The notes under the pieces: generated by a model
What the model was told of the DNA's origin: nothing
What the model saw: only the letters and a program-made list of their open reading frames with translations
The model's database searches: none
NCBI RefSeq assembly: GCF_014635685.1
Contig: NZ_BMDH01000001.1
Location: 558,001-622,000 of the forward strand
Source: Galliscardovia ingluviei
GTDB taxonomy: Bacteria > Actinomycetota > Actinomycetes > Actinomycetales > Bifidobacteriaceae
Length of the DNA stretch: 64,000 nucleotides
Direction: 5' to 3'
Position numbers and translations under genes: made by a program
In this document: positions 1 to 64,000 of the stretch, piece by piece
How positions within the stretch are numbered: position 1 is the stretch's first letter
Layout of the letters: every line of letters starts with the position of its first letter

Positions 1-791
1 GTCGGACTGCGCAGCTACCCGCATGGATCACGTGGATTATTATTGGTCACGCTTTAGTTGGGCTACGGCTTATCATGATGCCAGTAGCTTCACTTGACCG
101 AGCCTTGATGATGGCCGCTCTTGCACAAACAGCACGCTGTATCGGTCGTCCCAGTAGTTCCATAAGCAGTTTTTCCTGGAGTATCGTACTGCTGCTCTTT
201 GCACAACCACAGTTGTGTGTTGATCTCGGATTTGCACTTTCATGCACTTCCGTAGGAGCAATACTTGCTTGGAGTAATCGCCTTACTCACGCACTCCATA
301 TGGTAATGCCTCGGACAATTGCAGCAACACTTGCTGTTACCTTAAGCGCACAGTTCGCAACAACACCAATAACTGCGCTTATTAACCCGCAATACGCACT
401 TTGGGCTCCGCTTGCTAATATTCTGATTACTCCAGTAATAGCAATAGCGACCATTTGCGGAATACTTGGATTATGTACTGCTTGGTGCATACCGGTATTC
501 GCACACTGTATATTGGTAGTCTGCTCATGGTGCTGTTCATGGATAACGAGTGTTGCCCGAGTATGCACACAACTACCAGGCAACATTATCCCCCTACCAT
601 CTGAGGTTGGGGGAGCAGGGATAATACTACTGATTCAAATACTGATAGTAAGTGTGATTAAGTATTGCACAGCACAGCTCAAAACTCGCATAGTGCATAG
701 GTTCCATGCAGGACATGCTCAACATCGATCTATGCTCACACCATGGCAACGCGTACAACTTTGGATAGCAGAAACACGGTTAATGCTCTAA
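1..791 (+). CDS. comEC: ComEC/Rec2 DNA-uptake channel, C-terminal part (cut by window edge)
   Basis: The reading frame is open from base 3 of the window, so this is the end of a larger gene. ComEC is the inner-membrane channel for single-stranded DNA during natural transformation. The visible part has several hydrophobic segments and, near its start, an Arg-Ala-Leu-Met-Met run ending in Gly-Arg-Pro, which resembles the conserved block of the ComEC competence domain. It is followed by holA, and comEC-holA is a common actinobacterial order. The C-terminal metallo-beta-lactamase-like domain of longer ComEC proteins is absent: the protein ends with a basic tail after the last membrane segment. 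Whether the missing N-terminal half is intact cannot be seen here. Confidence 0.75.
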   Translation, partial: RTAQLPAWITWIIIGHALVGLRLIMMPVASLDRALMMAALAQTARCIGRPSSSISSFSWSIVLLLFAQPQLCVDLGFALSCTSVGAILAWSNRLTHALHMVMPRTIAATLAVTLSAQFATTPITALINPQYALWAPLANILITPVIAIATICGILGLCTAWCIPVFAHCILVVCSWCCSWITSVARVCTQLPGNIIPLPSEVGGAGIILLIQILIVSVIKYCTAQLKTRIVHRFHAGHAQHRSMLTPWQRVQLWIAETRLML

Positions 792-912
792 TACTAACTT
801 TACCAATATAAGCGGTGTAATGGGAGTTGTTGTAGCGGATATACATAGCCATAAGAGAAAAGTAATGATATTCGAGTACTCTGGTTGCTAGTTATCGCAG
901 ATAAGGGTAAGT

Positions 913-1872
913 ATGGTCACACAACTGAGCACAGTCACGTATGTCTATGCAGGTGACAAGCATCTCAATAACCAAACGGTGCAAGATCTCATTGCTCGTG
1001 CACAGCAGCTTGTGCCTCAGGCACAGCGTATTGAGCTTGATGCCGCGCAATCAAGCATCTATGATTTTCGTGAAGCTACCAGTCCAACACTGCTAAGCGA
1101 CACTGCAATCGTCATACTCTCCAATATGGCACAAGCAAGCACCGACCTTGTCAAAGAGATTACAACATATATCAGCATGCCACATGACGGGCAATCCTAC
1201 ATCATATGCCAACAGCTCGAAGGCAACGCGAAAAAAGTCAAAGATACCCTACAAGCTGCTGGTGCACAAATAATTACCGTACAGGATCTGAACAAAGAAC
1301 GCGATCTTGTTGAATATGTAATTTCCTGTTTTGCAGCAAGAAAACGCATGATTACACGAAATGCCGCACAATTTATGGCATCAGTGCTTATCGGACAAGC
1401 AGACCAAATCCAAGCATTGAGCAACCAGCTTTGCGATGATTTCGATACTGACCCGATAGACATTGATGTAGTACAACAATATACAACCGCAGCTCCTCAA
1501 GTTAAAGGATTTGCTATTGCCGATATGGCGCTCGCTGGCAATGGTGCCGCGGCGGTTGTACAGTTGAGGCAAGCGCTTATCCAAGGCACCGACCCCTTAG
1601 CTATTATTGGTGCCCTGGCTTCGTCACTACGAACTATGGCTAAAACAGCTGTCGCACAGGCGGGACTAATTGCGAGTAGAGAAGTCGGTCCATCATGGTT
1701 GATGAATAAAGCACGTAAACAGCTTAGTGGTTGGAATACGCCAGCAATGGCTAAATGCTTTGAACTACTTGCGCAAGCTGATGCTGTTGCAAAGGGCGCA
1801 CCAGGGGATACACAGTACGCACTGGAACAAGCGGTAATGGCTATCGCGACTCGTGGTAATCAAAATGCATAA
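913..1872 (+). CDS. holA: DNA polymerase III delta subunit
   Basis: The 319-residue product fits HolA, the clamp-loader subunit that opens the beta sliding clamp. It begins with a short beta-strand and Tyr-Ala-Gly-Asp-Lys sequence typical of the actinobacterial form, in which the N-terminal AAA+ fold lacks a true Walker A motif. The C-terminal half contains an alanine-rich helical collar region. It directly follows comEC, the usual neighbour. The ATG at 913 has only a weak purine-rich stretch (aaggg) upstream, so the exact start is moderately certain. Family assignment rests on length, context and overall sequence character rather than one diagnostic motif. Confidence 0.85.
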   Translation: MVTQLSTVTYVYAGDKHLNNQTVQDLIARAQQLVPQAQRIELDAAQSSIYDFREATSPTLLSDTAIVILSNMAQASTDLVKEITTYISMPHDGQSYIICQQLEGNAKKVKDTLQAAGAQIITVQDLNKERDLVEYVISCFAARKRMITRNAAQFMASVLIGQADQIQALSNQLCDDFDTDPIDIDVVQQYTTAAPQVKGFAIADMALAGNGAAAVVQLRQALIQGTDPLAIIGALASSLRTMAKTAVAQAGLIASREVGPSWLMNKARKQLSGWNTPAMAKCFELLAQADAVAKGAPGDTQYALEQAVMAIATRGNQNA

Positions 1873-1906
1873 GCAATCTAAGTATTCAATCTATAAATCG
1901 GTTATG

Positions 1907-1933
1907 CAATTGGCGGCACTGATCTGCCAATTG
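1907..1933 (+). terminator. Hairpin after holA
   Basis: CAATTGGC at 1907-1914 pairs with GCCAATTG at 1926-1933, with two more weak inner pairs. No T-run follows, so it is a weak or non-classical terminator, or a processing stem, between holA and tsaE. Confidence 0.35.
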
Positions 1934-1975
1934 TACTAGAGCAAAGACTACACTGGCGACAGTAGTGGAGGAAGT

Positions 1976-2623
1976 ATGCAACAAGAAACTCGACAAGAGA
2001 TACCTCAATCTGACGCACAACTGTCTGATAGTAGTCATGTGAATTTGACTGTGCCGACGGCTGAGGATATGCGAAACTTAGGTGCAGCCGTTGCGCATAT
2101 TGTACAAGGTGGGGATGTGGTTGTACTTTCTGGACCATTAGGCGCTGGCAAAACCACATGGGCTCAAGGATTTGGACAAGCATTACAGGTACAAGGCCCC
2201 ATGGTTTCGCCAACCTTTACTATTGCTAGGCAATTACACGGGAAGTTTGCTAACGGTAATCCTGCAACGATTGTGCATGTAGATGCATACCGTCTTGGAG
2301 GTCATGACTATGCTCCAGGAGAAGATGAAGTATCGCGGTTACTTGATGAGCTTGAGTCTCTTGGACTCGATGAACTTTTGGACAGTCCACAAGCTGATAC
2401 TGTGGTGCTGATGGAATGGGGAGAACAAATGGCTGCGGCGCTGGCTCCGGAACGTTTTGAAATACATATTAATCGACCAACGTTGCTCCCAGAACAGGCA
2501 TCAGATGTACTCAGTGCTGATGGTGAGCGGACAGTGAGTATCAATGCTTATGGGCAGGAGTTGCAATTACGGTTACAACAATTACAGACATCTCTGCAGC
2601 ATACTATGCACCAAGATGTGTGA
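1976..2623 (+). CDS. tsaE: tRNA t6A synthesis ATPase TsaE
   Basis: TsaE is the small P-loop ATPase that works with TsaB and TsaD to transfer threonylcarbamoyl to A37 of ANN-decoding tRNAs. The Walker A motif GPLGAGKTT is near residue 50, followed by the family's Pro-Thr-Phe-Thr segment and an HVDAYRL motif; VLMEWGE resembles the family's Walker B-like element. The protein (215 residues) is longer than the roughly 150-residue E. coli form, with extra sequence at both ends, as is common in actinobacteria. The start is supported by aggaag just upstream. The gene heads the cluster tsaE-tsaB-rimI-tsaD. Confidence 0.92.
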   Translation: MQQETRQEIPQSDAQLSDSSHVNLTVPTAEDMRNLGAAVAHIVQGGDVVVLSGPLGAGKTTWAQGFGQALQVQGPMVSPTFTIARQLHGKFANGNPATIVHVDAYRLGGHDYAPGEDEVSRLLDELESLGLDELLDSPQADTVVLMEWGEQMAAALAPERFEIHINRPTLLPEQASDVLSADGERTVSINAYGQELQLRLQQLQTSLQHTMHQDV

Positions 2624-2702
2624 TTTCACCCTATGCATTGCGTTGAAACGCACCATCTTTTACAAGAAAAACTGTAGGTAGAAAGAGAAGCTTGAGTTTC
2701 CA

Positions 2703-3599
2703 ATGCTAGAACACAACAATCCAGATCAGCGTACTCTTGTTATTGACTCGTCATATGGTTCGACTGTTGCTATAGTCGGCGGTAGTGCTCTTACGCAAAC
2801 TGATACACGGGCACATGTCGAGCAACTTGTTCCTCATATTCAAACGGTATTGAAAAACAATCATGTGGAACTTCAAGACCTGAACAATATCGTGGTTGGC
2901 ATCGGGCCTGCACCTTTTACCGGACTTCGAGCAGGAATTGTTGCAGCGAGAGCGCTTGCGTTCTCACAGCATGTGCCGTTGCTTGGTCAGGATATTCTAG
3001 AGCCGCAAGCATTATGGTTGGCGCAGCAGCTCAACCGAATGCGTTCTGGACAGCAGGAACACACTCATACAGTGCGCGATATTGCATTAATTGTAAATGA
3101 TGCAAGAAGAAAGCAACTATATTGGAGAGCATACGATATTACAGGTATACCAGCACTACCAGATGACAATCATGTTGATAAGACGTCGCTGAAATTACCA
3201 GATCCAGTTACAGCGATTGATATTAGTAAACCTGAAGATATTATGCCACAGCTAGCATCTGCTCTTGGCTCGTTCCCAAGAGAGAACATCGGCAGTAATG
3301 CGGCTGTTGCCGATGCTCCTACTTACTGTGTGCATGTGATGGGACAAGGCGTGCAACGGTATAGAGCAAGCCTGATTGATGCTTATACCGATATAGCCTT
3401 TGGGCAGATTTATGACGAATCGTTGTGGCAGATTGATCCTCAACAGGCAGCATTGTATATGACCATTACCGCGTATGCGCATCATCAACAGGGGGGAACG
3501 TGCGCAACTGAGCCCTTGTATGTGCGCCGTCCAGATGTTGCTGTGCCAAACCCGCTGAAACATGTGTTGGGTTCAGGTAATGTCCATCATCATGAATAA
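2703..3599 (+). CDS. tsaB: tRNA t6A synthesis protein TsaB
   Basis: TsaB is an ASKHA-fold paralogue of TsaD that forms the TsaB-TsaD core of the threonylcarbamoyl transferase. The N-terminal Val-Ile-Asp-Ser-Ser strand, the His-Val-Glu-Gln-Leu segment near residue 39 and the GIGPAPFTGLRAGI motif near residue 70 are the family signature. At 298 residues it is on the long side for TsaB; the excess lies in the middle and C-terminal regions. The order tsaE-tsaB-rimI-tsaD is the standard actinobacterial arrangement and confirms the call. Confidence 0.92.
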   Translation: MLEHNNPDQRTLVIDSSYGSTVAIVGGSALTQTDTRAHVEQLVPHIQTVLKNNHVELQDLNNIVVGIGPAPFTGLRAGIVAARALAFSQHVPLLGQDILEPQALWLAQQLNRMRSGQQEHTHTVRDIALIVNDARRKQLYWRAYDITGIPALPDDNHVDKTSLKLPDPVTAIDISKPEDIMPQLASALGSFPRENIGSNAAVADAPTYCVHVMGQGVQRYRASLIDAYTDIAFGQIYDESLWQIDPQQAALYMTITAYAHHQQGGTCATEPLYVRRPDVAVPNPLKHVLGSGNVHHHE

Positions 3600-3685
3600 C
3601 GACTGGGCTTTCAGATGGTGACTTCAGATGGAATTACTACTAACGCTATATTGAACACAAGGAACTACTTATTCGGATACGTACC

Positions 3686-4156
3686 ATGTTTACTATTCGC
3701 ACTTTAACAGATCAGGATATTGACGCTATTGCTAAGCTTGAGCAGCAGTTATTTGGCATGGAAGCGTGGAGCAAAGCAGCAATAGAACAAGAAATCCATG
3801 CGCCGGCTCGATATTATCTGGTAGCCACACGCCAAGAAGAGCTTGTTGGGTATGCAGGCTTTTGGTACGACGGTGATGATGCACAACTCATGACCATCGG
3901 AGTAAGTCAAAGTGTGCAAGGACAACAAGTAGGAAGCACACTACTGCAACAGCTAGTAGATTATGCTCGACAACTTGGAGCGTATCGTATGTTACTAGAA
4001 GTTCGTGTAGATAATGAGCCTGCACTTGGTCTGTATCGTAAATTTGGGTTTACGACTATGGGAATACGTAAACGGTACTATCAGCCAGAAGGTATTGACG
4101 CCTACACAATGAGTGTACAGCTCAACACTCGGCGTGTAGGATTTCAAGTAGAGTGA
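3686..4156 (+). CDS. rimI: Ribosomal-protein alanine N-acetyltransferase RimI
   Basis: A 156-residue GNAT-family acetyltransferase. The acetyl-CoA loop is represented by QSVQGQQVGSTLLQQL (consensus Q/RxxGxG/A), followed by the conserved Asp-Asn-Glu-Pro-Ala segment and a YRKFGF motif typical of RimI, which acetylates the N terminus of ribosomal protein S18. In actinobacteria rimI regularly sits between tsaB and tsaD, sometimes fused to one of them; here it is separate. The substrate is inferred from family and position. Confidence 0.9.
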   Translation: MFTIRTLTDQDIDAIAKLEQQLFGMEAWSKAAIEQEIHAPARYYLVATRQEELVGYAGFWYDGDDAQLMTIGVSQSVQGQQVGSTLLQQLVDYARQLGAYRMLLEVRVDNEPALGLYRKFGFTTMGIRKRYYQPEGIDAYTMSVQLNTRRVGFQVE

Positions 4157-4237
4157 GCAGCATAAAGAAACCATAAACACATCAGTAGAATAACCGCACC
4201 ACACCGTACTGTTAACGGCAATATGAATAGAGGAAAA

Positions 4238-5287
4238 ATGGCTCAAGCACCCCGAGTACTCGGCATTGAATCAACTTGCGATGAAACTGCTGCAGCAATA
4301 GTGCAGGGTAGAGAACTTATCAGCAACGTGGTTGCTTCTTCTATGCAGGAGCATGCGAGATATGGTGGAGTGATTCCTGAAATCGCTTCACGTGCACATG
4401 CCCAATCGTTTATTCCTGTGGTAGAACAAGCGTTGCATGATGCGCATCTTACACTTGATGATATTGATGCTATTGCCGTTTCAGCAGGCCCGGGATTAGC
4501 TGGATGCCTGGCAGTAGGTGTTTCCGGAGCTAAGGCACTCGCACTGGCTGCAAATAAGCCGCTCTATGGTATTAATCATGTTATTGGTCATATTGCGGTA
4601 ACTCAATTACAGTTTGGCGCTTTTCCAGAGCGCACCATGGCCCTTATTGTCTCTGGTGGGCATACTTCACTGTTGGAGGTGCATGATATTGCTCGTGATG
4701 TGCGCGTTAAAGGTACGACACTTGATGACGCTGCAGGCGAATGCTTCGATAAAGTGGCACGGTTGTTGGGTTTCCCATATCCAGGTGGTCCGTATATTGA
4801 TCGACATGCGCGTTTAGGTGATCCACATGCTTTACGTGTTCCACAAGGACTGACACAAGGAAGGGCGGGTGCTGAGCATCCATTTGATTTTAGCTTTTCT
4901 GGAGTAAAAACTGCTGTTGCACGTTGGGTTGAACAAGAAACTGCCCAAGGTCATGAGATTCCTGTTGATGATGTGTGCGCGTCATTAGCATATTCTGTTG
5001 CCGATGTGCTTGCAAAAAAAGCAATTACAGCATGTGTGGATGCTGATGTCTATACGCTAGTTGTTGGTGGCGGATTTAGCGCAAACTCGCAGTTGCGTGC
5101 TGCTTTGCAGCAGTACGGTGAACGTCACGGTATTGAAGTGAGGCTTCCTGAATTGAAGCTGTGTACCGATAACGGTGCTATGGTTGCTCAACTTGGTGTC
5201 AATCTCATAGAAGCTGGCTGTGCTCCAAGTCCTTTGGATTGTCCAATTGATTCTGCAATGCCATTAGATCAGGTGTATATGCAGTAA
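4238..5287 (+). CDS. tsaD: tRNA N6-adenosine threonylcarbamoyltransferase TsaD
   Basis: The catalytic subunit for t6A37 formation. The protein opens with GIESTCDETAAAIV, has the metal-site motif NHVIGH (the two His ligands of the usual HxxGH are kept), then VSGGHTSL and, near the C terminus, GGGFSANSQLR. I chose the ATG at 4238 because agagga lies immediately upstream and because it gives the usual N terminus; an in-frame ATG at 4223 would add only five residues and has no ribosome binding site. Last gene of the t6A cluster; it converges on the XRE regulator. Confidence 0.93.
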   Translation: MAQAPRVLGIESTCDETAAAIVQGRELISNVVASSMQEHARYGGVIPEIASRAHAQSFIPVVEQALHDAHLTLDDIDAIAVSAGPGLAGCLAVGVSGAKALALAANKPLYGINHVIGHIAVTQLQFGAFPERTMALIVSGGHTSLLEVHDIARDVRVKGTTLDDAAGECFDKVARLLGFPYPGGPYIDRHARLGDPHALRVPQGLTQGRAGAEHPFDFSFSGVKTAVARWVEQETAQGHEIPVDDVCASLAYSVADVLAKKAITACVDADVYTLVVGGGFSANSQLRAALQQYGERHGIEVRLPELKLCTDNGAMVAQLGVNLIEAGCAPSPLDCPIDSAMPLDQVYMQ

Positions 5288-5319
5288 TGGTGTGCCATCG
5301 CATGCTTTTAACCAAGCTC

Positions 5320-5622
5320 TTAGTGTAAATTCAAGGTATATTGCTGGAAGAGCTCGAGTTCACTAATATGCAAGGCATCACAGAGTGCGCCAATTTTATC
5401 AAGGCTAATAGAGCGTTCAGCTCGCTCAATCCTGCCCATATATGAGCGATCGATTTCTGCTGCGTGTGCTAGTGCTTCTTGGCTTAGGCCTCGCTCATGA
5501 CGGAAATAGCGAATGGCTTGTGCAAATGCTTGACGACGTGCTATAGCCGATGGAGCTGATAGAGCAGGTGATGTTGGTACGTTAGATACATTGGTTGTGT
5601 GCAATTGTGGTGAGTTATCCAT
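5320..5622 (-). CDS. XRE-family HTH transcriptional regulator
   Basis: A 100-residue protein with a Cro/C1-type helix-turn-helix across roughly residues 30-90: FRHERGLSQEALAHAAEIDRS followed by YMGRIERAERSISLDKI and the ALHI segment. The first 30 residues are low-complexity (Thr, Ser, Ala, Pro). It has no effector domain, so it probably senses nothing directly or depends on a partner. It is divergent from a small gene of unknown function, and a perfect 16-bp palindrome (5659-5674) between the two is a likely operator. No Shine-Dalgarno sequence is evident before its ATG. Confidence 0.85.
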   Translation of the reverse strand: MDNSPQLHTTNVSNVPTSPALSAPSAIARRQAFAQAIRYFRHERGLSQEALAHAAEIDRSYMGRIERAERSISLDKIGALCDALHISELELFQQYTLNLH

Positions 5623-5658
5623 GATTGCACAGTCTGTTCTGTTTTATTTGACTTGTCC

Positions 5659-5674
5659 ACGGACTATAGTCCGT
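5659..5674. promoter_or_regulatory. 16-bp perfect palindrome, likely operator of the XRE regulator
   Basis: ACGGACTATAGTCCGT is a perfect inverted repeat in the 54-bp gap between the divergent XRE gene and the small gene starting at 5677. Its centre contains TATAGT (5665-5670), a plausible -10 box placed 6 nt before the ATG at 5677. A protein bound here would cover that promoter. Binding by the neighbouring XRE protein is an inference from position. Confidence 0.6.
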
Positions 5675-5676
5675 AT

Positions 5677-5934
5677 ATGGCTGCATGTTCTGGAGATATG
5701 TTACAAGTGCAACAATGTATGACTCAATTACGAGAAATTGATGGCAATATTGCAGCAGAACATTATTATGCACATTCTGTGCCGATACCTGTGCTTAAAG
5801 GGGTATTGCAATATTGTAATACAGTAGTGGCAGCACGAAAAAATATCAATGAAATGCGCGAAGCGGAGTATTTGCGATATATTCATTGGCGATCAGTGGT
5901 TATAGTGGAGCTTTTGGAGCGTGGAGTTTTCTAG
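5677..5934 (+). CDS. Small protein of unknown function (85 residues)
   Basis: I do not recognise this protein. It is soluble-looking, with Cys residues near the N terminus, a central region rich in Tyr/His/Val and a charged helical segment (AARKNINEMREAEYLRY) near the C terminus; no membrane segment is evident. A TTG at 5653 would extend it by eight residues but would place the palindrome inside the coding region. The ATG at 5677, with TATAGT ending 7 nt before it and no ribosome binding site, suggests a leaderless mRNA. The divergent XRE gene makes it a candidate target of that regulator. Confidence 0.55.
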   Translation: MAACSGDMLQVQQCMTQLREIDGNIAAEHYYAHSVPIPVLKGVLQYCNTVVAARKNINEMREAEYLRYIHWRSVVIVELLERGVF

Positions 5935-5960
5935 AAGCGGTATGTTGAAAGCGCGTCGGC

Positions 5961-5989
5961 TTGCATAGAATGCTTAAACGTTTTACCAT
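5961..5989 (+). promoter_or_regulatory. Probable ribokinase promoter with LacI-type operator
   Basis: TTGCAT (5961-5966) and TACCAT (5984-5989) are 17 bp apart. The spacer holds AAACGTTT (5976-5983), a CG-centred palindrome of the LacI-family type, so a bound repressor would sit between -35 and -10. The LacI-family gene two positions downstream (7056-8096) is the natural candidate. Confidence 0.5.
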
Positions 5990-6033
5990 AATACAAACAC
6001 TATTGAAACTAGATAAGACAATGGAGTTGAAAT

Positions 6034-7011
6034 ATGATGGATCAGCATATTCATGAGTTACTAGTTAATATTGGTACTCATAATCAATCAATTAGTGTTG
6101 TTGGCTCAATGAATGCAGACTACACTGTGTTTACTGAACGATTGCCACAGCCTGGAGAGACTGTAGAGGGCGGACAACTGGTGATTTTGCCGGGAGGAAA
6201 GTCTGGAAATCAATCTGCGAGCGCGGCAAAAATTGGTGCCCATGTTTCCCTGATAGGTGCAGTAGGTAATGATAGTAATGCAGATTTCTTGTTAGCACAC
6301 CTACACAACGCTGGAGTAGATACGCAGGCTATAGAGCGCCTCGAGGCTCCAAGTGGAACAACGGTGATTACTGTCGACAGTGAAGGGGAAAACACAATTG
6401 TCTATTCTCCAGGATCAAACGGTCAGGTAACTCCTTCGTTGGTGCGTAAACATAGTGAGACCATTGCTCAAAGTGCTGTTTTGGGCTTATGCCTAGAAAG
6501 TCCTATGGATTCGGTTATTGAAGCAGCACGTATTGCGCATGCTCATAACACGACGGTACTAGTGAATAACTCGCCATTCCATGAAGATCTGCCAGAAGCA
6601 TTGCGAGAGGCATGTGATATTTTACTAGTAAATGAACATGAAATGTGTCAAATGCTGCATATCGATGAACCAAGTGATGAGGACTGGCATAATTTTGATT
6701 GGGATGGCGCTATTCAAGCACTACAGGCTCTTCAGATTGAGTGTGCGGTCATCACATTAGGTGCGCAAGGATCGGTAGTAATCGATCATGGTACGTGTAC
6801 TCGTATCGATTCTGTTCGCGTACAAGCAGTGGATACCACTGGGTGCGGTGATGCGTTTATGGGTACTATTTTGGCTGGTCTTGCTGCAGGATATTCATTA
6901 CAAGACAGTGCACATTGTGCATCTTATGTTGCTGGATTTGCTGCTACGGGGCATGGTGCACAAGCATCATATGGTACAGTCGAACAGATTACTGCATTAT
7001 TTAATGAGTAA
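6034..7011 (+). CDS. rbsK: Ribokinase (PfkB family)
   Basis: A 325-residue PfkB-family sugar kinase that would phosphorylate ribose to ribose 5-phosphate. The N-terminal signature GGKSGNQSASAAKIGA (around residue 55) and the C-terminal signature DTTGCGDAF (around residue 270), carrying the catalytic Asp, are both present; Cys replaces the usual Ala in DTTGAGDAF, which is unlikely to abolish activity. The start has ggag 7 nt upstream. The gene is followed 44 nt later by a LacI-family regulator, probably co-transcribed. No ribose transporter lies next to it. Substrate specificity is inferred from similarity to ribokinases. Confidence 0.85.
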   Translation: MMDQHIHELLVNIGTHNQSISVVGSMNADYTVFTERLPQPGETVEGGQLVILPGGKSGNQSASAAKIGAHVSLIGAVGNDSNADFLLAHLHNAGVDTQAIERLEAPSGTTVITVDSEGENTIVYSPGSNGQVTPSLVRKHSETIAQSAVLGLCLESPMDSVIEAARIAHAHNTTVLVNNSPFHEDLPEALREACDILLVNEHEMCQMLHIDEPSDEDWHNFDWDGAIQALQALQIECAVITLGAQGSVVIDHGTCTRIDSVRVQAVDTTGCGDAFMGTILAGLAAGYSLQDSAHCASYVAGFAATGHGAQASYGTVEQITALFNE

Positions 7012-7055
7012 ATACATACTAATGTATTACGTTATATAGGTATAGAGAGGTCACA

Positions 7056-8096
7056 TTGCCCAAGCGTGTAACTATCCGCGAAGTTGCCCAGCAAGCACAT
7101 GTTTCAGTTGCTGCTGTGTCTCGTGTGTTGAATAATAAGCCAATGCGCATCACAGAAGCAACAAGAGCACGTATTCGAGAAGTTGCTGCAGAGCTTGGGT
7201 ATGTACCTAATGTCAATGCTCAGGCATTGGTTACTCATCAATCCAAGTTACTTATGCTCATTATTCCTGATATTGAAAATATGTTTTTTGCATCGTTTGC
7301 AAAACAGCTTGAGGATGCGGCACGTGACTATGGATATTTGTTGATTGTAGCCAATGCTGATGAGCAGCAGGATCAGGAACAGGCTTTACTCCAGCAGGTG
7401 AGCGCCCGAGGCATTGATGGAACGTTTATCATTCCCACATTACAATCGTGCCATCATAGCGATCAGCTTATTGCAGCTATAAACTCCATGACAACTCCGG
7501 TGGTTTGCGTTGATCGAGTGATTGCAGACTTACCATGTGATGCAGTAGGACTTGACCATCGAGAGGGAGGTCGTCTTGCTGCGCGAACACTGCTTGAGCA
7601 TGGGCATCGAAAGTTAGCTTGTGTTACTGCTGAACATGACATTATTAGTGCAGCAGAGCGGGCGCAGAGTTTTGTACAGACAGTACAAGAATTTTCGCAC
7701 AATCATAAACACGATCCTGCTACAGTGCAACTTTTTGAAGGCGGCTATAAATTTGAGGGTGGTTATGCATGTGCGGACTCTATTATTGATAGTGATATAA
7801 CCGCAGTATTTTGCTGCAATGACAATATGGCTATGGGGATACGACAACGATGCGCAGAACGTGCGGTTAACGTCCCACAGGATCTATCGATTGTTGGATA
7901 TGACGCTATTGCTCAGCGTTTTATGTTGGGTGCAATGCTGACAACTATTGTGCAAGATGTAACTTCAATGGCGACAACTTCAATGGCGTTGATGGTGGAA
8001 CGCTTACAAGAGACAAGCCAGCACATTGCGCGCGATCCACGCGTGCAAATACTGCCAGTACACCTTCAAGATCACGGTACTGTGCAGCAGTTGTAA
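7056..8096 (+). CDS. LacI-family transcriptional regulator, probable ribose regulator
   Basis: A 346-residue LacI/GalR protein. The N-terminal helix-turn-helix TIREVAQQAHVSVAAVSRVLN and hinge are intact, followed by a periplasmic-binding-protein-like sensor domain (LIIPDIENMFFASF onward) that ends with the family's VGYDAIAQ and dimer segments. The start is a TTG at 7056, supported by agagagg 5 nt upstream and by the MPKRVTIREVA N terminus. Its position behind ribokinase suggests control of ribose use, and the AAACGTTT site at 5976-5983 is a likely operator. Convergent with the topoisomerase gene. Confidence 0.88.
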   Translation: MPKRVTIREVAQQAHVSVAAVSRVLNNKPMRITEATRARIREVAAELGYVPNVNAQALVTHQSKLLMLIIPDIENMFFASFAKQLEDAARDYGYLLIVANADEQQDQEQALLQQVSARGIDGTFIIPTLQSCHHSDQLIAAINSMTTPVVCVDRVIADLPCDAVGLDHREGGRLAARTLLEHGHRKLACVTAEHDIISAAERAQSFVQTVQEFSHNHKHDPATVQLFEGGYKFEGGYACADSIIDSDITAVFCCNDNMAMGIRQRCAERAVNVPQDLSIVGYDAIAQRFMLGAMLTTIVQDVTSMATTSMALMVERLQETSQHIARDPRVQILPVHLQDHGTVQQL

Positions 8097-8140
8097 CACA
8101 GTACCATGCATGTTCCCGCACATACAGTCGTATGGGCGTC

Positions 8141-10786
8141 TTAGCTGAGGAAAGCAACAGAAGTAGTAAGCTCAATACCAGAGCCATCACGTCGCATATC
8201 GACACTAGGTAATTCTACTGGTGTGCCCGTTGCTGTGCATGCGAAAACTGGATATGAGCCAACATACGCATTCAGAAGCGTGTTTTGCCCCTTGAGGAAG
8301 CGCTGAGAACGCACACCACCTGTTGCTCGTCCCTTGACTGGGAATAGCTCAAGTGGTGTTACTTTTGCTGCCCCCGTATCCAATCCTTCGAGAGAGTCAC
8401 TATCTCCAGCAATCGTCACCACTACAGCACCTGATTGATGTGTAGTAAGTCCATCCTCGCTTTGGACTGTAGTCCAAGCAATAGTGCCAGCGCGCACTAC
8501 GCCGAAGAATATGCAGGATGCATCATCTGCAAGACGAATACCAGCCATACCAGCAGAGTTACGCCCTTGCGCACGAACTTTTTCTGCTTCAAAAGTAAGT
8601 AATGAAGCATCTGATGAGATAAAAACAAGTCGAGCGGTATCATCAGCAGGCGCTGCAGCCAATAGCTCGTCTTGATCTTTCAAATCGATAATAGACCACG
8701 AATCCATAGTTGTTGGCGATTGCCTATTCCACCGCTTAACTACACCTGAGGCAGTACCTAGAGCCAATGGTGTGGTATCTTCCATATCTACTGCAGCAAT
8801 AACTCGTTCACCAGTAACAGGATCAGTGTGCTCTGTGCCAAGAAGCAGTTCGTGCGCGTCAATTGCGTTGGCCATAGCTGATTTCAGCTCATTAGCATTC
8901 ATGGAAGTTGAAAGTCCAAGCAAAGGCAAGCTACTTACCTGCGCTAGCACTAAGCGACCGCTAGAAGCAATCAGCCCGAATTGTGCAGTAGTATGTGTAG
9001 CAAACAAACTACGTACCGGAAGGCTGAGCTTACCAGTTTCCAAAACTTGTCTTTGAACTCGACCAATACGACCGTCAGCAAGGAGTAGCACTGCGCATGG
9101 TTCATCAGTTATTGTCAGTGCCTCTTGGAGCGTATCACTATCATGACGTGCCTCTTTAATAGCTGAGGCTGCATGTTCCACAACATGTGCCTGTTGCACT
9201 GCAAGGGCAGCAGTAGAAGCAATATGTGCAGGACTCGTCTCGTGTGCTTTTGAAGATACAGGTTTCCACACGCCGTTTTCATCCTGATCGAGGATAACCG
9301 TTCTTCGAGCATCGCCCCATTGTTTGACAGCTTCATCCATTGACTGGCTGACAACAGCATCTAATTCTTCTTGAGATGAGAGAATACGGTCAAGCTCTTC
9401 AATAGTACGTTGTAGCTCGTCGCGCTCAGCATCTAATTCAATTCTGCTCAGCTTAGTCAACCTACGCAGACGCAAATCAAGAATATGACGTGCTTGTACT
9501 TCATCGAGATCAAATACAGCCATCAGCCTAGTTAAAGCGATATCAGCATTATCACTGGTACGGATAACCTGAATTACCTCATCAATATCGACAAGTGCTA
9601 AGAGCAAACCTTCAACTAAGTGCAAACGCTCTTGAGCGCGTTGTTTGCGATACTCGCTACGGCGTCGTATTACCATGCGACGGTGCTCAATCCACACATC
9701 GAGCAATGCTGCCAAACCCATAGTATGCGGTCTACCATGCACAAGTGCCACATTATTGATAGTAAAGGAATCTTCTAAAGGCGTGTGTTTGAAAAGCTGT
9801 GAGAGTACAGCTTCTGGACTAAAGCCAGTTTTTACTTCAATAACAAGGCGCGTGCCATTATGACGGTCTGTTAAATCAATTGCGGAACTAATACCATCGA
9901 GCTTCTTATTACGCACTCCTTCAGAAATGCGCTCTAATACTTTTTCAGGACCTACCATATACGGCAGCTCAGTAACAACAATACCTTTTTTTCGTGCTGT
10001 AACATTTTCAATATGGGTAACTGCGCGCGTAGTGAAAGAGCCACGTCCATGCTCGTAGGCTTCGCGTATACCATCGCGCCCCATAATAATGCCACCGCCC
10101 GGCAGGTCAGGACCTGGAACGAATTGCATTAACTCATCTAAAGTACAATCAGGATGCGCCATACGGTACTGTGCTGCGGCAACAACTTCAGCAAGATTAT
10201 GTGTAATCATATTTGTTGCCATGCCAACAGCAATACCAGAGGAGCCATTAACAAGAAGATTCGGTATAGCTGCGGGGAGCACCTCTGGTTCTTGGAGACG
10301 ATTGTCGTAGTTTGGTGAAAAATCCACAGTATGCTCATCAATGTCGGCATTCATACCGAGTGCTGGGGGAGCGAGTCGAGCCTCGGTATATCGCGAAGCT
10401 GCAGGACCGTCATCGAGAGATCCGAAATTACCATGCCCATCAACTAAGGGTATGCGCATAGCAAACGGTTGCGCAAGTCTAACCATAGCTTCATAAATTG
10501 CTGAATCACCATGAGGATGCAATTTACCCATGACTTCGCCCACAACACGAGCACTTTTCATATGAGGGCGTGTTGGGGAAAGATTCATTTGCCCCATTTG
10601 GTAAATAATACGGCGCTGTACAGGTTTGAGTCCATCCCTAGCATCGGGCAAAGCACGCGCATAAATAACAGAGTATGCATATTCGAGGAACGAGGTACTT
10701 AATTCCTCATTGAGTGGGGTTTCAATAATATGCTCGTTCACTGAACGTGGATCATACGATGGTGTTGTGCGGTGCTTTCTAGCCAC
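8141..10786 (-). CDS. parC: DNA topoisomerase IV-type subunit A (ParC/GyrA family)
   Basis: A type IIA topoisomerase A subunit of about 881 residues. The breakage-reunion domain shows [21 protein letters not shown], the quinolone region [10 protein letters not shown] (Ser and Glu at the positions equivalent to GyrA 83 and 87), and the catalytic Tyr in SRYTEARL. The C-terminal third is a beta-pinwheel domain. I see no GyrA-box QRRGGKG, which favours a ParC-like enzyme over the gyrase subunit. The start is a GTG at 10786 with aaggag 5 nt upstream, giving the usual N terminus; upstream in-frame ATGs would add a Cys/Arg-rich extension with no support. Its B subunit is not in this window. Confidence 0.88.
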
Positions 10787-10863
10787 GCGTGCTCCTTCCA
10801 TTGCCAACCTCACTATAATACGACAAACTAGCCCTAATGCGTGTCTGCACTTGGAAACGAGCA

Positions 10864-10910
10864 TAAAAATACCTGCCATATCTAGTCTCAAAACCTAGAA
10901 TATGGCAGGT
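10864..10910 (-). terminator. Rho-independent terminator of the alcohol dehydrogenase gene
   Basis: ACCTGCCATA (10871-10880) pairs perfectly with TATGGCAGGT (10901-10910), with further inner pairing of CTAG segments. On the minus strand the stem is followed by a short T-run (complement of the A-run at 10865-10869). Confidence 0.8.
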
Positions 10911-10983
10911 AACTCATTCTCAAACGGCTATACGGTAAACACAAACATGGATGTATAGCACTGCTGAGAAAGTGTATTCGTGT

Positions 10984-12036
10984 TTATTCGGTAATGTTGT
11001 TTTCAATAATGACTTTGAGCGTATGATTCTCTTCTGCATTCTTGAATACGTGGTATGCTTCTTCTACTTCGGAGAGCTTGAAATGATGCGTTACTAGCTT
11101 AGAGGCATCAATCTTGCCGCTCTTCAAAACATCCAAAAGCATCTCTGTGGTATTGGCATTGACCAAACCAGTGGATAGAGTGATGTTCTTAATCCACAGA
11201 TCATCCAAATTGAAGGTAACTGGCTTGCCATGAACACCTACGTTAGAAATATGTCCGCCAATGCTGACAACATTCTGGCAAATATCAAAGGTTGCAGGGT
11301 AGCCGACACATTCGAATACTACGTCAACACCTCGTCCGCCAGTCATTTCGGCAATTTTCGCCTTAACTTCTTCAGTAGTTGTTGACAGTACAGTATCGGT
11401 TGCACCAAACTCACGAGAAGCATCAAGACGAGCTTGTGAAAGATCAACCATAATAATGCGGCTTGGTGAGTAGAACTGTACGGAAAGCAGTGCAGACAAT
11501 CCGATAGGACCTGCACCCACAATACATACGGTGTCGCCTGGCTTGACGTGTGATGGTAGTACGCCAATCTCATATGCCGTTGGCAAAATATCAGACAACA
11601 TCACCAAGGCTTCATCATTTACAGAATCTGGTGCATGATACAGGCTGCCATCTGCCTGAGGAATATGAATATATTCGGACTGAGTGCCTTCGATTAAATG
11701 ACCTAAAATCCAACCCCCGTTCTCGCAATGACTTGGTAGATTGTGCTTGCAGTAATAGCAAGTGTTGCATGCAGTTACGCAGGAAACAATAACTCTATCG
11801 CCGACTTTGAAGTTGTTGACCCCATCACCAACTTCTTCGACAATACCGATGCCTTCGTGACCTAATGTTGTTCCTGGTTTGCATGCTGGTACGTCACCAC
11901 CAAGAATATGTAAATCAGTGCCACAAATAGTGGTTTTCTGCATTCGCACTACGGCATCAGTTGGCTTCACAACATGTGGGCGTTCCTTATCAGCAAGCTT
12001 GAGAACCCCAGCTGATTCATAAACTGCTGCTTTCAT
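10984..12036 (-). CDS. Zinc-dependent alcohol dehydrogenase (MDR superfamily)
   Basis: A 350-residue medium-chain dehydrogenase. The catalytic-zinc motif is in CGTDLH and GHEGIGIVEEVG, the structural-zinc cysteines are in CNTCYYCKHNLPSHC, and the NAD(P)-binding loop is VGAGPIGLSAL. It resembles bacterial secondary alcohol, sorbitol or butanediol-type dehydrogenases, so the substrate is open. The start at 12036 has aaaggag 6 nt upstream. A GTGA-N6-TCAC palindrome lies 64-77 nt upstream of the start, suggesting CRP/FNR-type control. Its terminator is at 10864-10910, so it is a single-gene unit. Confidence 0.88.
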   Translation of the reverse strand: MKAAVYESAGVLKLADKERPHVVKPTDAVVRMQKTTICGTDLHILGGDVPACKPGTTLGHEGIGIVEEVGDGVNNFKVGDRVIVSCVTACNTCYYCKHNLPSHCENGGWILGHLIEGTQSEYIHIPQADGSLYHAPDSVNDEALVMLSDILPTAYEIGVLPSHVKPGDTVCIVGAGPIGLSALLSVQFYSPSRIIMVDLSQARLDASREFGATDTVLSTTTEEVKAKIAEMTGGRGVDVVFECVGYPATFDICQNVVSIGGHISNVGVHGKPVTFNLDDLWIKNITLSTGLVNANTTEMLLDVLKSGKIDASKLVTHHFKLSEVEEAYHVFKNAEENHTLKVIIENNITE

Positions 12037-12098
12037 AATGTGCTCCTTTGCGCATAGTGTGGATAACAGCAATTCAGGTCTAACGTATTTTTATAAAA

Positions 12099-12114
12099 AG
12101 TGATATATATCACA
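12099..12114. promoter_or_regulatory. CRP/FNR-type palindrome upstream of the alcohol dehydrogenase
   Basis: GTGATATATATCAC (12100-12113) is a perfect palindrome and, with its flanks, matches nine of the ten defined bases of the CRP/GlxR consensus TGTGA-N6-TCACA. It lies in the 170-bp gap between the minus-strand dehydrogenase and the plus-strand phosphatase-superfamily gene. A second site of the same type precedes pflB (61285-61300). Confidence 0.6.
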
Positions 12115-12206
12115 TAAAAAAATATTTTTCTGGCGTGTCCTAATTTATGGAGATATTGACCTGACTATGTTTTGCACTTGACACGCCCCAGTGGTTCAAT
12201 AGCACT

Positions 12207-13406
12207 ATGAACTTTGAGATGCCAACATTATCAACGCTGCATACTTTGCTTGACCCCATAGATTGCAGACAAGAACAACAAAGGCATCTTTCTTCGGTTC
12301 TTCCAGCATTAAGTGCTGCCTTGGGCGTCCCTATTCCAACACCAGTGCATCCGCATCCTCAGCAACTGGCTCAGAGCCTACACATTCCTAGCTGTGAGCG
12401 AGCTGTAGTTGTGTTTATTGATGGTTTAGGTTTTTGGAATTTGGTGCTGCGTATAGGACATACACCAAATATGCGGGCTATGTTGCGTCAGCAATATAAC
12501 GACCAACCAATATGGACCACACAACCAAGTACCACAAGTGTAGCTATTCCAACGTTTGGAACAGGTACAGCACCTGGATTTACTGGCATGTTTGGGTATA
12601 CACAGCGTAATCCACGCACCGGCAACAAAGCACAAATGATCACCTTTACTGATGATATTGCACCGCGTGAAGTGCAGCATCAGCCGACAATATTTTCTCA
12701 AATTGATCAGCAGGGAATGCGGGTTACTTCCATAGGATTGCCTCGTTTTGAACACTCTGCGCTTACTGAGGCTGCTCTTAAGGGAGGAGCGTTTATTGGT
12801 AGTGAAAGCCCTCGTATGCGTCTCAAACATGCACTTGCTGCTAACGAAACCCCAGGGCTAACATACTTATATATTCGTGACCTTGATAAAACAGCCCATA
12901 AAAGTGGGTGGGATAACGATGCTTGGGTAGCACAGCTAGAAAAAATTGATACGATTATTGGTACATTACGTCGTATGCTTGCGCCTGGAACATTATTAGT
13001 AATTACTGCTGATCATGGCGTGGTCAATATGGTCGAGCAGGATCAAATTGATATAGCTGATAATCCGATGCTCCAAGAAGGAGTTGAACTTGTTGCGGGT
13101 GAGCCTCGTGCGCCAATGCTATATACTACTTTGGGTCAACAAGATGCTGTTGCGCAACGATGGCAAGAAGTATTAGCCGATAGGGCAGTAGTACTAACGC
13201 AAGAAGAGGCACTCAACCAAGGTATATTTGGTGCAGTACAACCCCATACATTGCCATGGCTTGCAGATGTATTCGTACTTACTCAAGGGCAACATACTAT
13301 TGTAGATTCACGTACACAGCGCGAGCAAGAGCGTACTCTTCCAGCAGTGCATGGATCGCGCACGCAGATGGAAATGGAGATTCCGCTATTGATGGAAGTG
13401 CTATAG
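12207..13406 (+). CDS. Alkaline-phosphatase-superfamily phosphodiesterase/pyrophosphatase
   Basis: A 399-residue protein of the nucleotide pyrophosphatase/type I phosphodiesterase group. It shows the metal-binding FIDGLGF near residue 72, the TTQPSTTSVAIPTF segment carrying the catalytic Thr/Ser, Asp-Leu-Asp-Lys-Thr-Ala-His in the middle, and the ITADHGVV metal motif near residue 270. There is no clear signal peptide, so it is probably cytoplasmic. The substrate is not known from sequence. The ATG at 12207 is weakly supported; one at 12222 is also possible. Convergent with the NADH dehydrogenase gene, and in my reading it marks the left border of the respiratory island. Confidence 0.8.
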   Translation: MNFEMPTLSTLHTLLDPIDCRQEQQRHLSSVLPALSAALGVPIPTPVHPHPQQLAQSLHIPSCERAVVVFIDGLGFWNLVLRIGHTPNMRAMLRQQYNDQPIWTTQPSTTSVAIPTFGTGTAPGFTGMFGYTQRNPRTGNKAQMITFTDDIAPREVQHQPTIFSQIDQQGMRVTSIGLPRFEHSALTEAALKGGAFIGSESPRMRLKHALAANETPGLTYLYIRDLDKTAHKSGWDNDAWVAQLEKIDTIIGTLRRMLAPGTLLVITADHGVVNMVEQDQIDIADNPMLQEGVELVAGEPRAPMLYTTLGQQDAVAQRWQEVLADRAVVLTQEEALNQGIFGAVQPHTLPWLADVFVLTQGQHTIVDSRTQREQERTLPAVHGSRTQMEMEIPLLMEVL

Positions 13407-13479
13407 CACCTCAAGAGATTGTATGTGAGTGGACTCAATACAACATACATACAAAATAGATTTAAGCTCAAAATACAAA

Positions 13480-13507
13480 GGCTCTACACCGCGAGGGATG
13501 TAGAGCC
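13480..13507. terminator. Hairpin between convergent genes
   Basis: GGCTCTACA (13480-13488) pairs with TGTAGAGCC (13499-13507) around a 10-nt loop, in the gap between the phosphodiesterase and the minus-strand NADH dehydrogenase. It could serve both directions; no strong T-run. Confidence 0.6.
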
Positions 13508-13535
13508 AATACTATAACTACCTATAATTTACGAT

Positions 13536-14738
13536 TTAGTGATACAGATCGAAGCACCCGAGTGAGAGTACTTCTTTCAAGCCGCCCAAATCATTGAGGG
13601 ACTTATTCCTAATCATCTTCTTGATAGCAGATGCAGGATAGCCCTTTACCTTAGTTTTACCTACAACACCAAAAGCATGAGTATTACCTACAGAAGCTAC
13701 CGTTCCTTGAGACACGAAGGAGAATGGCTCAGTGGCTTCACCACGCAACTGGTGGGCAAGATTCTTGGCTACGTGAGCGCCCATACGGGAAGCAATCTGT
13801 GCTGTAGTTGGATATGGACGGTTGGACTGCTTGTCCATGAATGCGGAAACATCACCGATAATATACACATTCTTGTGCTCTTGATCGGTAAGATCATCAT
13901 TGACAATAACGCGACCACGGCGCTGGCTAAATCCAGATTCACCCATTACTGGAGAACCACTTACACCAGTCGTCCAAATAATAGTACCAGCCTTAATTGT
14001 CTGAGGCTGCTCGTCATCACCAGCGGTGTAGAGCACTTCGCCAGGGTTGATACCCTTAATCTTGCAACCAGTCATCAGCTTAATACCAAGCTTTTCAATA
14101 AGTTGCAAACCATATTGTGCTAGTTCATCATCGAACATTGGCAAAATACGTGTTGCGGCTTCTACACAGACAATTTCAATCTGCTCAGGAGCAACCCCTG
14201 CAAGCTCAGCATACTTTTTGCGTTCATCGGTGAGAGCACCAGCCAATTCAATACCGGTGAAACCAGCGCCACAGACGAGCAAACGCAGATCGTTAGGATC
14301 ATGAGACTGACGATAATGCTTCATAGTCTCAACAATATGCTCATGGATACGTTCAGCAGTTGGAATAGTAACCATTTGCAAAGCATGCTCTGCAGCACCT
14401 GGAATGCCAAAGGTTTCAGAAACAAAGCCGAGGGCAATAACCAAATAGTCATAGTGTAATGCATCATGATTACGTAGTGTTACCTTCTGGGCATCCCTGT
14501 CAATAGTAACAACCTCGTCCTGAACAAACGTGGTTTTATCGTTTAATACTTCTTGGATTGGGAAGGTAATTTTGGTGCGTGGTTGAGAGCCTGCAGCTAC
14601 CTCATGAAGCTCCGCTGCTTCATAATGGAAGTCATTGCGATCAACCAATGTGATGTGGAAATCACCCTGTTGCTTTTGCAGATTACGAACAGTCTTCAAA
14701 CCTGCGTAGCCGGCCCCCAATACTAGTATTTCTTTCAT
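13536..14738 (-). CDS. ndh: Type II NADH dehydrogenase (NDH-2)
   Basis: A 400-residue FAD-dependent NADH:quinone oxidoreductase, a non-proton-pumping entry point for electrons into a quinone pool. The first Rossmann motif LGAGYAGLKT (FAD) is at the N terminus and the second, CGAGFTGIELAG (NADH), near residue 155; the VYIIGDVSAF FAD motif is near residue 300. The DFHYEAAELHEVAAGS segment resembles the quinone-reductase proteins of lactobacilli. There is no membrane span; the C-terminal region probably provides peripheral membrane attachment. It lies 31 nt after menA with aaaggag upstream, so the two are likely co-transcribed. Quinone reduction fits the adjacent menA and cyd genes. Confidence 0.88.
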   Translation of the reverse strand: MKEILVLGAGYAGLKTVRNLQKQQGDFHITLVDRNDFHYEAAELHEVAAGSQPRTKITFPIQEVLNDKTTFVQDEVVTIDRDAQKVTLRNHDALHYDYLVIALGFVSETFGIPGAAEHALQMVTIPTAERIHEHIVETMKHYRQSHDPNDLRLLVCGAGFTGIELAGALTDERKKYAELAGVAPEQIEIVCVEAATRILPMFDDELAQYGLQLIEKLGIKLMTGCKIKGINPGEVLYTAGDDEQPQTIKAGTIIWTTGVSGSPVMGESGFSQRRGRVIVNDDLTDQEHKNVYIIGDVSAFMDKQSNRPYPTTAQIASRMGAHVAKNLAHQLRGEATEPFSFVSQGTVASVGNTHAFGVVGKTKVKGYPASAIKKMIRNKSLNDLGGLKEVLSLGCFDLYH

Positions 14739-14769
14739 TTAAGGCTCCTTTACCCTAATGTTCCAAACC

Positions 14770-15684
14770 CTACTCTAACCAGTTATTTATAATAATTCCA
14801 GCACAGTACGTTGCTGCGTGTACAACTGAGCTAACAGCTAAAATTCGTACTGCACAAATAAAGGTTTCTCTTTTTACTTGTCGTTGCCATAGCAGGCGTG
14901 TCTGATGGTAGATAAACGGTATTAACAATAGAGTCAATAGCACACTATAAGGAGCAAGACCTAGCATTGCTTGACATACTACCGCTACTAAAGCAAGCAC
15001 ATTCGCACTTGCAAACGCATATAAACCACCTTTGATGCCGATATAATTGACGATGGTGTATCGATGATTACTCTCGTCTTCCTCCTTATCACACAGATTA
15101 TTAGCTAACATTAAATTTGAAATCCATAAGGTATTTGGTAAAGCAATAAGGAAAATTTTTGTTAGGGTTGCAATATCCCAAGTAAACATCTGGTAAGTGT
15201 TGAGATAAACGCAAATAAGCGTAATCATAAAACCCATAGTAAAACCAGAAAACAGCTCGCCCAAAGGCAAACTTGACAGTGGGCGAGGGCCTGCTGAATA
15301 TGCGAGCCCTACAGCAAAACAGAATACTCCCATTGCCAGCATTGGCCAACCTACAACCCATACCAATGCTAAACCAATAACCATGGCAACTATAAAAAAT
15401 ATAATAAGTAAACTGCGGATAGTACGTAGTGAAAGATGTTCACGCCCAATAATGTTGGTGTGTTGTTGATAGACATCATTGTCAGCATGTTGATAATCGT
15501 TGTAATTATCCCAAATATCGACAAACATATTGAACAGGAACATGGCAATAAAAAAGCCAATCGTGAGATACCAGTGTATGGAACCGTAATAATACCAGCT
15601 AAAACACACGCCAATAAGGCAGGGTAAGACGCTGGCTATTTTCGCCTTCATTTCTACCAACTCCATAAATACTGGAATGGTCAT
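14770..15684 (-). CDS. menA: UbiA-family prenyltransferase, probable MenA
   Basis: A 304-residue integral membrane protein with about eight to nine hydrophobic spans. The two Asp-rich motifs of the UbiA family are visible: DIWDNYNDYQH near residue 60 and NNLCDKEEDE near residue 195. MenA attaches a polyprenyl chain to 1,4-dihydroxy-2-naphthoate to give demethylmenaquinone. The start at 15684 is fixed by aaaggag 6 nt upstream. It shares a divergent promoter region with the polyprenyl diphosphate synthase gene, its presumed donor, and precedes ndh. Another UbiA substrate is possible, but the cyd and ndh context argues for a respiratory quinone. Confidence 0.8.
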   Translation of the reverse strand: MTIPVFMELVEMKAKIASVLPCLIGVCFSWYYYGSIHWYLTIGFFIAMFLFNMFVDIWDNYNDYQHADNDVYQQHTNIIGREHLSLRTIRSLLIIFFIVAMVIGLALVWVVGWPMLAMGVFCFAVGLAYSAGPRPLSSLPLGELFSGFTMGFMITLICVYLNTYQMFTWDIATLTKIFLIALPNTLWISNLMLANNLCDKEEDESNHRYTIVNYIGIKGGLYAFASANVLALVAVVCQAMLGLAPYSVLLTLLLIPFIYHQTRLLWQRQVKRETFICAVRILAVSSVVHAATYCAGIIINNWLE

Positions 15685-15779
15685 GAACGACTCCTTTACA
15701 CACCTGAATCTCCACAACCATACTATACTGGTACGCGCAATAATGTAAGGGGAATGTGATATTTCTCTCTATTCTTATG

Positions 15780-15809
15780 TTGTTATATGTAGGAACACTG
15801 GTGCATACT
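15780..15809 (+). promoter_or_regulatory. Probable promoter of the polyprenyl synthase gene
   Basis: TTGTTA (15780-15785) and CATACT (15804-15809) are 18 bp apart, 29 nt before the start codon. On the other strand TATAGT (complement of 15722-15727) is a candidate -10 for menA, so the 153-bp gap is a divergent promoter region. Confidence 0.5.
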
Positions 15810-15837
15810 TATGAAGTAAGCGTGATAGAGGAGTACC

Positions 15838-16818
15838 ATGGTATCGTATTGGCGACAATATCCGGATATTGAAGTGAAGCTGCAAGCAGTTCGTGAGTTT
15901 ATTAAACAACGCGTACAGATAAGCAATACCGATATTGAATCAGCTATTATTGCCATGAATGCAGCCGGTGGTAAATATCTGCGTCCGGCTTTTTTCTTCA
16001 TGTTTACAGGATTTACGGAGCATAAGCAATATAGCGATGACGAGCGTATAGCCGTTGCTGCCTCCCTAGAAATTCTCCATATGGCAACGCTTATCCATGA
16101 CGATATTATTGATGATTCGCCGTTACGTCGTGGGCAAGTGAGTATTCAATCACATTATGGCAAAGATGTAGCTGTATATACTGGTGATTTCCTGTTTACC
16201 GTGTTTTTTGAACTCGTCATCGAAACCATGCAGGGCTCTCCATATTTAGCAGTTAATGCGCAGGCAATGAAGAGAATTTTGCTTGGTGAATTAGATCAAA
16301 TGTATTTGCGGTTTAATCAAGAGCAGACAGTTGATAATTATTTGCAAAGCTGCACTGGCAAAACGGCTGAGCTATTCCGCTTGGCTTGTGAAGAAGGCGC
16401 ATACTTTGGTGGTGCAGATACAGCAACTGTTGAACGAGCGGGGCGCATCGGGATTAATATTGGATTGGCATTTCAAATTCTTGATGATATTTTGGATTAC
16501 ACTGCACAAGAAGGTGAAGTACAAAAGCCTGTGCTAGAAGATTTGGCAACAGGTGTTTACACATTGCCTTTACTAGCTGCGTATGAAGGTCATGCTCAGG
16601 ATTTTAAGCCGTATCTTGACAAAGGGCTCAATATTTCACATGAGGATATTCGCACTGTAGCGCGTATGGTTCGTGATTTTCATGGAGTAGACAAGGCTCG
16701 TGAATTAGCTCAATCATTTACTCAGCGTGCGCTTGATGATATTGAGCAATTACCTCATACTCCGGCACGTAAGAATCTCATGAAGCTCACACGCCAACTG
16801 TTGCATCGCACTCGCTAG
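15838..16818 (+). CDS. Long-chain polyprenyl diphosphate synthase (hepta/octaprenyl type)
   Basis: A 326-residue trans-isoprenyl diphosphate synthase. The first Asp-rich motif is HDDIIDDSPLRRG near residue 85 and the second is FQILDDILDYT near residue 210. The residues before the first motif are small (LIHDD preceded by Ala-Thr), which fits long-chain products rather than farnesyl or geranylgeranyl chains. The start has gaggag 5 nt upstream. Divergent transcription from menA and the neighbouring cyd operon indicate that it supplies the menaquinone side chain; a single-subunit enzyme would suffice. Chain length cannot be read from the sequence. Confidence 0.85.
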   Translation: MVSYWRQYPDIEVKLQAVREFIKQRVQISNTDIESAIIAMNAAGGKYLRPAFFFMFTGFTEHKQYSDDERIAVAASLEILHMATLIHDDIIDDSPLRRGQVSIQSHYGKDVAVYTGDFLFTVFFELVIETMQGSPYLAVNAQAMKRILLGELDQMYLRFNQEQTVDNYLQSCTGKTAELFRLACEEGAYFGGADTATVERAGRIGINIGLAFQILDDILDYTAQEGEVQKPVLEDLATGVYTLPLLAAYEGHAQDFKPYLDKGLNISHEDIRTVARMVRDFHGVDKARELAQSFTQRALDDIEQLPHTPARKNLMKLTRQLLHRTR

Positions 16819-16877
16819 TGTGGGCGTGAGAGTACTCATTTACAGAAAATAAGCATTTTTGCTGGGAATACGCGTTT

Positions 16878-16923
16878 ATATACGATATGCCGCACAGATC
16901 ACTCTATGCGGCATATCGTATAT
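16878..16923. terminator. 17-bp perfect stem between convergent respiratory genes
   Basis: The 17 bases at 16878-16894 are the exact reverse complement of 16907-16923, with a 12-nt loop. It lies between the ends of the polyprenyl synthase gene and cydC and probably acts as a bidirectional terminator, although no good T-run is seen on either side. Confidence 0.65.
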
Positions 16924-16959
16924 GGTTATCAGTATCGATACCTAGGCACTGATTCGCAA

Positions 16960-18699
16960 TCACTCACCATCATCGATAGCTTTGAGGCGTTGGTAGCGAG
17001 GATTAGTCGCTTGTAGATACTCAGGGGAACCTTGCATCTCAAGCTGACCATCCTCAATAAAGAGCACTCGGTCTACTGCCTCAATACCTTGCAAATGGTG
17101 TGTGATCCAGATAAGCGTTTTATCCTGCAACTCATGCATAAATGTGTGCAGCACAGCCTGTTCAGTAATAGGATCAAGACCTACCGTTGGCTCATCGAGA
17201 ATGATAATAGGCGTATTTTGCAAGAGAATACGGGCCAGAGCCAAGCGATGACGCTCACCACCGGAAAAACGTAATCCAGCTTCATCAACAATAGTTGCTA
17301 ACCCGTCAGGCAACTGTTCAACCATGGATTTAAGTCCTACACGTTGCAAAACATCCCAGACTTCTTCAACACTGGCTTGTTCATTGCCCAGCCGAATATT
17401 ATTCAAAATTGTGGTATTGAATAAATACGGCTCTTGCTGAATAACACCAATATATTGTGAAATTGTGGATTGCAGATGATGCACTGGTACGCCACCGAGC
17501 AAAACTGTTCCATCACTAGGTATAAGGTCTCCTCGTAGCAGACTTGCTAAAGTACTTTTACCTGAGCCGCTCCGCCCGAGAATTGCCACCTTTTCTCCAG
17601 CGTGAATAGTTACACTCAAATGATTAAGTACGTCCTTTGTCTCATACCTAAAGGTTAGATCTTGGATATCAAACTGCAAAGGTTGCGAAGGGGTCTCATG
17701 CCAAGTTTGCTCTTCAGTCTCTTCAGGAAGCGCATTCAATCGCTCAATAGAATCAGCATAGGTATTCGTTTCTTGACTTGCAGCAGATAACCCAGCAAAA
17801 GCATCAACTAGTGGGAAAATCGAAAGGACAAATGCTGCAATCCAATTGGCAGCCCCTCCATGATTGCCAATAAATTGAGTGCTGCACCATACCAACGTGA
17901 GTAGTGCTAAAAGTCCAAATGCATATTGGAATAGCAAATCACGTAAGTGGTTAAACTTACGCATGGATGATTGCACACGAGAGAGCTTATCTTGGGACTG
18001 TTCATGAAGTGCAACATACTCTTGACCACGCTGGCTGAAAATCCAATCAGCAATACCCAACACGTTATCAGTTAAATCAGTATACAGATCGTTCTTTAAC
18101 GTTTTCTCTTTACTTTGGCGTGCGCCATTAACAATAATAGACCACAATGGCATAGCCAAAAGAATTAATAGGAAATACAGTGCCACAAGCAGTGCATAAC
18201 CCAAAGAAAAACAGCCGAGACCAATCACAATAACAACATAAAGCAGCCAGGCAATCAGCGTGGGGAAGATGCTACGAAGATACAAGTTTTGAATATGGTT
18301 AATATCTTCTGACAACAGTCCCATCACATCACCAAGACGATACTTACGCTTGAAGAAAATAGCGTCTTGCTCAACCGCTTTATACAACTTAACGCGAAGA
18401 TGCGAGGTCATACGCAAAACCCAATTATGGCTTACCAATCGCTCTACATAGCGAAATACAGGGCGACCGATACCAAAAGCTCGCGTCAATACGATAGGCA
18501 CATACACTAACAAAATATTCTCTGGCAAAGACGCTGATTTACTAATCAAATAACCAGAATTAAACATCAAAGCACCAGCACAGAAGAATGTGCAAAAGCC
18601 CAAGAAGATAGCAAGTGCTAGTGTCCAACGATACTGCTTAAAGAACGGCTTTACCCAGCTATCATGTGCCAACTGTTGAAATAGAGGTATATTATTCAT
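16960..18699 (-). CDS. cydC: Thiol/heme-linked ABC exporter subunit CydC
   Basis: A 579-residue half-transporter: an N-terminal six-helix permease domain, then an ATPase domain with Walker A LGRSGSGKST, signature LRFSGGERHRLALAR and Walker B IIILDEPTVGLD. CydDC exports glutathione or cysteine and is required to assemble the heme-containing cytochrome bd oxidase. The ATG at 18699 overlaps the cydD stop codon by eight bases, giving translational coupling; an in-frame ATG at 18720 would overlap further and has no better ribosome binding site. Last gene of the cydABDC operon. CydC versus CydD naming follows similarity to the E. coli subunits and is reversed in some species. Confidence 0.88.
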   Translation of the reverse strand: MNNIPLFQQLAHDSWVKPFFKQYRWTLALAIFLGFCTFFCAGALMFNSGYLISKSASLPENILLVYVPIVLTRAFGIGRPVFRYVERLVSHNWVLRMTSHLRVKLYKAVEQDAIFFKRKYRLGDVMGLLSEDINHIQNLYLRSIFPTLIAWLLYVVIVIGLGCFSLGYALLVALYFLLILLAMPLWSIIVNGARQSKEKTLKNDLYTDLTDNVLGIADWIFSQRGQEYVALHEQSQDKLSRVQSSMRKFNHLRDLLFQYAFGLLALLTLVWCSTQFIGNHGGAANWIAAFVLSIFPLVDAFAGLSAASQETNTYADSIERLNALPEETEEQTWHETPSQPLQFDIQDLTFRYETKDVLNHLSVTIHAGEKVAILGRSGSGKSTLASLLRGDLIPSDGTVLLGGVPVHHLQSTISQYIGVIQQEPYLFNTTILNNIRLGNEQASVEEVWDVLQRVGLKSMVEQLPDGLATIVDEAGLRFSGGERHRLALARILLQNTPIIILDEPTVGLDPITEQAVLHTFMHELQDKTLIWITHHLQGIEAVDRVLFIEDGQLEMQGSPEYLQATNPRYQRLKAIDDGE

Positions 18700-20413
18700 G
18701 AATTGATGACCCCATTTCATGCTTCAAACGGTATAACGCTCCGTGGCGCGCCATAAGATCCTCATACGCACCAACTTCAACTACTTTGCCGTGCTCTAAC
18801 ACAACAATGGTGTCCATTTGGCGTAGCCAATGCAAACGATGCGTAGCAAATAACACCAAATGATGCTCCATAAGTGGCACCATACGCTGCTTGAGCTCAA
18901 GCTCAGTTTCAATATCGAGATGTGCTGTTGGCTCATCAAAAATGTAGACAGTGCGCTCTTGATCAAGATAGGCTCTTGCCAATGCGACACGCTGCGCCTG
19001 ACCGCCGCTTAGTGCTCGTGAGCCATTGCCAATACGCGTGTCTAGGCCTTGAGGAAGTTCTGCAATAACATCATCTAAACCAACAACATGTGCAGCTTGC
19101 ATGATTTGCTCATCAGTGGCATCTGGCGTATAGAAGGCGATGTTATCGCGTAGTGTTGCCTCAAAAATATAAGGTTGCTGAGGAATATACGCTAATTGCT
19201 TGCGCCACGCATCCTGATTAAGATTTGCCACAGGCTTACCATCGATGCGAATACTGCCTTGGGCAATAGGCAAAAAACCGCTGAGCACATTCATTAACGT
19301 TGATTTGCCAGACCCGCTCATACCGATAATACCAACTTTTTGCATACCTTTGAACTGCAAAGATGTCGGTTGTAAGAATTGCTTACCGTCATAGTCGACA
19401 GTGATATTATCGAGCTCGAGAGTGCTGTGCTCATTCCATGGAGCGATAGTAATTTGCTCGCCACGGATTGAAGGCTCATTGATAATACGATCAATAGCCT
19501 GCATCGCATTTTTACCATCAAGCGTTGCATGGTAGTCACTGGCAAAATTACGTACTGGCAGGAAATACTCCGGAGCAAGCACCAGAATGGATAATGCAGG
19601 GAACAGCAAAATATGTCCATTGAGCAAGCGTAAGCCGAGAAATACTGCAACAATAGCAATAGACAGAGTAGTAAAGAAATCAAGTGCAAACGTAGAAAGA
19701 ATACCAATACGAAGCGTGCTCATCGTAGTTTTACGGAATTGCTCACTCGTTTTGAAAATACTACTTGCATAGCGTTTCGATAAACCAAAGAAGCGCAAAG
19801 TATCAATACCACGCAGAGAATCTAAGAAGTGGTTAGATAACACTTGATAGGACTTATACTGGCGATCAGCTTTTGCTTGTGCAGCATATCCCAAAATAAT
19901 CATGAAGATAATAATAAGTGGGAAAACAAGGAGCAAAATAAGCCCTGAACGCCAATCGAACCAGAATACAACAACCAAGATAAGCCAAGGGGTTACAGAC
20001 ATATTAATCATCTTGCTTAAAATAAGATGAATATAGTTCTCCACTAATCCGATGCCATCCAAAGCCATGGTAATTACATTGCCAGAGCCTTGTTGCTGCA
20101 CAATATGAGGACCCGCATCAAAGAGCTTTTCAAGCAGTTTGCGTCGCAGAGTGTGTGATTGCTCCGATGCAAATGTATCTAGCTTTCTATCCTTGATATA
20201 TGTAATGAGATGGCGGCTTGCAAAGCATATCGCAAAAATTAAAATAGCAACTTTTTGATCGCCTAATGATTGCCCTTCCCACAAGCCTGTAATGGCACTA
20301 CTTAACATAGTCGCTTGTCCAATAATAAAGATTGCTTGTAGGACATCAAGCCCTGCAAGCAATCCCATTAATGATCTAATACCGGACAAGCGTAAAATCG
20401 CTTTATCGAGCAT
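18692..20413 (-). CDS. cydD: ABC exporter subunit CydD (cytochrome bd assembly)
   Basis: A 573-residue ABC half-exporter, the partner of CydC. The permease domain occupies roughly residues 1-310; the ATPase domain has Walker A IGMSGSGKST, signature LSGGQAQRVALARA and Walker B VYIFDEPTAHLD. It starts 11 nt after the cydB stop, with aaagga upstream, and overlaps cydC. Position immediately after cydAB is the layout seen in Firmicutes and actinobacteria. Confidence 0.88.
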   Translation of the reverse strand: MLDKAILRLSGIRSLMGLLAGLDVLQAIFIIGQATMLSSAITGLWEGQSLGDQKVAILIFAICFASRHLITYIKDRKLDTFASEQSHTLRRKLLEKLFDAGPHIVQQQGSGNVITMALDGIGLVENYIHLILSKMINMSVTPWLILVVVFWFDWRSGLILLLVFPLIIIFMIILGYAAQAKADRQYKSYQVLSNHFLDSLRGIDTLRFFGLSKRYASSIFKTSEQFRKTTMSTLRIGILSTFALDFFTTLSIAIVAVFLGLRLLNGHILLFPALSILVLAPEYFLPVRNFASDYHATLDGKNAMQAIDRIINEPSIRGEQITIAPWNEHSTLELDNITVDYDGKQFLQPTSLQFKGMQKVGIIGMSGSGKSTLMNVLSGFLPIAQGSIRIDGKPVANLNQDAWRKQLAYIPQQPYIFEATLRDNIAFYTPDATDEQIMQAAHVVGLDDVIAELPQGLDTRIGNGSRALSGGQAQRVALARAYLDQERTVYIFDEPTAHLDIETELELKQRMVPLMEHHLVLFATHRLHWLRQMDTIVVLEHGKVVEVGAYEDLMARHGALYRLKHEMGSSIHE

Positions 20414-20424
20414 TATGTGTTCCT

Positions 20425-21447
20425 TTAGTATCCTTCAGACGCTCCCACTGCAGGCAATGTAATGCGCTTCCTAAAGATATAGTATGACCAAGCCGTGTAG
20501 GCAAGGACAAACGGCACCAAAGTGATAGCCACAATTGACATTACCGTAAGAGTATATGGCGTGGATGAAGAGTTCTCAATGAGCAAATCGTATGCTGGAT
20601 CAATAGAGCTGATCATCACGCGTGGGAATAGACCTTGGAAGAGTAACACAACCACGGCCACAAGTGTCAAGCCACTTGCTAAGAATGCCGTAAGCTCAGC
20701 ACCCTTAAACGATGCCACATGAGCTAATACAGTCAGTGCCACAATAACAACCAAGAGTGCCAAAGTTCCTACAGGGTGGACTTGGATAAAGTCAGTCTGG
20801 AAGATCAGCAGAAGAGCAAATACCACCAAGCCTACATAGAGTACCCAGTAAGCAAGCTGTGCATAGTTACGAGCACGCTCACGGATAGCTCCAGAAGTCT
20901 TTAATGCGATAAAGTTCAATCCATGCAGATAGGTGAGCAATACCATAGCAATGCCACCAACAACGGAGAACACATTAATGTAATCCGTGAAGTGAGCAGT
21001 CATATTGCCATCCTTACCAATTGGCATACCTTGAATCATGCTGATGAACATCACACCAAGGAAGAATGGAACCATAAATGAACCAATAGTTAGAGTCCAA
21101 TTCCAGATATTCTTCTGATGTGCTGGCACGCGACTACGGAATTCGAAAGAAACACCGCGAATAATCAAGCCGACCAAAATGAAGAACAAAATCAAATAGT
21201 ATCCACTAAACAGTGTGGAGTACCAATATGGGAAAGATGCAAACATGGCGCCACCTGCAGTGAGCAACCAAACTTCATTACCATCCCAAACTGGCCCAAT
21301 AGTGTGGACGATTTGATCTTTTTCTCGCTCATTATGTGCCAGCGTCTGTACAGACATACCAACACCATAATCAAAGCCCTCTAGGAAGAAGAAGCCTGAA
21401 AACAGCAAACCAATAAGGAAGAACCAGAAGAACTGTAGTGCCGTCAT
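20425..21447 (-). CDS. cydB: Cytochrome bd quinol oxidase subunit II
   Basis: A 340-residue integral membrane protein with about eight to nine spans. The N-terminal FWFFLIGLLFSGFFFLEGFDYG and the following WDGNEVWLLTAGGAMFASFP are the CydB signature. CydB stabilises CydA and contributes to the oxygen and proton paths. Its ATG directly abuts the cydA stop codon (TAAATG) and a strong aggagg lies within the end of cydA, so the two subunits are tightly coupled. Confidence 0.95.
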   Translation of the reverse strand: MTALQFFWFFLIGLLFSGFFFLEGFDYGVGMSVQTLAHNEREKDQIVHTIGPVWDGNEVWLLTAGGAMFASFPYWYSTLFSGYYLILFFILVGLIIRGVSFEFRSRVPAHQKNIWNWTLTIGSFMVPFFLGVMFISMIQGMPIGKDGNMTAHFTDYINVFSVVGGIAMVLLTYLHGLNFIALKTSGAIRERARNYAQLAYWVLYVGLVVFALLLIFQTDFIQVHPVGTLALLVVIVALTVLAHVASFKGAELTAFLASGLTLVAVVVLLFQGLFPRVMISSIDPAYDLLIENSSSTPYTLTVMSIVAITLVPFVLAYTAWSYYIFRKRITLPAVGASEGY

Positions 21448-22887
21448 TTAGAACACCTCCTTGGCGAATGGGTCTACAGCAGTCGCATTAGCTGCCTTGA
21501 CTTGCTGCGCTTCGAAGCTTGGACCCTTCTTCAATTCTCGAATAACCAATCCAACCATAGTTACTGCAAGTCCAGTAAACAGCAAGAAGTATACGGTGTT
21601 GGAGAACAGGAGTGAAGCTACAGAAACGTTTGGAGACACACTCTGCTCAATGGTAAAGAGACCATATACTGTCCAAGGATAACGTCCAAGCTCAGTCACG
21701 AGCCAACCACAAGTATTTGCCAAGAATGGGGCAAAAGTGCACAGGCCAAGCACCCATAGCATCCACTTCTTGGTATAGAGTATTTGTTTCTTTTTGCGGG
21801 TAAAGAAGAGCCCAAACGCGGCAACAAGGAACATCAATACACCAAAGCCTGCCATAATTCTGAAGCTGTAGAAGAGTGTATTGACCATTGGGTAGTAGTT
21901 TTGCTCACCAAACTTATCCTTGAACTGCTCGTTCAGTTCTTTATTAGCCGTATCCATACCTTTTACAGCACCTGATGGCTTGTTGTAGGAAAGAATACTC
22001 AGCATATATGGAATTTCAATGCCGAAGACCTGCTCATGCTTTGCTTCATCTGCCCAAGCAATGAGTGCCCAAGCTGCAGGATCGCCAGAATCCTTGTAAT
22101 CGCCTTCCATCGCAGCAAATTTCATAGGCTGATCTTCGATCAAAGACTTCATCTGCAAGTCACCAACGCCCATAAGAGCAATAGAACTAATGAGCGTTAC
22201 TACCAAGCCAAGGCGAATAGACTTCTTGAATACTGCAGTATCAGATTCGGTAAGCTTTTGTGGTTTAAGCAGCTTAAATGCAGACATTCCAGCAATGAGA
22301 ATGCCACCCATAGTGAATGCGCCCGTAATAACGTGTCCATACTCGTAGAAGAACTGAGTATTGGTAATGAGTGCAAAGAAGTCAGTCATTTCAGCGCGAC
22401 CATTGCGCACTTCATAACCAACTGGGTGCTGCATAAAGCTGTTTGCGATCAAAATCCATGCAGCAGACATCAATGAGCCGATGGAGACCAGCCAGATGAA
22501 TGTCAAGTGCAGTTTTGGACCGATCTTCTTATTCTCCCAAGTGAACATCCACAAACCGAGGAATGTGGATTCCATGAAGAAGGCAAGCAGTGCCTCTACT
22601 GCCAGAGGTGCACCGAAGATATCGCCTACGAAGCGTGAGTAATCAGACCAGTTCATACCAAACTGGAATTCCTGAATAATACCGGTTACCACACCAACGG
22701 CGAAGCTTAAGAGCATAATTCGACCCCAAAAGCGGGTCATTTTCTTGTAGACATCTTTTTTCGTCGCTACATAGAGCGATTCCATAATTGCTACGATAAA
22801 GCAGGTTCCAATAGTAAATGGTACGAAGAAGAAATGGAACACAGTAGTCATAGCAAATTGGAAGCGCGCTAACGCTGTTATAGTCAT
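21448..22887 (-). CDS. cydA: Cytochrome bd quinol oxidase subunit I
   Basis: A 479-residue oxidase subunit that oxidises quinol and reduces oxygen to water. His18 (in TTVFHFFFVP) and His185 (in YEYGHVITG) match the heme ligands His19 and His186 of E. coli; Glu98 and Glu106 in the AVEALLAFFMES segment match the conserved acidic pair. The quinol-binding Q loop (GDLQMKSLIEDQPMKFAAME) is present, but the protein lacks the long Q-loop insert of the E. coli form, as in Gram-positive bacteria. ELGRYPWTVYG is the usual C-terminal block, with Tyr in place of Gln in GRQPW. First gene of cydABDC; ggaggg lies before the start. Heme is required, and no heme genes are in the window. Confidence 0.95.
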   Translation of the reverse strand: MTITALARFQFAMTTVFHFFFVPFTIGTCFIVAIMESLYVATKKDVYKKMTRFWGRIMLLSFAVGVVTGIIQEFQFGMNWSDYSRFVGDIFGAPLAVEALLAFFMESTFLGLWMFTWENKKIGPKLHLTFIWLVSIGSLMSAAWILIANSFMQHPVGYEVRNGRAEMTDFFALITNTQFFYEYGHVITGAFTMGGILIAGMSAFKLLKPQKLTESDTAVFKKSIRLGLVVTLISSIALMGVGDLQMKSLIEDQPMKFAAMEGDYKDSGDPAAWALIAWADEAKHEQVFGIEIPYMLSILSYNKPSGAVKGMDTANKELNEQFKDKFGEQNYYPMVNTLFYSFRIMAGFGVLMFLVAAFGLFFTRKKKQILYTKKWMLWVLGLCTFAPFLANTCGWLVTELGRYPWTVYGLFTIEQSVSPNVSVASLLFSNTVYFLLFTGLAVTMVGLVIRELKKGPSFEAQQVKAANATAVDPFAKEVF

Positions 22888-23002
22888 GAGATCCCCTCCA
22901 ATATGTCCATGACAGTCACGTTCGTTGAATAACTATTGGTGTTATCACTCAACATGAACACATGCATAGTCATTCCTCACTTGATAGACTGCTGTTGAAC
23001 GG

Positions 23003-23032
23003 TGTATACAAGAGCAATGTTCACTTTTTCAA
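23003..23032 (-). promoter_or_regulatory. Probable cydABDC promoter
   Basis: On the minus strand TTGAAA (23027-23032) and TATACA (23003-23008) are 18 bp apart, about 115 nt upstream of cydA. The resulting leader of roughly 105 nt is long and could hold regulation; I see no named riboswitch in it. TGTGA and GTGA half-sites lie around the promoter, but no full CRP/FNR palindrome. Confidence 0.5.
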
Positions 23033-23122
23033 GAAAACTTCACAATTGTAAGTTGGTGCTAAATATACTCCTGTCACTTACAAATTTCAAAGAACAACGC
23101 TAGTAAAAATGAAAAAAGAGAG

Positions 23123-23163
23123 AGAAAAATGAGATTCGGAGGTACAATATGCACCCCCGAATC
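23123..23163 (-). terminator. Terminator of sepH
   Basis: GATTCGG (23133-23139) pairs with CCGAATC (23157-23163), with three more inner pairs after one mismatch. On the minus strand the stem is followed by a T-rich run (complement of the A-rich 23111-23129). Confidence 0.7.
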
Positions 23164-23193
23164 AATAGCAAAAGGATATTTTGGAAAGAAATT

Positions 23194-24483
23194 TCACTCT
23201 CCGAATAAAATTTCATCCCAACTTGGCACAGCACTTCTTCTCGGTTTGCGCGACTTCGATTCTGAATTATGAGTAGAAGATGATGCATCTGAGTTTGAAG
23301 AACTCTGCTCAGTTATGTTACTCATACCACTTGTTTGCTTAGAAGGAGCAGTATGCTCCTGTGAATTAGAGCGCTCACCGGCTGCTGCTGTGCTGTTTTG
23401 TGCTTGTGTTGCAGTAGCAGATGAGATATTCGTAATACTAGGCTGATGATGAGCTTCATCACTTTGTTCAGGCTGCTCAGTAGAAGCATCTTGAGACTGT
23501 GCAACATTGCTTCGTAATTGGAATGGATTCACATACTCAGTCGTTGGTGTTGAGACAGAAGTTGATAGCTGTTGTTCGTCAGCAGATGACTGAGTAGTGT
23601 GTTGTGCGGCGATGTTTGTTGTACCTGTCCCGTAAACCCATGAATCTGCACTACGAGAGGAAACTGGTTGCACACTGTTTTTGTTGCTCTCATGGTCGGC
23701 AGGAACTCCTAATGGTGCATCCGCTACCGGTGTGTTCAATTGCTGAGAATCGAATGCTGACTGCGAAGTTTGAGCGTATGAAGATGATTGCGCCGTAGTC
23801 GACAATGATGTCTGTTGCTGCGTTTGCTGACTAGTAGTATTTTCAAATAAATCAGTCATCTGAGCAGTCTCAAGCTCAAAATGGTCTAAATCAGCGCGAG
23901 CGATGCGCAATAATCTGCCACCTGTCGTATTCAGCGGTGTCACTGTGTTGTCGTGCAGATTCCATGACCACTGTGCACGAATTGTCTGCCCGGATAGGGT
24001 AAAGCTGCCCTCAATCTGCCATGGATTATGTCCTTGGCGTGTTGTTTTCCATTGCACGGCACTCATAGGAATATTAACTGTGTCTAGAGAAGCAGCAAGC
24101 ACATCACGCACAGTACGGTGACGAAGCGATCCAGGAGCAGGTGCTACGAGGAACTGATCAAGAGCATATTTCTTTTCAGTCTCTACTGGTTTGGCAAAGC
24201 GACGCACCAATGCCTCGCTAATAGCAAAATGTTGAGCAATATTTGCAATATCATCACCTGCACGCACCATTGCTTGAATAGTAGAGATAGGAATAGAAGA
24301 TCGCGTGACACCACGTGTTGGCTCATTGTTTTCTTCACGAATTTGTTTACTCGCTAAAATGCCTTGTTCGAGCCTGTCATCAATAATAACTCGGAAGTTT
24401 TGACCATGAGCTTCAAAGATTAAATCGCCGTGTTCATCTACGCGTTCAAAGCGTGCAAGAGTAGCTGACTGTGATGTTGTCAT
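23194..24483 (-). CDS. sepH: Septation protein SepH (DUF3071)
   Basis: A 429-residue protein whose N-terminal 200 residues match the actinobacterial SepH domain, including a helix-turn-helix-like segment (IQAMVRAGDDIANIAQHFAI) and a following KYALDQFLVAPAPGS block. The rest, roughly residues 210-415, is low-complexity Ser/Thr/Gln/Ala, ending in a short conserved basic and aromatic motif (RKPRRSAVPSWDEILFG). In Streptomyces SepH binds FtsZ and promotes ring assembly. The ATG at 24483 is chosen because ggagga lies 9 nt upstream and it gives the usual start. Divergent from the DUF4193 gene. Confidence 0.88.
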   Translation of the reverse strand: MTTSQSATLARFERVDEHGDLIFEAHGQNFRVIIDDRLEQGILASKQIREENNEPTRGVTRSSIPISTIQAMVRAGDDIANIAQHFAISEALVRRFAKPVETEKKYALDQFLVAPAPGSLRHRTVRDVLAASLDTVNIPMSAVQWKTTRQGHNPWQIEGSFTLSGQTIRAQWSWNLHDNTVTPLNTTGGRLLRIARADLDHFELETAQMTDLFENTTSQQTQQQTSLSTTAQSSSYAQTSQSAFDSQQLNTPVADAPLGVPADHESNKNSVQPVSSRSADSWVYGTGTTNIAAQHTTQSSADEQQLSTSVSTPTTEYVNPFQLRSNVAQSQDASTEQPEQSDEAHHQPSITNISSATATQAQNSTAAAGERSNSQEHTAPSKQTSGMSNITEQSSSNSDASSSTHNSESKSRKPRRSAVPSWDEILFGE

Positions 24484-24537
24484 GGTGTTTTCCTCCATAA
24501 AAAGTATTTTAGCGCCACCCTGTCCCACGTGTCGTAC

Positions 24538-24565
24538 TTGTCGTGAAAAAGAAATCGTGTATTCT
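24538..24565 (+). promoter_or_regulatory. Probable promoter of the DUF4193-dut unit
   Basis: TTGTCG (24538-24543) and TATTCT (24560-24565) are separated by 16 bp and lie 39 nt before the DUF4193 start. Confidence 0.5.
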
Positions 24566-24604
24566 ATGTGCGCAGATGGTCAATGCTCAAGAAAGGAGCT
24601 GAAC

Positions 24605-24901
24605 ATGGCACAAGATTATGACAGCCCAAGAACCAAAGATGATGACGAAGACTCCATCCAGGCTCTTGGTGGTGGTTCACGTCAAAATTCGTCAAGTGAT
24701 ATTGACGATGATGAGAATGCTATTGCAGAAGATTATGAACTTCCAGGCGCCGATTTGAGCAACGAAGACTTATCCGTCACAGTAATCCCTATGCAGGGTG
24801 ATGAATTCGTATGCTCAGAATGCTTCTTGGTAAAGCATCGTAGTCAACTCGCATATACCACTGAGGATGGGCAGCCAGTATGTGAGGAGTGTGCTGCATA
24901 G
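24605..24901 (+). CDS. DUF4193 small zinc-ribbon-like protein
   Basis: A 98-residue actinobacterial protein of unknown function. The first 60 residues are very acidic (Asp/Glu/Ser), and the C terminus has two Cys-x-x-Cys pairs (CSEC and CEEC), likely one zinc ribbon. An aaggag lies 6 nt before the ATG. The stop codon overlaps the GTG start of dut by one base, so the two are translationally coupled. The same pair is adjacent in many actinobacteria. Confidence 0.88.
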
Positions 24902-25383
24902 TGGCATACGATGAACAGTACACAGAACCAGAACATATTGAGGTGCTGGTACAGAGTGTAGAGGGTGCTCCGCAAGAATATGCACAGCTTCGTTATGCTC
25001 ACGCTGGCGATGCTGGTGTAGATTTACATTGCCATGGTTCGTTTGATATCAAGCCATTTGAACGAGTACTAGTTCCAACCGGTGTAGCCATTGCATTGCC
25101 TGCAGGCTATGTCGGTTTGGTTCACCCTCGCTCAGGTCTAGCTGCGAAGCAGGGCATCACCGTACTTAATGCTCCAGGAACAATTGATGCTGGTTACCGA
25201 GGAGAAATCAAAGTACCATTAATTAACTTGGATCCTGAGCATACTGTGCATTTTGATGATGGTGATCGTATCGCTCAGCTCGTTATTCAACGCTATGTTG
25301 AAGCACGATTTGTTCCAGCTACACAATTGCCTGGTTCAGACAGGGCTGCACAAGGATTTGGTTCCACTGGAGTACAGGCTTAG
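24901..25383 (+). CDS. dut: Deoxyuridine 5'-triphosphate nucleotidohydrolase
   Basis: A 160-residue trimeric dUTPase that turns dUTP into dUMP, keeping uracil out of DNA and feeding thymidylate synthesis. The five family motifs are visible: [17 protein letters not shown], the uracil-pocket [18 protein letters not shown] and the C-terminal [11 protein letters not shown] take the GTG at 24901, overlapping the previous stop, because this gives the standard N terminus; another GTG at 24889 would add four residues including two cysteines. Confidence 0.93.
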
Positions 25384-25428
25384 TACGGTTTACGTAGGAA
25401 CGCATCAAATCAATTGGCTGAGAACTCA

Positions 25429-25463
25429 TACATGTAAGTAGTGCAATATGCTACTTACATGTA
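25429..25463. repeat. 13-bp perfect inverted repeat before relA
   Basis: TACATGTAAGTAG (25429-25441) and CTACTTACATGTA (25451-25463) form a perfect stem with a 9-nt loop, ending 38 nt before the relA start. No T-run follows. It could end the dut transcript or act in the relA leader. Confidence 0.6.
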
Positions 25464-25500
25464 TTATGGTATGTGCATACGCGCAAGGGTAGGAGGGGCT

Positions 25501-27846
25501 ATGGCTGAACATAATACATCTGCTCAAGGTCTAGCAGAAGATGAGATGCCATTGTTTTCCGCGCATTCATTGGGAGCGGAAATAAGTGCTGATCCGACGG
25601 ACCCCCTTCTTCCTATTGTGCAAGTGACTCGTATGCATCACCCAGATGAAGACTTAAGTGTTTTACGTCGTGCCTATGAGCGAGCTGTTATTCAGCATGC
25701 ACCTCAGCGACGTAAATCAGGCGAGCCATATATCATTCACCCACTTGCTGTTTCTCAGATTCTTGCAGATTTAGGTATGGGGCCAAGTGTGGTGGCTGCC
25801 GGTTTGCTGCATGATACGGTTGAAGATACTGACTACACTCTTGATGAATGTCGCAAAGAATTTGGTGACACTATTACTGGACTTGTTGATGGTGTCACCA
25901 AACTCTCAAAAATGGAATATGGTGATTCCGCTCAAGCAGAAACCATACGAAAAATGGTTGTTGCAATGAGCAAGGATGTGCGAGTATTAGTTGTTAAACT
26001 TGCTGACCGTGTCCATAATGCGCGTACATGGCGTTATGTTAAGCAATCTAGTGCTGAGCGTAAAGCGCATGAAACTCTCGATGTCTATGCTCCACTGGCC
26101 AACAGATTGGGCATGAATGCTATAAAAACAGAACTGGAAGAGCTGAGCTTCAAAACGCTACATCCAAAAATTTATAATGAAATAGTTGTACTTGTTGCAC
26201 GCCGTGCAGGTGCAAGAGATGTCTATCTCAAGCAAATTCTTGAAGAAGTCAATGAAGACTTAACGGCACAGGGCGTCCACGCATATGTTACCGGGCGACC
26301 GAAAGATTATTTTTCTATCTATCAAAAGATGATTGTACGTGGTCATGAATTTGAAGATATTTATGATCTTGTTGGCGTGCGTATTATTGTCGATTCTATC
26401 AGGGATTGTTATGCTGCATTAGGTGCTGTGCATGCGCGTTGGAATCCGGTTCCTGGACGCTTCAAGGACTATATTGCTATGCCAAAGCTCAATATGTATC
26501 AGAGCTTGCATACTACGGTTGTCGGTCCCGGTGGCAAGCCTGTCGAAATTCAAATTCGCACATGGGATATGCATCGGCGCGCGGAATTTGGTATTGCTGC
26601 ACATTGGAAATACAAGGAAAACGGACAGGCGGGACGAGCACTTTCCGCGCCAGACAAGCAAGATAAAGCGCGTGAATCAGCGGCAAACGAATTCAGTGAA
26701 GCTGATAATCTCAAGTGGATTCAGCAGCTTGCCGACTGGACGAGTGAAACTCCAGACTCGAATGAGTTTTTGGGCTCTCTGAAACAAGATTTGGGCTCTT
26801 CGGAAGTATATGTATTTACACCAAAGGGCAAGATTGTTTCACTGCCCGCAAAAGCTACACCCGTTGATTTTGCGTATGCTGTCCATACAGAGGTGGGGCA
26901 TAGGACGATGGGTGCTCGTGTCAATGGTAGATTAGTGCCATTAGATACGAAACTTGATAATGGCGATACTGTCGAAATCCTGACTTCTAAATCGGACAAT
27001 GCTGGACCTTCGCGTGACTGGCTCAGCTTTGTGCAAAGCCCTAAAGCACGTAATAAAATACGTCAATGGTTTACCAAAGAGCGACGTAGTGAAGCAATTG
27101 AAGAAGGTCGAGACGAGCTTACACGCGCTATGCGTAAGCGAAATATGCCAATCCAATCGCTGATGACTCCTGAGGCATTGATTGGAGTTGCTGAGGAAGT
27201 AGGATTATCAGATCCTCAAGCAGTATTTGCTGCTATCGGCGAGGGACAGATTTCTACCCAAAATGTGATTTCTCGTTTGGTGAAGGATGTTGGTCGCCAA
27301 GAAATCGAGGAAGAAGTTGAACAGGAAGCGCTGCCACTGCAGCGCGTGCGCAATACGCATGCCAGCCCGCAGGTTGCTGTGAAGGGCGTAACCGATATTT
27401 GGGTAAAGATGGCAAAGTGCTGTATGCCTGTTCCAGGAGATGCAATTGTCGGCTTTATTACTAAGGCTCAGGGTGTTTCTGTGCATCGTGCAGATTGCCA
27501 GAATTTAATCGATTTGAAGAAGAATCAGCCAGATCGTATTGTTGAGGTTTCATGGATAAGCTCTAACGGTACATTTTTGGCAAAAATTCAAGTCGAGGCT
27601 CTCGACCGCCCACATTTGTTATCTGAGGTTACTCGCGTACTTTCTGATCATGGAGTAAATATTATTTCAGGCAATATTGCTACTGGTGATGATCGTGTAG
27701 CTATTTCTCAATTTGTATTCGAAATGGCGGATCCACAGCATTTGTCGAAATTGCTATCAGCAATACGACGTATTGATGGTGTGTTTGATTGTTACCGTAT
27801 TACTGGTGCTAAAGATTCAGCAGAACCAAGATTGCGTCATATGTAG
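25501..27846 (+). CDS. relA: Bifunctional (p)ppGpp synthetase/hydrolase RelA/SpoT (Rel)
   Basis: A 781-residue long Rel protein. Order: HD hydrolase domain (PYIIHPLAVSQIL, then GLLHDTVEDTDYT, residues about 70-220), synthetase domain (RPKDYFSIYQKM, YQSLHTTVVGP, EIQIRTWDMHRRAEFGIAAHW), TGS domain (EVYVFTPKGKIVSLP), a helical/zinc-finger region with a CC pair (KMAKCCMPVPGD), and a C-terminal ACT domain. The HD motif HDTVED is intact, so it should both make and degrade the alarmone. The start is fixed by aggagg just upstream. Confidence 0.95.
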   Translation: MAEHNTSAQGLAEDEMPLFSAHSLGAEISADPTDPLLPIVQVTRMHHPDEDLSVLRRAYERAVIQHAPQRRKSGEPYIIHPLAVSQILADLGMGPSVVAAGLLHDTVEDTDYTLDECRKEFGDTITGLVDGVTKLSKMEYGDSAQAETIRKMVVAMSKDVRVLVVKLADRVHNARTWRYVKQSSAERKAHETLDVYAPLANRLGMNAIKTELEELSFKTLHPKIYNEIVVLVARRAGARDVYLKQILEEVNEDLTAQGVHAYVTGRPKDYFSIYQKMIVRGHEFEDIYDLVGVRIIVDSIRDCYAALGAVHARWNPVPGRFKDYIAMPKLNMYQSLHTTVVGPGGKPVEIQIRTWDMHRRAEFGIAAHWKYKENGQAGRALSAPDKQDKARESAANEFSEADNLKWIQQLADWTSETPDSNEFLGSLKQDLGSSEVYVFTPKGKIVSLPAKATPVDFAYAVHTEVGHRTMGARVNGRLVPLDTKLDNGDTVEILTSKSDNAGPSRDWLSFVQSPKARNKIRQWFTKERRSEAIEEGRDELTRAMRKRNMPIQSLMTPEALIGVAEEVGLSDPQAVFAAIGEGQISTQNVISRLVKDVGRQEIEEEVEQEALPLQRVRNTHASPQVAVKGVTDIWVKMAKCCMPVPGDAIVGFITKAQGVSVHRADCQNLIDLKKNQPDRIVEVSWISSNGTFLAKIQVEALDRPHLLSEVTRVLSDHGVNIISGNIATGDDRVAISQFVFEMADPQHLSKLLSAIRRIDGVFDCYRITGAKDSAEPRLRHM

Positions 27847-27954
27847 TATGTGTCTGTAGTATGCGCCACTTACTATGTACTCGATATGCACCGTGTAAGA
27901 GTAAGTGGAGGGTTGTTTTTCTTGCACATTGCATGTTCTTTCCCAGAAATAAAT

Positions 27955-27996
27955 GAAGCCTGTAGCACGTAACTTTCGTTACGAACTACAGGCTTC
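27955..27996. terminator. Bidirectional terminator between relA and the DUF349 gene
   Basis: GAAGCCTGTAG (27955-27965) pairs perfectly with CTACAGGCTTC (27986-27996), and the loop itself contains GTAAC/GTTAC. On the minus strand an AT-rich, T-containing stretch follows; it lies between two convergent genes. Confidence 0.8.
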
Positions 27997-28027
27997 ACTT
28001 GTGCTTATATCATGTAAACAGGGTTAA

Positions 28028-29413
28028 TTAGCGTACTGCATTAAGCCACTGTTCCTTGGTTGCACGCTCTGCTTGAAGCTTTGCTTTACGTGCCTCATCG
28101 GTTTCAGCAGCAATTTGCTGGTCAAGCTGTGCGAGCTGTGCTTCGAGCTGAGCTGTGAACTCTGACTTGCGAGCGTCAGTTTCTGGGTCAGTCTGGCTCC
28201 ATACAGCATCTTCCGCAGCCTTAATCTGCTGCTCTACGGCATCAAGCCGCGACTCAATGCGACGTACTTCTTGACGCGGAACAAAGCCGATAGCATCCCA
28301 TTCTTCTTGAATAGCAGCAAGAGCTTCTCGTGCTTGCTTTGCAGCTTGTTCATCATGAACTGGAACTAACGCCTCAGCCTTTACCAGCAGTGCCTCTTTC
28401 TTCGCAAGGTTATCTCGCTCAGTTTGAGAAGTCTGATCGCGGTCAGCCTGACGAGCATTGAAGAATGTATCAGCAGCTGCTCTAAAGCGTGCCCATAATG
28501 CATCATCTTCTTGACGGCCAGCACGACCCGATTGTTTCCACTGTTCCATCAATTCATTGAATTGACGTGAAGTATTAGCCCAATCAGTAGAATCTTTTAG
28601 GCTTTCTGCCTGTTCAATAATCGCCTCTTTCAGGCTCTTAGCTTGTGCACGCTGAGCATCTCGAGATTGTGCCCACTTGCGACGAGCTTGATTGAACGAA
28701 GTGCGAGCTGCAGAAAAACGCTTCCATAATTCATCAGCCTGCGCGCGATCAATGCGTACACTCGAACGCTGATGTGCTTGCCACTGTTCGAATAATTCGC
28801 GGAATTTATCAGCAGTCTGACGCCAATTTGTAGAGTTGCCAAGAGACTGTGCCAATGCTTCAGCCTGCTCGACAATTGCAGTGCGTTCTTCGATGGCCTT
28901 TGCTACTGCTGCCTTACGGGCTTCGGTAATTTCTTCCTTGCGCTTTTGCGCTTCTTCGCTAAGGGATGCGAGCTGTTCTTTAAGAGCTGCAATATCTCCG
29001 ACAACTGCAGGCTCAACAAGTTCTTGAGTCAAGTTCTTTAAGGATTCGTCAATTTCACGGATCTTAATTTGTGGAGAGCTCAATCGAGTAGCAAATACTT
29101 GTAAGCGTGCTTTAAGGTCAAGGTAGCGTGTTGCAAAGAGTCGAAGCGCTGATTGTGCGTCAGTATCGGCATATTGTCCTACTGCGCGTTCGCTTTCGCC
29201 TTCACGGACAAAAACGGTACCATCGTCAGCAACACGGCCAAAGGACTCAGCTTGCGCAAGCTCTTCTTGTGAACCGGCAACTTGTGCATTAGCAACTTTT
29301 GGTGCTGTTTTAGCCAATGCAGCAGGCGTTGGCGCATGTGGCTTCGGCACAGCAGGGGTTGCTTGTGGTGTAGCGGATACATTCTCTGGTGTGGATGCGG
29401 CAGTATTTGGCAT
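28028..29413 (-). CDS. DUF349-domain coiled-coil protein
   Basis: A 461-residue cytoplasmic protein. After a Pro/Ala/Thr-rich N terminus (about 50 residues) it has three tandem DUF349 repeats, each with the W-x-x-T/G ... F-x-x-L-x-x-x-W/E-x-x-W pattern (for example FRELFEQWQAHQRS and FNELMEQWKQSGRAG), followed by a long charged coiled coil. The family is widespread in actinobacteria and its role is not established. The start at 29413 has aaggag 6 nt upstream. Divergent from hisS. Confidence 0.85.
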   Translation of the reverse strand: MPNTAASTPENVSATPQATPAVPKPHAPTPAALAKTAPKVANAQVAGSQEELAQAESFGRVADDGTVFVREGESERAVGQYADTDAQSALRLFATRYLDLKARLQVFATRLSSPQIKIREIDESLKNLTQELVEPAVVGDIAALKEQLASLSEEAQKRKEEITEARKAAVAKAIEERTAIVEQAEALAQSLGNSTNWRQTADKFRELFEQWQAHQRSSVRIDRAQADELWKRFSAARTSFNQARRKWAQSRDAQRAQAKSLKEAIIEQAESLKDSTDWANTSRQFNELMEQWKQSGRAGRQEDDALWARFRAAADTFFNARQADRDQTSQTERDNLAKKEALLVKAEALVPVHDEQAAKQAREALAAIQEEWDAIGFVPRQEVRRIESRLDAVEQQIKAAEDAVWSQTDPETDARKSEFTAQLEAQLAQLDQQIAAETDEARKAKLQAERATKEQWLNAVR

Positions 29414-29509
29414 CTCCAGCTCCTTAGCGTCGTAACAGAAGGAATCTATAAAGAAACTATAAACGAAGCTCCCTATAGTTTTCCATAACATGACCTATTA
29501 TAGGGACTC

Positions 29510-30889
29510 GTGGCTAAAGGTGCATCATTATCAGGTTTTCCGGAGTGGCTGCCTGAAGAACGTTTTGTTGAACAGCAGGCAATGGACACTCTGAGAAGTG
29601 TTTTTTCATTACATGGTTTTCAAGGAATTGAGACGAGAGCTGTGGAATTAGGCTCTTCTTTGCTGAAAAAAGGTGAAACCAGCAAAGAGATTTATTTGCT
29701 CTCACGTCTACAAGAAGTGGGGAGTGAAAACGACACGCCCGTAGAAGATCGAATGGGTTTGCATTTCGATCTCACTGTCCCGTTAAGTCGCTATGTGGTA
29801 GAGCATAGTGGGGATTTGGTGTTCCCATTCAAGCGTTGGCAGATGCAAAAGGTCTGGCGTGGTGAGCGTCCTCAAGAGGGTCGTTTCCGCGAATTTACTC
29901 AGGCAGATATTGATGTGGTTGGCAACGGTCAATTGCCAGATCATTATGAGGTCGAGCTTCCGCTGATTATGGTAGAAGCATTGGAAGCATTGCGTCCTTT
30001 AGGTTGCCCTAAAGCAACAGTGCATGCTAATAACCGCAAGCTTTCTGAAGGTTTTTACCGAGCAATTGGTTTAACTGATATTGAAGGTGTTTTGCGTACT
30101 ATTGACAAAATTGACAAAATTGGTCCAGATGAAGTAGTTCGCGAGCTCAAAGAAACATGCAGTGCTAATGATACGCAAGCTCAAGCGTGCTTGGCATTAG
30201 CGCAAATTACTGCAACAAGCGGTCGGCAGTTGCGTGAGTCTTTTGATCAGTTGTGTGCATCCGTAGAAGTTACTGCTGCGAATGAGCACTATGCTTTGGC
30301 TATGGAAGGTATTGCCACACTTGAGAAAATCGTGGATGGCGCAGCTGCTATTCGCCCAGGTGCTGTTATTGCTGATCTGAAAATTGCTCGTGGACTGGAT
30401 TATTATACTGGTTCGGTGTATGAGACTTTCCTCGACGGTGCTGCATCGCTGGGATCTATTTGCTCAGGTGGTCGCTACGATAATTTGGCAACACAGGGTT
30501 CTCACACATATCCGGGTGTGGGATTGTCTATTGGTCTTTCTCGACTTGTTTCGCATATGCTGCATGTAAGTGGAGCTCATGCCAACAGGCAAAGTCCAGC
30601 AAGTGTTTTAGTGGCTGTTTGGGATGAAGCACATCGTGCACAGTCAGATGCTATTGCCCGTGCTCTTCGTACACGCGGTATTGCTACCGATGTGGCTCCA
30701 GCGGCACAAAAGATTGGTAAGCAGATTCGCCATGCTGATCGTTTAGGTATCCCTTATGTTTGGTTCCCTGCATTTGAGGGACAGCCTGAAGAAGTGAAGA
30801 ATATTGTTACAGGTGAGCAAATTGAAGCAGATGTGGCTTCATGGCTGCCAGAAGAACAGTATGCAACACAGCATGTGGTTCTGGATTAG
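29510..30889 (+). CDS. hisS: Histidyl-tRNA synthetase
   Basis: A 459-residue class II aminoacyl-tRNA synthetase. Motif 2 is seen in FKRWQMQKVWRGERPQEGRFREFTQADIDVVG, the histidine A motif in ARGLDYYTGSVYE, and motif 3 in GVGLSIGLSRL; the C-terminal anticodon-binding domain follows. The start is a GTG at 29510, with aggga immediately upstream. A TATTAT box ends 8 nt before it, so the leader is very short or absent. Followed 81 nt later by aspS, the usual pair. Confidence 0.95.
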   Translation: MAKGASLSGFPEWLPEERFVEQQAMDTLRSVFSLHGFQGIETRAVELGSSLLKKGETSKEIYLLSRLQEVGSENDTPVEDRMGLHFDLTVPLSRYVVEHSGDLVFPFKRWQMQKVWRGERPQEGRFREFTQADIDVVGNGQLPDHYEVELPLIMVEALEALRPLGCPKATVHANNRKLSEGFYRAIGLTDIEGVLRTIDKIDKIGPDEVVRELKETCSANDTQAQACLALAQITATSGRQLRESFDQLCASVEVTAANEHYALAMEGIATLEKIVDGAAAIRPGAVIADLKIARGLDYYTGSVYETFLDGAASLGSICSGGRYDNLATQGSHTYPGVGLSIGLSRLVSHMLHVSGAHANRQSPASVLVAVWDEAHRAQSDAIARALRTRGIATDVAPAAQKIGKQIRHADRLGIPYVWFPAFEGQPEEVKNIVTGEQIEADVASWLPEEQYATQHVVLD

Positions 30890-30970
30890 TAGCAGCTGCT
30901 ACAGTGTAGATTTTGATTAATAGAATATGGGTAAAGACGATTTCGTACTTTACATGTGGAAGGAACAGGA

Positions 30971-32767
30971 ATGAGTCAGACGGCGTATCGTACGCATCAT
31001 GCCACTGAGGTTGATGAGTCACTAGTCGGTCAGCAAGTAACGCTTGCTGGTTGGGTAGATCGTAGGCGTGACCACGGCGGTGTGGCATTCGTTGATTTGC
31101 GTGATGCCAGCGGACTTGTGCAAGTTGTTATCAATGATGAGGAAGTTGCACGACCTCTGCGCAGTGAATTTGTAATTCGAGTAACTGGTAAAGTTCGTCT
31201 GCGTCCTGAGGGTAATGAAAATGAACGACTTGCTACAGGTCGTATCGAAGTAGTGGCTGAGCATGTTGAAATACTGGCTAAGTCGCAGGCACTCCCATTC
31301 CAAGTTTCTACAGCTCTTGAGAATGAGTCTGAAAATACATTGCCGGGCGAGGATGTGCGTTTAAAGTATCGTTATCTAGATTTGCGCCGTCCTAGCATGC
31401 AGCGTAATTTGAAGTTACGTTCTGACGTTTCACGTGCTGCTCGACGTGCACTTGACGAGATGAACTTTACTGAGGTAGAAACACCAACATTCATTAAATC
31501 AACACCAGAAGGTGCGCGTGACTTTGTTGTTCCTGCACGTTTAGTTCCAGGTTCATGGTACGCGTTGCCACAGTCTCCTCAGTTGCTCAAGCAGTTATTG
31601 ATGGTGTCTGGTGTAGAGCGCTATTACCAGCTTGCACGTTGCTATCGTGATGAAGACTTCCGTGCTGATCGTCAGCCAGAATTTACACAGCTTGATATGG
31701 AAATGGCATACGTGGATCAAGAAGACGTTATCGCTATGGCCGAGCAGGTTATTGCCGCAATTTGGAAAGCGGCAGGTCATGAAGTGCAATTGCCATTGCC
31801 GCGTATTTCTTGGACTGACGCTATGAATAAGTATGGTTCAGATAAACCAGATTTGCGTTTTGGTAATGAATTAGTCGATTTGACTGAGTATTTTGCTCAC
31901 ACACCTTTCCGCGTATTCCAAGCTGAATATGTTGGTGCTGTGGTGTATTCGGGAGCTGCAGATTTGCCGCGCCGTCAGTTTGATGCATGGCAAGATTGGG
32001 CTCGCCAGCGTGGTGCTAAAGGTCTTGCATATGTGCAGTTTGCTGAGGACGGTACGTTAAAGGGACCTGTAGCTAAGAATCTTTCTGATGAAGAGCGCGA
32101 AGGCTTAATGCAGGCAACTGGTGCAAAGTCTGGAGATGCAGTGTTCTTTGCTGCAGGCGCTAAGGAGTCTTCACAGCTCTTGCTTGGTGCAGTACGTGTA
32201 GAAATTGCTGATCGTCAAGGCTTGCTGCATCCAGATGAATTTGCTTTTACTTGGGTTGTAGACTTCCCACTCTTTAAGCGCACTGATGATCCTGATGATG
32301 ACGATGTTGCTGTGGGTCATTCTAAGTGGACATCTATGCATCATCCATTTACCATGCCTTCAGCAGATTGGATTGATCGTTTCGATCAAGATCCTGAGCA
32401 TGCTATGAGTGACTCCTACGATATTGTGTGCAACGGTCAGGAGATGGGCGGCGGTTCTGTGCGTATTCACCGTGATGACATTCAGGACCGTGTGTTGAAT
32501 GTGCTCGGTATTGATGCTCAAGAGGCTGAGGATAAGTTTGGGTTCTTGCTTGAGGCCTTTAAGTATGGTGCTCCTCCTCATGCTGGTATTGCATTGGGCT
32601 GGGATCGCACAGTTTCCTTGCTGGCTGGGGCTGAATCTATCCGTGACGTTATTGCCTTCCCTAAGGCTGGTGGCGGTCGTGATCCACTTACAGGTGCACC
32701 TGCGCCAATCAGTGACGAGCAGCGTGCAGAAACTGGTGTTGATTATGATCCAGAAGAGGACGAATAA
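30971..32767 (+). CDS. aspS: Aspartyl-tRNA synthetase (bacterial type, possibly non-discriminating)
   Basis: A 598-residue class II enzyme with an N-terminal OB-fold anticodon domain ([23 protein letters not shown]), the catalytic core interrupted by the GAD insertion typical of bacterial AspRS, motif 2 at [19 protein letters not shown], and motif 3 at [15 protein letters not shown]. It would charge tRNA-Asp, and tRNA-Asn too if the organism uses GatCAB. The ATG at 30971 follows an aggaacagga stretch; an earlier in-frame ATG at 30956 is less likely. Confidence 0.95.
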
Positions 32768-32811
32768 TCGGTATTGCAGCACCAAGTTCGAGGATAAGCT
32801 GAAATGATGAG

Positions 32812-32841
32812 TATAGGGTATGTGTGATCACATACCCTATA
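32812..32841 (+). terminator. 13-bp perfect stem after aspS
   Basis: The 13 bases at 32812-32824 are exactly complementary to 32829-32841, with a 4-nt loop, about 45 nt after the aspS stop. It is followed by a weak T-containing stretch. Most likely the aspS terminator. Confidence 0.65.
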
Positions 32842-32902
32842 TTGTTAAGCGCAAAAGCGTTCACAAGATAATCAATTAGCGTAAACGTCCGTTGGATTTA
32901 GG

Positions 32903-32908
32903 TATACT
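32903..32908 (+). promoter_or_regulatory. -10 box of a probable leaderless gluA transcript
   Basis: TATACT ends 7 nt before the A of the gluA ATG and there is no Shine-Dalgarno sequence, so transcription probably starts at the ATG. No convincing -35 box is present. Confidence 0.45.
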
Positions 32909-32914
32909 CAACGT

Positions 32915-33682
32915 ATGCCTGAAGAATATGAGAATAAGGGTGCTGGGCGCCCTCTAGTAGAATTAACGCATGTGGAGAAGCACTACGGTGATTTACATGT
33001 GCTCAAAGATATTAATTTGCAAGTCAGCAAGGGCGAAGTAGTTGTTGTAGTTGGTCCTTCTGGTTCTGGTAAATCAACAATGTGTCGCACGATTAATCGT
33101 CTAGAAACGATTGATTCTGGAGATATTCGCATTGATGGAAAACCGTTGCCTCAAGAGGGTAAAGCTCTCGCTGAACTACGTGCAGAAGTTGGTATGGTAT
33201 TCCAATCTTTCAATTTATTTGCGAATAAGACTATTTTAGAAAATGTCACATTAGCGCCAATTAAAGTTCGCCATATGGATAAGAAAAAGGCAGAAGATTT
33301 GGCGATGGAATTACTGGCACGTGTAGGTGTTGATTCACAAGCCCAAAAAATGCCAGCGCAGCTTTCTGGTGGACAACAGCAGCGTGTGGCTATTGCCCGT
33401 GCATTAGCTATGCAGCCTAAAGTGATGCTTTTTGATGAGCCAACATCAGCGCTTGATCCAGAAATGGTTAATGAGGTACTCGATGTTATGACAGAGCTTG
33501 CTCACGAAGGTATGACGATGATTTGTGTCACTCATGAGATGGGGTTTGCGCGTAGAGTGGCTGATCGAATCGTGTTTATGGCTGATGGCCATATTTTGGA
33601 GCAAGCAACACCTGCTCAGTTCTTTGAACATCCACAAACTGATCGTGCGCGTGACTTCTTATCTAAGATTTTGACACACTAA
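32915..33682 (+). CDS. gluA: Amino-acid ABC transporter ATP-binding protein (GluA type)
   Basis: A 255-residue ATPase of the polar amino-acid transport family. Walker [11 protein letters not shown]-loop MVFQSFNLF, signature [14 protein letters not shown] and Walker [15 protein letters not shown] are intact, and the family's [14 protein letters not shown] follows. First gene of gluABCD; substrate is probably glutamate or glutamine by similarity to the corynebacterial and bifidobacterial operon. Confidence 0.9.
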
Positions 33683-33775
33683 CGACACAGTTTACGACTT
33701 TACAGAAATGATAACACTATGTTGTAGCAGTCAGACTACTAATCAACATGGTGTTGAGTAATAGTAAGGATTTCA

Positions 33776-34618
33776 ATGACTTTTCGCACACAGAGCATAA
33801 TAGGCAAGTGCCTAGCTGCAATCTGTGCAATAGCATGTCTGTGCTCGCTTGCTGGTTGTGGTAGCGTCAGCACACGAGATAATGTGATTAAAATCGGCAT
33901 TAAATTTGACCAGCCAGGTGTTGGGTTTAAGAAATCAGGCACATATGTTGGTTTTGATGTTGATGTGGCACGCTATATCGCACAGGAACTCGGGTATTCT
34001 GAAGATCAAATTGAATGGAAAGAGGCACCAAGTAAGCAGCGTGAAGCCATGCTGCAAAATGGTGACGTTGATATGATTCTTGCATCGTATTCCATTACAG
34101 ATGCTCGAAAACGTGCTGTTTCTTTCGCTGGACCTTATCTTGTAGCAGGTCAAGATTTAATGGTGCGCTCTGATGATCACAGTATCAGTGGTCCTGAGGA
34201 TCTTAATGGTAAGCGACTTTGTTCAGTAACGGGTTCTACCTCAGCAGTTGTGGTAAAAGAGAAGTTCGCTAATGAAGTACAATTAATGCAGCAGCCCGGT
34301 TATGCCGAGTGTGCTACTGCACTATTCTCTGGCATTGTTGATGCAGTAACTACAGATGATATTATTCTTGCTGGTCTTGCTGCAGCCTCACGTGGACGTC
34401 TTAGAGTAATTGGCAAGCCTTTTACTACTGAATATTATGGTGTGGGCATCAAAAAAGGTGATACTGCCTTTGCGACGCGCATTAATAATGCCATTCGTTC
34501 GATGATTAACGACGGATCTTGGAAGCGCGCTATTGAAGACAATACGCGAGGCACAGACTATATGCCAAATCCAGAATTTAATCCTCCAAGTCCGACTGAG
34601 GGGGAGCAACATGAGTAG
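33776..34618 (+). CDS. gluB: Amino-acid ABC transporter substrate-binding lipoprotein (GluB type)
   Basis: A 280-residue extracellular solute-binding protein, family 3. The signal peptide ends in a lipobox (Leu-Ala-Gly-Cys near residue 28), so it is membrane-anchored outside the cell. The mature part starts with the family's VIKIGIKFDQPG and YVGFDVDVARYIA. An aagga lies 6 nt before the start. It overlaps gluC by eight bases. Confidence 0.9.
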   Translation: MTFRTQSIIGKCLAAICAIACLCSLAGCGSVSTRDNVIKIGIKFDQPGVGFKKSGTYVGFDVDVARYIAQELGYSEDQIEWKEAPSKQREAMLQNGDVDMILASYSITDARKRAVSFAGPYLVAGQDLMVRSDDHSISGPEDLNGKRLCSVTGSTSAVVVKEKFANEVQLMQQPGYAECATALFSGIVDAVTTDDIILAGLAAASRGRLRVIGKPFTTEYYGVGIKKGDTAFATRINNAIRSMINDGSWKRAIEDNTRGTDYMPNPEFNPPSPTEGEQHE

Positions 34619-35288
34619 TATTCATGAGTTATTAACGCAGTATGATGTGCTTGGCGCTTTTGCTGTTAATATAGAGCTCACTGTATTTGCAGGACTTTTG
34701 GCAACAGTACTGGGCATTATTCTCGTGATCATGCGTATCTCTCCGATTAGTTCGTTGCGTGCGGTTGCAGGAGGGTATGTAGAGCTGTTCAAAAATATGC
34801 CATTGACAATCATTATGGTTTTTATGGTTCTTGGCGTATATGCGCAGCTTAAGCTTTCATTTTCAGATAATTTTGATGTGAATTTCTTCTGGCTAGCGGT
34901 AACAGGACTTGGTTTATATACTGCGGCTTTTGTGTGTGAAGCATTGCGCAGTGGTATCAATACAGTGCCTTTAGGGCAAGCTGAAGCAGCACGTGCTTTG
35001 GGGCTAGGATTCACGCAAACTGCTAGACAGATTATTTTGCCGCAGGCATTCCGAGGTTCAGTTGCTCCTTTGGGAAATACATTGATTGCATTGCTTAAAA
35101 ATTCGACTGTTGCGGCTGCTGCATCAGTGGCGACGGAAACTTCTTCTCTTATGAGTGAAATGATTGAATTCCATGCAGATGCAATTGTGACAATCTTTTT
35201 GATTTTTGCTATTGGCTACGTTATTTTAATTATTCCAATTGGCATGATTACAACGTATCTATCCAATAAACTTGCGGTGAGGAGGTAG
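34611..35288 (+). CDS. gluC: Amino-acid ABC transporter permease (GluC type)
   Basis: A 225-residue inner-membrane permease with about five spans and the EAA loop (AEAARALGLGFTQTARQIILPQAF) that contacts the ATPase. The ATG at 34611 is within the end of gluB and has gggggag upstream. Confidence 0.9.
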   Translation: MSSIHELLTQYDVLGAFAVNIELTVFAGLLATVLGIILVIMRISPISSLRAVAGGYVELFKNMPLTIIMVFMVLGVYAQLKLSFSDNFDVNFFWLAVTGLGLYTAAFVCEALRSGINTVPLGQAEAARALGLGFTQTARQIILPQAFRGSVAPLGNTLIALLKNSTVAAAASVATETSSLMSEMIEFHADAIVTIFLIFAIGYVILIIPIGMITTYLSNKLAVRR

Positions 35289-35289
35289 A

Positions 35290-36438
35290 ATGGCTAGTTC
35301 ACAATCAATTTTATTTGATCAGCCGGGTCCTCGCGGTAAGCGTCTTATCAACACTTTAAATCTGATTGCTTTGGTGTTGGTGGCTCTGGTAGTTATTGCT
35401 GTGTTAATGCGACTGCATAACCCTCCTGATGGTGAGAATCAGTTAGATTGGCAATTGTGGAAACCAGCGCTTGAATCTGAGGCGTGGACTGATTTTTATC
35501 TTCCAGGCTTATGGATGACGCTAAAAGCTACTACTGTTGCAGTTATTGGTTCAGTTATTTTCGGACTGATTTTTGGTATCGGTCGATTGCTTCCGAATAT
35601 CATTATTCGACTTGTTGCTGGCGCTATTGTTGAGTTCTGCCGCGCGGTTCCAGTGCTGTTGATGATGATTTTCTTCTGGCGATGGTTTGCGTTCGTTGGT
35701 ATCGAATCAGCATCATATTGGGCTGTTGTTGTTGGTTTGGTGTTGTATAACGGGTCCGTTGTTGCTGAATTAGTACGTTCTGGTGTTGGTAATTTGCCAA
35801 ATGGCCAGCATGAAGCTTCGATGGCATTAGGATTGACACGTACTCAATCGTTGATCTATATTGAGGTTCCACAAGCAATTACCGCTATGCTTCCTGCTGC
35901 TGTAACGCAGCTTGTAGTGGTGCTGAAGGATACCGCATTAGGTTCGATTATTATGTATACGGATCTATTGCAAGAATCTCGACGCTTGGGATCGATGTAC
36001 TTCAATATTCTGCAAACACTTGTTGTTGCCGCTATTGTGTACTTCTTTGCTTGTTGGTTGCTTTCTCGTCTCGCTGAGTGGTTGCCATCGTATTTGGCAA
36101 AGCGTACTGCGGCTCCAATAGATACCGATGCTGTTGCTCCTATTGCAGCAGGTGACGCTTCGAATATCAATCAGATTGCTGTGGCGCGTGAGGTGGAGAA
36201 TCGTCCATTTGGTGGTGTTCCACGTCAGTATCATGTTCATCATCGTGGTAGCAATGCTTCTATTCAGCATTGGCGCCGCACACGCTATGAGCAGGGCTAC
36301 GATGAATGGCATCCACGTGACCCACATAATCGAAATGTGATTCGTATGTTGAGTCAAAAACCGGTGCGTAGCCAAGACGACAAACAAATTGATGACACAA
36401 CGATGAATCCTCCAGTAGGTGATCCGAAAGTCGATTAA
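35290..36438 (+). CDS. gluD: Amino-acid ABC transporter permease (GluD type) with long C-terminal tail
   Basis: A 382-residue permease. The membrane part has its own EAA loop (HEASMALGLTRTQSLIYIEVPQAI) near residue 178. After the last span, around residue 262, there is a hydrophilic tail of about 115 residues rich in His, Arg, Asp and Asn, which is longer than usual for this family. The start has gaggagg upstream, one base after the gluC stop. Followed by a clear terminator. Confidence 0.88.
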   Translation: MASSQSILFDQPGPRGKRLINTLNLIALVLVALVVIAVLMRLHNPPDGENQLDWQLWKPALESEAWTDFYLPGLWMTLKATTVAVIGSVIFGLIFGIGRLLPNIIIRLVAGAIVEFCRAVPVLLMMIFFWRWFAFVGIESASYWAVVVGLVLYNGSVVAELVRSGVGNLPNGQHEASMALGLTRTQSLIYIEVPQAITAMLPAAVTQLVVVLKDTALGSIIMYTDLLQESRRLGSMYFNILQTLVVAAIVYFFACWLLSRLAEWLPSYLAKRTAAPIDTDAVAPIAAGDASNINQIAVAREVENRPFGGVPRQYHVHHRGSNASIQHWRRTRYEQGYDEWHPRDPHNRNVIRMLSQKPVRSQDDKQIDDTTMNPPVGDPKVD

Positions 36439-36479
36439 CTACAGTTGAGTATTCTGCTATCAACTGCTTGGACTACAGT

Positions 36480-36510
36480 AAGTACCCGTCACTTGGCGGG
36501 TACTTTTTTA
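36480..36510 (+). terminator. Rho-independent terminator of gluABCD
   Basis: AGTACCCG (36481-36488) pairs with CGGGTACT (36497-36504), followed by a run of six T. A second, weaker stem (36442-36466) lies just upstream. Confidence 0.9.
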
Positions 36511-36537
36511 CAGAGATGTTATTTGAATGGAGCGAGA

Positions 36538-37326
36538 ATGCGACGAGTACATGAGCAAGCTGAACAAGGTGAACAATATCAGCAATTGCATCATGTACGT
36601 AATCGTACCGCTGGCGCTATGGAATCGTTATTCTCCGCTATTGCTAAGCATTATGATGCCATCAATACGCTGGCAAGCTTTGGGTTCGATAGACTATGGC
36701 GTAAACGAGCAATAGATAAACTATCACATGCATTAGCTGCTACTGGCGCTCCAATAGATCGTGCTTATATTGCTGATATTGCTTGTGGTACTGGAACATC
36801 GAGTATCGTGTTAGCACGTAGGGGAGCAGAGGTTTTTGCTGGGGATGTGTCTTATGGCATGCTACGTATTGGAGAGCAGCGTAAGAGTGCATTACCAATG
36901 CAGGTGAGTCAACGTATCTGTTTTACGCATTGTGACGCGCACCATCTTCCTTTACATGATACAAGTGTAGATGCGGTAACAATATGTTTCGGCTTGCGTA
37001 ATATGGATTCGCGCGAGCAAGTATTTGCTGAATGTGCTCGTGTTGTCAAACCGGGTGGTGTGTTCATGTGTTTGGAATTTGATAATCCACATCATCGACT
37101 TTGGCGCGCGATAGTGCATCAAGTGAGTTCGTGCATGGTACTATGTGTGGCTGCAATATTTCGTCAAAATAGTAAACCATACCAATATTTATTGCAGTCA
37201 ATTAAGGATTGGCCGGGGGCAGCGTATATTACTGAGCAGCTGCTTACTCATGGCTTTGAAGATGTTCGCGTATATCGTTTGGGTTTTGGTATTGCGAGTA
37301 TTTGTATTGCATACCGGACGGCATAA
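36538..37326 (+). CDS. menG: Demethylmenaquinone methyltransferase (MenG/UbiE family)
   Basis: A 262-residue class I SAM-dependent methyltransferase. The SAM-binding motif is ADIACGTGTSS near residue 80; then CFGLRNMDSREQVFAECARVVKPGG, closely matching the UbiE/MenG signature, and FMCLEFDNP. The N terminus has the family's YDAINTLASFGFDRLWR segment. It would methylate demethylmenaquinone to menaquinone, the last step of the pathway. The ATG at 36538 has ggag 5 nt upstream. It stands alone, about 14 kb from the rest of the respiratory genes, just after a terminator. Ubiquinone synthesis is unlikely in this group. Confidence 0.83.
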   Translation: MRRVHEQAEQGEQYQQLHHVRNRTAGAMESLFSAIAKHYDAINTLASFGFDRLWRKRAIDKLSHALAATGAPIDRAYIADIACGTGTSSIVLARRGAEVFAGDVSYGMLRIGEQRKSALPMQVSQRICFTHCDAHHLPLHDTSVDAVTICFGLRNMDSREQVFAECARVVKPGGVFMCLEFDNPHHRLWRAIVHQVSSCMVLCVAAIFRQNSKPYQYLLQSIKDWPGAAYITEQLLTHGFEDVRVYRLGFGIASICIAYRTA

Positions 37327-37601
37327 TCGAGGATGTCCGTTTAACAGTCGGATGGTAACTGCTTGAGTATAGTTGCTATTCGCGCGTGTCTTTTGTGAAA
37401 ATTTTCAAACAGAATACAACAATTCATGTTCTTAAAAGTTACTTTTATGCAAAAAATCTTGTTAAAATGTTTGATGTAGTTCACTTCTTTATTAAGCAAC
37501 GTTTTTTGTCTCAAATGTAACCAAAATGTGCAAATTTAGGGGTAGTGCTGCTGTTAAGCTCCATCTTGTTCCAATACACCAAAGAAGAGGAATAAGAACA
37601 C

Positions 37602-38996
37602 ATGGAACGAATGTTCAAGCTCAAGGAGAATGGAACTACAATCTCGACTGAAGTCTTTGCAGGCTTAACCACATTCTTCGCGATGTCCTATATCATTATC
37701 GTCAACCCTGGAATTCTTTCTCAAACCGGTATGCCATGGGGTGGCGTGTTCCTAGCAACCATTATTGCCGCAATCGCTGGCACATTAGTAATGGGTCTGT
37801 TTGCTAATGTCCCTTATGCTCAGGCCGCAGGTATGGGTCTGAACGCATTCTTTACTTTCACTGTGGTAAAAGGTTTAGGTTTCACCTGGCAAGAAACACT
37901 ATGCATGGTGTTCTTGTGCGGTTTAATCAACATTCTTATTACCGTAACCAAAATTCGTAAACTTATTATCCAGTCCATTCCGCCAATGTTGCAGCATGCA
38001 ATCGGCGGTGGTATCGGTCTATTCGTTGCCTATGTAGGTATGCTTAATGCTGGTTTAATCACCTTTACACCAAAGGATGTAGAAGCCGCAGGAAAGGGTT
38101 TGCCAGTAGCCGCAACACCAGGTCTTGCAACCTTTAATCAGCCAGCATTGTGGGTATTCCTCTTTGGATTATTCCTTGCCATTATTTTTGCAGTGCTCAA
38201 GCTCAAGGCTGGCATGTTGCTTTCAATTATCGGCGCAACCATCATTGGTATCCCATTTGGAGTAACAACCATGGGTTCCTCGGTTGGTATCGGCGAGGCA
38301 TTTGCACAATTGCCACAGACCTTTGGCGTAATTTTCACAGCAGACGGTTTCCCAGCACTCTTTGGTGATGCTGCACGCTTGCCGTTGGTATTGCTTACCA
38401 TCTTCGCATTCTCTATGTCCGATACCTTTGACACTATCGGTACTTTTATCGGTACTGGTCGTCGTACTGGTATCTTCTCTGAGGCAGATGAGCAAGCTCT
38501 CGAAGCTGGTCATGGCTTTAGCTCAAAGATGGATCGTGCGCTCTTTGCAGACTCCATTGCAACCTCTATTGGCGCTATCTTCGGTACCTCCAATACAACG
38601 ACTTATGTAGAGTCCGCTGCTGGTATCGGTGTCGGTGGTCGAACTGGTTTGACTTCGGTTGTGGTTTCTATCTGCTTCGCGCTTTCTATTTTGCTTGCTC
38701 CACTGGTTTCCGCTGTACCAAGCGCTGCAACCGCAGGTGTATTGGTAATTGTGGGCTGCATGATGGCATCAAGCCTGCGCGAGATTGATTGGAATGATAT
38801 TGCTATTGCAATCCCGGCATTCTTTGCAGCAGTATTCATGGCATTGTCCTACTCCATTAGCTACGGCATTGCTGGTGGTTTCATCATGTACTGCGTGGTT
38901 AAGGTATGCCAGCGTAAGGCAAAGGAAGTAAGCCCAGTTATTTGGGTTGTTGCAGCATTGTTCATTATTGACTTTGTTGTACAGGCTATTCTCTAA
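37602..38996 (+). CDS. Purine (adenine/guanine/hypoxanthine) permease, AzgA-like NCS2 family
   Basis: A 464-residue membrane transporter with about 12-14 spans. The N-terminal STEVFAGLTTFFAMSYIIIVNP and AAGMGLNAFFTFTVV, and DTFDTIGTFIGTG and GTSNTTTYVESAAGIGVGGRTGLT further on, are diagnostic of the AzgA/PbuG branch. It would import purine bases with protons. The 275-bp region upstream (37327-37601) is AT-rich and probably holds the promoter, but I could not find a purine riboswitch in it. An aagaggaa lies about 8 nt before the start. Confidence 0.9.
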   Translation: MERMFKLKENGTTISTEVFAGLTTFFAMSYIIIVNPGILSQTGMPWGGVFLATIIAAIAGTLVMGLFANVPYAQAAGMGLNAFFTFTVVKGLGFTWQETLCMVFLCGLINILITVTKIRKLIIQSIPPMLQHAIGGGIGLFVAYVGMLNAGLITFTPKDVEAAGKGLPVAATPGLATFNQPALWVFLFGLFLAIIFAVLKLKAGMLLSIIGATIIGIPFGVTTMGSSVGIGEAFAQLPQTFGVIFTADGFPALFGDAARLPLVLLTIFAFSMSDTFDTIGTFIGTGRRTGIFSEADEQALEAGHGFSSKMDRALFADSIATSIGAIFGTSNTTTYVESAAGIGVGGRTGLTSVVVSICFALSILLAPLVSAVPSAATAGVLVIVGCMMASSLREIDWNDIAIAIPAFFAAVFMALSYSISYGIAGGFIMYCVVKVCQRKAKEVSPVIWVVAALFIIDFVVQAIL

Positions 38997-39029
38997 GACC
39001 TGTAGCACAAGCCTTACTGCTTAACAATT

Positions 39030-39056
39030 ACGGCGTCAGAATTACTCTGGCGCCGT
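39030..39056 (+). terminator. Hairpin after the purine permease
   Basis: ACGGCGTCAG (39030-39039) pairs with CTGGCGCCGT (39047-39056) with one G-T pair and a 7-nt loop. No T-run of note, but the position is right for a terminator. Confidence 0.6.
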
Positions 39057-39103
39057 TGTGCTATATTAAAGAGGTATCAACGGTAACACAAGTAGAAGCA
39101 AGC

Positions 39104-41698
39104 ATGTCTGAATCAAATACTGCACAGCAAACTCAAGAGCTCGTTGAAAGCGCATCCGAGCCACAAACACTGCTCGATTATCTTCCATGGAAAAGTGGTG
39201 TAGCGAGTGAGGATGAAATATACGAAGGCTTTACGAGGTGGACCACAGACAGAGGAATCACACTGTGGGAACATCAAGAAGAAGCCATTATGGATGTGCT
39301 TGCAGGTGATCATGTTATTTTATCAACGCCTACAGGTTCAGGTAAATCGTTGGTAGCTTTGGCCCTGCATGCTGCAGCGTTGTGTACTGGAAGAATTTCA
39401 TGGTATACAGCGCCAATTAAAGCACTAGTTTCCGAAAAGTTTTTTGAACTCATAGATATTTTGGGTCGTGATAATGTTGGTATGATTACCGGCGATACCA
39501 GCATCAATCCGGACGCGCCAGTGGTATGCTGCACTGAAGAAATTCTGGCTAATGCTGCATTACGTGAAGGCAAGCATTTAGATGTTGGCTGCGTTGCTAT
39601 GGATGAGTTTCATTTTTATGGTGACCCAGACCGAGGATGGGCCTGGCTGGTGCCATTGCTCACGTTGCCGCAAACACAATTTTTGCTTATGAGTGCCACA
39701 CTTGGTGATGTGAGCGGTATTGAACAAACATTGAGACATCATAGTGAACGAGCAGTAAGTCTTGTCGATCATGCAAAGCGTCCTATTCCATTAACATACG
39801 AATATCAAGTAACTCCTTTAGTAGATGCAGTAAGTCAAGCAGTTTCCCTTGGAGATAGCCCAGTTTATGTGGTGCATTTTGCGCAAGATGCTGCGTTAGA
39901 AACCGCACAAATGCTAGTAAATGCGGGATTGACGACAAAAGAACAACGCCAAGAAATAGCTCACGAACTTTCTGGAGTACGGTTTAGTACTGGCTTTGGA
40001 AAAATTTTGCAACGTTTGTTGCGTAACGGCATTGGCGTACACCATGCCGGCATGCTGCCACGATATCGGTTGCTCGTCGAGCAATTAGCGCAACGAGGAC
40101 TACTGCCTGTAATTTGTGGTACTGATACATTGGGAGTTGGTATTAATGTACCCATTCATACCGTCATTCTTACGCAACTTACCAAATTTGATGGCTATAC
40201 TATGCGTAGGCTTAAAGCACGTGAATTCCACCAGATAGTTGGTCGTGCTGGGCGTAGTGGATTCGATACTGAAGGAGTAGTTATCGCACTTGCTCCTGAA
40301 TATGAAATTGAAAATGCAAAAGCGCTAGCCAAAGCTGGTAACGATCCAAAGAAACTTAAAAAAGTTAAGCGCAAATCAGCGCCAGCAGGTTTTGTTGGCT
40401 GGAATGAAGATACTTTCCAAAAGTTAATTGATAAAGAGCCTGAAAGCTTAACCCCACATATGCAAATTACTCATGCTATGGTGCTAAATATAGTGCAGCA
40501 GGGCGGTAATGCGCGTCAGCATGTTGATCAGCTTATTGATGATAGTGGTGTCAGTGAAAAGCAACAGCTCAAATTACACCAACGTGCACAAGAAATTTTT
40601 GATACCTTACTCAATACCCATGTTATCGAAGTAGAGCAGCATGATGGTAAAGAATATTGGCGCACTACTATTGATTTACCTGATGATTTCGCGTTGAATC
40701 AGCCGTTAAGCCCATTCCTCATTGCTGCTCTTGAGTTACTTGACGTTGATAGTGATACCTATGCGCTTGGTGTTATTTCTATGGTAGAAGCAACATTAGA
40801 AGATCCAAGGCAAATTTTGCGCGTTCAAGAGCGCAAAGTAAAAGATAAAGCTATGCAAGAGATGAAAGATGACGGCATAGACTATGACGAACGTTTAGAG
40901 CGCTTGCAGGATATTACCTATCCTAAACCGCTTAACGACTTACTGAGTGCAGCATTTGCGCAGTACCGTCGTGATGTGCCGTGGGCGAATGATTATTATA
41001 TTTCACCAAAATCTGTGTTACGAGACATGGTGGAAACGGCTTCTGATTTTACCGGATACATTGCGCGCCTTGGCATTGCTCGTAGCGAGGGTACGCTATT
41101 GCGCTATCTAACTGATGCGTGGCGAGTTTTAGATAAAACGGTGCCTGAAGAAGCGAAAGATGAGCAGCTGTCTGATATTATTCATTGGCTTGAGCTTATT
41201 GTAAGAGGCGTTGATTCGAGTTTAGTGGACGCGTGGGCTCATGCAGGTGAACGTGTCAATGTTGAAGCGCTCAATGCCGCAGCACCAACACCATCAGGTC
41301 AAGTGGTTGCTGATAGGCGAGGACTTACCGTACTAGTACGCAATGCCATGTTCGCTAGAATTGAGCTGATTGATCAAGACAATGCACAAGCATTAAGTGC
41401 CTTGGATAGTCAGTGGGGCATGGGTTTGCGCGATTGGCAAGATGCGCTTGACGAGTTCTATGAAGCACATGAGTATGCGCGAATTGATTCCCATGCGCGA
41501 AATCCTCAACTTTGTGAGATTGACACCAGTGAAGAACAAAACAAACATATCTGGAAAGTACGCCAAATTATTGATGATGCAGAAGGAGATCATGATTTCA
41601 GCATTATGGGTATCGTTGATCTCGATGCTACGCAAAATAATGCCACGGTGATATTCAGTAAATATCGAGTCGGTTCTATAGAACATATGTTCGCATAA
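39104..41698 (+). CDS. Ski2-like DEAD/DEAH-box helicase (DUF3516 type)
   Basis: An 864-residue superfamily 2 helicase. Walker A is TPTGSGKS near residue 75; the DExH box is MDEFHFY; MSAT is motif III; the second RecA domain has GVHHAGMLPRYR and QIVGRAGRSGFD. The C-terminal part is an actinobacterial extension (DUF3516) of unknown role. The family is related to HelY and Ski2/Mtr4, with likely RNA or DNA unwinding activity. The start at 39104 avoids the terminator region upstream; a TTG at 39056 would be inside the hairpin. Confidence 0.85.
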   Translation: MSESNTAQQTQELVESASEPQTLLDYLPWKSGVASEDEIYEGFTRWTTDRGITLWEHQEEAIMDVLAGDHVILSTPTGSGKSLVALALHAAALCTGRISWYTAPIKALVSEKFFELIDILGRDNVGMITGDTSINPDAPVVCCTEEILANAALREGKHLDVGCVAMDEFHFYGDPDRGWAWLVPLLTLPQTQFLLMSATLGDVSGIEQTLRHHSERAVSLVDHAKRPIPLTYEYQVTPLVDAVSQAVSLGDSPVYVVHFAQDAALETAQMLVNAGLTTKEQRQEIAHELSGVRFSTGFGKILQRLLRNGIGVHHAGMLPRYRLLVEQLAQRGLLPVICGTDTLGVGINVPIHTVILTQLTKFDGYTMRRLKAREFHQIVGRAGRSGFDTEGVVIALAPEYEIENAKALAKAGNDPKKLKKVKRKSAPAGFVGWNEDTFQKLIDKEPESLTPHMQITHAMVLNIVQQGGNARQHVDQLIDDSGVSEKQQLKLHQRAQEIFDTLLNTHVIEVEQHDGKEYWRTTIDLPDDFALNQPLSPFLIAALELLDVDSDTYALGVISMVEATLEDPRQILRVQERKVKDKAMQEMKDDGIDYDERLERLQDITYPKPLNDLLSAAFAQYRRDVPWANDYYISPKSVLRDMVETASDFTGYIARLGIARSEGTLLRYLTDAWRVLDKTVPEEAKDEQLSDIIHWLELIVRGVDSSLVDAWAHAGERVNVEALNAAAPTPSGQVVADRRGLTVLVRNAMFARIELIDQDNAQALSALDSQWGMGLRDWQDALDEFYEAHEYARIDSHARNPQLCEIDTSEEQNKHIWKVRQIIDDAEGDHDFSIMGIVDLDATQNNATVIFSKYRVGSIEHMFA

Positions 41699-41707
41699 GA
41701 GTATGCT

Positions 41708-43084
41708 ATGAATATGGATCTTTTTTCTACAGCGTCAGTACCTGAAGAAACAACGCGCCCATTAGCAGTGCGTATGCGACCAACAACACTTGATGAAGTT
41801 GTCGGGCAACAGCATGTCTTAGTTGAGGGCTCTCCACTGAGACGTTTAGCATCTCCAGTAGGGCAAAATACGTTAGCAGCTCCGAGTTCAGTAATTTTAT
41901 TCGGACCTCCGGGTGTAGGTAAAACAACTTTGGCATATATTGTTGCCAAACAATCTGGCAGAGTATTCGAAGAATTATCTGCAGTAACTTCAGGGGTTAA
42001 AGAAGTGCGTGCAGTGCTTGAGCGTGCTCGGCAGCGATTAGTAACGAATGGTCAGGAAACGGTGCTGTTTATTGACGAAGTGCATCGCTTTTCTAAGTCG
42101 CAACAGGATGCCTTACTGCCCAGTGTAGAAAATAGAGATGTAACTTTTATCGCTGCAACTACAGAAAATCCAAGTTTTTCAGTAATTGCTCCACTTCTGT
42201 CACGATCAGTTACTGTTAAGCTCGAATCCTTAAGTAACGATGATATTAGAGAACTTCTTGACCGTGCATTAACTAGTAAACGAGGATTGAACCAGCAAGC
42301 ACAGCTCGATGATAATGCACGTGATCATATTATTCGCCTTGCTGCAGGAGACGCACGAAAAGCACTTACGATATTGGAAGCAGCATTTGGCACAACCATA
42401 CAAATACATGAGCAGCACCAAAGTGCGACTCAGCCACACATTACTGAGCAGGTTGTAGCACAAGTTTCTGATACTGTTGCGGTCCGATATGATAAAGCAG
42501 GTGACAATCATTATGATGTAATTAGTGCTTTTATCAAATCGATGCGCGGTTCTGATCCTGATGCAGCATTACACTATTTGGCGCGTATGCTGAGAGCGGG
42601 AGAAGATCCCCGGTTTATTGCCAGGCGTGTAATGATTGCGGCGGCTGAGGAAGTTGGTATGGCAGCGCCGCAAATACTACAAACAACAGTTGCAGCAGCT
42701 CAAGCCGTTGCAATGATTGGCATGCCGGAAGCAAGAATTATTCTGGCAGAAGCAGTGATCGCTGTTGCTACAGCACCTAAATCAAATGCGAGTTATCTTG
42801 CTATGGATGCTGCACTTGCAGATGTCGATGCTGGTAATATCGGACAAGTGCCATTACATCTACGTAATGCCCCAACACGATTGATGAAAGAGTGGGGGAA
42901 TCATGAAGGATACCAGTACGCGCATGATGCGCCAGGTGCTGTAGCTAGCCAGCAATATATGCCTGATGAACTTGTGGGACACGAGTATTACCATCCCAAT
43001 AACCGTGGTTATGAGCGGGAAGTAGGAGAGCGCCTAGAACATATTCGTGATATTCTGCATCGTGACGATACGAAGAAGTTGTAA
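41708..43084 (+). CDS. rarA: Replication-associated recombination protein RarA (MgsA)
   Basis: A 458-residue AAA+ ATPase related to clamp loaders. Walker A GPPGVGKTT near residue 65, Walker B VLFIDEVHRF, sensor I TTENPSFSV, and the C-terminal tetramerisation region (SFIKSMRGSDPDAALHYLARMLRAGEDP, then MIAAAEEVGMA) are typical. RarA acts at stalled replication forks. It begins 10 nt after the helicase stop, so the two are probably co-transcribed. Confidence 0.93.
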   Translation: MNMDLFSTASVPEETTRPLAVRMRPTTLDEVVGQQHVLVEGSPLRRLASPVGQNTLAAPSSVILFGPPGVGKTTLAYIVAKQSGRVFEELSAVTSGVKEVRAVLERARQRLVTNGQETVLFIDEVHRFSKSQQDALLPSVENRDVTFIAATTENPSFSVIAPLLSRSVTVKLESLSNDDIRELLDRALTSKRGLNQQAQLDDNARDHIIRLAAGDARKALTILEAAFGTTIQIHEQHQSATQPHITEQVVAQVSDTVAVRYDKAGDNHYDVISAFIKSMRGSDPDAALHYLARMLRAGEDPRFIARRVMIAAAEEVGMAAPQILQTTVAAAQAVAMIGMPEARIILAEAVIAVATAPKSNASYLAMDAALADVDAGNIGQVPLHLRNAPTRLMKEWGNHEGYQYAHDAPGAVASQQYMPDELVGHEYYHPNNRGYEREVGERLEHIRDILHRDDTKKL

Positions 43085-43135
43085 GGTGCTAAAATACCAA
43101 TGCAGGAGGAACATAATATTTTATAGAAAGTGAGT

Positions 43136-43933
43136 ATGGCAGTGGGTTCGTCGCGGAACAACACGCAGAATACGGCATCCGAATCAAAATCGGATGTACG
43201 GCGATACATTATGATTGTCGACGATGATCAGGCATTGGGGGAAATGCTTTCTATCGTATTACAATCTCAGGGTTTTCGTACTCAAATTTGTACTGATGGT
43301 ATTCAAGCATTGCAAACTTTGCAAGTTGTGCAGCCAGATATTATTCTACTTGATGTTATGTTGCCGGGAATGAGCGGTATAGCAGTTGCTCAACGTATAC
43401 GGCAGAATATCAGCACTAATGTGCCTATTATTATGCTAACTGCAAAGTCAGATACTCAAGATATTGTTACTGGACTTCAAGCTGGTGCTGATGATTACGT
43501 TGCGAAACCATTTCAGGTTGCAGAATTAGTTGCACGTATTCAAGCTAGATTACGTAGTATTCCACAAAACACCAATGATACGCAAAACGCTGTTCCAACG
43601 TCAACGGATATAGATTCCATGCCAGCAGTACTTACTGCAGGTGATATTACTGTTGATCGTAATGCTCATATTGTTACGAGACGCGGTGTTGATTTATATT
43701 TGACGCCTGTAGAATTTGACTTATTAACTACTTTAATTATGTTCCGTGGGGAAGTTTTAACACGTGGGGAGTTGCTTGAACGAGTATGGGGTTATCCATC
43801 TAATGGGGATGCAAGATTAGTAAACGTTCATATACAACGGCTGCGTCATAAACTTGAACTTGATCCAGAACATCCACAGTATATTGTTACCGTGCGCGGC
43901 TTGGGGTATCGATTTGAAATTGCGAGTGAGTAG
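43136..43933 (+). CDS. mtrA: Response regulator MtrA
   Basis: An OmpR-family regulator of about 265 residues. The receiver domain starts at YIMIVDDDQALG; the phosphorylated Asp is in ILLDVMLPGMSG; the conserved Thr and Lys are in MLTAKSDT and YVAKPF. A winged-helix domain follows (TPVEFDLLTTLI, RLVNVHIQRLRHKLE, VRGLGYRFE). It regulates cell-wall and division genes in actinobacteria with MtrB and LpqB. The first 22 residues are a Ser/Asn-rich extension; a GTG at 43130 is an alternative start. Confidence 0.9.
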   Translation: MAVGSSRNNTQNTASESKSDVRRYIMIVDDDQALGEMLSIVLQSQGFRTQICTDGIQALQTLQVVQPDIILLDVMLPGMSGIAVAQRIRQNISTNVPIIMLTAKSDTQDIVTGLQAGADDYVAKPFQVAELVARIQARLRSIPQNTNDTQNAVPTSTDIDSMPAVLTAGDITVDRNAHIVTRRGVDLYLTPVEFDLLTTLIMFRGEVLTRGELLERVWGYPSNGDARLVNVHIQRLRHKLELDPEHPQYIVTVRGLGYRFEIASE

Positions 43934-45650
43934 CGAATTTAATCGCAATTGTCATGCTATGCAAAGCATTAGCAGAATAATGGCTCGAGTAATTAGTCCT
44001 CTGAATCGAATGCAATATCACGTAGAGCATTCTTTGCGTGCTCGGGCAATTGTAACCATTCTTGCTCTTAGTTTATTAGTTGCCTTTGGCTTTGCTTCGG
44101 TTTCATTGATTTCGGTGCGGTCAACATTGCAAGAACAGGCTAAAACACAAGTACAATCTGATTTTATAGGGGCGGTTCGCGACGCACAATCTATACTAGC
44201 ATCCGCTACGGTTACTAATAATTCTGCATCGCAGAGGCTTATTACTTCTCTTGCATCGACCTTACAAAATTCTAGCGCAGAGAATTTGCTTGCTGTTCAT
44301 ATTGAAGAAGAAAGTACTTACGGGTCGCTTGCTCCAGTTTCTACAGATCCCTCTTATGTTCGTACTATCAGTTCCCAACTCGATGATACATTGGGTACTT
44401 GTTTGCAAGAATGTATTTTATTTCAACCTGTTAATGCTGCTCGTGAAGGGAATAATCCTGGTGCTGTACTAGCAAGTGTTATTACCATGCCCAACGGTAT
44501 TAGATTGCATCTATTCAGTATCTATTCATTTGATGCTCAGCAAAGATCGGTTGTTACTATTCAGCGGGCACTACTTGTAGCATGCTTGATTATGACATGT
44601 GCTATGGCGATTTTAGCTTGGCAGCTTATTTCTTCTATGATTACTCCAATTTCTCATGTTGCTACAGCAGCATCACAACTTGCGCAAGGAGCATTAGAGA
44701 CACGAGTCGAACATAATCGTATGGATGAAATTGGTGTATTACAGGTGTCGTTTAATGATATGGCTTCTTCTCTCGAACGTACTTTTGATGAATTAGAAGC
44801 ACTCAGTGCAATGCAACAACGTTTTGTCTCTGACGTAAGCCACGAACTACGAACTCCGGTAACAACAATTCGTATGGCTTCTGACTTGCTAATGTCACAC
44901 AAACAGTCCTTTGATACTCCTACAGAACGTACGATTGAATTACTTGATGAGCAAACACAACGTTTTCAATCAATGCTTGCAGATCTATTGGAAATTAGTC
45001 GTTATGATGCAGGTTCAACGCATCTTGAAGTGAGTTGTCTGGATGTGCGTTCGGCTATAGAGCAAGCGATTAATGACATTAAACCACTTGCTGATATTAA
45101 GAAAATTGAGGTACGTAAGATAATTCCTGAACATGAGCTCATGATATATGCAGATGGTCCTCGTATTACAAGAATCGCAAGAAACTTATTAGGCAACGCT
45201 ATTGATTTTGCGAATGGGAAACCCATAGAAGTAGCAGTTGCCGATAATGATTTTGCATGGGCATTCGCAGTATGTGATCACGGATCAGGAATGAGTAGTG
45301 ATGATGTGTCTCATATTTTTGAACGTTTTTGGCGTGCTGATGTATCCCGTTCACGATTAACTGGGGGTACGGGGTTAGGTTTATCCATTGCTCAACTTGA
45401 TGCGCAAATACATCATGGAAGTATTGATGTGCATTCTGTGCTTGATGAAGGCACATGTTTTATTGTAACTTTTCCAAAAACAAATAATACGCATGACCAA
45501 TCCGATGAATTGGGGAATGAACAGCTAGATCAGCATATATTAAGTGATAAAACTGCACATATTAATGCTTCATATGAGTATGCACCGATACGTTTCTCTA
45601 CTGATCATGTTGGGTTTACTCTGGTGAAATTGGGTGAGGATTTTGAATAG
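43926..45650 (+). CDS. mtrB: Sensor histidine kinase MtrB
   Basis: About 574 residues. Two membrane spans (IVTILALSLLVAFGF near residue 40 and LLVACLIMTCAMAILAW near 220) flank an extracellular sensor loop; then a HAMP domain, the HisKA phosphoacceptor motif FVSDVSHELRTPVTTIRMA, and an HATPase domain with N-box GNAIDFANG and GGTGLGLSIAQ. I take the GTG at 43926, overlapping the mtrA stop; an ATG at 43959 is also plausible. Partner of MtrA. Confidence 0.88.
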   Translation: MSSEFNRNCHAMQSISRIMARVISPLNRMQYHVEHSLRARAIVTILALSLLVAFGFASVSLISVRSTLQEQAKTQVQSDFIGAVRDAQSILASATVTNNSASQRLITSLASTLQNSSAENLLAVHIEEESTYGSLAPVSTDPSYVRTISSQLDDTLGTCLQECILFQPVNAAREGNNPGAVLASVITMPNGIRLHLFSIYSFDAQQRSVVTIQRALLVACLIMTCAMAILAWQLISSMITPISHVATAASQLAQGALETRVEHNRMDEIGVLQVSFNDMASSLERTFDELEALSAMQQRFVSDVSHELRTPVTTIRMASDLLMSHKQSFDTPTERTIELLDEQTQRFQSMLADLLEISRYDAGSTHLEVSCLDVRSAIEQAINDIKPLADIKKIEVRKIIPEHELMIYADGPRITRIARNLLGNAIDFANGKPIEVAVADNDFAWAFAVCDHGSGMSSDDVSHIFERFWRADVSRSRLTGGTGLGLSIAQLDAQIHHGSIDVHSVLDEGTCFIVTFPKTNNTHDQSDELGNEQLDQHILSDKTAHINASYEYAPIRFSTDHVGFTLVKLGEDFE

Positions 45651-47418
45651 ACGTCGTGCTGTATATAGTATTTGTATCCTTGGTATGTTGCTACCTATGC
45701 TTACCGGTTGTGCTCCGACATTGGGTCTTGCAACTTCTGGTCCTGTCGAACAGCTCTCAACACAGTCAAAAGGATCAAGTCGAGTTTTTATTGACCCTAA
45801 GGGTCCACAGGACTCTGCAAAGCCTGAAGAGATTATTCGTGGATTCCTTGCATCTCTACCTGCTGGCCCACAGAGTGATGGTTTTTCGACAGCTCGACAA
45901 TATTTAACACCGCGTACCGCAACAACTTGGAAACCTGATTCAGCAGTAACAGTGTACTCTGGAGAACCGAGGATTGATGTTCAGGCAAACCAGTTTAGTC
46001 AAAATATCAAGGGGGTCCGTGTTCGAGTAACGTATGAGCAAGTAGGTCGAGTTGATAATCATGGGGTATACCGAGCCAATGATACAACAACATCTGGGAT
46101 TGAAGAGTTTCAATGTCAATTTGAGCATGGTCAGTGGCGAATCAACATGTTGTCTAATGGTGTACTTATCTCAGACTCTGATTTTGCTCAATCGTATCGA
46201 GAAGTGCAGCTGTACATGCCAGATTCCTCATTAACAACAATGATTCCTGATACTCGATGGTTCAGTTGGAACGGATGGAGAACCGCTGCAGTACAAGAAT
46301 TATTGCGTGGACCAGTTGAGTTTTTGCGATCCTCAGTATATCGAGATGGTTTTAATAATAATGTGCAACTTGATTTAGATTCTGTTACTGTTGCTGGCAC
46401 TACTGCACAAGTAAAACTCACGAATGCTGTGGCTTCTTTAAGTAAACAAAATCGAGCGCTATTAGTGCATCAGCTTCGGCTTACACTCAACGATGGCAAT
46501 AACAAAGGTCCTATACGCGTTATTGATGATTCTGGAGCGGATTTATCAAATGATGATAATGCCTTGCAGATGAAAGTTATAGGGCAGACATCGCATTTAT
46601 ATTCATTGACGCATGAAGCTTTGGTAACTGTACGTAATTCTTCATCTAATTTACTGCGTGTAGGCTTAACGCCACCACAGCTACAAGATCTGACAAATGA
46701 AAGTTTATCTTCTCAACCATTTCGATTAGTTTTTAATTCACAAGGTGGCATGGTTATTGGCGCTAATGCAATGCCGACTTGCCTTAACGCCAATGCACAA
46801 GTTATTGATTGTGAGGCACAGTGGAGTTCGTTATCGCTACGAGGCTTGTTTGCTGGAATCCGTAATGAGATTTGGGCAATCACACAGGATAATACAATAG
46901 CCGTATTTACTCAAAAGCATAACGATCCTGCAGAGGAACATGATAATCAGCAAGGGGTGCTGCAAATACTTCATCCTGCATGGAGTAATTTCGGTACACT
47001 TATATCTCTTTGTGTCTCTCCGGAGGGTTCACGTATTGCAGTTTTAGTTCAGCGCCCACAAGGAGATTATGTAGTGTTAATTGCTGGAATTGTTCGTGAT
47101 GAGCAGGGTGGCGTCCAAGATGTCTCGCAATATACTGTTACATTGCTAAGAGACGCTGATATTCAAGATATTGCTTTTTTCAACGATACTACTATTGTGA
47201 TTGCTCAAGGTAGTCTTGGGTGTATCGCACAGGCAACAGGACCATGTACAAATATAAGTATTCCAATGAATACAAGACAACTTGTTGGAGTACAACTTAA
47301 TAATGCGCAGAGCTTGGTTTCTTTAAGTAATAACGGTGTTGTTCGCTATATATCATCCTCGTTACAGGGAGCATGGCGACAGTTGGACAGTCAAACACTA
47401 TCTATTTGTGCAGGGTAG
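45634..47418 (+). CDS. lpqB: Lipoprotein LpqB
   Basis: About 594 residues, exported. The signal peptide ends in a lipobox (Leu-Thr-Gly-Cys at about residue 26). The N-terminal half contains a GerMN-type domain (VQELLRGPVEFLRS) and the C-terminal half resembles the LpqB beta-propeller. In actinobacteria LpqB interacts with the extracellular part of MtrB and modulates signalling. The GTG at 45634 overlaps the end of mtrB; a TTG at 45643 with gtgagg upstream may be the true start. Confidence 0.85.
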   Translation: MRILNRRRAVYSICILGMLLPMLTGCAPTLGLATSGPVEQLSTQSKGSSRVFIDPKGPQDSAKPEEIIRGFLASLPAGPQSDGFSTARQYLTPRTATTWKPDSAVTVYSGEPRIDVQANQFSQNIKGVRVRVTYEQVGRVDNHGVYRANDTTTSGIEEFQCQFEHGQWRINMLSNGVLISDSDFAQSYREVQLYMPDSSLTTMIPDTRWFSWNGWRTAAVQELLRGPVEFLRSSVYRDGFNNNVQLDLDSVTVAGTTAQVKLTNAVASLSKQNRALLVHQLRLTLNDGNNKGPIRVIDDSGADLSNDDNALQMKVIGQTSHLYSLTHEALVTVRNSSSNLLRVGLTPPQLQDLTNESLSSQPFRLVFNSQGGMVIGANAMPTCLNANAQVIDCEAQWSSLSLRGLFAGIRNEIWAITQDNTIAVFTQKHNDPAEEHDNQQGVLQILHPAWSNFGTLISLCVSPEGSRIAVLVQRPQGDYVVLIAGIVRDEQGGVQDVSQYTVTLLRDADIQDIAFFNDTTIVIAQGSLGCIAQATGPCTNISIPMNTRQLVGVQLNNAQSLVSLSNNGVVRYISSSLQGAWRQLDSQTLSICAG

Positions 47419-47439
47419 ATTAAAGATCTGGTGCATGCT

Positions 47440-47482
47440 TTGTTATCAAACTGTTATGCTGTGATATTGTGTTAGCGCTCAC
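47440..47482 (+). promoter_or_regulatory. Probable fruE promoter with LacI-type operator
   Basis: TTGTTA (47440-47445) and GATATT (47463-47468) are 17 bp apart. GTTAGCGCTCAC (47471-47482), a CG-centred near-palindrome with one mismatched pair, covers the expected start of transcription and fits a LacI-family operator. Confidence 0.5.
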
Positions 47483-47566
47483 TTATTCAGTACACTACAA
47501 ATAACGGCAGCAACGACGAGTTACCTGTCGGATGGCTCTCGAAGGAGAAACTCAAGGAGGAGTTAC

Positions 47567-48571
47567 ATGAGAAAGAATATGTTGAAGACTGGTTTGGCAG
47601 CATTCGTTGCAGCATCTGCTCTGGTAAGCCTAGCAGCATGTGGATCGGGATCAGACTCTTCAAGTGAAGCAAAGTCAGGTTCTAAGGATGGAAGCTACAA
47701 GGTTGGTTTCGTTGCAGTAGGTCCTGAAGGCGGCTTCCGCACAGCAAACGAGAAAGACATTCAGGATGCCTTCAAGAAGGCTGGCATTGAACTGATTTAT
47801 TCCCCAACTCAGAATAATGATCAGCAAAAGCAGATTCAGGCATTTAATAAGTTTGTCAATGACGAAGTAGATGCTATTGTTCTATCTTCAACAGAAGATT
47901 CTGGTTGGGATGAGTCTTTGAAACTCGCTAAGGAAGCTGAGATTCCAGTATTTACGGTTGATCGTAACGTAGATACCAAGCTTTCTAAGGATGAAAGTCC
48001 AATCGTATCTCATATCGGTCCTTCCAACGAATGGGCAGGCGAACAGGCAGCTAAGTTCGTCAACGATAACTTCAAAGATGGTGCAAACGGCTTCATTTTG
48101 GAAGGTCCTGCTGGTCTTTCTGTAGTTAAGGATCGCCAGACTGGTTGGGATAAGGCAATTAACAGCAATATCAAGGTTCTCGAATCTCAGAGTGCAAACT
48201 GGTCAACTGATGAAGCTAAGACTGTTACCGCTGGTCTGCTTGATAAGTACCGTGGCGATAACCCACAATTTGTTTTTGCTCAGAATGATGAGATGGGCTT
48301 GGGTGCAGCTCAGGCTGTTGATGCTGCAGGTATGAAGGGTAACGTCAAGATTATTACTATTGACGGAACCAAGGCAGCTTTGCAGGCTTTGGTAGATGGC
48401 GATCTCTCCTTCGTTATTGAGTACAACCCAATCTTTGGTGAGACTACTGCAACTGCAGTAAAGGATTACCTTGACGGTAAGAAGATTGAGTCCAACTATG
48501 AGATCGAGTCTAAGACTTTCACAGCAGAATCTGCTAAGGAAGCTCTCGATGCTGGTACTCGCGCTTACTAA
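47567..48571 (+). CDS. fruE: Sugar ABC transporter binding lipoprotein (FruE-like)
   Basis: A 334-residue periplasmic-binding-protein family 4 member with a lipoprotein signal (Leu-Ala-Ala-Cys near residue 25) and a Ser/Asp-rich linker. The mature part (YKVGFVAVGPEGGFRTANEKDIQDAFKKAG) resembles YtfQ of E. coli and FruE of Bifidobacterium longum, so the ligand is probably a furanose or pyranose sugar such as fructose. A strong aaggagg lies before the start. A 45-nt hairpin separates it from the rest of the operon. Confidence 0.85.
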   Translation: MRKNMLKTGLAAFVAASALVSLAACGSGSDSSSEAKSGSKDGSYKVGFVAVGPEGGFRTANEKDIQDAFKKAGIELIYSPTQNNDQQKQIQAFNKFVNDEVDAIVLSSTEDSGWDESLKLAKEAEIPVFTVDRNVDTKLSKDESPIVSHIGPSNEWAGEQAAKFVNDNFKDGANGFILEGPAGLSVVKDRQTGWDKAINSNIKVLESQSANWSTDEAKTVTAGLLDKYRGDNPQFVFAQNDEMGLGAAQAVDAAGMKGNVKIITIDGTKAALQALVDGDLSFVIEYNPIFGETTATAVKDYLDGKKIESNYEIESKTFTAESAKEALDAGTRAY

Positions 48572-48615
48572 TCCGCTCCTTCTTATGGCAGAACACCTGT
48601 TATAAGATTGACGGC

Positions 48616-48660
48616 CATAGATGAGGCGGTGTGGTCGTGGACCATGCCGCCTTATCTATG
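48616..48660 (+). other. Long hairpin between fruE and fruK
   Basis: The outer stem pairs 48616-48629 with 48647-48660 (14 pairs, one G-T) and the inner TGGTC/GACCA adds five more. There is no T-run, so it is more likely an RNA-stabilising or processing stem than a full terminator. Confidence 0.6.
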
Positions 48661-48707
48661 ACGATACGGATTTTATGATTGACACATGTCTACACACGAG
48701 GCGAAAT

Positions 48708-50237
48708 ATGACTGCAACCGAACCGATCGTGGTGATGAAAGGTATCACCATTGAATTTCCGGGTGTAAAAGCCCTTGACGGAGTTGATTTAAGGCTCTTC
48801 CCAGGTGAAGTCCATGCACTTATGGGCGAAAATGGTGCGGGTAAGTCCACCATGATCAAGGCGCTTACCGGTGTTTACAAAATTAATGCTGGCTCGATCA
48901 CAGTAGCGGGTAAGCCAGTTACATTTTCTGGAACAGCTGATGCACAACAAGCAGGTGTGGCAACGGTGTATCAGGAAGTCAATTTGTGCACTAATTTATC
49001 CATCGGTGAGAATGTTATGCTGGGTCACGAAATACGTGGACCATTCGGCATTGATTGGAGAAAAACACACAAGGAAGCTCAGAAGCATTTAAGCAGCATG
49101 GGACTTTCAGATCTTGATCCGCGTGCTCCTTTGTCATCTATCTCTATTGCTATGCAACAGCTTGTTGCTATTGCTCGCGCTATGGTTATTGATGCAAAGG
49201 TATTAATTCTCGATGAGCCGACTTCATCGCTTGATGCAAACGAAGTGCAGGAACTTTTCGCTATTATGCGTAAAGTACGTGATAGCGGGGTAGCAATACT
49301 TTTTGTTTCTCACTTCTTAGATCAGATTTATGAAATTACTGATCGTCTGACTATTTTGCGCAATGGTCAGTTTATTAAAGAAGTAATGACTAAAGAAACA
49401 CCTCGTGCAGAACTCATCGGCATGATGATTGGTAAGTCCGCAGAAGAGCTCAGTCAAATTGGAGCCAAAAAATCTCGCCGAGTATCAAAAGAAGGCGAGA
49501 AGCCAATTGTTCAGGTTAAAGGTCTTGGACACAAGGGCAAGATTCAGCCAACTGACGAGCAAATCTACGCCGGAGAGGTTGTCGGCTTTGCAGGTTTGTT
49601 GGGTTCAGGTCGTACTGAGCTAGGTCGATTACTCTTTGGTGCAGATAAGCCTGAAACTGGCGAATATGAGCTTAATGGTAAGAAAATTGCTATCAATGAT
49701 CCTCATACTGCGTTGAAGAATCGCATCGCGTATTCTACCGAGAATCGACGCGATGAAGGTATCATTGGCGATCTGACAGTGCGTCAGAATATTTTAATTG
49801 CACTGCAGGCAACTCGTGGTATGTTCCGTCCAATTGCGAAAAAAGAAGCTGATGCCATTGTAGATAAATACATGAAGGAATTGAATGTACGACCTGCAGA
49901 TCCAGATAAGCTTATTAAGAATTTATCTGGTGGTAATCAGCAGAAAGTTTTGCTAGCACGTTGGCTTGCAACCAACCCGGAGCTGCTTATTCTTGATGAG
50001 CCAACACGTGGTATTGATATTGGTGCAAAAGCCGAAATTCAGCAGGCAGTTCTTGATTTAGCTCAGCAAGGTATGGGTGTGGTCTTTATTTCTTCTGAAC
50101 TCGAAGAAGTGGTTCGTCTTTCTGACAATATCACGGTGCTCAAGGATCACAAGAAGATTGCCGACATTGTTAATGATGAAACAGTTTCACAAGAGACAAT
50201 TGTAGATACAATTGCTCGTTCTGGGAAGGAGGCATAA
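48708..50237 (+). CDS. fruK: Sugar ABC transporter ATP-binding protein (FruK-like, two ATPase domains)
   Basis: A 509-residue duplicated ATPase of the ribose/galactose transporter group. The first domain has Walker A GENGAGKST and LILDEPTSSLD; the second has the degenerate loop GLLGSGRTE in place of Walker A, followed by the signature LSGGNQQKVLLARW and LILDEPTRGID. The ATG at 48708 gives the usual N terminus. It overlaps fruF by one base (TAATG). Confidence 0.9.
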   Translation: MTATEPIVVMKGITIEFPGVKALDGVDLRLFPGEVHALMGENGAGKSTMIKALTGVYKINAGSITVAGKPVTFSGTADAQQAGVATVYQEVNLCTNLSIGENVMLGHEIRGPFGIDWRKTHKEAQKHLSSMGLSDLDPRAPLSSISIAMQQLVAIARAMVIDAKVLILDEPTSSLDANEVQELFAIMRKVRDSGVAILFVSHFLDQIYEITDRLTILRNGQFIKEVMTKETPRAELIGMMIGKSAEELSQIGAKKSRRVSKEGEKPIVQVKGLGHKGKIQPTDEQIYAGEVVGFAGLLGSGRTELGRLLFGADKPETGEYELNGKKIAINDPHTALKNRIAYSTENRRDEGIIGDLTVRQNILIALQATRGMFRPIAKKEADAIVDKYMKELNVRPADPDKLIKNLSGGNQQKVLLARWLATNPELLILDEPTRGIDIGAKAEIQQAVLDLAQQGMGVVFISSELEEVVRLSDNITVLKDHKKIADIVNDETVSQETIVDTIARSGKEA

Positions 50238-51310
50238 TGGCTTCCGAACGTAAAGCACAGTCTTCAAACAGTGTAGTTAAGCGTTTGTTAAGCAATAATT
50301 TGACTTGGTCTGTTGTTGCGCTCATTGTACTTGTTATTATTTGTACAATTTTCGATCATGGATTCCTTCGCTTGGAATGGAATACAAATACCGGTGGCCT
50401 TGCAGGTCCTCTTATTACAGTGCTGCAAGAATCGGCACGCTATCTGATGATTGCAACTGGCATGACACTGGTTATCTCTACTGCTGGTATTGATTTATCT
50501 GTAGGTTCAGTGATGGCAGTAGCTGGTGCAGCATCTATGCAATTGCTGGTTAGTGGTACTAATGTTTGGGTGGCTATTCTTCTATCCCTGCTGATTGGTT
50601 TGGTAGTAGGATGCATCAATGGTGCGTTGATTTCCTTACTTGGTTTACAGCCATTTATTACCACATTGATTATGATGCTTGCAGGTCGTGGCGTCGCAAA
50701 AGTTATTACATCGGGTCAGAATACTGACGCCTCTCAGATAGCCGGTGGCGCTCCATTGCGTTGGATTGCGAATGGTTTTATCCTGGGTATTCCTGCAAAC
50801 TTCGTTATTGCGCTGATTATCGTGATTTTGGTTGGTCTTGTAGCCCGCAAAACCGCAATGGGCATGATGATTGAGTCTGTAGGTATTAACCAAGAAGCAA
50901 GCCGTATGACGGGCATTAAGCCACGCAATATTCTGTTCCTCGTATATGCCATTTCAGGTGTACTCGCTGCAATTGCTGGTCTTTTTGCAACAGCATCAGT
51001 TATGCGCGTTGACGTGGTAAAAACTGGTCAAGATATGGAAATGTACGCAATTTTAGCTGTAGTTATTGGTGGAACATCACTGCTTGGCGGCAAGTTCTCG
51101 CTTTCAGGAAGTGCCCTTGGCGCAGTTATTATTGCCATGATCAGAAAGACTATTATTACCTTAGGTATTGATTCCGCTGCAACCCCTGCATTCTTCGCTG
51201 TTGTAGTTATTTTGATCTGCGTTATGCAGGCTCCGAAGATTCATAACTTGAGCGCTGAATTGAAACGTCGTCGTGCAGTAGAGAATTCTAGGAAGGCGGT
51301 GGCAGCATGA
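50237..51310 (+). CDS. fruF: Sugar ABC transporter permease (FruF-like)
   Basis: A 357-residue membrane permease of the ribose/AraH type, with about 8-10 spans and the GIDLSVGSVMAVAG motif near residue 86. Coupled to fruK by one-base overlap and to fruG by ATGA overlap. Confidence 0.9.
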   Translation: MASERKAQSSNSVVKRLLSNNLTWSVVALIVLVIICTIFDHGFLRLEWNTNTGGLAGPLITVLQESARYLMIATGMTLVISTAGIDLSVGSVMAVAGAASMQLLVSGTNVWVAILLSLLIGLVVGCINGALISLLGLQPFITTLIMMLAGRGVAKVITSGQNTDASQIAGGAPLRWIANGFILGIPANFVIALIIVILVGLVARKTAMGMMIESVGINQEASRMTGIKPRNILFLVYAISGVLAAIAGLFATASVMRVDVVKTGQDMEMYAILAVVIGGTSLLGGKFSLSGSALGAVIIAMIRKTIITLGIDSAATPAFFAVVVILICVMQAPKIHNLSAELKRRRAVENSRKAVAA

Positions 51311-52341
51311 GTGTCTCCTCATCTACCAAGTCAGTTCGCAAGAACACCTCGCGCCGTAAGGGATTATCCATCAATGCGCAGATGATTCCAACTCTTGCAG
51401 CTGTTGTTATCTTTATCGTAATGCTTATTATGGGTCAAGCCCTGTTTGGAAATTATTTCAAGCTTGGTTTTGTTTCTAATCTCTTCAATGATCATGCGTA
51501 TCTGATTATTTTGGCAGTTGCTATGACTTTCCCGATTCTGACAGGCGGCATTGATTTGTCTGTTGGTGCTATCGTCGCGATTACAGCAATTGTAGGCATG
51601 AAGATGCTTGCTGTGGGACTTAACCCCTGGTTGGTTATGCTCACTATGATTCTTATCGGTGCAGCATTTGGATTACTTGCCGGTGTGCTTATCGAAGAAT
51701 TTAATATGCAGCCGTTTATTGCAACATTAGCTACGCAGTTCTTGGCTCGCGGTATTGCTTCTATTATCTCTACCGACTCATTGACTATGCCAAAAGATAA
51801 TGGTTTCTCTTGGATTGGTGGTCGTGGTCTGATTATTATCGATAATCCAAAGATTTCTAATGATTTGAACTTTAATGCTGGTGTGTTAATCGCGTTAGCA
51901 GTAGTTATTTTTGGATACTTTATGTTGCATAAGACCCGCACAGGTCGAACAATTTACGCCATTGGCGGTTCACGTTCTTCAGCTGAATTGATGGGTCTAC
52001 CTGCAAAGCGAACTCAGTATATTATTTATTTGACAAGCGCTGTTTTGGCTTCAATTGCATCAATTGTGTACACTGCAAATATCGGTTCTGCAAAGAATAC
52101 AGTTGGTGTTGGTTGGGAGCTTGACGCTATTGCCTCTGTTGTTATTGGTGGCACTATCATCACCGGTGGCTTTGGTTATGTACTCGGATCTGTACTTGGC
52201 GCTCTAGTGCGTTCTACACTAGAGCCACTGACTACTGACTTCGGTGTTCCAGCAGAAGCAGTAACCATTGTTGTTGGTTTGATGATTCTTGTCTTCGTTG
52301 TTCTGCAGCGTGCTGTAAGTGCATTGAACAAGCAGGAATGA
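51307..52341 (+). CDS. fruG: Sugar ABC transporter permease (FruG-like)
   Basis: A 344-residue paralogue of FruF, also with a GGIDLSVGAIVAIT motif (near residue 80). The two permeases form a heterodimer in this transporter type (YtfT/YjfF in E. coli). Followed by a strong terminator. Confidence 0.9.
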   Translation: MSVSSSTKSVRKNTSRRKGLSINAQMIPTLAAVVIFIVMLIMGQALFGNYFKLGFVSNLFNDHAYLIILAVAMTFPILTGGIDLSVGAIVAITAIVGMKMLAVGLNPWLVMLTMILIGAAFGLLAGVLIEEFNMQPFIATLATQFLARGIASIISTDSLTMPKDNGFSWIGGRGLIIIDNPKISNDLNFNAGVLIALAVVIFGYFMLHKTRTGRTIYAIGGSRSSAELMGLPAKRTQYIIYLTSAVLASIASIVYTANIGSAKNTVGVGWELDAIASVVIGGTIITGGFGYVLGSVLGALVRSTLEPLTTDFGVPAEAVTIVVGLMILVFVVLQRAVSALNKQE

Positions 52342-52367
52342 CGATGGGGTAACTCCCTCCTTCCATA

Positions 52368-52391
52368 GCCCTCGGAAACGAGGGCTTTTTT
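52368..52391. terminator. Strong terminator after fruG
   Basis: GCCCTCG (52368-52374), a GAAA tetraloop, CGAGGGC (52379-52385), then a run of T that reaches the stop codon of the convergent yhbY gene. Confidence 0.93.
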
Positions 52392-52698
52392 ATTCTCGCA
52401 CTAATCGAATTGGATCAATATGACGTAAACGGGTGCGGCGATAGAGCACGAATCTATTACCAATAACTTGCACAACTTGAGCGCCAAGTTGTCCTGCGAA
52501 TGCTTCAGCGCAGTCTTTGGCATCCATTGGAGAGCCGTCGAGTACGGTAAATTTCACAAGCTCATGGTGATCGAGAGTTTCGCTTGCTTGCGCAATTGCT
52601 GCATCAGTAATGCCGTTTCGTCCAACAATCATCAAAGGATTGATTTGGTGAGCCATAGTGCGGAGTTGTTTAACTTGTTTCTTACTTAGTGTTGTCAT
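52390..52698 (-). CDS. yhbY: YhbY-family RNA-binding protein
   Basis: A 102-residue CRM-domain protein (KKQVKQLRTMAHQINPLMIVGRNGIT, then GNRFVLYR), which associates with the pre-50S ribosomal subunit in E. coli. The ATG at 52698 has aggaa upstream; the longer frame upstream is not conserved in character. Confidence 0.9.
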   Translation of the reverse strand: MTTLSKKQVKQLRTMAHQINPLMIVGRNGITDAAIAQASETLDHHELVKFTVLDGSPMDAKDCAEAFAGQLGAQVVQVIGNRFVLYRRTRLRHIDPIRLVRE

Positions 52699-52899
52699 GC
52701 TATTCCTATCTTTTTCAGAATTACTGTCACTCCTGAACTGTTTAAGTATATGGATATGCGACGACCCGGCTAGAAAAATGAGCAAACAGGGCGCAGATAG
52801 ATATTTCAAAGATTGTTACCATGTGCAATGGTTTTCGCTTACAGAGACTTGGCATTTTTTGAGTACACTTGACTGGTTACGAAAGATTGAGATGAGTGA

Positions 52900-53318
52900 G
52901 TGAAAACACGTGAACAATCACTTGAACATGTGCAGTATGACCCGAAAGCTCCGGATCATATTCTTGCAACCTTGTTGGCTTCTCTCAGAGAATATAAGAA
53001 ACCAAGTATCCTAGCGCCAGCATTTGTGCTTGTTGAATCACTGCTGGAAATTATTATTCCGACTATTATGGCGGCACTTATTGACCAAGGTATTAACGGT
53101 AAGAGTGTGCCGACAATTGTGAGATTCGGCTTAGCGCTGTTGACACCACAACAGATTTGCGTATTCGTACTGCATTGCGACAGTACGCTCCAGGTACTAC
53201 GACCATTATTATTGCTCAGCGACTAGCTTCGGTGCAGGCTGCCGACATAATTATTGTGATGGATAATGGTCGTATAGATGCTATGGGTATGCATGAATAT
53301 TTGCTCGAGCAGCAGTAG
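52900..53318 (+). pseudogene. Remnant of ABC exporter half-gene 1 (internal deletion)
   Basis: From a GTG at 52900 the frame encodes a normal ABC-exporter N terminus (DHILATLLASLREYKKPSILAPAFV... IIIPTIMAALIDQGING), but near 53130 it breaks into the last ~60 residues of an exporter ATPase in another frame (SAVDTTTDLRIRTALRQY onward, ending at 53318). Most of the permease domain and Walker A, signature and Walker B are missing, so it cannot work. The shift in frame at the junction shows a deletion of the central ~1.3-1.4 kb expected for such a gene. Confidence 0.85.
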
Positions 53319-53581
53319 CCGATCCTCCTTGCCTTATTCTGGATGAGGCAACAAGTTCTATTGATACACGAACTGAGCCAGTAGTGCAGGCGGGTATGGA
53401 TGCACTTATGGAAGGGCGAACAGTGTTTGTTATTGCACATCGTCTTTCTGCAATTCGCAATGCTGATGTTATTATGGTACTTGACCATGGTCGCATTATT
53501 GTGCGAGGCACACATAGCGAATTAATGAGTATTCACGGAGAATATTACCAGCTGGTAACTGGAGCAGTGGAACTCGACTAG
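53319..53581 (+). pseudogene. Remnant of ABC exporter half-gene 2 (C-terminal end only)
   Basis: Immediately after the first remnant, an open frame gives only the end of a second exporter ATPase: ADPPCLILDEATSSIDTRTE (Walker B and D-loop), then FVIAHRLSAIRNAD (H-loop), ending at 53581. Everything upstream of Walker B is gone. An ATG at 53396 could start a 61-residue piece but without function. Together the two remnants mark a lost heterodimeric multidrug-type exporter. Confidence 0.85.
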
Positions 53582-53617
53582 TGTGACTAGTGCGCTGGAT
53601 CAAAGAGGGAGCAAGGC

Positions 53618-54970
53618 ATGGCAGTACACGGTGAGCATATTCGTCCATCGTCAAGTAAACGATATCGAAACGGTATAATTATCGTCAGTGCCTTGCTTCT
53701 TGTTATATTGGCTATGCTTGCCATACTTTGGGTGCCAGCTTTTGCTCCAATGCGCATGCTATTGACATCGCCTTGGAACAATACTGCTATACGGGCTGCT
53801 GAACAACAAACATCAGTCCAACACAGGTTTGATACTGCACAGAAAACGGCAGTTCCACAAGCTCTTACTCGTCATACTGGTACTGCAACAGATTGTGCTG
53901 ATCGTGATTGCGTATCATTGATGGTGAATGGCGACCTATTGTTTCATCCCGGATTATGGAATCAGTACGCTGTTAATCCATCGGCAACAGATGGTTCGGC
54001 GTTTGATTTTACTGAACTCTTTGCGTCATTAAAACCATATATCGATGCCTCTGATATTGCTGTCTGTGAATTTGAAACACCTATTGCTCCTCGCGGAGGT
54101 CCTTACACTGGTTATCCTATATTTGCTATTCCACCAGAGGTTGTTGATGCTGCAGCACATGTTGGGTATCAGGGTTGTACACACGCAACAAATCATTCTT
54201 GGGATCAGGGTAGTAGCGGTATTGCTCTACTTCGTCAAGAGCTATCAAATCATGGATTAGAGCAGGTAGGATCTTATACAAGTCAAGATCAGATTCAGCC
54301 AATGATACTGCACAGTGCAAATCACGGTCCAACAATAGGCGTAGTAACTGGAACGGTATCACTAAACGGTAATATTGCGGATGAGGACTGGATGGTTGAC
54401 CGTATTCGTGGTTCGGAGGATCCTAACCACAATGCTGATATAGCACGTATTGTTCAACAAGCTAAGATAGCACGTCAACAGGGTGCAGATGTCGTTGTAT
54501 TTGCCATGCATTCTGTTCAAGAATATATTGATTACGCGGATAGTTGGCAGGTTGAGACAGCTCATGAATTAGCACAGACTGGTGTGTTTAACCTTATCTA
54601 CGGTGCTGGTAGCCATAGTGTTCAGCCAATTGAACAGCACAATGGCACATGGATTATTTACGGTACCGGAAATGCTGTAACCGAATCAGCGCCTGCAGAG
54701 CGCATTACCAATAATCAGGGTATGACTGCGCGCATTACATTTGCTGGTAAGCAAGGCAATCAATCCTCTTGGCGCGTGCAATATATCGACTGGGTTGGTA
54801 GTGCTAATGAACAAGGCGGCAAAAATAAGTGGTGTTCGTTAGCACCGCAAGCGCCAGATGGTGTATGTTGGAGTGCTGATCGTGATGCGCGAGTTCGAGA
54901 GCGTCTTGCAACGGTTATATATGCAATGGGTGCTGACAGGAATGTGGTCAGGCCTTGGACGCTCTCATAA
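53618..54970 (+). CDS. CapA-family protein (PGA_cap metallophosphatase fold)
   Basis: A 450-residue membrane-anchored protein with a single N-terminal span (residues about 20-40) and an extracellular CapA domain. The domain shows LMVNGDLLFHP, the CEFETPI and NHSWDQGSSGI segments and FAMHSVQEYIDY, all typical of the family that includes PgsA/CapA of poly-gamma-glutamate synthesis. No CapB or CapC genes are nearby, so the role is more likely surface-associated phosphatase or esterase activity. A gagggag stretch lies upstream. Confidence 0.8.
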   Translation: MAVHGEHIRPSSSKRYRNGIIIVSALLLVILAMLAILWVPAFAPMRMLLTSPWNNTAIRAAEQQTSVQHRFDTAQKTAVPQALTRHTGTATDCADRDCVSLMVNGDLLFHPGLWNQYAVNPSATDGSAFDFTELFASLKPYIDASDIAVCEFETPIAPRGGPYTGYPIFAIPPEVVDAAAHVGYQGCTHATNHSWDQGSSGIALLRQELSNHGLEQVGSYTSQDQIQPMILHSANHGPTIGVVTGTVSLNGNIADEDWMVDRIRGSEDPNHNADIARIVQQAKIARQQGADVVVFAMHSVQEYIDYADSWQVETAHELAQTGVFNLIYGAGSHSVQPIEQHNGTWIIYGTGNAVTESAPAERITNNQGMTARITFAGKQGNQSSWRVQYIDWVGSANEQGGKNKWCSLAPQAPDGVCWSADRDARVRERLATVIYAMGADRNVVRPWTLS

Positions 54971-54983
54971 ACGATTATGCAAA

Positions 54984-56006
54984 CTACAGCAATGTTAAGA
55001 GTTGATCGACGTCATCCTGGGTTGTTGACCAACTGGTTGCGATGCGAATATCGAATTGATTCTCCCGCTGTTGCCAAACTGCAACAGGCATATACTGGGA
55101 AAGTCGTTCTATTGTTTGGTGATCAACGGTAAAAAATTGCTGATTTGTCGGTGAGTCCACCATAAATGAGTAGCCTTTGGATGCTGCAGTATCGTGGATT
55201 TGCATAGCGAGGTGGTCTGCGTATTCACCTATATTCCAATAAAGGTTATCATTAAACAACGTGTTGAATTGTAATCCTAATAACCACCCTTTTGCAAGCA
55301 GAGCACCGTGCAATTTAATTTGTGAAAAGAAACTGGCAATCATATCACGATGTCGAAGTACGATGGCTTCTCCAAATAGTGCTCCCATTTTTGTGCCACC
55401 GATAGTAAATACATCGGCATACTGTGCAAGATCAGGTAGTGTCACATCTGTTGACTTTGCAGCAAGCCCATATCCAAGCCTCGCTCCGTCAACGAATAAA
55501 GGAATATGGTGCTTTAAGCAAATACTATGTAAAGTTGCAAGTTCACTACGTGAATACAGGGTACCAAACTCAGTTGGGTGTGAAATATACACCATGCCAG
55601 GGCGAACCATATGATCACGATTGTCATCGTTTTCCCACGAGTCAAGGACTTGTTGTAATGCTTCACTAGTGAGTTTCCCATTAACTTGCGGTGTTGTTAG
55701 AACTTTATGACTGCTTGACTCTATAGCCCCTGCTTCATGAGTAGCGATATGAGCGCTATCAGTGGCAACTACACCTTCAAAAGCTCTAAGGAGGGAAGCA
55801 ATCACTATTTTATTGGCTTGTGTACCGCCAGCAACAAAATGAATATCGGCATCAGGATTGAGCGTAGCTGCACGAATACGGTCTTGTGCTTCCTGACTTA
55901 CTGTATCTAAACCATAGCCTGCATAATGTTCTTGCGAAGATGCCTGCAGAGCTTGTAATATCGCAGGATGGGCGCTCATCGTGTAATCAGATTCAAAATG
56001 CAGCAT
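54984..56006 (-). CDS. ltaE: Low-specificity L-threonine aldolase (beta-eliminating lyase family)
   Basis: A 340-residue PLP enzyme that would split threonine or allo-threonine to glycine and acetaldehyde. It begins MLHFESDYT, close to the family's usual F-x-S-D start, has PHE/HEAGAIE in the cofactor region, DGARLGYGL, and the PLP-lysine segment TIGGTKMGALFGEA. The ATG at 56006 has aaagga 5 nt upstream. A hairpin upstream (56051-56070) separates it from the cyclophilin gene. Convergent with the CapA gene. Confidence 0.85.
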   Translation of the reverse strand: MLHFESDYTMSAHPAILQALQASSQEHYAGYGLDTVSQEAQDRIRAATLNPDADIHFVAGGTQANKIVIASLLRAFEGVVATDSAHIATHEAGAIESSSHKVLTTPQVNGKLTSEALQQVLDSWENDDNRDHMVRPGMVYISHPTEFGTLYSRSELATLHSICLKHHIPLFVDGARLGYGLAAKSTDVTLPDLAQYADVFTIGGTKMGALFGEAIVLRHRDMIASFFSQIKLHGALLAKGWLLGLQFNTLFNDNLYWNIGEYADHLAMQIHDTAASKGYSFMVDSPTNQQFFTVDHQTIERLSQYMPVAVWQQRENQFDIRIATSWSTTQDDVDQLLTLL

Positions 56007-56050
56007 GTCAATCCTTTGTAGGGGGTAGTGGGATGTTTTACTTAATAATT

Positions 56051-56070
56051 GAGGTCGGTTTCCCGACCTC
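56051..56070 (-). terminator. Hairpin after the cyclophilin gene
   Basis: GAGGTCGG (56051-56058) and CCGACCTC (56063-56070) form a perfect 8-bp stem with a 4-nt loop; the AT-rich stretch after it on the minus strand is only a weak T-run. Confidence 0.65.
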
Positions 56071-56100
56071 AAAATAGATTATCGCTACAATTACACGTAA

Positions 56101-56640
56101 CTAGTCAATAATATCGATAGTTTCAATCAATACTGGATCGACTGGTCGATCAGCAGCACCAGTGGCCACCGACTCAATCTTAGAGACAACAGCTTGACTT
56201 TCTGGATCTGTTACTTCACCAAAAATGGTGTGATGACCATCAAGCCATGGTGTTGGCACAGTTGTAATGAAGAATTGTGAACCATTGGTACCATGCATGC
56301 GTCCATCCATACCCGGGCGAACACCAGCATTAGCCATAGCAAGTAGGAATGGGCGATCAAAATGCAATGATGGATCAATTTCATCATCGAAGGTATAACC
56401 AGGGCCACCAGTGCCAGTTCCAAGTGGGCAGCCACCTTGAATCATAAAGTCCTTAATGATGCGGTGGAAAGTCAGCCCATTATAGAACTTGCCTTCTCCA
56501 GACTCGCCAGTAATAGGATCGATCCATGTTTTTGTGCCTTGTGCTAAGCCAACAAAGTTCGCAACAGTCTCTGGTGCTTTATCGTCAAAAAGATTAAGTG
56601 TAATATCACCTTCACTGGTGTGCATAATTGCGGTTGTCAT
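56101..56640 (-). CDS. Peptidyl-prolyl cis-trans isomerase (cyclophilin type)
   Basis: A 179-residue cytoplasmic cyclophilin. The active-site Arg is in [13 protein letters not shown], followed by [17 protein letters not shown] and LDGHHTIFG, all family signatures. No signal peptide. It lies 20 nt after metI on the same strand and may be read through from the met operon. Confidence 0.93.
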
Positions 56641-56660
56641 CTTGCTCCAATCAGCTTTAT

Positions 56661-57341
56661 TTAACGATGTTTGTGATCTACGTGTGCTGCCAAACTATCA
56701 GTAATACTTTGAATAATTTGGACAAGAATTACACACAGTACTACAGCAACAAGCATAACATCATATTCGTATCGTTGATAGCCATAACGAATAGCAATAT
56801 CGCCCAGACCGCCAGCGCCAACGGTGCCAGCCATTGCAGAATATCCGAAAAGATTGATAAACGTGATACCTGCACCGCGAATCAGCGATGGCAGGCTTTC
56901 AGGGAGCATAACGCGAGTAATAATACGCCAAGTACTAGCACCAAAGCTTTGCGCTGCCTCGATTAAACCAGCATCAACTTCGGTAATAGACTGTTCAACA
57001 ATACGTCCAACAAATGGCGCAGCGCTTACTACAAGGGGTACAACAGCACCTGGGATACCAAGTGAAGTGCCGGCAATAAGACGTGTAAATGGGATAATTG
57101 CTACCAGCAAAATAATAAATGGAATAGAACGGCCGATATTGACAATCCATCCAGTTATAGCATTGACTGGTTTGTTTGGATGCAGACCTTGTGCTTGAGT
57201 TAAACAAAAAATAACGCCGATTGGCAGACCAATAACATATGCCAAAAGCGTAGAAATACTCGTCATAATAAGCGTATCTACGGTACCATCAATCAGCAAC
57301 GTACCATAATCATTCCAAAATGCTGTAATAACTTGGATCAT
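56661..57341 (-). CDS. metI: Methionine ABC transporter permease MetI
   Basis: A 226-residue permease with five predicted spans and the EAA loop in [28 protein letters not shown]. The start overlaps the metN stop (ATGA). Works with MetN and MetQ to import methionine. Confidence 0.92.
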
Positions 57342-58159
57342 CGCGTTTCTCCCAAATTGTTTGCTGACTGTTTTGTAGATTCTGAGGCTTTAGCTGATGG
57401 TGTAGCAGTGTAGTCTTTGCGCATATGTTCGTGGTCTAAAAGCGTGCGCAGTGTTTCGCTTGTTGGATGAGCAAATAATGCCTCCGTTGGGCCTTGTTCT
57501 ACAATGCTGCCGCCATCAATAACGGCAACACGATCGCATAGTGCACGAGCAACCTGCAATGAATGGGTGATAACAACCATGGTTACACCGGTAGTGCGGT
57601 TAATATGCTGCAATAAATCAAGCACTTGCGCTGTACTTGTTGAATCGAGTGCGCTGGTTGCCTCATCGCACAGCATAATTGTAGGGTCGGTTGCCAAAGC
57701 GCGAGCAATTGCTACACGTTGCTGTTGTCCGCCAGATAGTTGAGCAGGGTAGCGCTGTTCTAGACCTTGTAGTCCTACTAATTCCAGCAGATGTTCGGCT
57801 CGCTGCACGCGTTCTTTTCGTGGCATATGAGCAACTTCAAGAGGGAATTGCACATTTTCGATAGCAGTGCGCTGTTGAAAAAGGCTAAAGTTTTGGAAAA
57901 TCATACCAATATGGGAACGCAATTGTGCCAGTTCTTTACCATGTGTATTGGTTACATCCACGCCGTTAATAAGCACTTGACCGCTGGTAGGGCGTTCAAG
58001 GAGATTAATACAACGTACAAGTGTAGACTTACCGGCTCCTGAGGAACCGAGAACGCCAAATACTTCACCATCGTGGATACTAATATTGATATTGCGGAGT
58101 GCTTCGTGTGACGCAGGACCGTTTCCATACCGTTTGCCTACGTTGCGCAATTCAATCAC
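57338..58159 (-). CDS. metN: Methionine ABC transporter ATP-binding protein MetN
   Basis: A 273-residue ATPase: Walker A GSSGAGKST, Q-loop MIFQNFSLF, signature [14 protein letters not shown], Walker B IMLCDEATSALD. The start is a GTG at 58159 with aaaggag upstream. The C-terminal region is short (about 40 residues of Ser/Lys/Ala) and lacks the full ACT-like NIL domain that gives methionine feedback in E. coli MetN. Confidence 0.92.
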   Translation of the reverse strand: MIELRNVGKRYGNGPASHEALRNINISIHDGEVFGVLGSSGAGKSTLVRCINLLERPTSGQVLINGVDVTNTHGKELAQLRSHIGMIFQNFSLFQQRTAIENVQFPLEVAHMPRKERVQRAEHLLELVGLQGLEQRYPAQLSGGQQQRVAIARALATDPTIMLCDEATSALDSTSTAQVLDLLQHINRTTGVTMVVITHSLQVARALCDRVAVIDGGSIVEQGPTEALFAHPTSETLRTLLDHEHMRKDYTATPSAKASESTKQSANNLGETR

Positions 58160-58209
58160 TGCGTCTCTCCTTTATACGAGTCCAAATGCGAGTTCTAAAG
58201 CCTCAACTG

Positions 58210-58253
58210 CAAAAACCGTATGTAACGATACTGACAAGTATGTTACATACGGT
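58210..58253 (-). terminator. Terminator-like hairpin between metQ and metN
   Basis: ACCGTATGTAAC (58215-58226) and GTTACATACGGT (58242-58253) form a 12-bp perfect stem, extended by an inner ATAC/GTAT. On the minus strand it is followed by five T. It lies after metQ and before metN, so it would stop much of the transcription after the binding-protein gene. Confidence 0.8.
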
Positions 58254-58285
58254 ACTTACAGTGCGGATTTACTGTTCAGCTTGTG

Positions 58286-59116
58286 CTAGAATACAGCAAC
58301 CACCGCACCAGAGTATGTTTTTGTAATGTAGTCGCGTACGGCATCAGAGGTAATTGCTTTAACCAATGCTTTTGTTTTTTCGCTGTTCTCATTGCCTTCT
58401 TTTACTGCCACGATATTGGCATATGTTTTGGCGGCAATGCCATCTGATTTCTCGCTAAACAGAGCGTCCTTGGACGGATCGAACTTTGCTTGTAGTGCGT
58501 AGTTGCCGTTGAGTGCTGCAATATCAACATCTTGCAACACTGTTGGCACTACAGCAGCCTCAAGCTCTTTGAACTCAAGATGCTTAGGATTGTCAGTAAT
58601 ATCCTTCGTCGTGGATGCGATATTCTTTGGATCTTTAAGCTTAATTAAGCCAGCATCCTGTAACAGCAAGAGTGCGCGTGCTTCGTTGGTCGCATCATTT
58701 GGTACTGCAACCACAGCACCATCAGCAAGAGACTTCAAGTCCTTTGTTTTTCCAGGATACAGACCAAATGGCTCGAAATGAACAGCTGCAACACTGGCGA
58801 TATGTGTGCCATGCTCCTTATTGAAATCATCTAAATATGGCTTATGCTGGAAATAGTTTGCGTCAACTTCGCCCTCTTCAGTCAAGGTATTTGGCTGCAC
58901 ATAATCGGTAAGTTCTTTGACTTCTAATGTATAGCCATCTTTTTTCAATTCTTGCTTGACAACATCATTCAAAATCTCAGCATGAGGGGTAGGGGTAGCT
59001 GCAACAACAATGGTTTTGCTGTCACTGGCGCTAGTAGAAGATCCGCAACCGGCTAGGCCAAGAACACTAAATACGGCAACTGCTGCAGCAGTAAGAGAGA
59101 TAAGTTTCTTGTTCAT
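58286..59116 (-). CDS. metQ: Methionine-binding lipoprotein MetQ (NlpA family)
   Basis: A 276-residue lipoprotein with lipobox Leu-Ala-Gly-Cys near residue 24 and the family's VVAATPTPHAEILNDV start of the mature part and YVQPNTLTEEGEVDANYFQHKPYL segment. The ATG at 59116 has aaggag 5 nt upstream. First gene of the metQ-metN-metI transcript. No SAM riboswitch was seen in the upstream region. Confidence 0.92.
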   Translation of the reverse strand: MNKKLISLTAAAVAVFSVLGLAGCGSSTSASDSKTIVVAATPTPHAEILNDVVKQELKKDGYTLEVKELTDYVQPNTLTEEGEVDANYFQHKPYLDDFNKEHGTHIASVAAVHFEPFGLYPGKTKDLKSLADGAVVAVPNDATNEARALLLLQDAGLIKLKDPKNIASTTKDITDNPKHLEFKELEAAVVPTVLQDVDIAALNGNYALQAKFDPSKDALFSEKSDGIAAKTYANIVAVKEGNENSEKTKALVKAITSDAVRDYITKTYSGAVVAVF

Positions 59117-59279
59117 CTTGCTCCTTGTAGTTTTCCCCAAAGTTCACGAGTATCGTCCATAAATGTAAATGGTATTGATAGACGGCACACCGTGCGCGTT
59201 ATCGGTTTGAGTTATGACGCGTTACATACTCACTTGTGACAATATTGCTATTTATGCAGGTATATGGTTCAAGCAGCGG

Positions 59280-59285
59280 TACACT
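59280..59285 (+). promoter_or_regulatory. -10 box of a probable leaderless nadE transcript
   Basis: TACACT ends 7 nt before the A of the nadE ATG, with no Shine-Dalgarno sequence between. The 175-bp gap from metQ is a divergent promoter region. Confidence 0.4.
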
Positions 59286-59291
59286 AGTGGC

Positions 59292-60986
59292 ATGAGTCAA
59301 GTTCAAATTGCAATGTGCCAAATCGATACGTGGGTTGGCGATATTACAAGAAACCAGCAGTCAGTACTTGCCTACACAAGGCAAGCTTATGAGCATGGCG
59401 CCCAAGTTGTGGCATTTCCAGAAATGACCCTTACCGGGTATCCAATTGAAGATTTAGCGTTACGTGCAACATTTAGACATGCTGCGTATGAGGCTGCAAA
59501 TGTATTAGCTACCCAATTAGCGCACGAGGGATTGGGGCAGCTTTATGTAGTTGTCGGCACAGTTGGTACTGACCATAGTAATGACAAGCCTCGCAACCGC
59601 CTTGTGGTGCTTCATGAAGGACGTGTAATTGCTGGTTACGATAAGCATTTCCTTCCAAATTATGGTGTGTTTGATGAATACCGTATTTTTAGTTCTGGAG
59701 AGAAAACCTGCATTATTAGTGTTCAAGGTGTGCGTATTGGGTTTGCTATTTGTGAGGACATTTGGCAAGATGGCGGTCCTGTGGCACATCTGGCGGGAGA
59801 TATTGATGTTCTCCTGACAATAAACGGCTCGCCATTTGAAGAAGGTAAGTCTTCTGCACGTAAGGCCCTTGCTGTGCAGCGTGCGCAGGAAGTTCATGCG
59901 CCGGTGTTGTATGTCAATCAAGTTGGTGGTCAAGATGATCTAGTTTTTGATGGCGCAAGTTTTGCAGTTGATACAACAGGAAGTGTGATTGCTAAAGCGC
60001 CGTCTTTCGTGGAATGCATCACTTATGTAGACATTGACAACACAAAGCTTCATCAGCAGGCAACTACTATTGCTTCCGAAATTGATCCAGATCAAGAAAC
60101 ATATAGTGCTTGTGTATTGGGATTGCGTGATTATATGCGCAAAAATAAGTTTACTGGTGTAACACTTGGTCTTTCAGGTGGTATTGATTCTGCTTTAGTA
60201 GCAACGATGGCTGCTGATGCCTGTGGCGGTGCCAATGTTCATGGCATTGCTATGCCAAGTCAGTATTCTTCGGATGGGTCTAAAGATGACGCTGCTGAGC
60301 TTGCGCAGCGCTTAGGGGCAACCCTAGATATGCAGCCGATTGAGCCTCTGTTTAATGCATTCCAAGACCAAATACATGTACAGGGAATTGCTGCAGAAAA
60401 CTTGCAGGCTCGTATTCGTGGCGTGTTAGTGATGGCTAAGTCTAATAGTGATGGTCTATTGGCACTTGCTACTGGTAATAAGTCGGAGTTAGCCTGTGGA
60501 TACTCAACAATCTATGGCGATGCTGTGGGAGGGTATGCGCCAATAAAAGATATCTTAAAAACTCGTGTTTGGCAGCTTGCTATGTGGCGTAATGCAGCTG
60601 CTGCTGAAGGCTTACGTTTAGGGGCGTTGCCTATTGCGGGAAGTGATGAGGGAATCGTTAGCGACCTTCCGAGTGACGGCATTGTGATACCAGTGAGTTC
60701 TATTGAGAAAGCACCAAGCGCTGAATTGCGTCCTGGACAGAAAGATTCTGATTCGTTGCCAGAGTATGCAATGCTCGATCGTGTGTTAGCAGCATATATT
60801 GAACATGCGCACGGCAGAGCTGATTTACTGGCTGACGGATTCGATGAACGTGTTGTTGATACCGTAATGCGCCTTGTTGATAGTGCAGAATGGAAGCGTA
60901 GGCAATATCCATTGGGCCCGAAGGTAACTGCATTGGCATTCGGTAGAGATAGACGTTTGCCAGTAACAAATAGTTTTAGGGAATAA
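59292..60986 (+). CDS. nadE: Glutamine-dependent NAD+ synthetase
   Basis: A 564-residue two-domain enzyme. The N-terminal nitrilase-type glutaminase has its Glu in FPEMTLTGYP, Lys in YDKHFLPNYGVFDE and Cys in FAICEDIWQDG; the C-terminal synthetase has the P-loop LGLSGGIDSALVATMA. It converts nicotinate adenine dinucleotide to NAD+ with glutamine as nitrogen donor. I start at ATG 59292 because the usual N terminus (QIAMCQIDTWVGD) follows; an upstream ATG at 59214 would add 26 unrelated residues. Confidence 0.92.
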   Translation: MSQVQIAMCQIDTWVGDITRNQQSVLAYTRQAYEHGAQVVAFPEMTLTGYPIEDLALRATFRHAAYEAANVLATQLAHEGLGQLYVVVGTVGTDHSNDKPRNRLVVLHEGRVIAGYDKHFLPNYGVFDEYRIFSSGEKTCIISVQGVRIGFAICEDIWQDGGPVAHLAGDIDVLLTINGSPFEEGKSSARKALAVQRAQEVHAPVLYVNQVGGQDDLVFDGASFAVDTTGSVIAKAPSFVECITYVDIDNTKLHQQATTIASEIDPDQETYSACVLGLRDYMRKNKFTGVTLGLSGGIDSALVATMAADACGGANVHGIAMPSQYSSDGSKDDAAELAQRLGATLDMQPIEPLFNAFQDQIHVQGIAAENLQARIRGVLVMAKSNSDGLLALATGNKSELACGYSTIYGDAVGGYAPIKDILKTRVWQLAMWRNAAAAEGLRLGALPIAGSDEGIVSDLPSDGIVIPVSSIEKAPSAELRPGQKDSDSLPEYAMLDRVLAAYIEHAHGRADLLADGFDERVVDTVMRLVDSAEWKRRQYPLGPKVTALAFGRDRRLPVTNSFRE

Positions 60987-60999
60987 CTGATAACGCTTC

Positions 61000-61036
61000 G
61001 AGTGCAACTTTGTGGTAAATGTTGCACTCTTATTTG
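61000..61036 (+). terminator. Terminator of nadE
   Basis: GAGTGCAAC (61000-61008) pairs with GTTGCACTC (61021-61029), followed by a T-rich stretch. Confidence 0.8.
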
Positions 61037-61050
61037 TTAAGGGATTTGGT

Positions 61051-61230
61051 ATGAAGCAGCAGTGGTATTTCAATATGCGTACTGGCAAAGTAGAACTTGG
61101 TAAGCTTTCTCCGGTGACCGAGCGTATGGGGCCGTATGCGAGTAAAGAAGATGCTGAGCATGCGTGGCAGATTGTACAAACACGCAATAAGCGTTGGGAA
61201 GATGACGATAGGAAGTGGAATAGTCGTTGA
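61051..61230 (+). CDS. Small SPOR-like conserved protein (59 residues)
   Basis: A short actinobacterial protein starting KQQWYFNMRTGKVELGK and containing RMGPYASKEDAEHAWQ, a pattern seen in small SPOR-domain-like proteins of actinobacteria. The function is unknown. The ATG at 61051 has aaggga 7 nt upstream; a longer frame from 61012 overlaps the nadE terminator and is unlikely. Confidence 0.7.
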   Translation: MKQQWYFNMRTGKVELGKLSPVTERMGPYASKEDAEHAWQIVQTRNKRWEDDDRKWNSR

Positions 61231-61263
61231 TGCTCAGCAATTCGCGTGAGTTTTTGTTCATGG

Positions 61264-61284
61264 TTTGTTAGGAAATCTAACAAA
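61264..61284. repeat. Inverted repeat in the pflB upstream region
   Basis: TTTGTTAG (61264-61271) and CTAACAAA (61277-61284) around 5 nt. It resembles a redox-sensor Rex site (TTGTTA-N6-TAACAA) but has one extra central base. It could also be the end of the transcript of the small upstream gene. Confidence 0.5.
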
Positions 61285-61300
61285 TGTGAGCAAGCTCACG
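61285..61300. promoter_or_regulatory. CRP/FNR-type palindrome upstream of pflB
   Basis: GTGAGCAAGCTCAC (61286-61299) has GTGA-N6-TCAC spacing; with the flanking T it matches nine of ten defined bases of TGTGA-N6-TCACA. It lies 95-108 nt before the pflB start. Confidence 0.6.
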
Positions 61301-61393
61301 TGCAAAATGCGTGTATCACTCATTAGGGGCTCTACAATAGTAAGTAACGGTTGGGCGAAGACGCTCACCGTAGTCCTCAAAAGGAGTGAACAC

Positions 61394-63769
61394 ATGACAG
61401 CAGTAGATGCCACTAAGGTCACCGCCGAGGATCCTACAGCTCAAGCTTGGGATGGCTTCGTTGCAGGAGATTGGCAGAACGGAGTCGACGTACGCGACTT
61501 CATCCAGAAGAACTACACCCCATACGAGGGAGATGAGTCCTTCCTTGCTAATGCTACCGAAAAGACAAAGCACTTGTGGAAGTACCTCGACGACAACTAT
61601 TTGGCAGTCGAGCGTAAGCAGCGTGTGTATGATGTTGACACTCATACCCCTGCTGATATTGATGCATTCCCAGCAGGATACATCGATAACGCTGATGTAG
61701 ATAACGTAATCGTTGGTCTTCAGACCGATGTTCCTTGCAAGCGCGCTATGATGCCAAACGGTGGTTGGCGTATGGTCGAGCAGGCAATTATTGAGGCCGG
61801 CAAGGAGCCAGATCCAGAAGTCAAGAAGATCTTCACCAAGTATCGTAAGACCCACAATGATGGCGTATTCGGCGTATACACCAAGCGCATTAAGGTAGCT
61901 CGCCACAACAAGATTCTTACCGGTCTTCCAGATGCTTATGGTCGTGGTCGTATTATCGGTGATTACCGTCGTGTTGCTCTCTATGGTGTAAACACGTTGA
62001 TTGCTTTCAAGCAGCGCGATAAGGATTCCATTCCATACCGCAACGATTTCACCGAGACTGAAATCGAGCATTGGATTCGTTTCCGCGAAGAGCATGATGA
62101 GCAGATCAAGGCTTTGAAGAAGCTCATTACTTTGGGTAAGGAATATGGTCTTGATTTGACTCGCCCAGCTCGTAATGCAAAGGAAGCTGTACAGTGGACT
62201 TACATGGGCTATTTGGCATCTGTAAAGAGCCAGGATGGCGCTGCAATGTCCATCGGTCGTCTTTCTGCATTCTTCGATTGCTACTTCGAGCGTGATTTGA
62301 AGGCTGGTCTTATCACTGAGACTGATGCTCAGGAGATTATCGATAACATTGTTATGAAGTTGCGTATTGTGCGCTTCCTTCGTACCAAGGATTATGACAA
62401 CATCTTCTCCGGCGATCCATACTGGGCAACTTGGTCAGACGCAGGCTTCGGCGATGATGGTCGTACTTTGGTAACCAAGACCTCATTCCGTTTGCTCAAC
62501 ACGCTAACTCTTGAGCACCTCGGACCTGGTCCTGAACCAAACATCACCATTTTCTGGGATCCAAAGCTTCCAGAAGGCTACAAGCGCTTCTGCGCAAAGA
62601 TTTCCATCGATACCTCTGCTATTCAGTACGAGTCCGATAAGGAAATCCGCGGTCACTGGGGCGATGATGCTGCAATCGCATGCTGCGTTTCCCCAATGCG
62701 CGTCGGCAAGCAGATGCAGTTCTTCGCAGCTCGCGTGAACTCCGCAAAGGCATTGCTCTACGCAATCAACGGTGGTCGCGATGAAATGACCGGTATGCAG
62801 GTTATTGACAAGGGTGTTATCGATCCAATTACCCCAGAAGCAGATGGTACTTTGGACTACACCAAGGTCAAGGACAACTACGAGAAGGCTCTCGAGTGGT
62901 TGTCAGAAACCTACGTACAGGCTCTGAACATCATTCACTACATGCACGATAAGTATGCATACGAATCCATCGAGATGGCTTTGCATGACAAGGAAGTATA
63001 CCGTACCCTCGGTTGCGGTATGTCTGGTTTGTCTATTGCTGCTGATTCCTTGGCTGCAATTAAGTATGCAAAGGTATATCCAATTACCAATGCAGAGGCA
63101 AAGAACCTCGAAGGTCATGAGTATGAGTATGTTGAAGGCGCTGACGATGATCTGGTAGTCGGCTACCGTACTGAGGGTGAATTCCCAATCTACGGTAACG
63201 ATGATGATCGTGCTGATGACATTGCAAAGTGGGTAGTATCCACTGTAATGGGTCAGGTTCGTCGTCTTCCTGTATACCGCGGTGCAGTTCCAACCCAGTC
63301 CATTCTGACCATTACCTCCAATGTTGAGTATGGTAAGAACACTGGTTCCTTCCCTTCAGGTCACAAGAAGGGCACTCCATATGCTCCAGGTGCAAACCCA
63401 GAGAATGGTATGGATTCCCACGGTATGCTCCCATCCATGTTCTCAGTCGGCAAGATTGATTACAACGATGCACTCGACGGCATTTCCTTGACCAACACCA
63501 TTACTCCTGATGGTCTTGGTCGTGATGAACAAGAGCGTATCGGCAACTTGGTTGGTATTTTGGATGCTGGTAACGGTCATGGCTTGTACCACGCAAACAT
63601 TAATGTGTTGCGCAAGGAACAGCTTGAAGATGCTGTAGAGCACCCAGAAAAGTACCCACACTTGACCGTACGTGTTTCTGGCTATGCTGTAAACTTCGTG
63701 AAGCTTACCAAGGAGCAGCAGCTCGATGTAATTTCACGTACATTCCACCAGGGTTCTGTCACTGATTAA
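61394..63769 (+). CDS. pflB: Pyruvate formate-lyase
   Basis: A 791-residue glycyl-radical enzyme that splits pyruvate plus CoA into acetyl-CoA and formate under anaerobic conditions. The two active-site cysteines are in IACCVSPM, and the radical Gly is Gly763 in RVSGYAV. The start at 61394 has aaggag 7 nt upstream and gives [13 protein letters not shown]. Its codon choice looks strongly biased (many GGT, AAG, CGT), fitting a highly expressed gene. Followed by a terminator and pflA. The enzyme is destroyed by oxygen, which contrasts with the oxidase genes elsewhere in the window. Confidence 0.96.
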
Positions 63770-63811
63770 TCTCATTGGCTAATACTGATGGTATGCCGCA
63801 TAAGCGGTTAG

Positions 63812-63845
63812 CAGGGGCGGGAGTTTTTCCTCCCGTCCCTGTTTT
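63812..63845 (+). terminator. Terminator after pflB
   Basis: CAGGGGCGGGAG (63812-63823) pairs with CTCCCGTCCCTG (63830-63841) with one G-T pair, followed by four T. It lies between pflB and pflA and would reduce read-through into pflA. Confidence 0.88.
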
Positions 63846-63862
63846 GTAGAAAGAGGACACTG

Positions 63863-64000
63863 ATGTCTCAAGTTCAACAATTCCGTACAACGCGACCTCA
63901 TATGCTCAAAACGAATAAAGAGTATGCGCGTCAAACGCTTATGGGGGGATTATCTGGATTTGAATCTCCGATTGGATTAGACCGTAGAGATCGTCTCGCA
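63863..64000 (+). CDS. pflA: Pyruvate formate-lyase activating enzyme, N-terminal part (cut by window edge)
   Basis: The first 46 codons of a gene following pflB. The sequence has GGLSGFESPIGLDRRDRL, typical of the N-terminal extension of bifidobacterial PFL activases (radical SAM enzymes that install the glycyl radical). The CxxxCxxC cluster lies beyond the window. An aagagg is upstream of the ATG. Confidence 0.85.
   Translation, partial: MSQVQQFRTTRPHMLKTNKEYARQTLMGGLSGFESPIGLDRRDRLA

What the first reader, a model, noticed from the sequence alone, without database searches (positions are those of the whole stretch)
13536..22887. A full NADH-to-oxygen respiratory island in a Bifidobacteriaceae-like genome
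NDH-2, a MenA-like prenyltransferase, a long-chain polyprenyl diphosphate synthase and cydABDC sit together in 9.4 kb. Typical bifidobacteria are regarded as strictly fermentative and lack a bd oxidase chain. Family assignments are clear from motifs: heme ligands in CydA, both Asp-rich motifs in MenA and the synthase, both Rossmann motifs in NDH-2. This would allow oxygen to be consumed and NADH reoxidised without lactate or ethanol production.
Basis: partly seen in the sequence, partly recalled or inferred. Interest (0 to 1): 0.85.

Follow-up and report, generated by a model that had tools for sequence, protein, structure and literature searches.

The report
Borrowed respiratory chain in a bifidobacterium
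A bacterium of the normally fermenting bifidobacterium family carries a set of seven genes for breathing oxygen, apparently acquired from a streptococcus-like bacterium, but no sign was found of key genes for making the haem and quinone that the machinery needs, so it probably has to scavenge them.

Summary
In detail: seven intact genes (ndh-2, menA, a polyprenyl diphosphate synthase, cydC, cydD, cydB, cydA) fill 13536-22887. The interpretation needs correction.

(1) A bd oxidase in Bifidobacteriaceae is not new: 36 of 151 family genomes have CydA, and it is in print (PMC3447821, PMC5540593).

(2) This one has a separate origin. Its CydA groups with Streptococcus/Eremococcus; 40 bifidobacterial rows form another clade (joint clade rejected, p-AU 0.0007). 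The 9.8 kb lies between two convergent genes that are adjacent in 8 of 8 congeners, none with CydA. The island-type MenA occurs in 1 of 189 family genomes.

(3) No ferrochelatase and no MenB were found, so haem and DHNA (or quinone) should come from outside, as in Streptococcus agalactiae.

(4) The family's own MenA, beside a gpmA-like gene in 17 relatives examined, is missing from that place; the island copy is the only UbiA-family gene found. A MenG-like gene in this window is shared by 9 of 9 genus members. Imported oxidase, dehydrogenase and MenA thus seem joined to an older quinone-tail pathway.

Activity is untested, and four relatives reported to carry cyd genes showed no oxygen uptake.

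The parts
21448..22887 (-). cydA, cytochrome bd oxidase subunit I (479 aa)
   Evidence: PF01654; aligns with solved bd oxidases; trees
20425..21447 (-). cydB, cytochrome bd oxidase subunit II (340 aa)
   Evidence: TIGR00203, PF02322
18692..20413 (-). cydD, ABC transporter needed for bd assembly
   Evidence: TIGR02857 above cut-off
16960..18720 (-). cydC, ABC transporter needed for bd assembly; overlaps cydD by 29 bases
   Evidence: TIGR02868 above cut-off
15838..16818 (+). polyprenyl diphosphate synthase, likely makes the quinone tail; chain length not determined
   Evidence: PF00348; DDIID and DDILD; solved relatives
14770..15684 (-). menA, DHNA polyprenyltransferase of Lactobacillales type; the only UbiA-family gene found in the genome
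   Evidence: NF004752 above cut-off
13536..14738 (-). ndh, type 2 NADH:quinone oxidoreductase
   Evidence: PF07992; nearly full-length alignment with solved NDH-2
13407..23193 (.). inserted segment, 9,787 bases between two native convergent genes that are adjacent in relatives
12207..13406 (+). native left neighbour, type I phosphodiesterase (PF01663)
   Evidence: match in 145 of 151 family genomes
23194..24528 (-). native right neighbour, SepH (longest ORF; the true start may lie further in)
   Evidence: NF040712; match in 9 of 9 genus genomes
36538..37326 (+). menG/ubiE-type methyltransferase, candidate for the last menaquinone step; native to the genus
   Evidence: TIGR01934 194.6 bits, cut-off 158.35; over cut-off in 9 of 9 genus genomes; start inferred
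22888..23132 (-). probable promoter/leader region of cydABDC; best promoter-like match 23090-23062
   Evidence: consensus scan only; 28 such matches in the region against 23.0 (sd 5.9) in shuffles
15685..15837 (.). divergent intergenic region between menA-ndh and the synthase
13480..13507 (.). terminator-like hairpin between the convergent ndh and phosphodiesterase genes
   Evidence: 10 such matches in the region against 8.2 in shuffles
23133..23163 (-). terminator-like hairpin after SepH

Best explanation
The island is a Lactobacillales-type minimal aerobic respiratory chain, acquired, most simply as one block, by a Bifidobacteriaceae lineage from a donor near the streptococcal branch, and inserted between two convergent housekeeping genes. 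Proposed working: the synthase makes a prenyl diphosphate; MenA attaches it to imported DHNA, giving demethylmenaquinone; a native MenG may methylate it to menaquinone; NDH-2 passes electrons from NADH to the quinone; CydAB, assembled with the help of CydDC and filled with imported haem, passes them to oxygen. The cell would regain NAD+, remove oxygen and, through bd, build some proton motive force, but only where neighbours or the host supply haem and DHNA or quinone. Shown here: gene identities, intactness, insertion site, tree position of five of the seven genes, no ferrochelatase or MenB found, no MenA at the native place, MenG-like gene in the genus. Inferred: activity, cofactor uptake, order of steps, benefit.
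For: Gene families and motifs. CydA tree of 42 rows: window sister to 7 Streptococcus/Eremococcus rows, 100/99. Quick tree of 71 rows: 40 bifidobacterial rows one clade (100), window with 8 streptococcal-type rows (99), window plus bifidobacteria rejected, p-AU 0.0007. MenA (97), CydC (99) and CydB (94, without Eremococcus) group likewise; NDH-2 within a 7-row set (100). Gene order equals that of Enterococcus and Ligilactobacillus loci that hold all seven genes. Phosphodiesterase-SepH adjacency: 8 of 8 congeners, aligned ends 18-83 bases apart; 27 of 29 fetched relatives, stop-to-stop 14-430 bases (three of the 29 are congeners). CydA in 1 of 9 genus genomes. Island-type MenA in 1 of 189 family genomes; the next, five genomes, 29-32% over nearly full length. 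Ferrochelatase and MenB: no match in this genome. One UbiA-family gene only; no native MenA beside the gpmA-like gene and phoU. MenG over cut-off in 9 of 9. Precedent: S. agalactiae has ndh, menA and cyd, lacks the other men genes and respires only with outside haem and quinone (PMC6030563, passages).
Against: No activity, expression or cofactor data. Genes do not guarantee respiration: B. coryneforme, B. indicum, B. actinocoloniiforme and B. bohemicum showed no oxygen uptake (PMC3447821) although the 2017 paper lists cydABCD in all four (PMC5540593). The genome is 95.6% complete, so missing genes may lie in gaps. MenB was the only DHNA-pathway gene and ferrochelatase the only haem gene tested; MenD, MenE and the futalosine route were not. 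The synthase shows no clear streptococcal affinity (best 59%, several lineages near-equal) and was not put in a tree; nor was CydD. NDH-2's tie to Streptococcus proper is weak (31). Gene order is that of Enterococcus although the sequences are nearest to Streptococcus, so the donor is unsampled or the order changed. Named and unnamed bifidobacterial rows in the 71-row tree partly repeat the same genomes. No Rex-type box above chance.
Confidence: 0.75

Rival explanations
1. The chain is an oxygen and NADH sink (detoxification, protection of oxygen-sensitive enzymes) rather than an energy-conserving respiration; the genes are the same, the benefit differs.
For: In other Bifidobacteriaceae the trait looks weak: B. 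asteroides took up 6.2 nmol O2 per min per mg dry cells, much less than other respiring bacteria, and none was detected in the other bifidobacteria tested (PMC3447821, passages).
Against: The S. agalactiae chain with the same parts raises growth yield when haem and quinone are given (PMC6030563, passages).
Confidence: 0.3
2. It is the ancestral Bifidobacteriaceae respiratory cluster, kept here and lost in congeners.
For: 36 of 151 family genomes have CydA; B. asteroides-type loci also have ndh and a synthase near cyd.
Against: CydA joint clade rejected, p-AU 0.0007; CydA 53-58% identical to the 35 other family copies against up to 75% to Streptococcus; native MenA 18-39% in partial or longer local alignments against up to 68% in Lactobacillales; closed site in relatives.
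Confidence: 0.03
3. Assembly artefact or contamination by Lactobacillales DNA.
For: Only one genome of 189 has the island-type MenA; reads could not be examined.
Against: It lies inside a contig of 1,025,962 bases between genes with the family's own synteny; no donor sequence above 78% protein identity was found for any of the seven genes; it would also have to coincide with the missing native MenA.
Confidence: 0.03
4. A non-functional remnant: without haem and DHNA supply the genes are useless and decaying.
For: Ferrochelatase and MenB not found; four relatives reported to carry cyd genes showed no oxygen uptake.
Against: All seven frames are open at full length with catalytic motifs in those checked, at 22-41% protein divergence from the nearest matches, and ribosome-binding sites precede the five genes looked at; streptococci keep the same state.
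Confidence: 0.08

Closest known systems
menA-ndh-cydABDC cluster of Streptococcus (S. agalactiae studied; S. acidominimus, S. cuniculi, S. gallinaceus, S. saliviloxodontae near in sequence)
   Same: Same functions, nearest sequences (best CydA 75%, MenA 68%, NDH-2 72%); same dependence on outside haem and quinone expected
   Different: In S. gallinaceus and S. saliviloxodontae the order is menA-ndh-cydABDC-synthase; here cydABDC-synthase-menA-ndh; the host is an actinobacterium with a native MenG-like gene
cydABDC-synthase-menA-ndh cluster of Enterococcus, Ligilactobacillus, Bavariicoccus
   Same: Same gene order and orientations in the loci that hold all seven genes
   Different: Lower identity (CydA 64-73%); the tree places the window beside Streptococcus
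Bifidobacterium asteroides / B. subtile / Bombiscardovia bd oxidase (PMC3447821, PMC5540593)
   Same: bd oxidase with CydCD, and in the B. asteroides and B. subtile loci NDH-2 and a synthase nearby, in the same family
   Different: A separate CydA clade (100); B. asteroides-type order ndh-cydB-D-C-A; no island-type menA hit in those loci; the one cyd-bearing relative tested has a ferrochelatase (G015), none was found here

Membership tests
cytochrome bd quinol oxidase | CydA and CydB families, haem-ligand and quinol-site residues in place | tested here: met
   PF01654, PF02322; H18, H185, M345, E98, E106, R343, K256, E261 located, aligned with 7d5i and 7nkz; the roles of these residues are recalled from E. 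coli CydA
cytochrome bd quinol oxidase | haem b558, b595, d spectrum and quinol oxidase activity | not testable with these tools
   needs membranes
Lactobacillales minimal respiratory chain (NDH-2 + MenA + bd, haem and quinone scavenging) | ndh, menA, cydABDC and a prenyl synthase in one cluster | tested here: met
Lactobacillales minimal respiratory chain | sequences fall within the Lactobacillales radiation | tested here: met
   CydA, CydB, CydC, MenA, NDH-2 trees; CydD and the synthase by identity only
Lactobacillales minimal respiratory chain | no own haem synthesis, no own DHNA synthesis (the scavenging forms) | tested here: inconclusive
   PF00762 and TIGR01929 not found, as expected; but the genome is 95.6% complete and only one gene of each pathway was tested
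Bifidobacteriaceae-type cyd locus | CydA in the bifidobacterial clade | tested here: not met
   p-AU 0.0007
type 2 NADH dehydrogenase | Pyr_redox_2 fold family and nearly full-length similarity to solved NDH-2 | tested here: met
   no NCBIfam model passed its cut-off
MenA | UbiA family with both Asp-rich motifs, above the curated MenA cut-off | tested here: met
   NF004752 441 bits, cut-off 289; motifs
MenG | above TIGR01934 cut-off | tested here: met
   194.6 against 158.35 bits; below the equivalog cut-offs listed there, so its substrate is not settled

The most novel reading that the evidence does not exclude
The recipient lineage already carried the tail end of menaquinone synthesis (its own MenA and MenG) without a bd oxidase and without DHNA synthesis, living on scavenged DHNA. 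One transfer from a streptococcus-like donor supplied an oxidase, a dehydrogenase and a second MenA; the imported MenA then displaced the native one. This would be a one-step conversion of a fermenter into a conditional respirer, and it would imply that the widespread orphan MenA of Bifidobacteriaceae is a working DHNA prenyltransferase.
Probability: 0.45. Interest if true: 0.62.

Novelty: new member of a known kind. Interest (0 to 1): 0.45.

Why it matters
It is a clean case, with closed site and donor clade, of a whole respiratory chain moving from Bacillota into an actinobacterial family usually described as fermentative, and it shows that the bd oxidases of Bifidobacteriaceae have at least two separate origins. 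It also draws attention to a UbiA-family gene found in 148 of 151 family genomes, MenA-like in the six scanned, whose use is open and testable, and which may bear on why DHNA stimulates bifidobacteria (that effect is recalled; I saw it only as a term in a paper listing).

Tried and rejected
Vertical inheritance within the family: rejected by the tree and AU test. Assembly mix-up: judged unlikely; reads were not available. Mobile-element carriage: no tRNA in the window; no shared direct repeat of 9 or more bases between the stretches 13381-13560 and 22881-23260; no integrase among the 23 neighbouring frames scanned between 75 and 37326, one of which had no Pfam match; the frames from 37602 to 64000 were not scanned. 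Mechanism of entry unknown. Rex-type repressor box: 4 matches with up to 3 mismatches against 5.6 expected, none upstream of cydA (pattern recalled). Rfam: no match in the window at gathering score. Composition: island GC 43.0% against 44.6% for the window; GC3 of island genes 0.34-0.49 against 0.27-0.36 for 12 of 13 other frames measured, the 13th 0.51; weak support.

Changed on re-reading: confidence lowered from 0.80 to 0.75 and the remnant rival raised from 0.06 to 0.08, because four relatives reported to carry cyd genes showed no oxygen uptake, which I had left out.
Full report
OBSERVATION. Seven complete reading frames fill 13536-22887. Pfam and NCBIfam identify them as an NDH-2-like oxidoreductase, MenA, a polyprenyl diphosphate synthase, CydC, CydD, CydB and CydA. 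CydC, CydD, CydB and MenA pass curated NCBIfam cut-offs; NDH-2, CydA and the synthase do not, and rest on Pfam and on solved relatives. The best solved relatives of the synthase are deposited as geranylgeranyl diphosphate synthases, so 'long-chain' is an inference from context. Catalytic motifs are present in those checked (the roles of the CydA residues are recalled). The layout is cydA-B-D-C on the minus strand, the synthase on the plus strand, then menA-ndh on the minus strand. Ribosome-binding sites precede cydA, cydB, menA, ndh and the synthase.

WHERE IT SITS. The window is part of a 2.09 Mb genome in 12 contigs, 95.6% complete, in a contig of 1,025,962 bases. Left of the island is a type I phosphodiesterase, right of it SepH, convergent. 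In the same genus the two are neighbours in 8 of 8 other genomes, their aligned ends 18 to 83 bases apart (coordinates). One search matched 144 other family genomes, of which 29 were fetched as loci (three of them congeners): 27 gave a stop-to-stop distance of 14 to 430 bases; two (L072, L095) gave no SepH hit in that script, though one search shows a short SepH hit beside the phosphodiesterase in L072. In the window the distance is 9,787 bases. None of the 8 congeners has CydA. So the segment is an insertion at an otherwise closed, conserved site.

WHERE IT CAME FROM. The named-genome scan gave 36 loci; the best CydA are Streptococcus at 75%, then Eremococcus and Enterococcus (68-73%), Ligilactobacillus (64-65%), and known Bifidobacterium (54-56%). 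That scan used peptide patterns from the window protein, so it favours near relatives. In the family, 36 of 151 genomes have CydA, the other 35 at 53-58% identity. A careful tree of 42 rows puts the window beside seven Streptococcus/Eremococcus rows with 100/99 support. A quick tree of 71 rows includes 40 bifidobacterial rows (29 of the 35 other family matches, plus 11 named loci, some of them the same genomes); these 40 form one clade (100), the window stands with eight streptococcal-type rows (99), and forcing window and bifidobacteria together is rejected, p-AU 0.0007. Quick trees of MenA (97), CydC (99) and CydB (94) agree; NDH-2 falls in a 7-row set that also holds two other Lactobacillales (100), its closer position being unresolved. 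CydD is nearest to Streptococcus by identity only, and the synthase has no clear nearest lineage. Of 395 Lactobacillales genomes 284 have a match to the MenA query, the highest identity 68%, in the genome of S. acidominimus. The island-type MenA is found in 1 of all 189 family genomes held; 91 match at E up to 0.001, but apart from the window only five do so over nearly full length, at 29-32%. The gene order is that of Enterococcus and Ligilactobacillus loci that hold all seven genes, while S. gallinaceus, S. saliviloxodontae and Eremococcus have menA-ndh in front of cydA; the two orders are circular permutations of each other. The simplest reading is a donor branching just outside the sampled streptococci that kept the older order. 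Large plasmids of Enterococcus raffinosus and E. gilvus carry cydA at 69-71% identity, so such genes can ride on plasmids; these are less like the window than Streptococcus is.

WHAT IT LACKS. Ferrochelatase (PF00762) is missing from 24 of the 25 family genomes in that search, this one included; it was found in all 14 genomes of other families and in 8 of 14 control genomes. MenB (TIGR01929) is missing from all 25 family genomes and over cut-off in all 14 others, and in 7 of 14 controls. A closely parallel system is S. agalactiae: ndh, menA and cyd in one operon, no other men genes, respiration only with outside haem and quinone (PMC6030563, passages read). Lactic acid bacteria needing both haem and menaquinone are described in PMC2696406 (passages). 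I infer the same dependence here; one gene of each pathway was tested.

WHAT THE HOST BRINGS. PF01040 is found in 148 of 151 family genomes and in all 130 good ones. Six of these native proteins were scanned; their best hits are DHNA polyprenyltransferase models, and all six pass the TIGR00751 MenA cut-off. In 17 of the 18 loci fetched the native gene lies at a histidine-phosphatase gene, probably gpmA (in L180 with a second UbiA-family gene between); the 18th, L181, holds a different UbiA protein. In this genome PF01040 finds one gene only, the island MenA. The gpmA-like gene (92% identical) and phoU are present on contig C2, but none of 18 UbiA queries hits the 18 kb around them. Native and island MenA are only distantly alike. 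So the native copy is gone from its usual place and was not found elsewhere: an apparent displacement, within the 95.6% completeness. Separately, a methyltransferase at 36538-37326 passes the MenG/UbiE subfamily cut-off. All 9 genus genomes have one over cut-off, against 15 of 151 in the family; in eight of eight congeners it is on the same contig as the phosphodiesterase, and it is 35-42% identical to the seven congener copies fetched. It is therefore native. It fails the equivalog cut-offs, so its substrate is not settled.

MECHANISM. Proposed: imported DHNA plus prenyl diphosphate (synthase) gives demethylmenaquinone (MenA), perhaps menaquinone (MenG); NADH reduces it (NDH-2); CydAB with imported haem oxidises it with oxygen, CydDC being needed for assembly. 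The protein parts are shown by sequence; every step in the cell is inferred.

COMPARISON WITH WHAT IS KNOWN. Respiration in B. asteroides PRL2011 was reported in 2012 with weak oxygen uptake, and none in the other bifidobacteria tested, among them B. coryneforme, B. indicum, B. actinocoloniiforme and B. bohemicum (PMC3447821, passages). In 2017 cydABCD was reported in Bombiscardovia coagulans and in 11 family genomes, among them those same four species (PMC5540593, passages). So cyd genes alone do not prove respiration, at least without the right supplements. A 2025 paper still gives absence of respiratory metabolism as a mark of the family (PMC11707648, passages). I saw no report of a Lactobacillales-type cyd/menA/ndh block in Bifidobacteriaceae in the listings; that is a limited search of open papers. 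The system is a new member of a known kind, in a new host lineage and with an unusual gene-displacement story.

VERDICT. Real, intact, and best explained as a horizontally acquired conditional respiratory chain. Interest 0.45, for the clean transfer, the loss of the native MenA and the MenG link.

Noticed in passing
L169-L180, L182-L186 (loci): A MenA-like prenyltransferase lies at a gpmA-like gene in the 17 Bifidobacteriaceae loci examined (UbiA family in 148 of 151 genomes), although MenB is missing from the 25 family genomes tested; its function is open.
   Followed up: partly
window 36538-37326; L192-L199: A MenG/UbiE-type methyltransferase over the family cut-off in only 15 of 151 family genomes, including 9 of 9 of this genus; the other six lie in genera g4, g7 and g11.
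   Followed up: partly
L190, L191, L169-L176: This genome has about 45-47% G+C in the stretches seen, its eight congeners 60-65% in the loci fetched; an unusually wide spread for one genus.
   Followed up: no
L003, L006, L019 against L007, L011, L015, L161: The Lactobacillales respiratory cluster exists in two gene orders that are circular permutations of each other.
   Followed up: partly
plasmid records H1-H6: Large plasmids of Enterococcus raffinosus and E. gilvus carry a cydA 69-71% identical to the window's.
   Followed up: no
G101, G103, G091, G071, G563: Five family genomes have a UbiA-family protein 29-32% identical to the island MenA over nearly full length, more than the usual native copy shows; the first four are in genus g15 and have CydA.
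   Followed up: no
window 61265-63769: Reading frame with GC3 0.51, above the other non-island frames measured (0.27-0.36); identity not examined.
   Followed up: no
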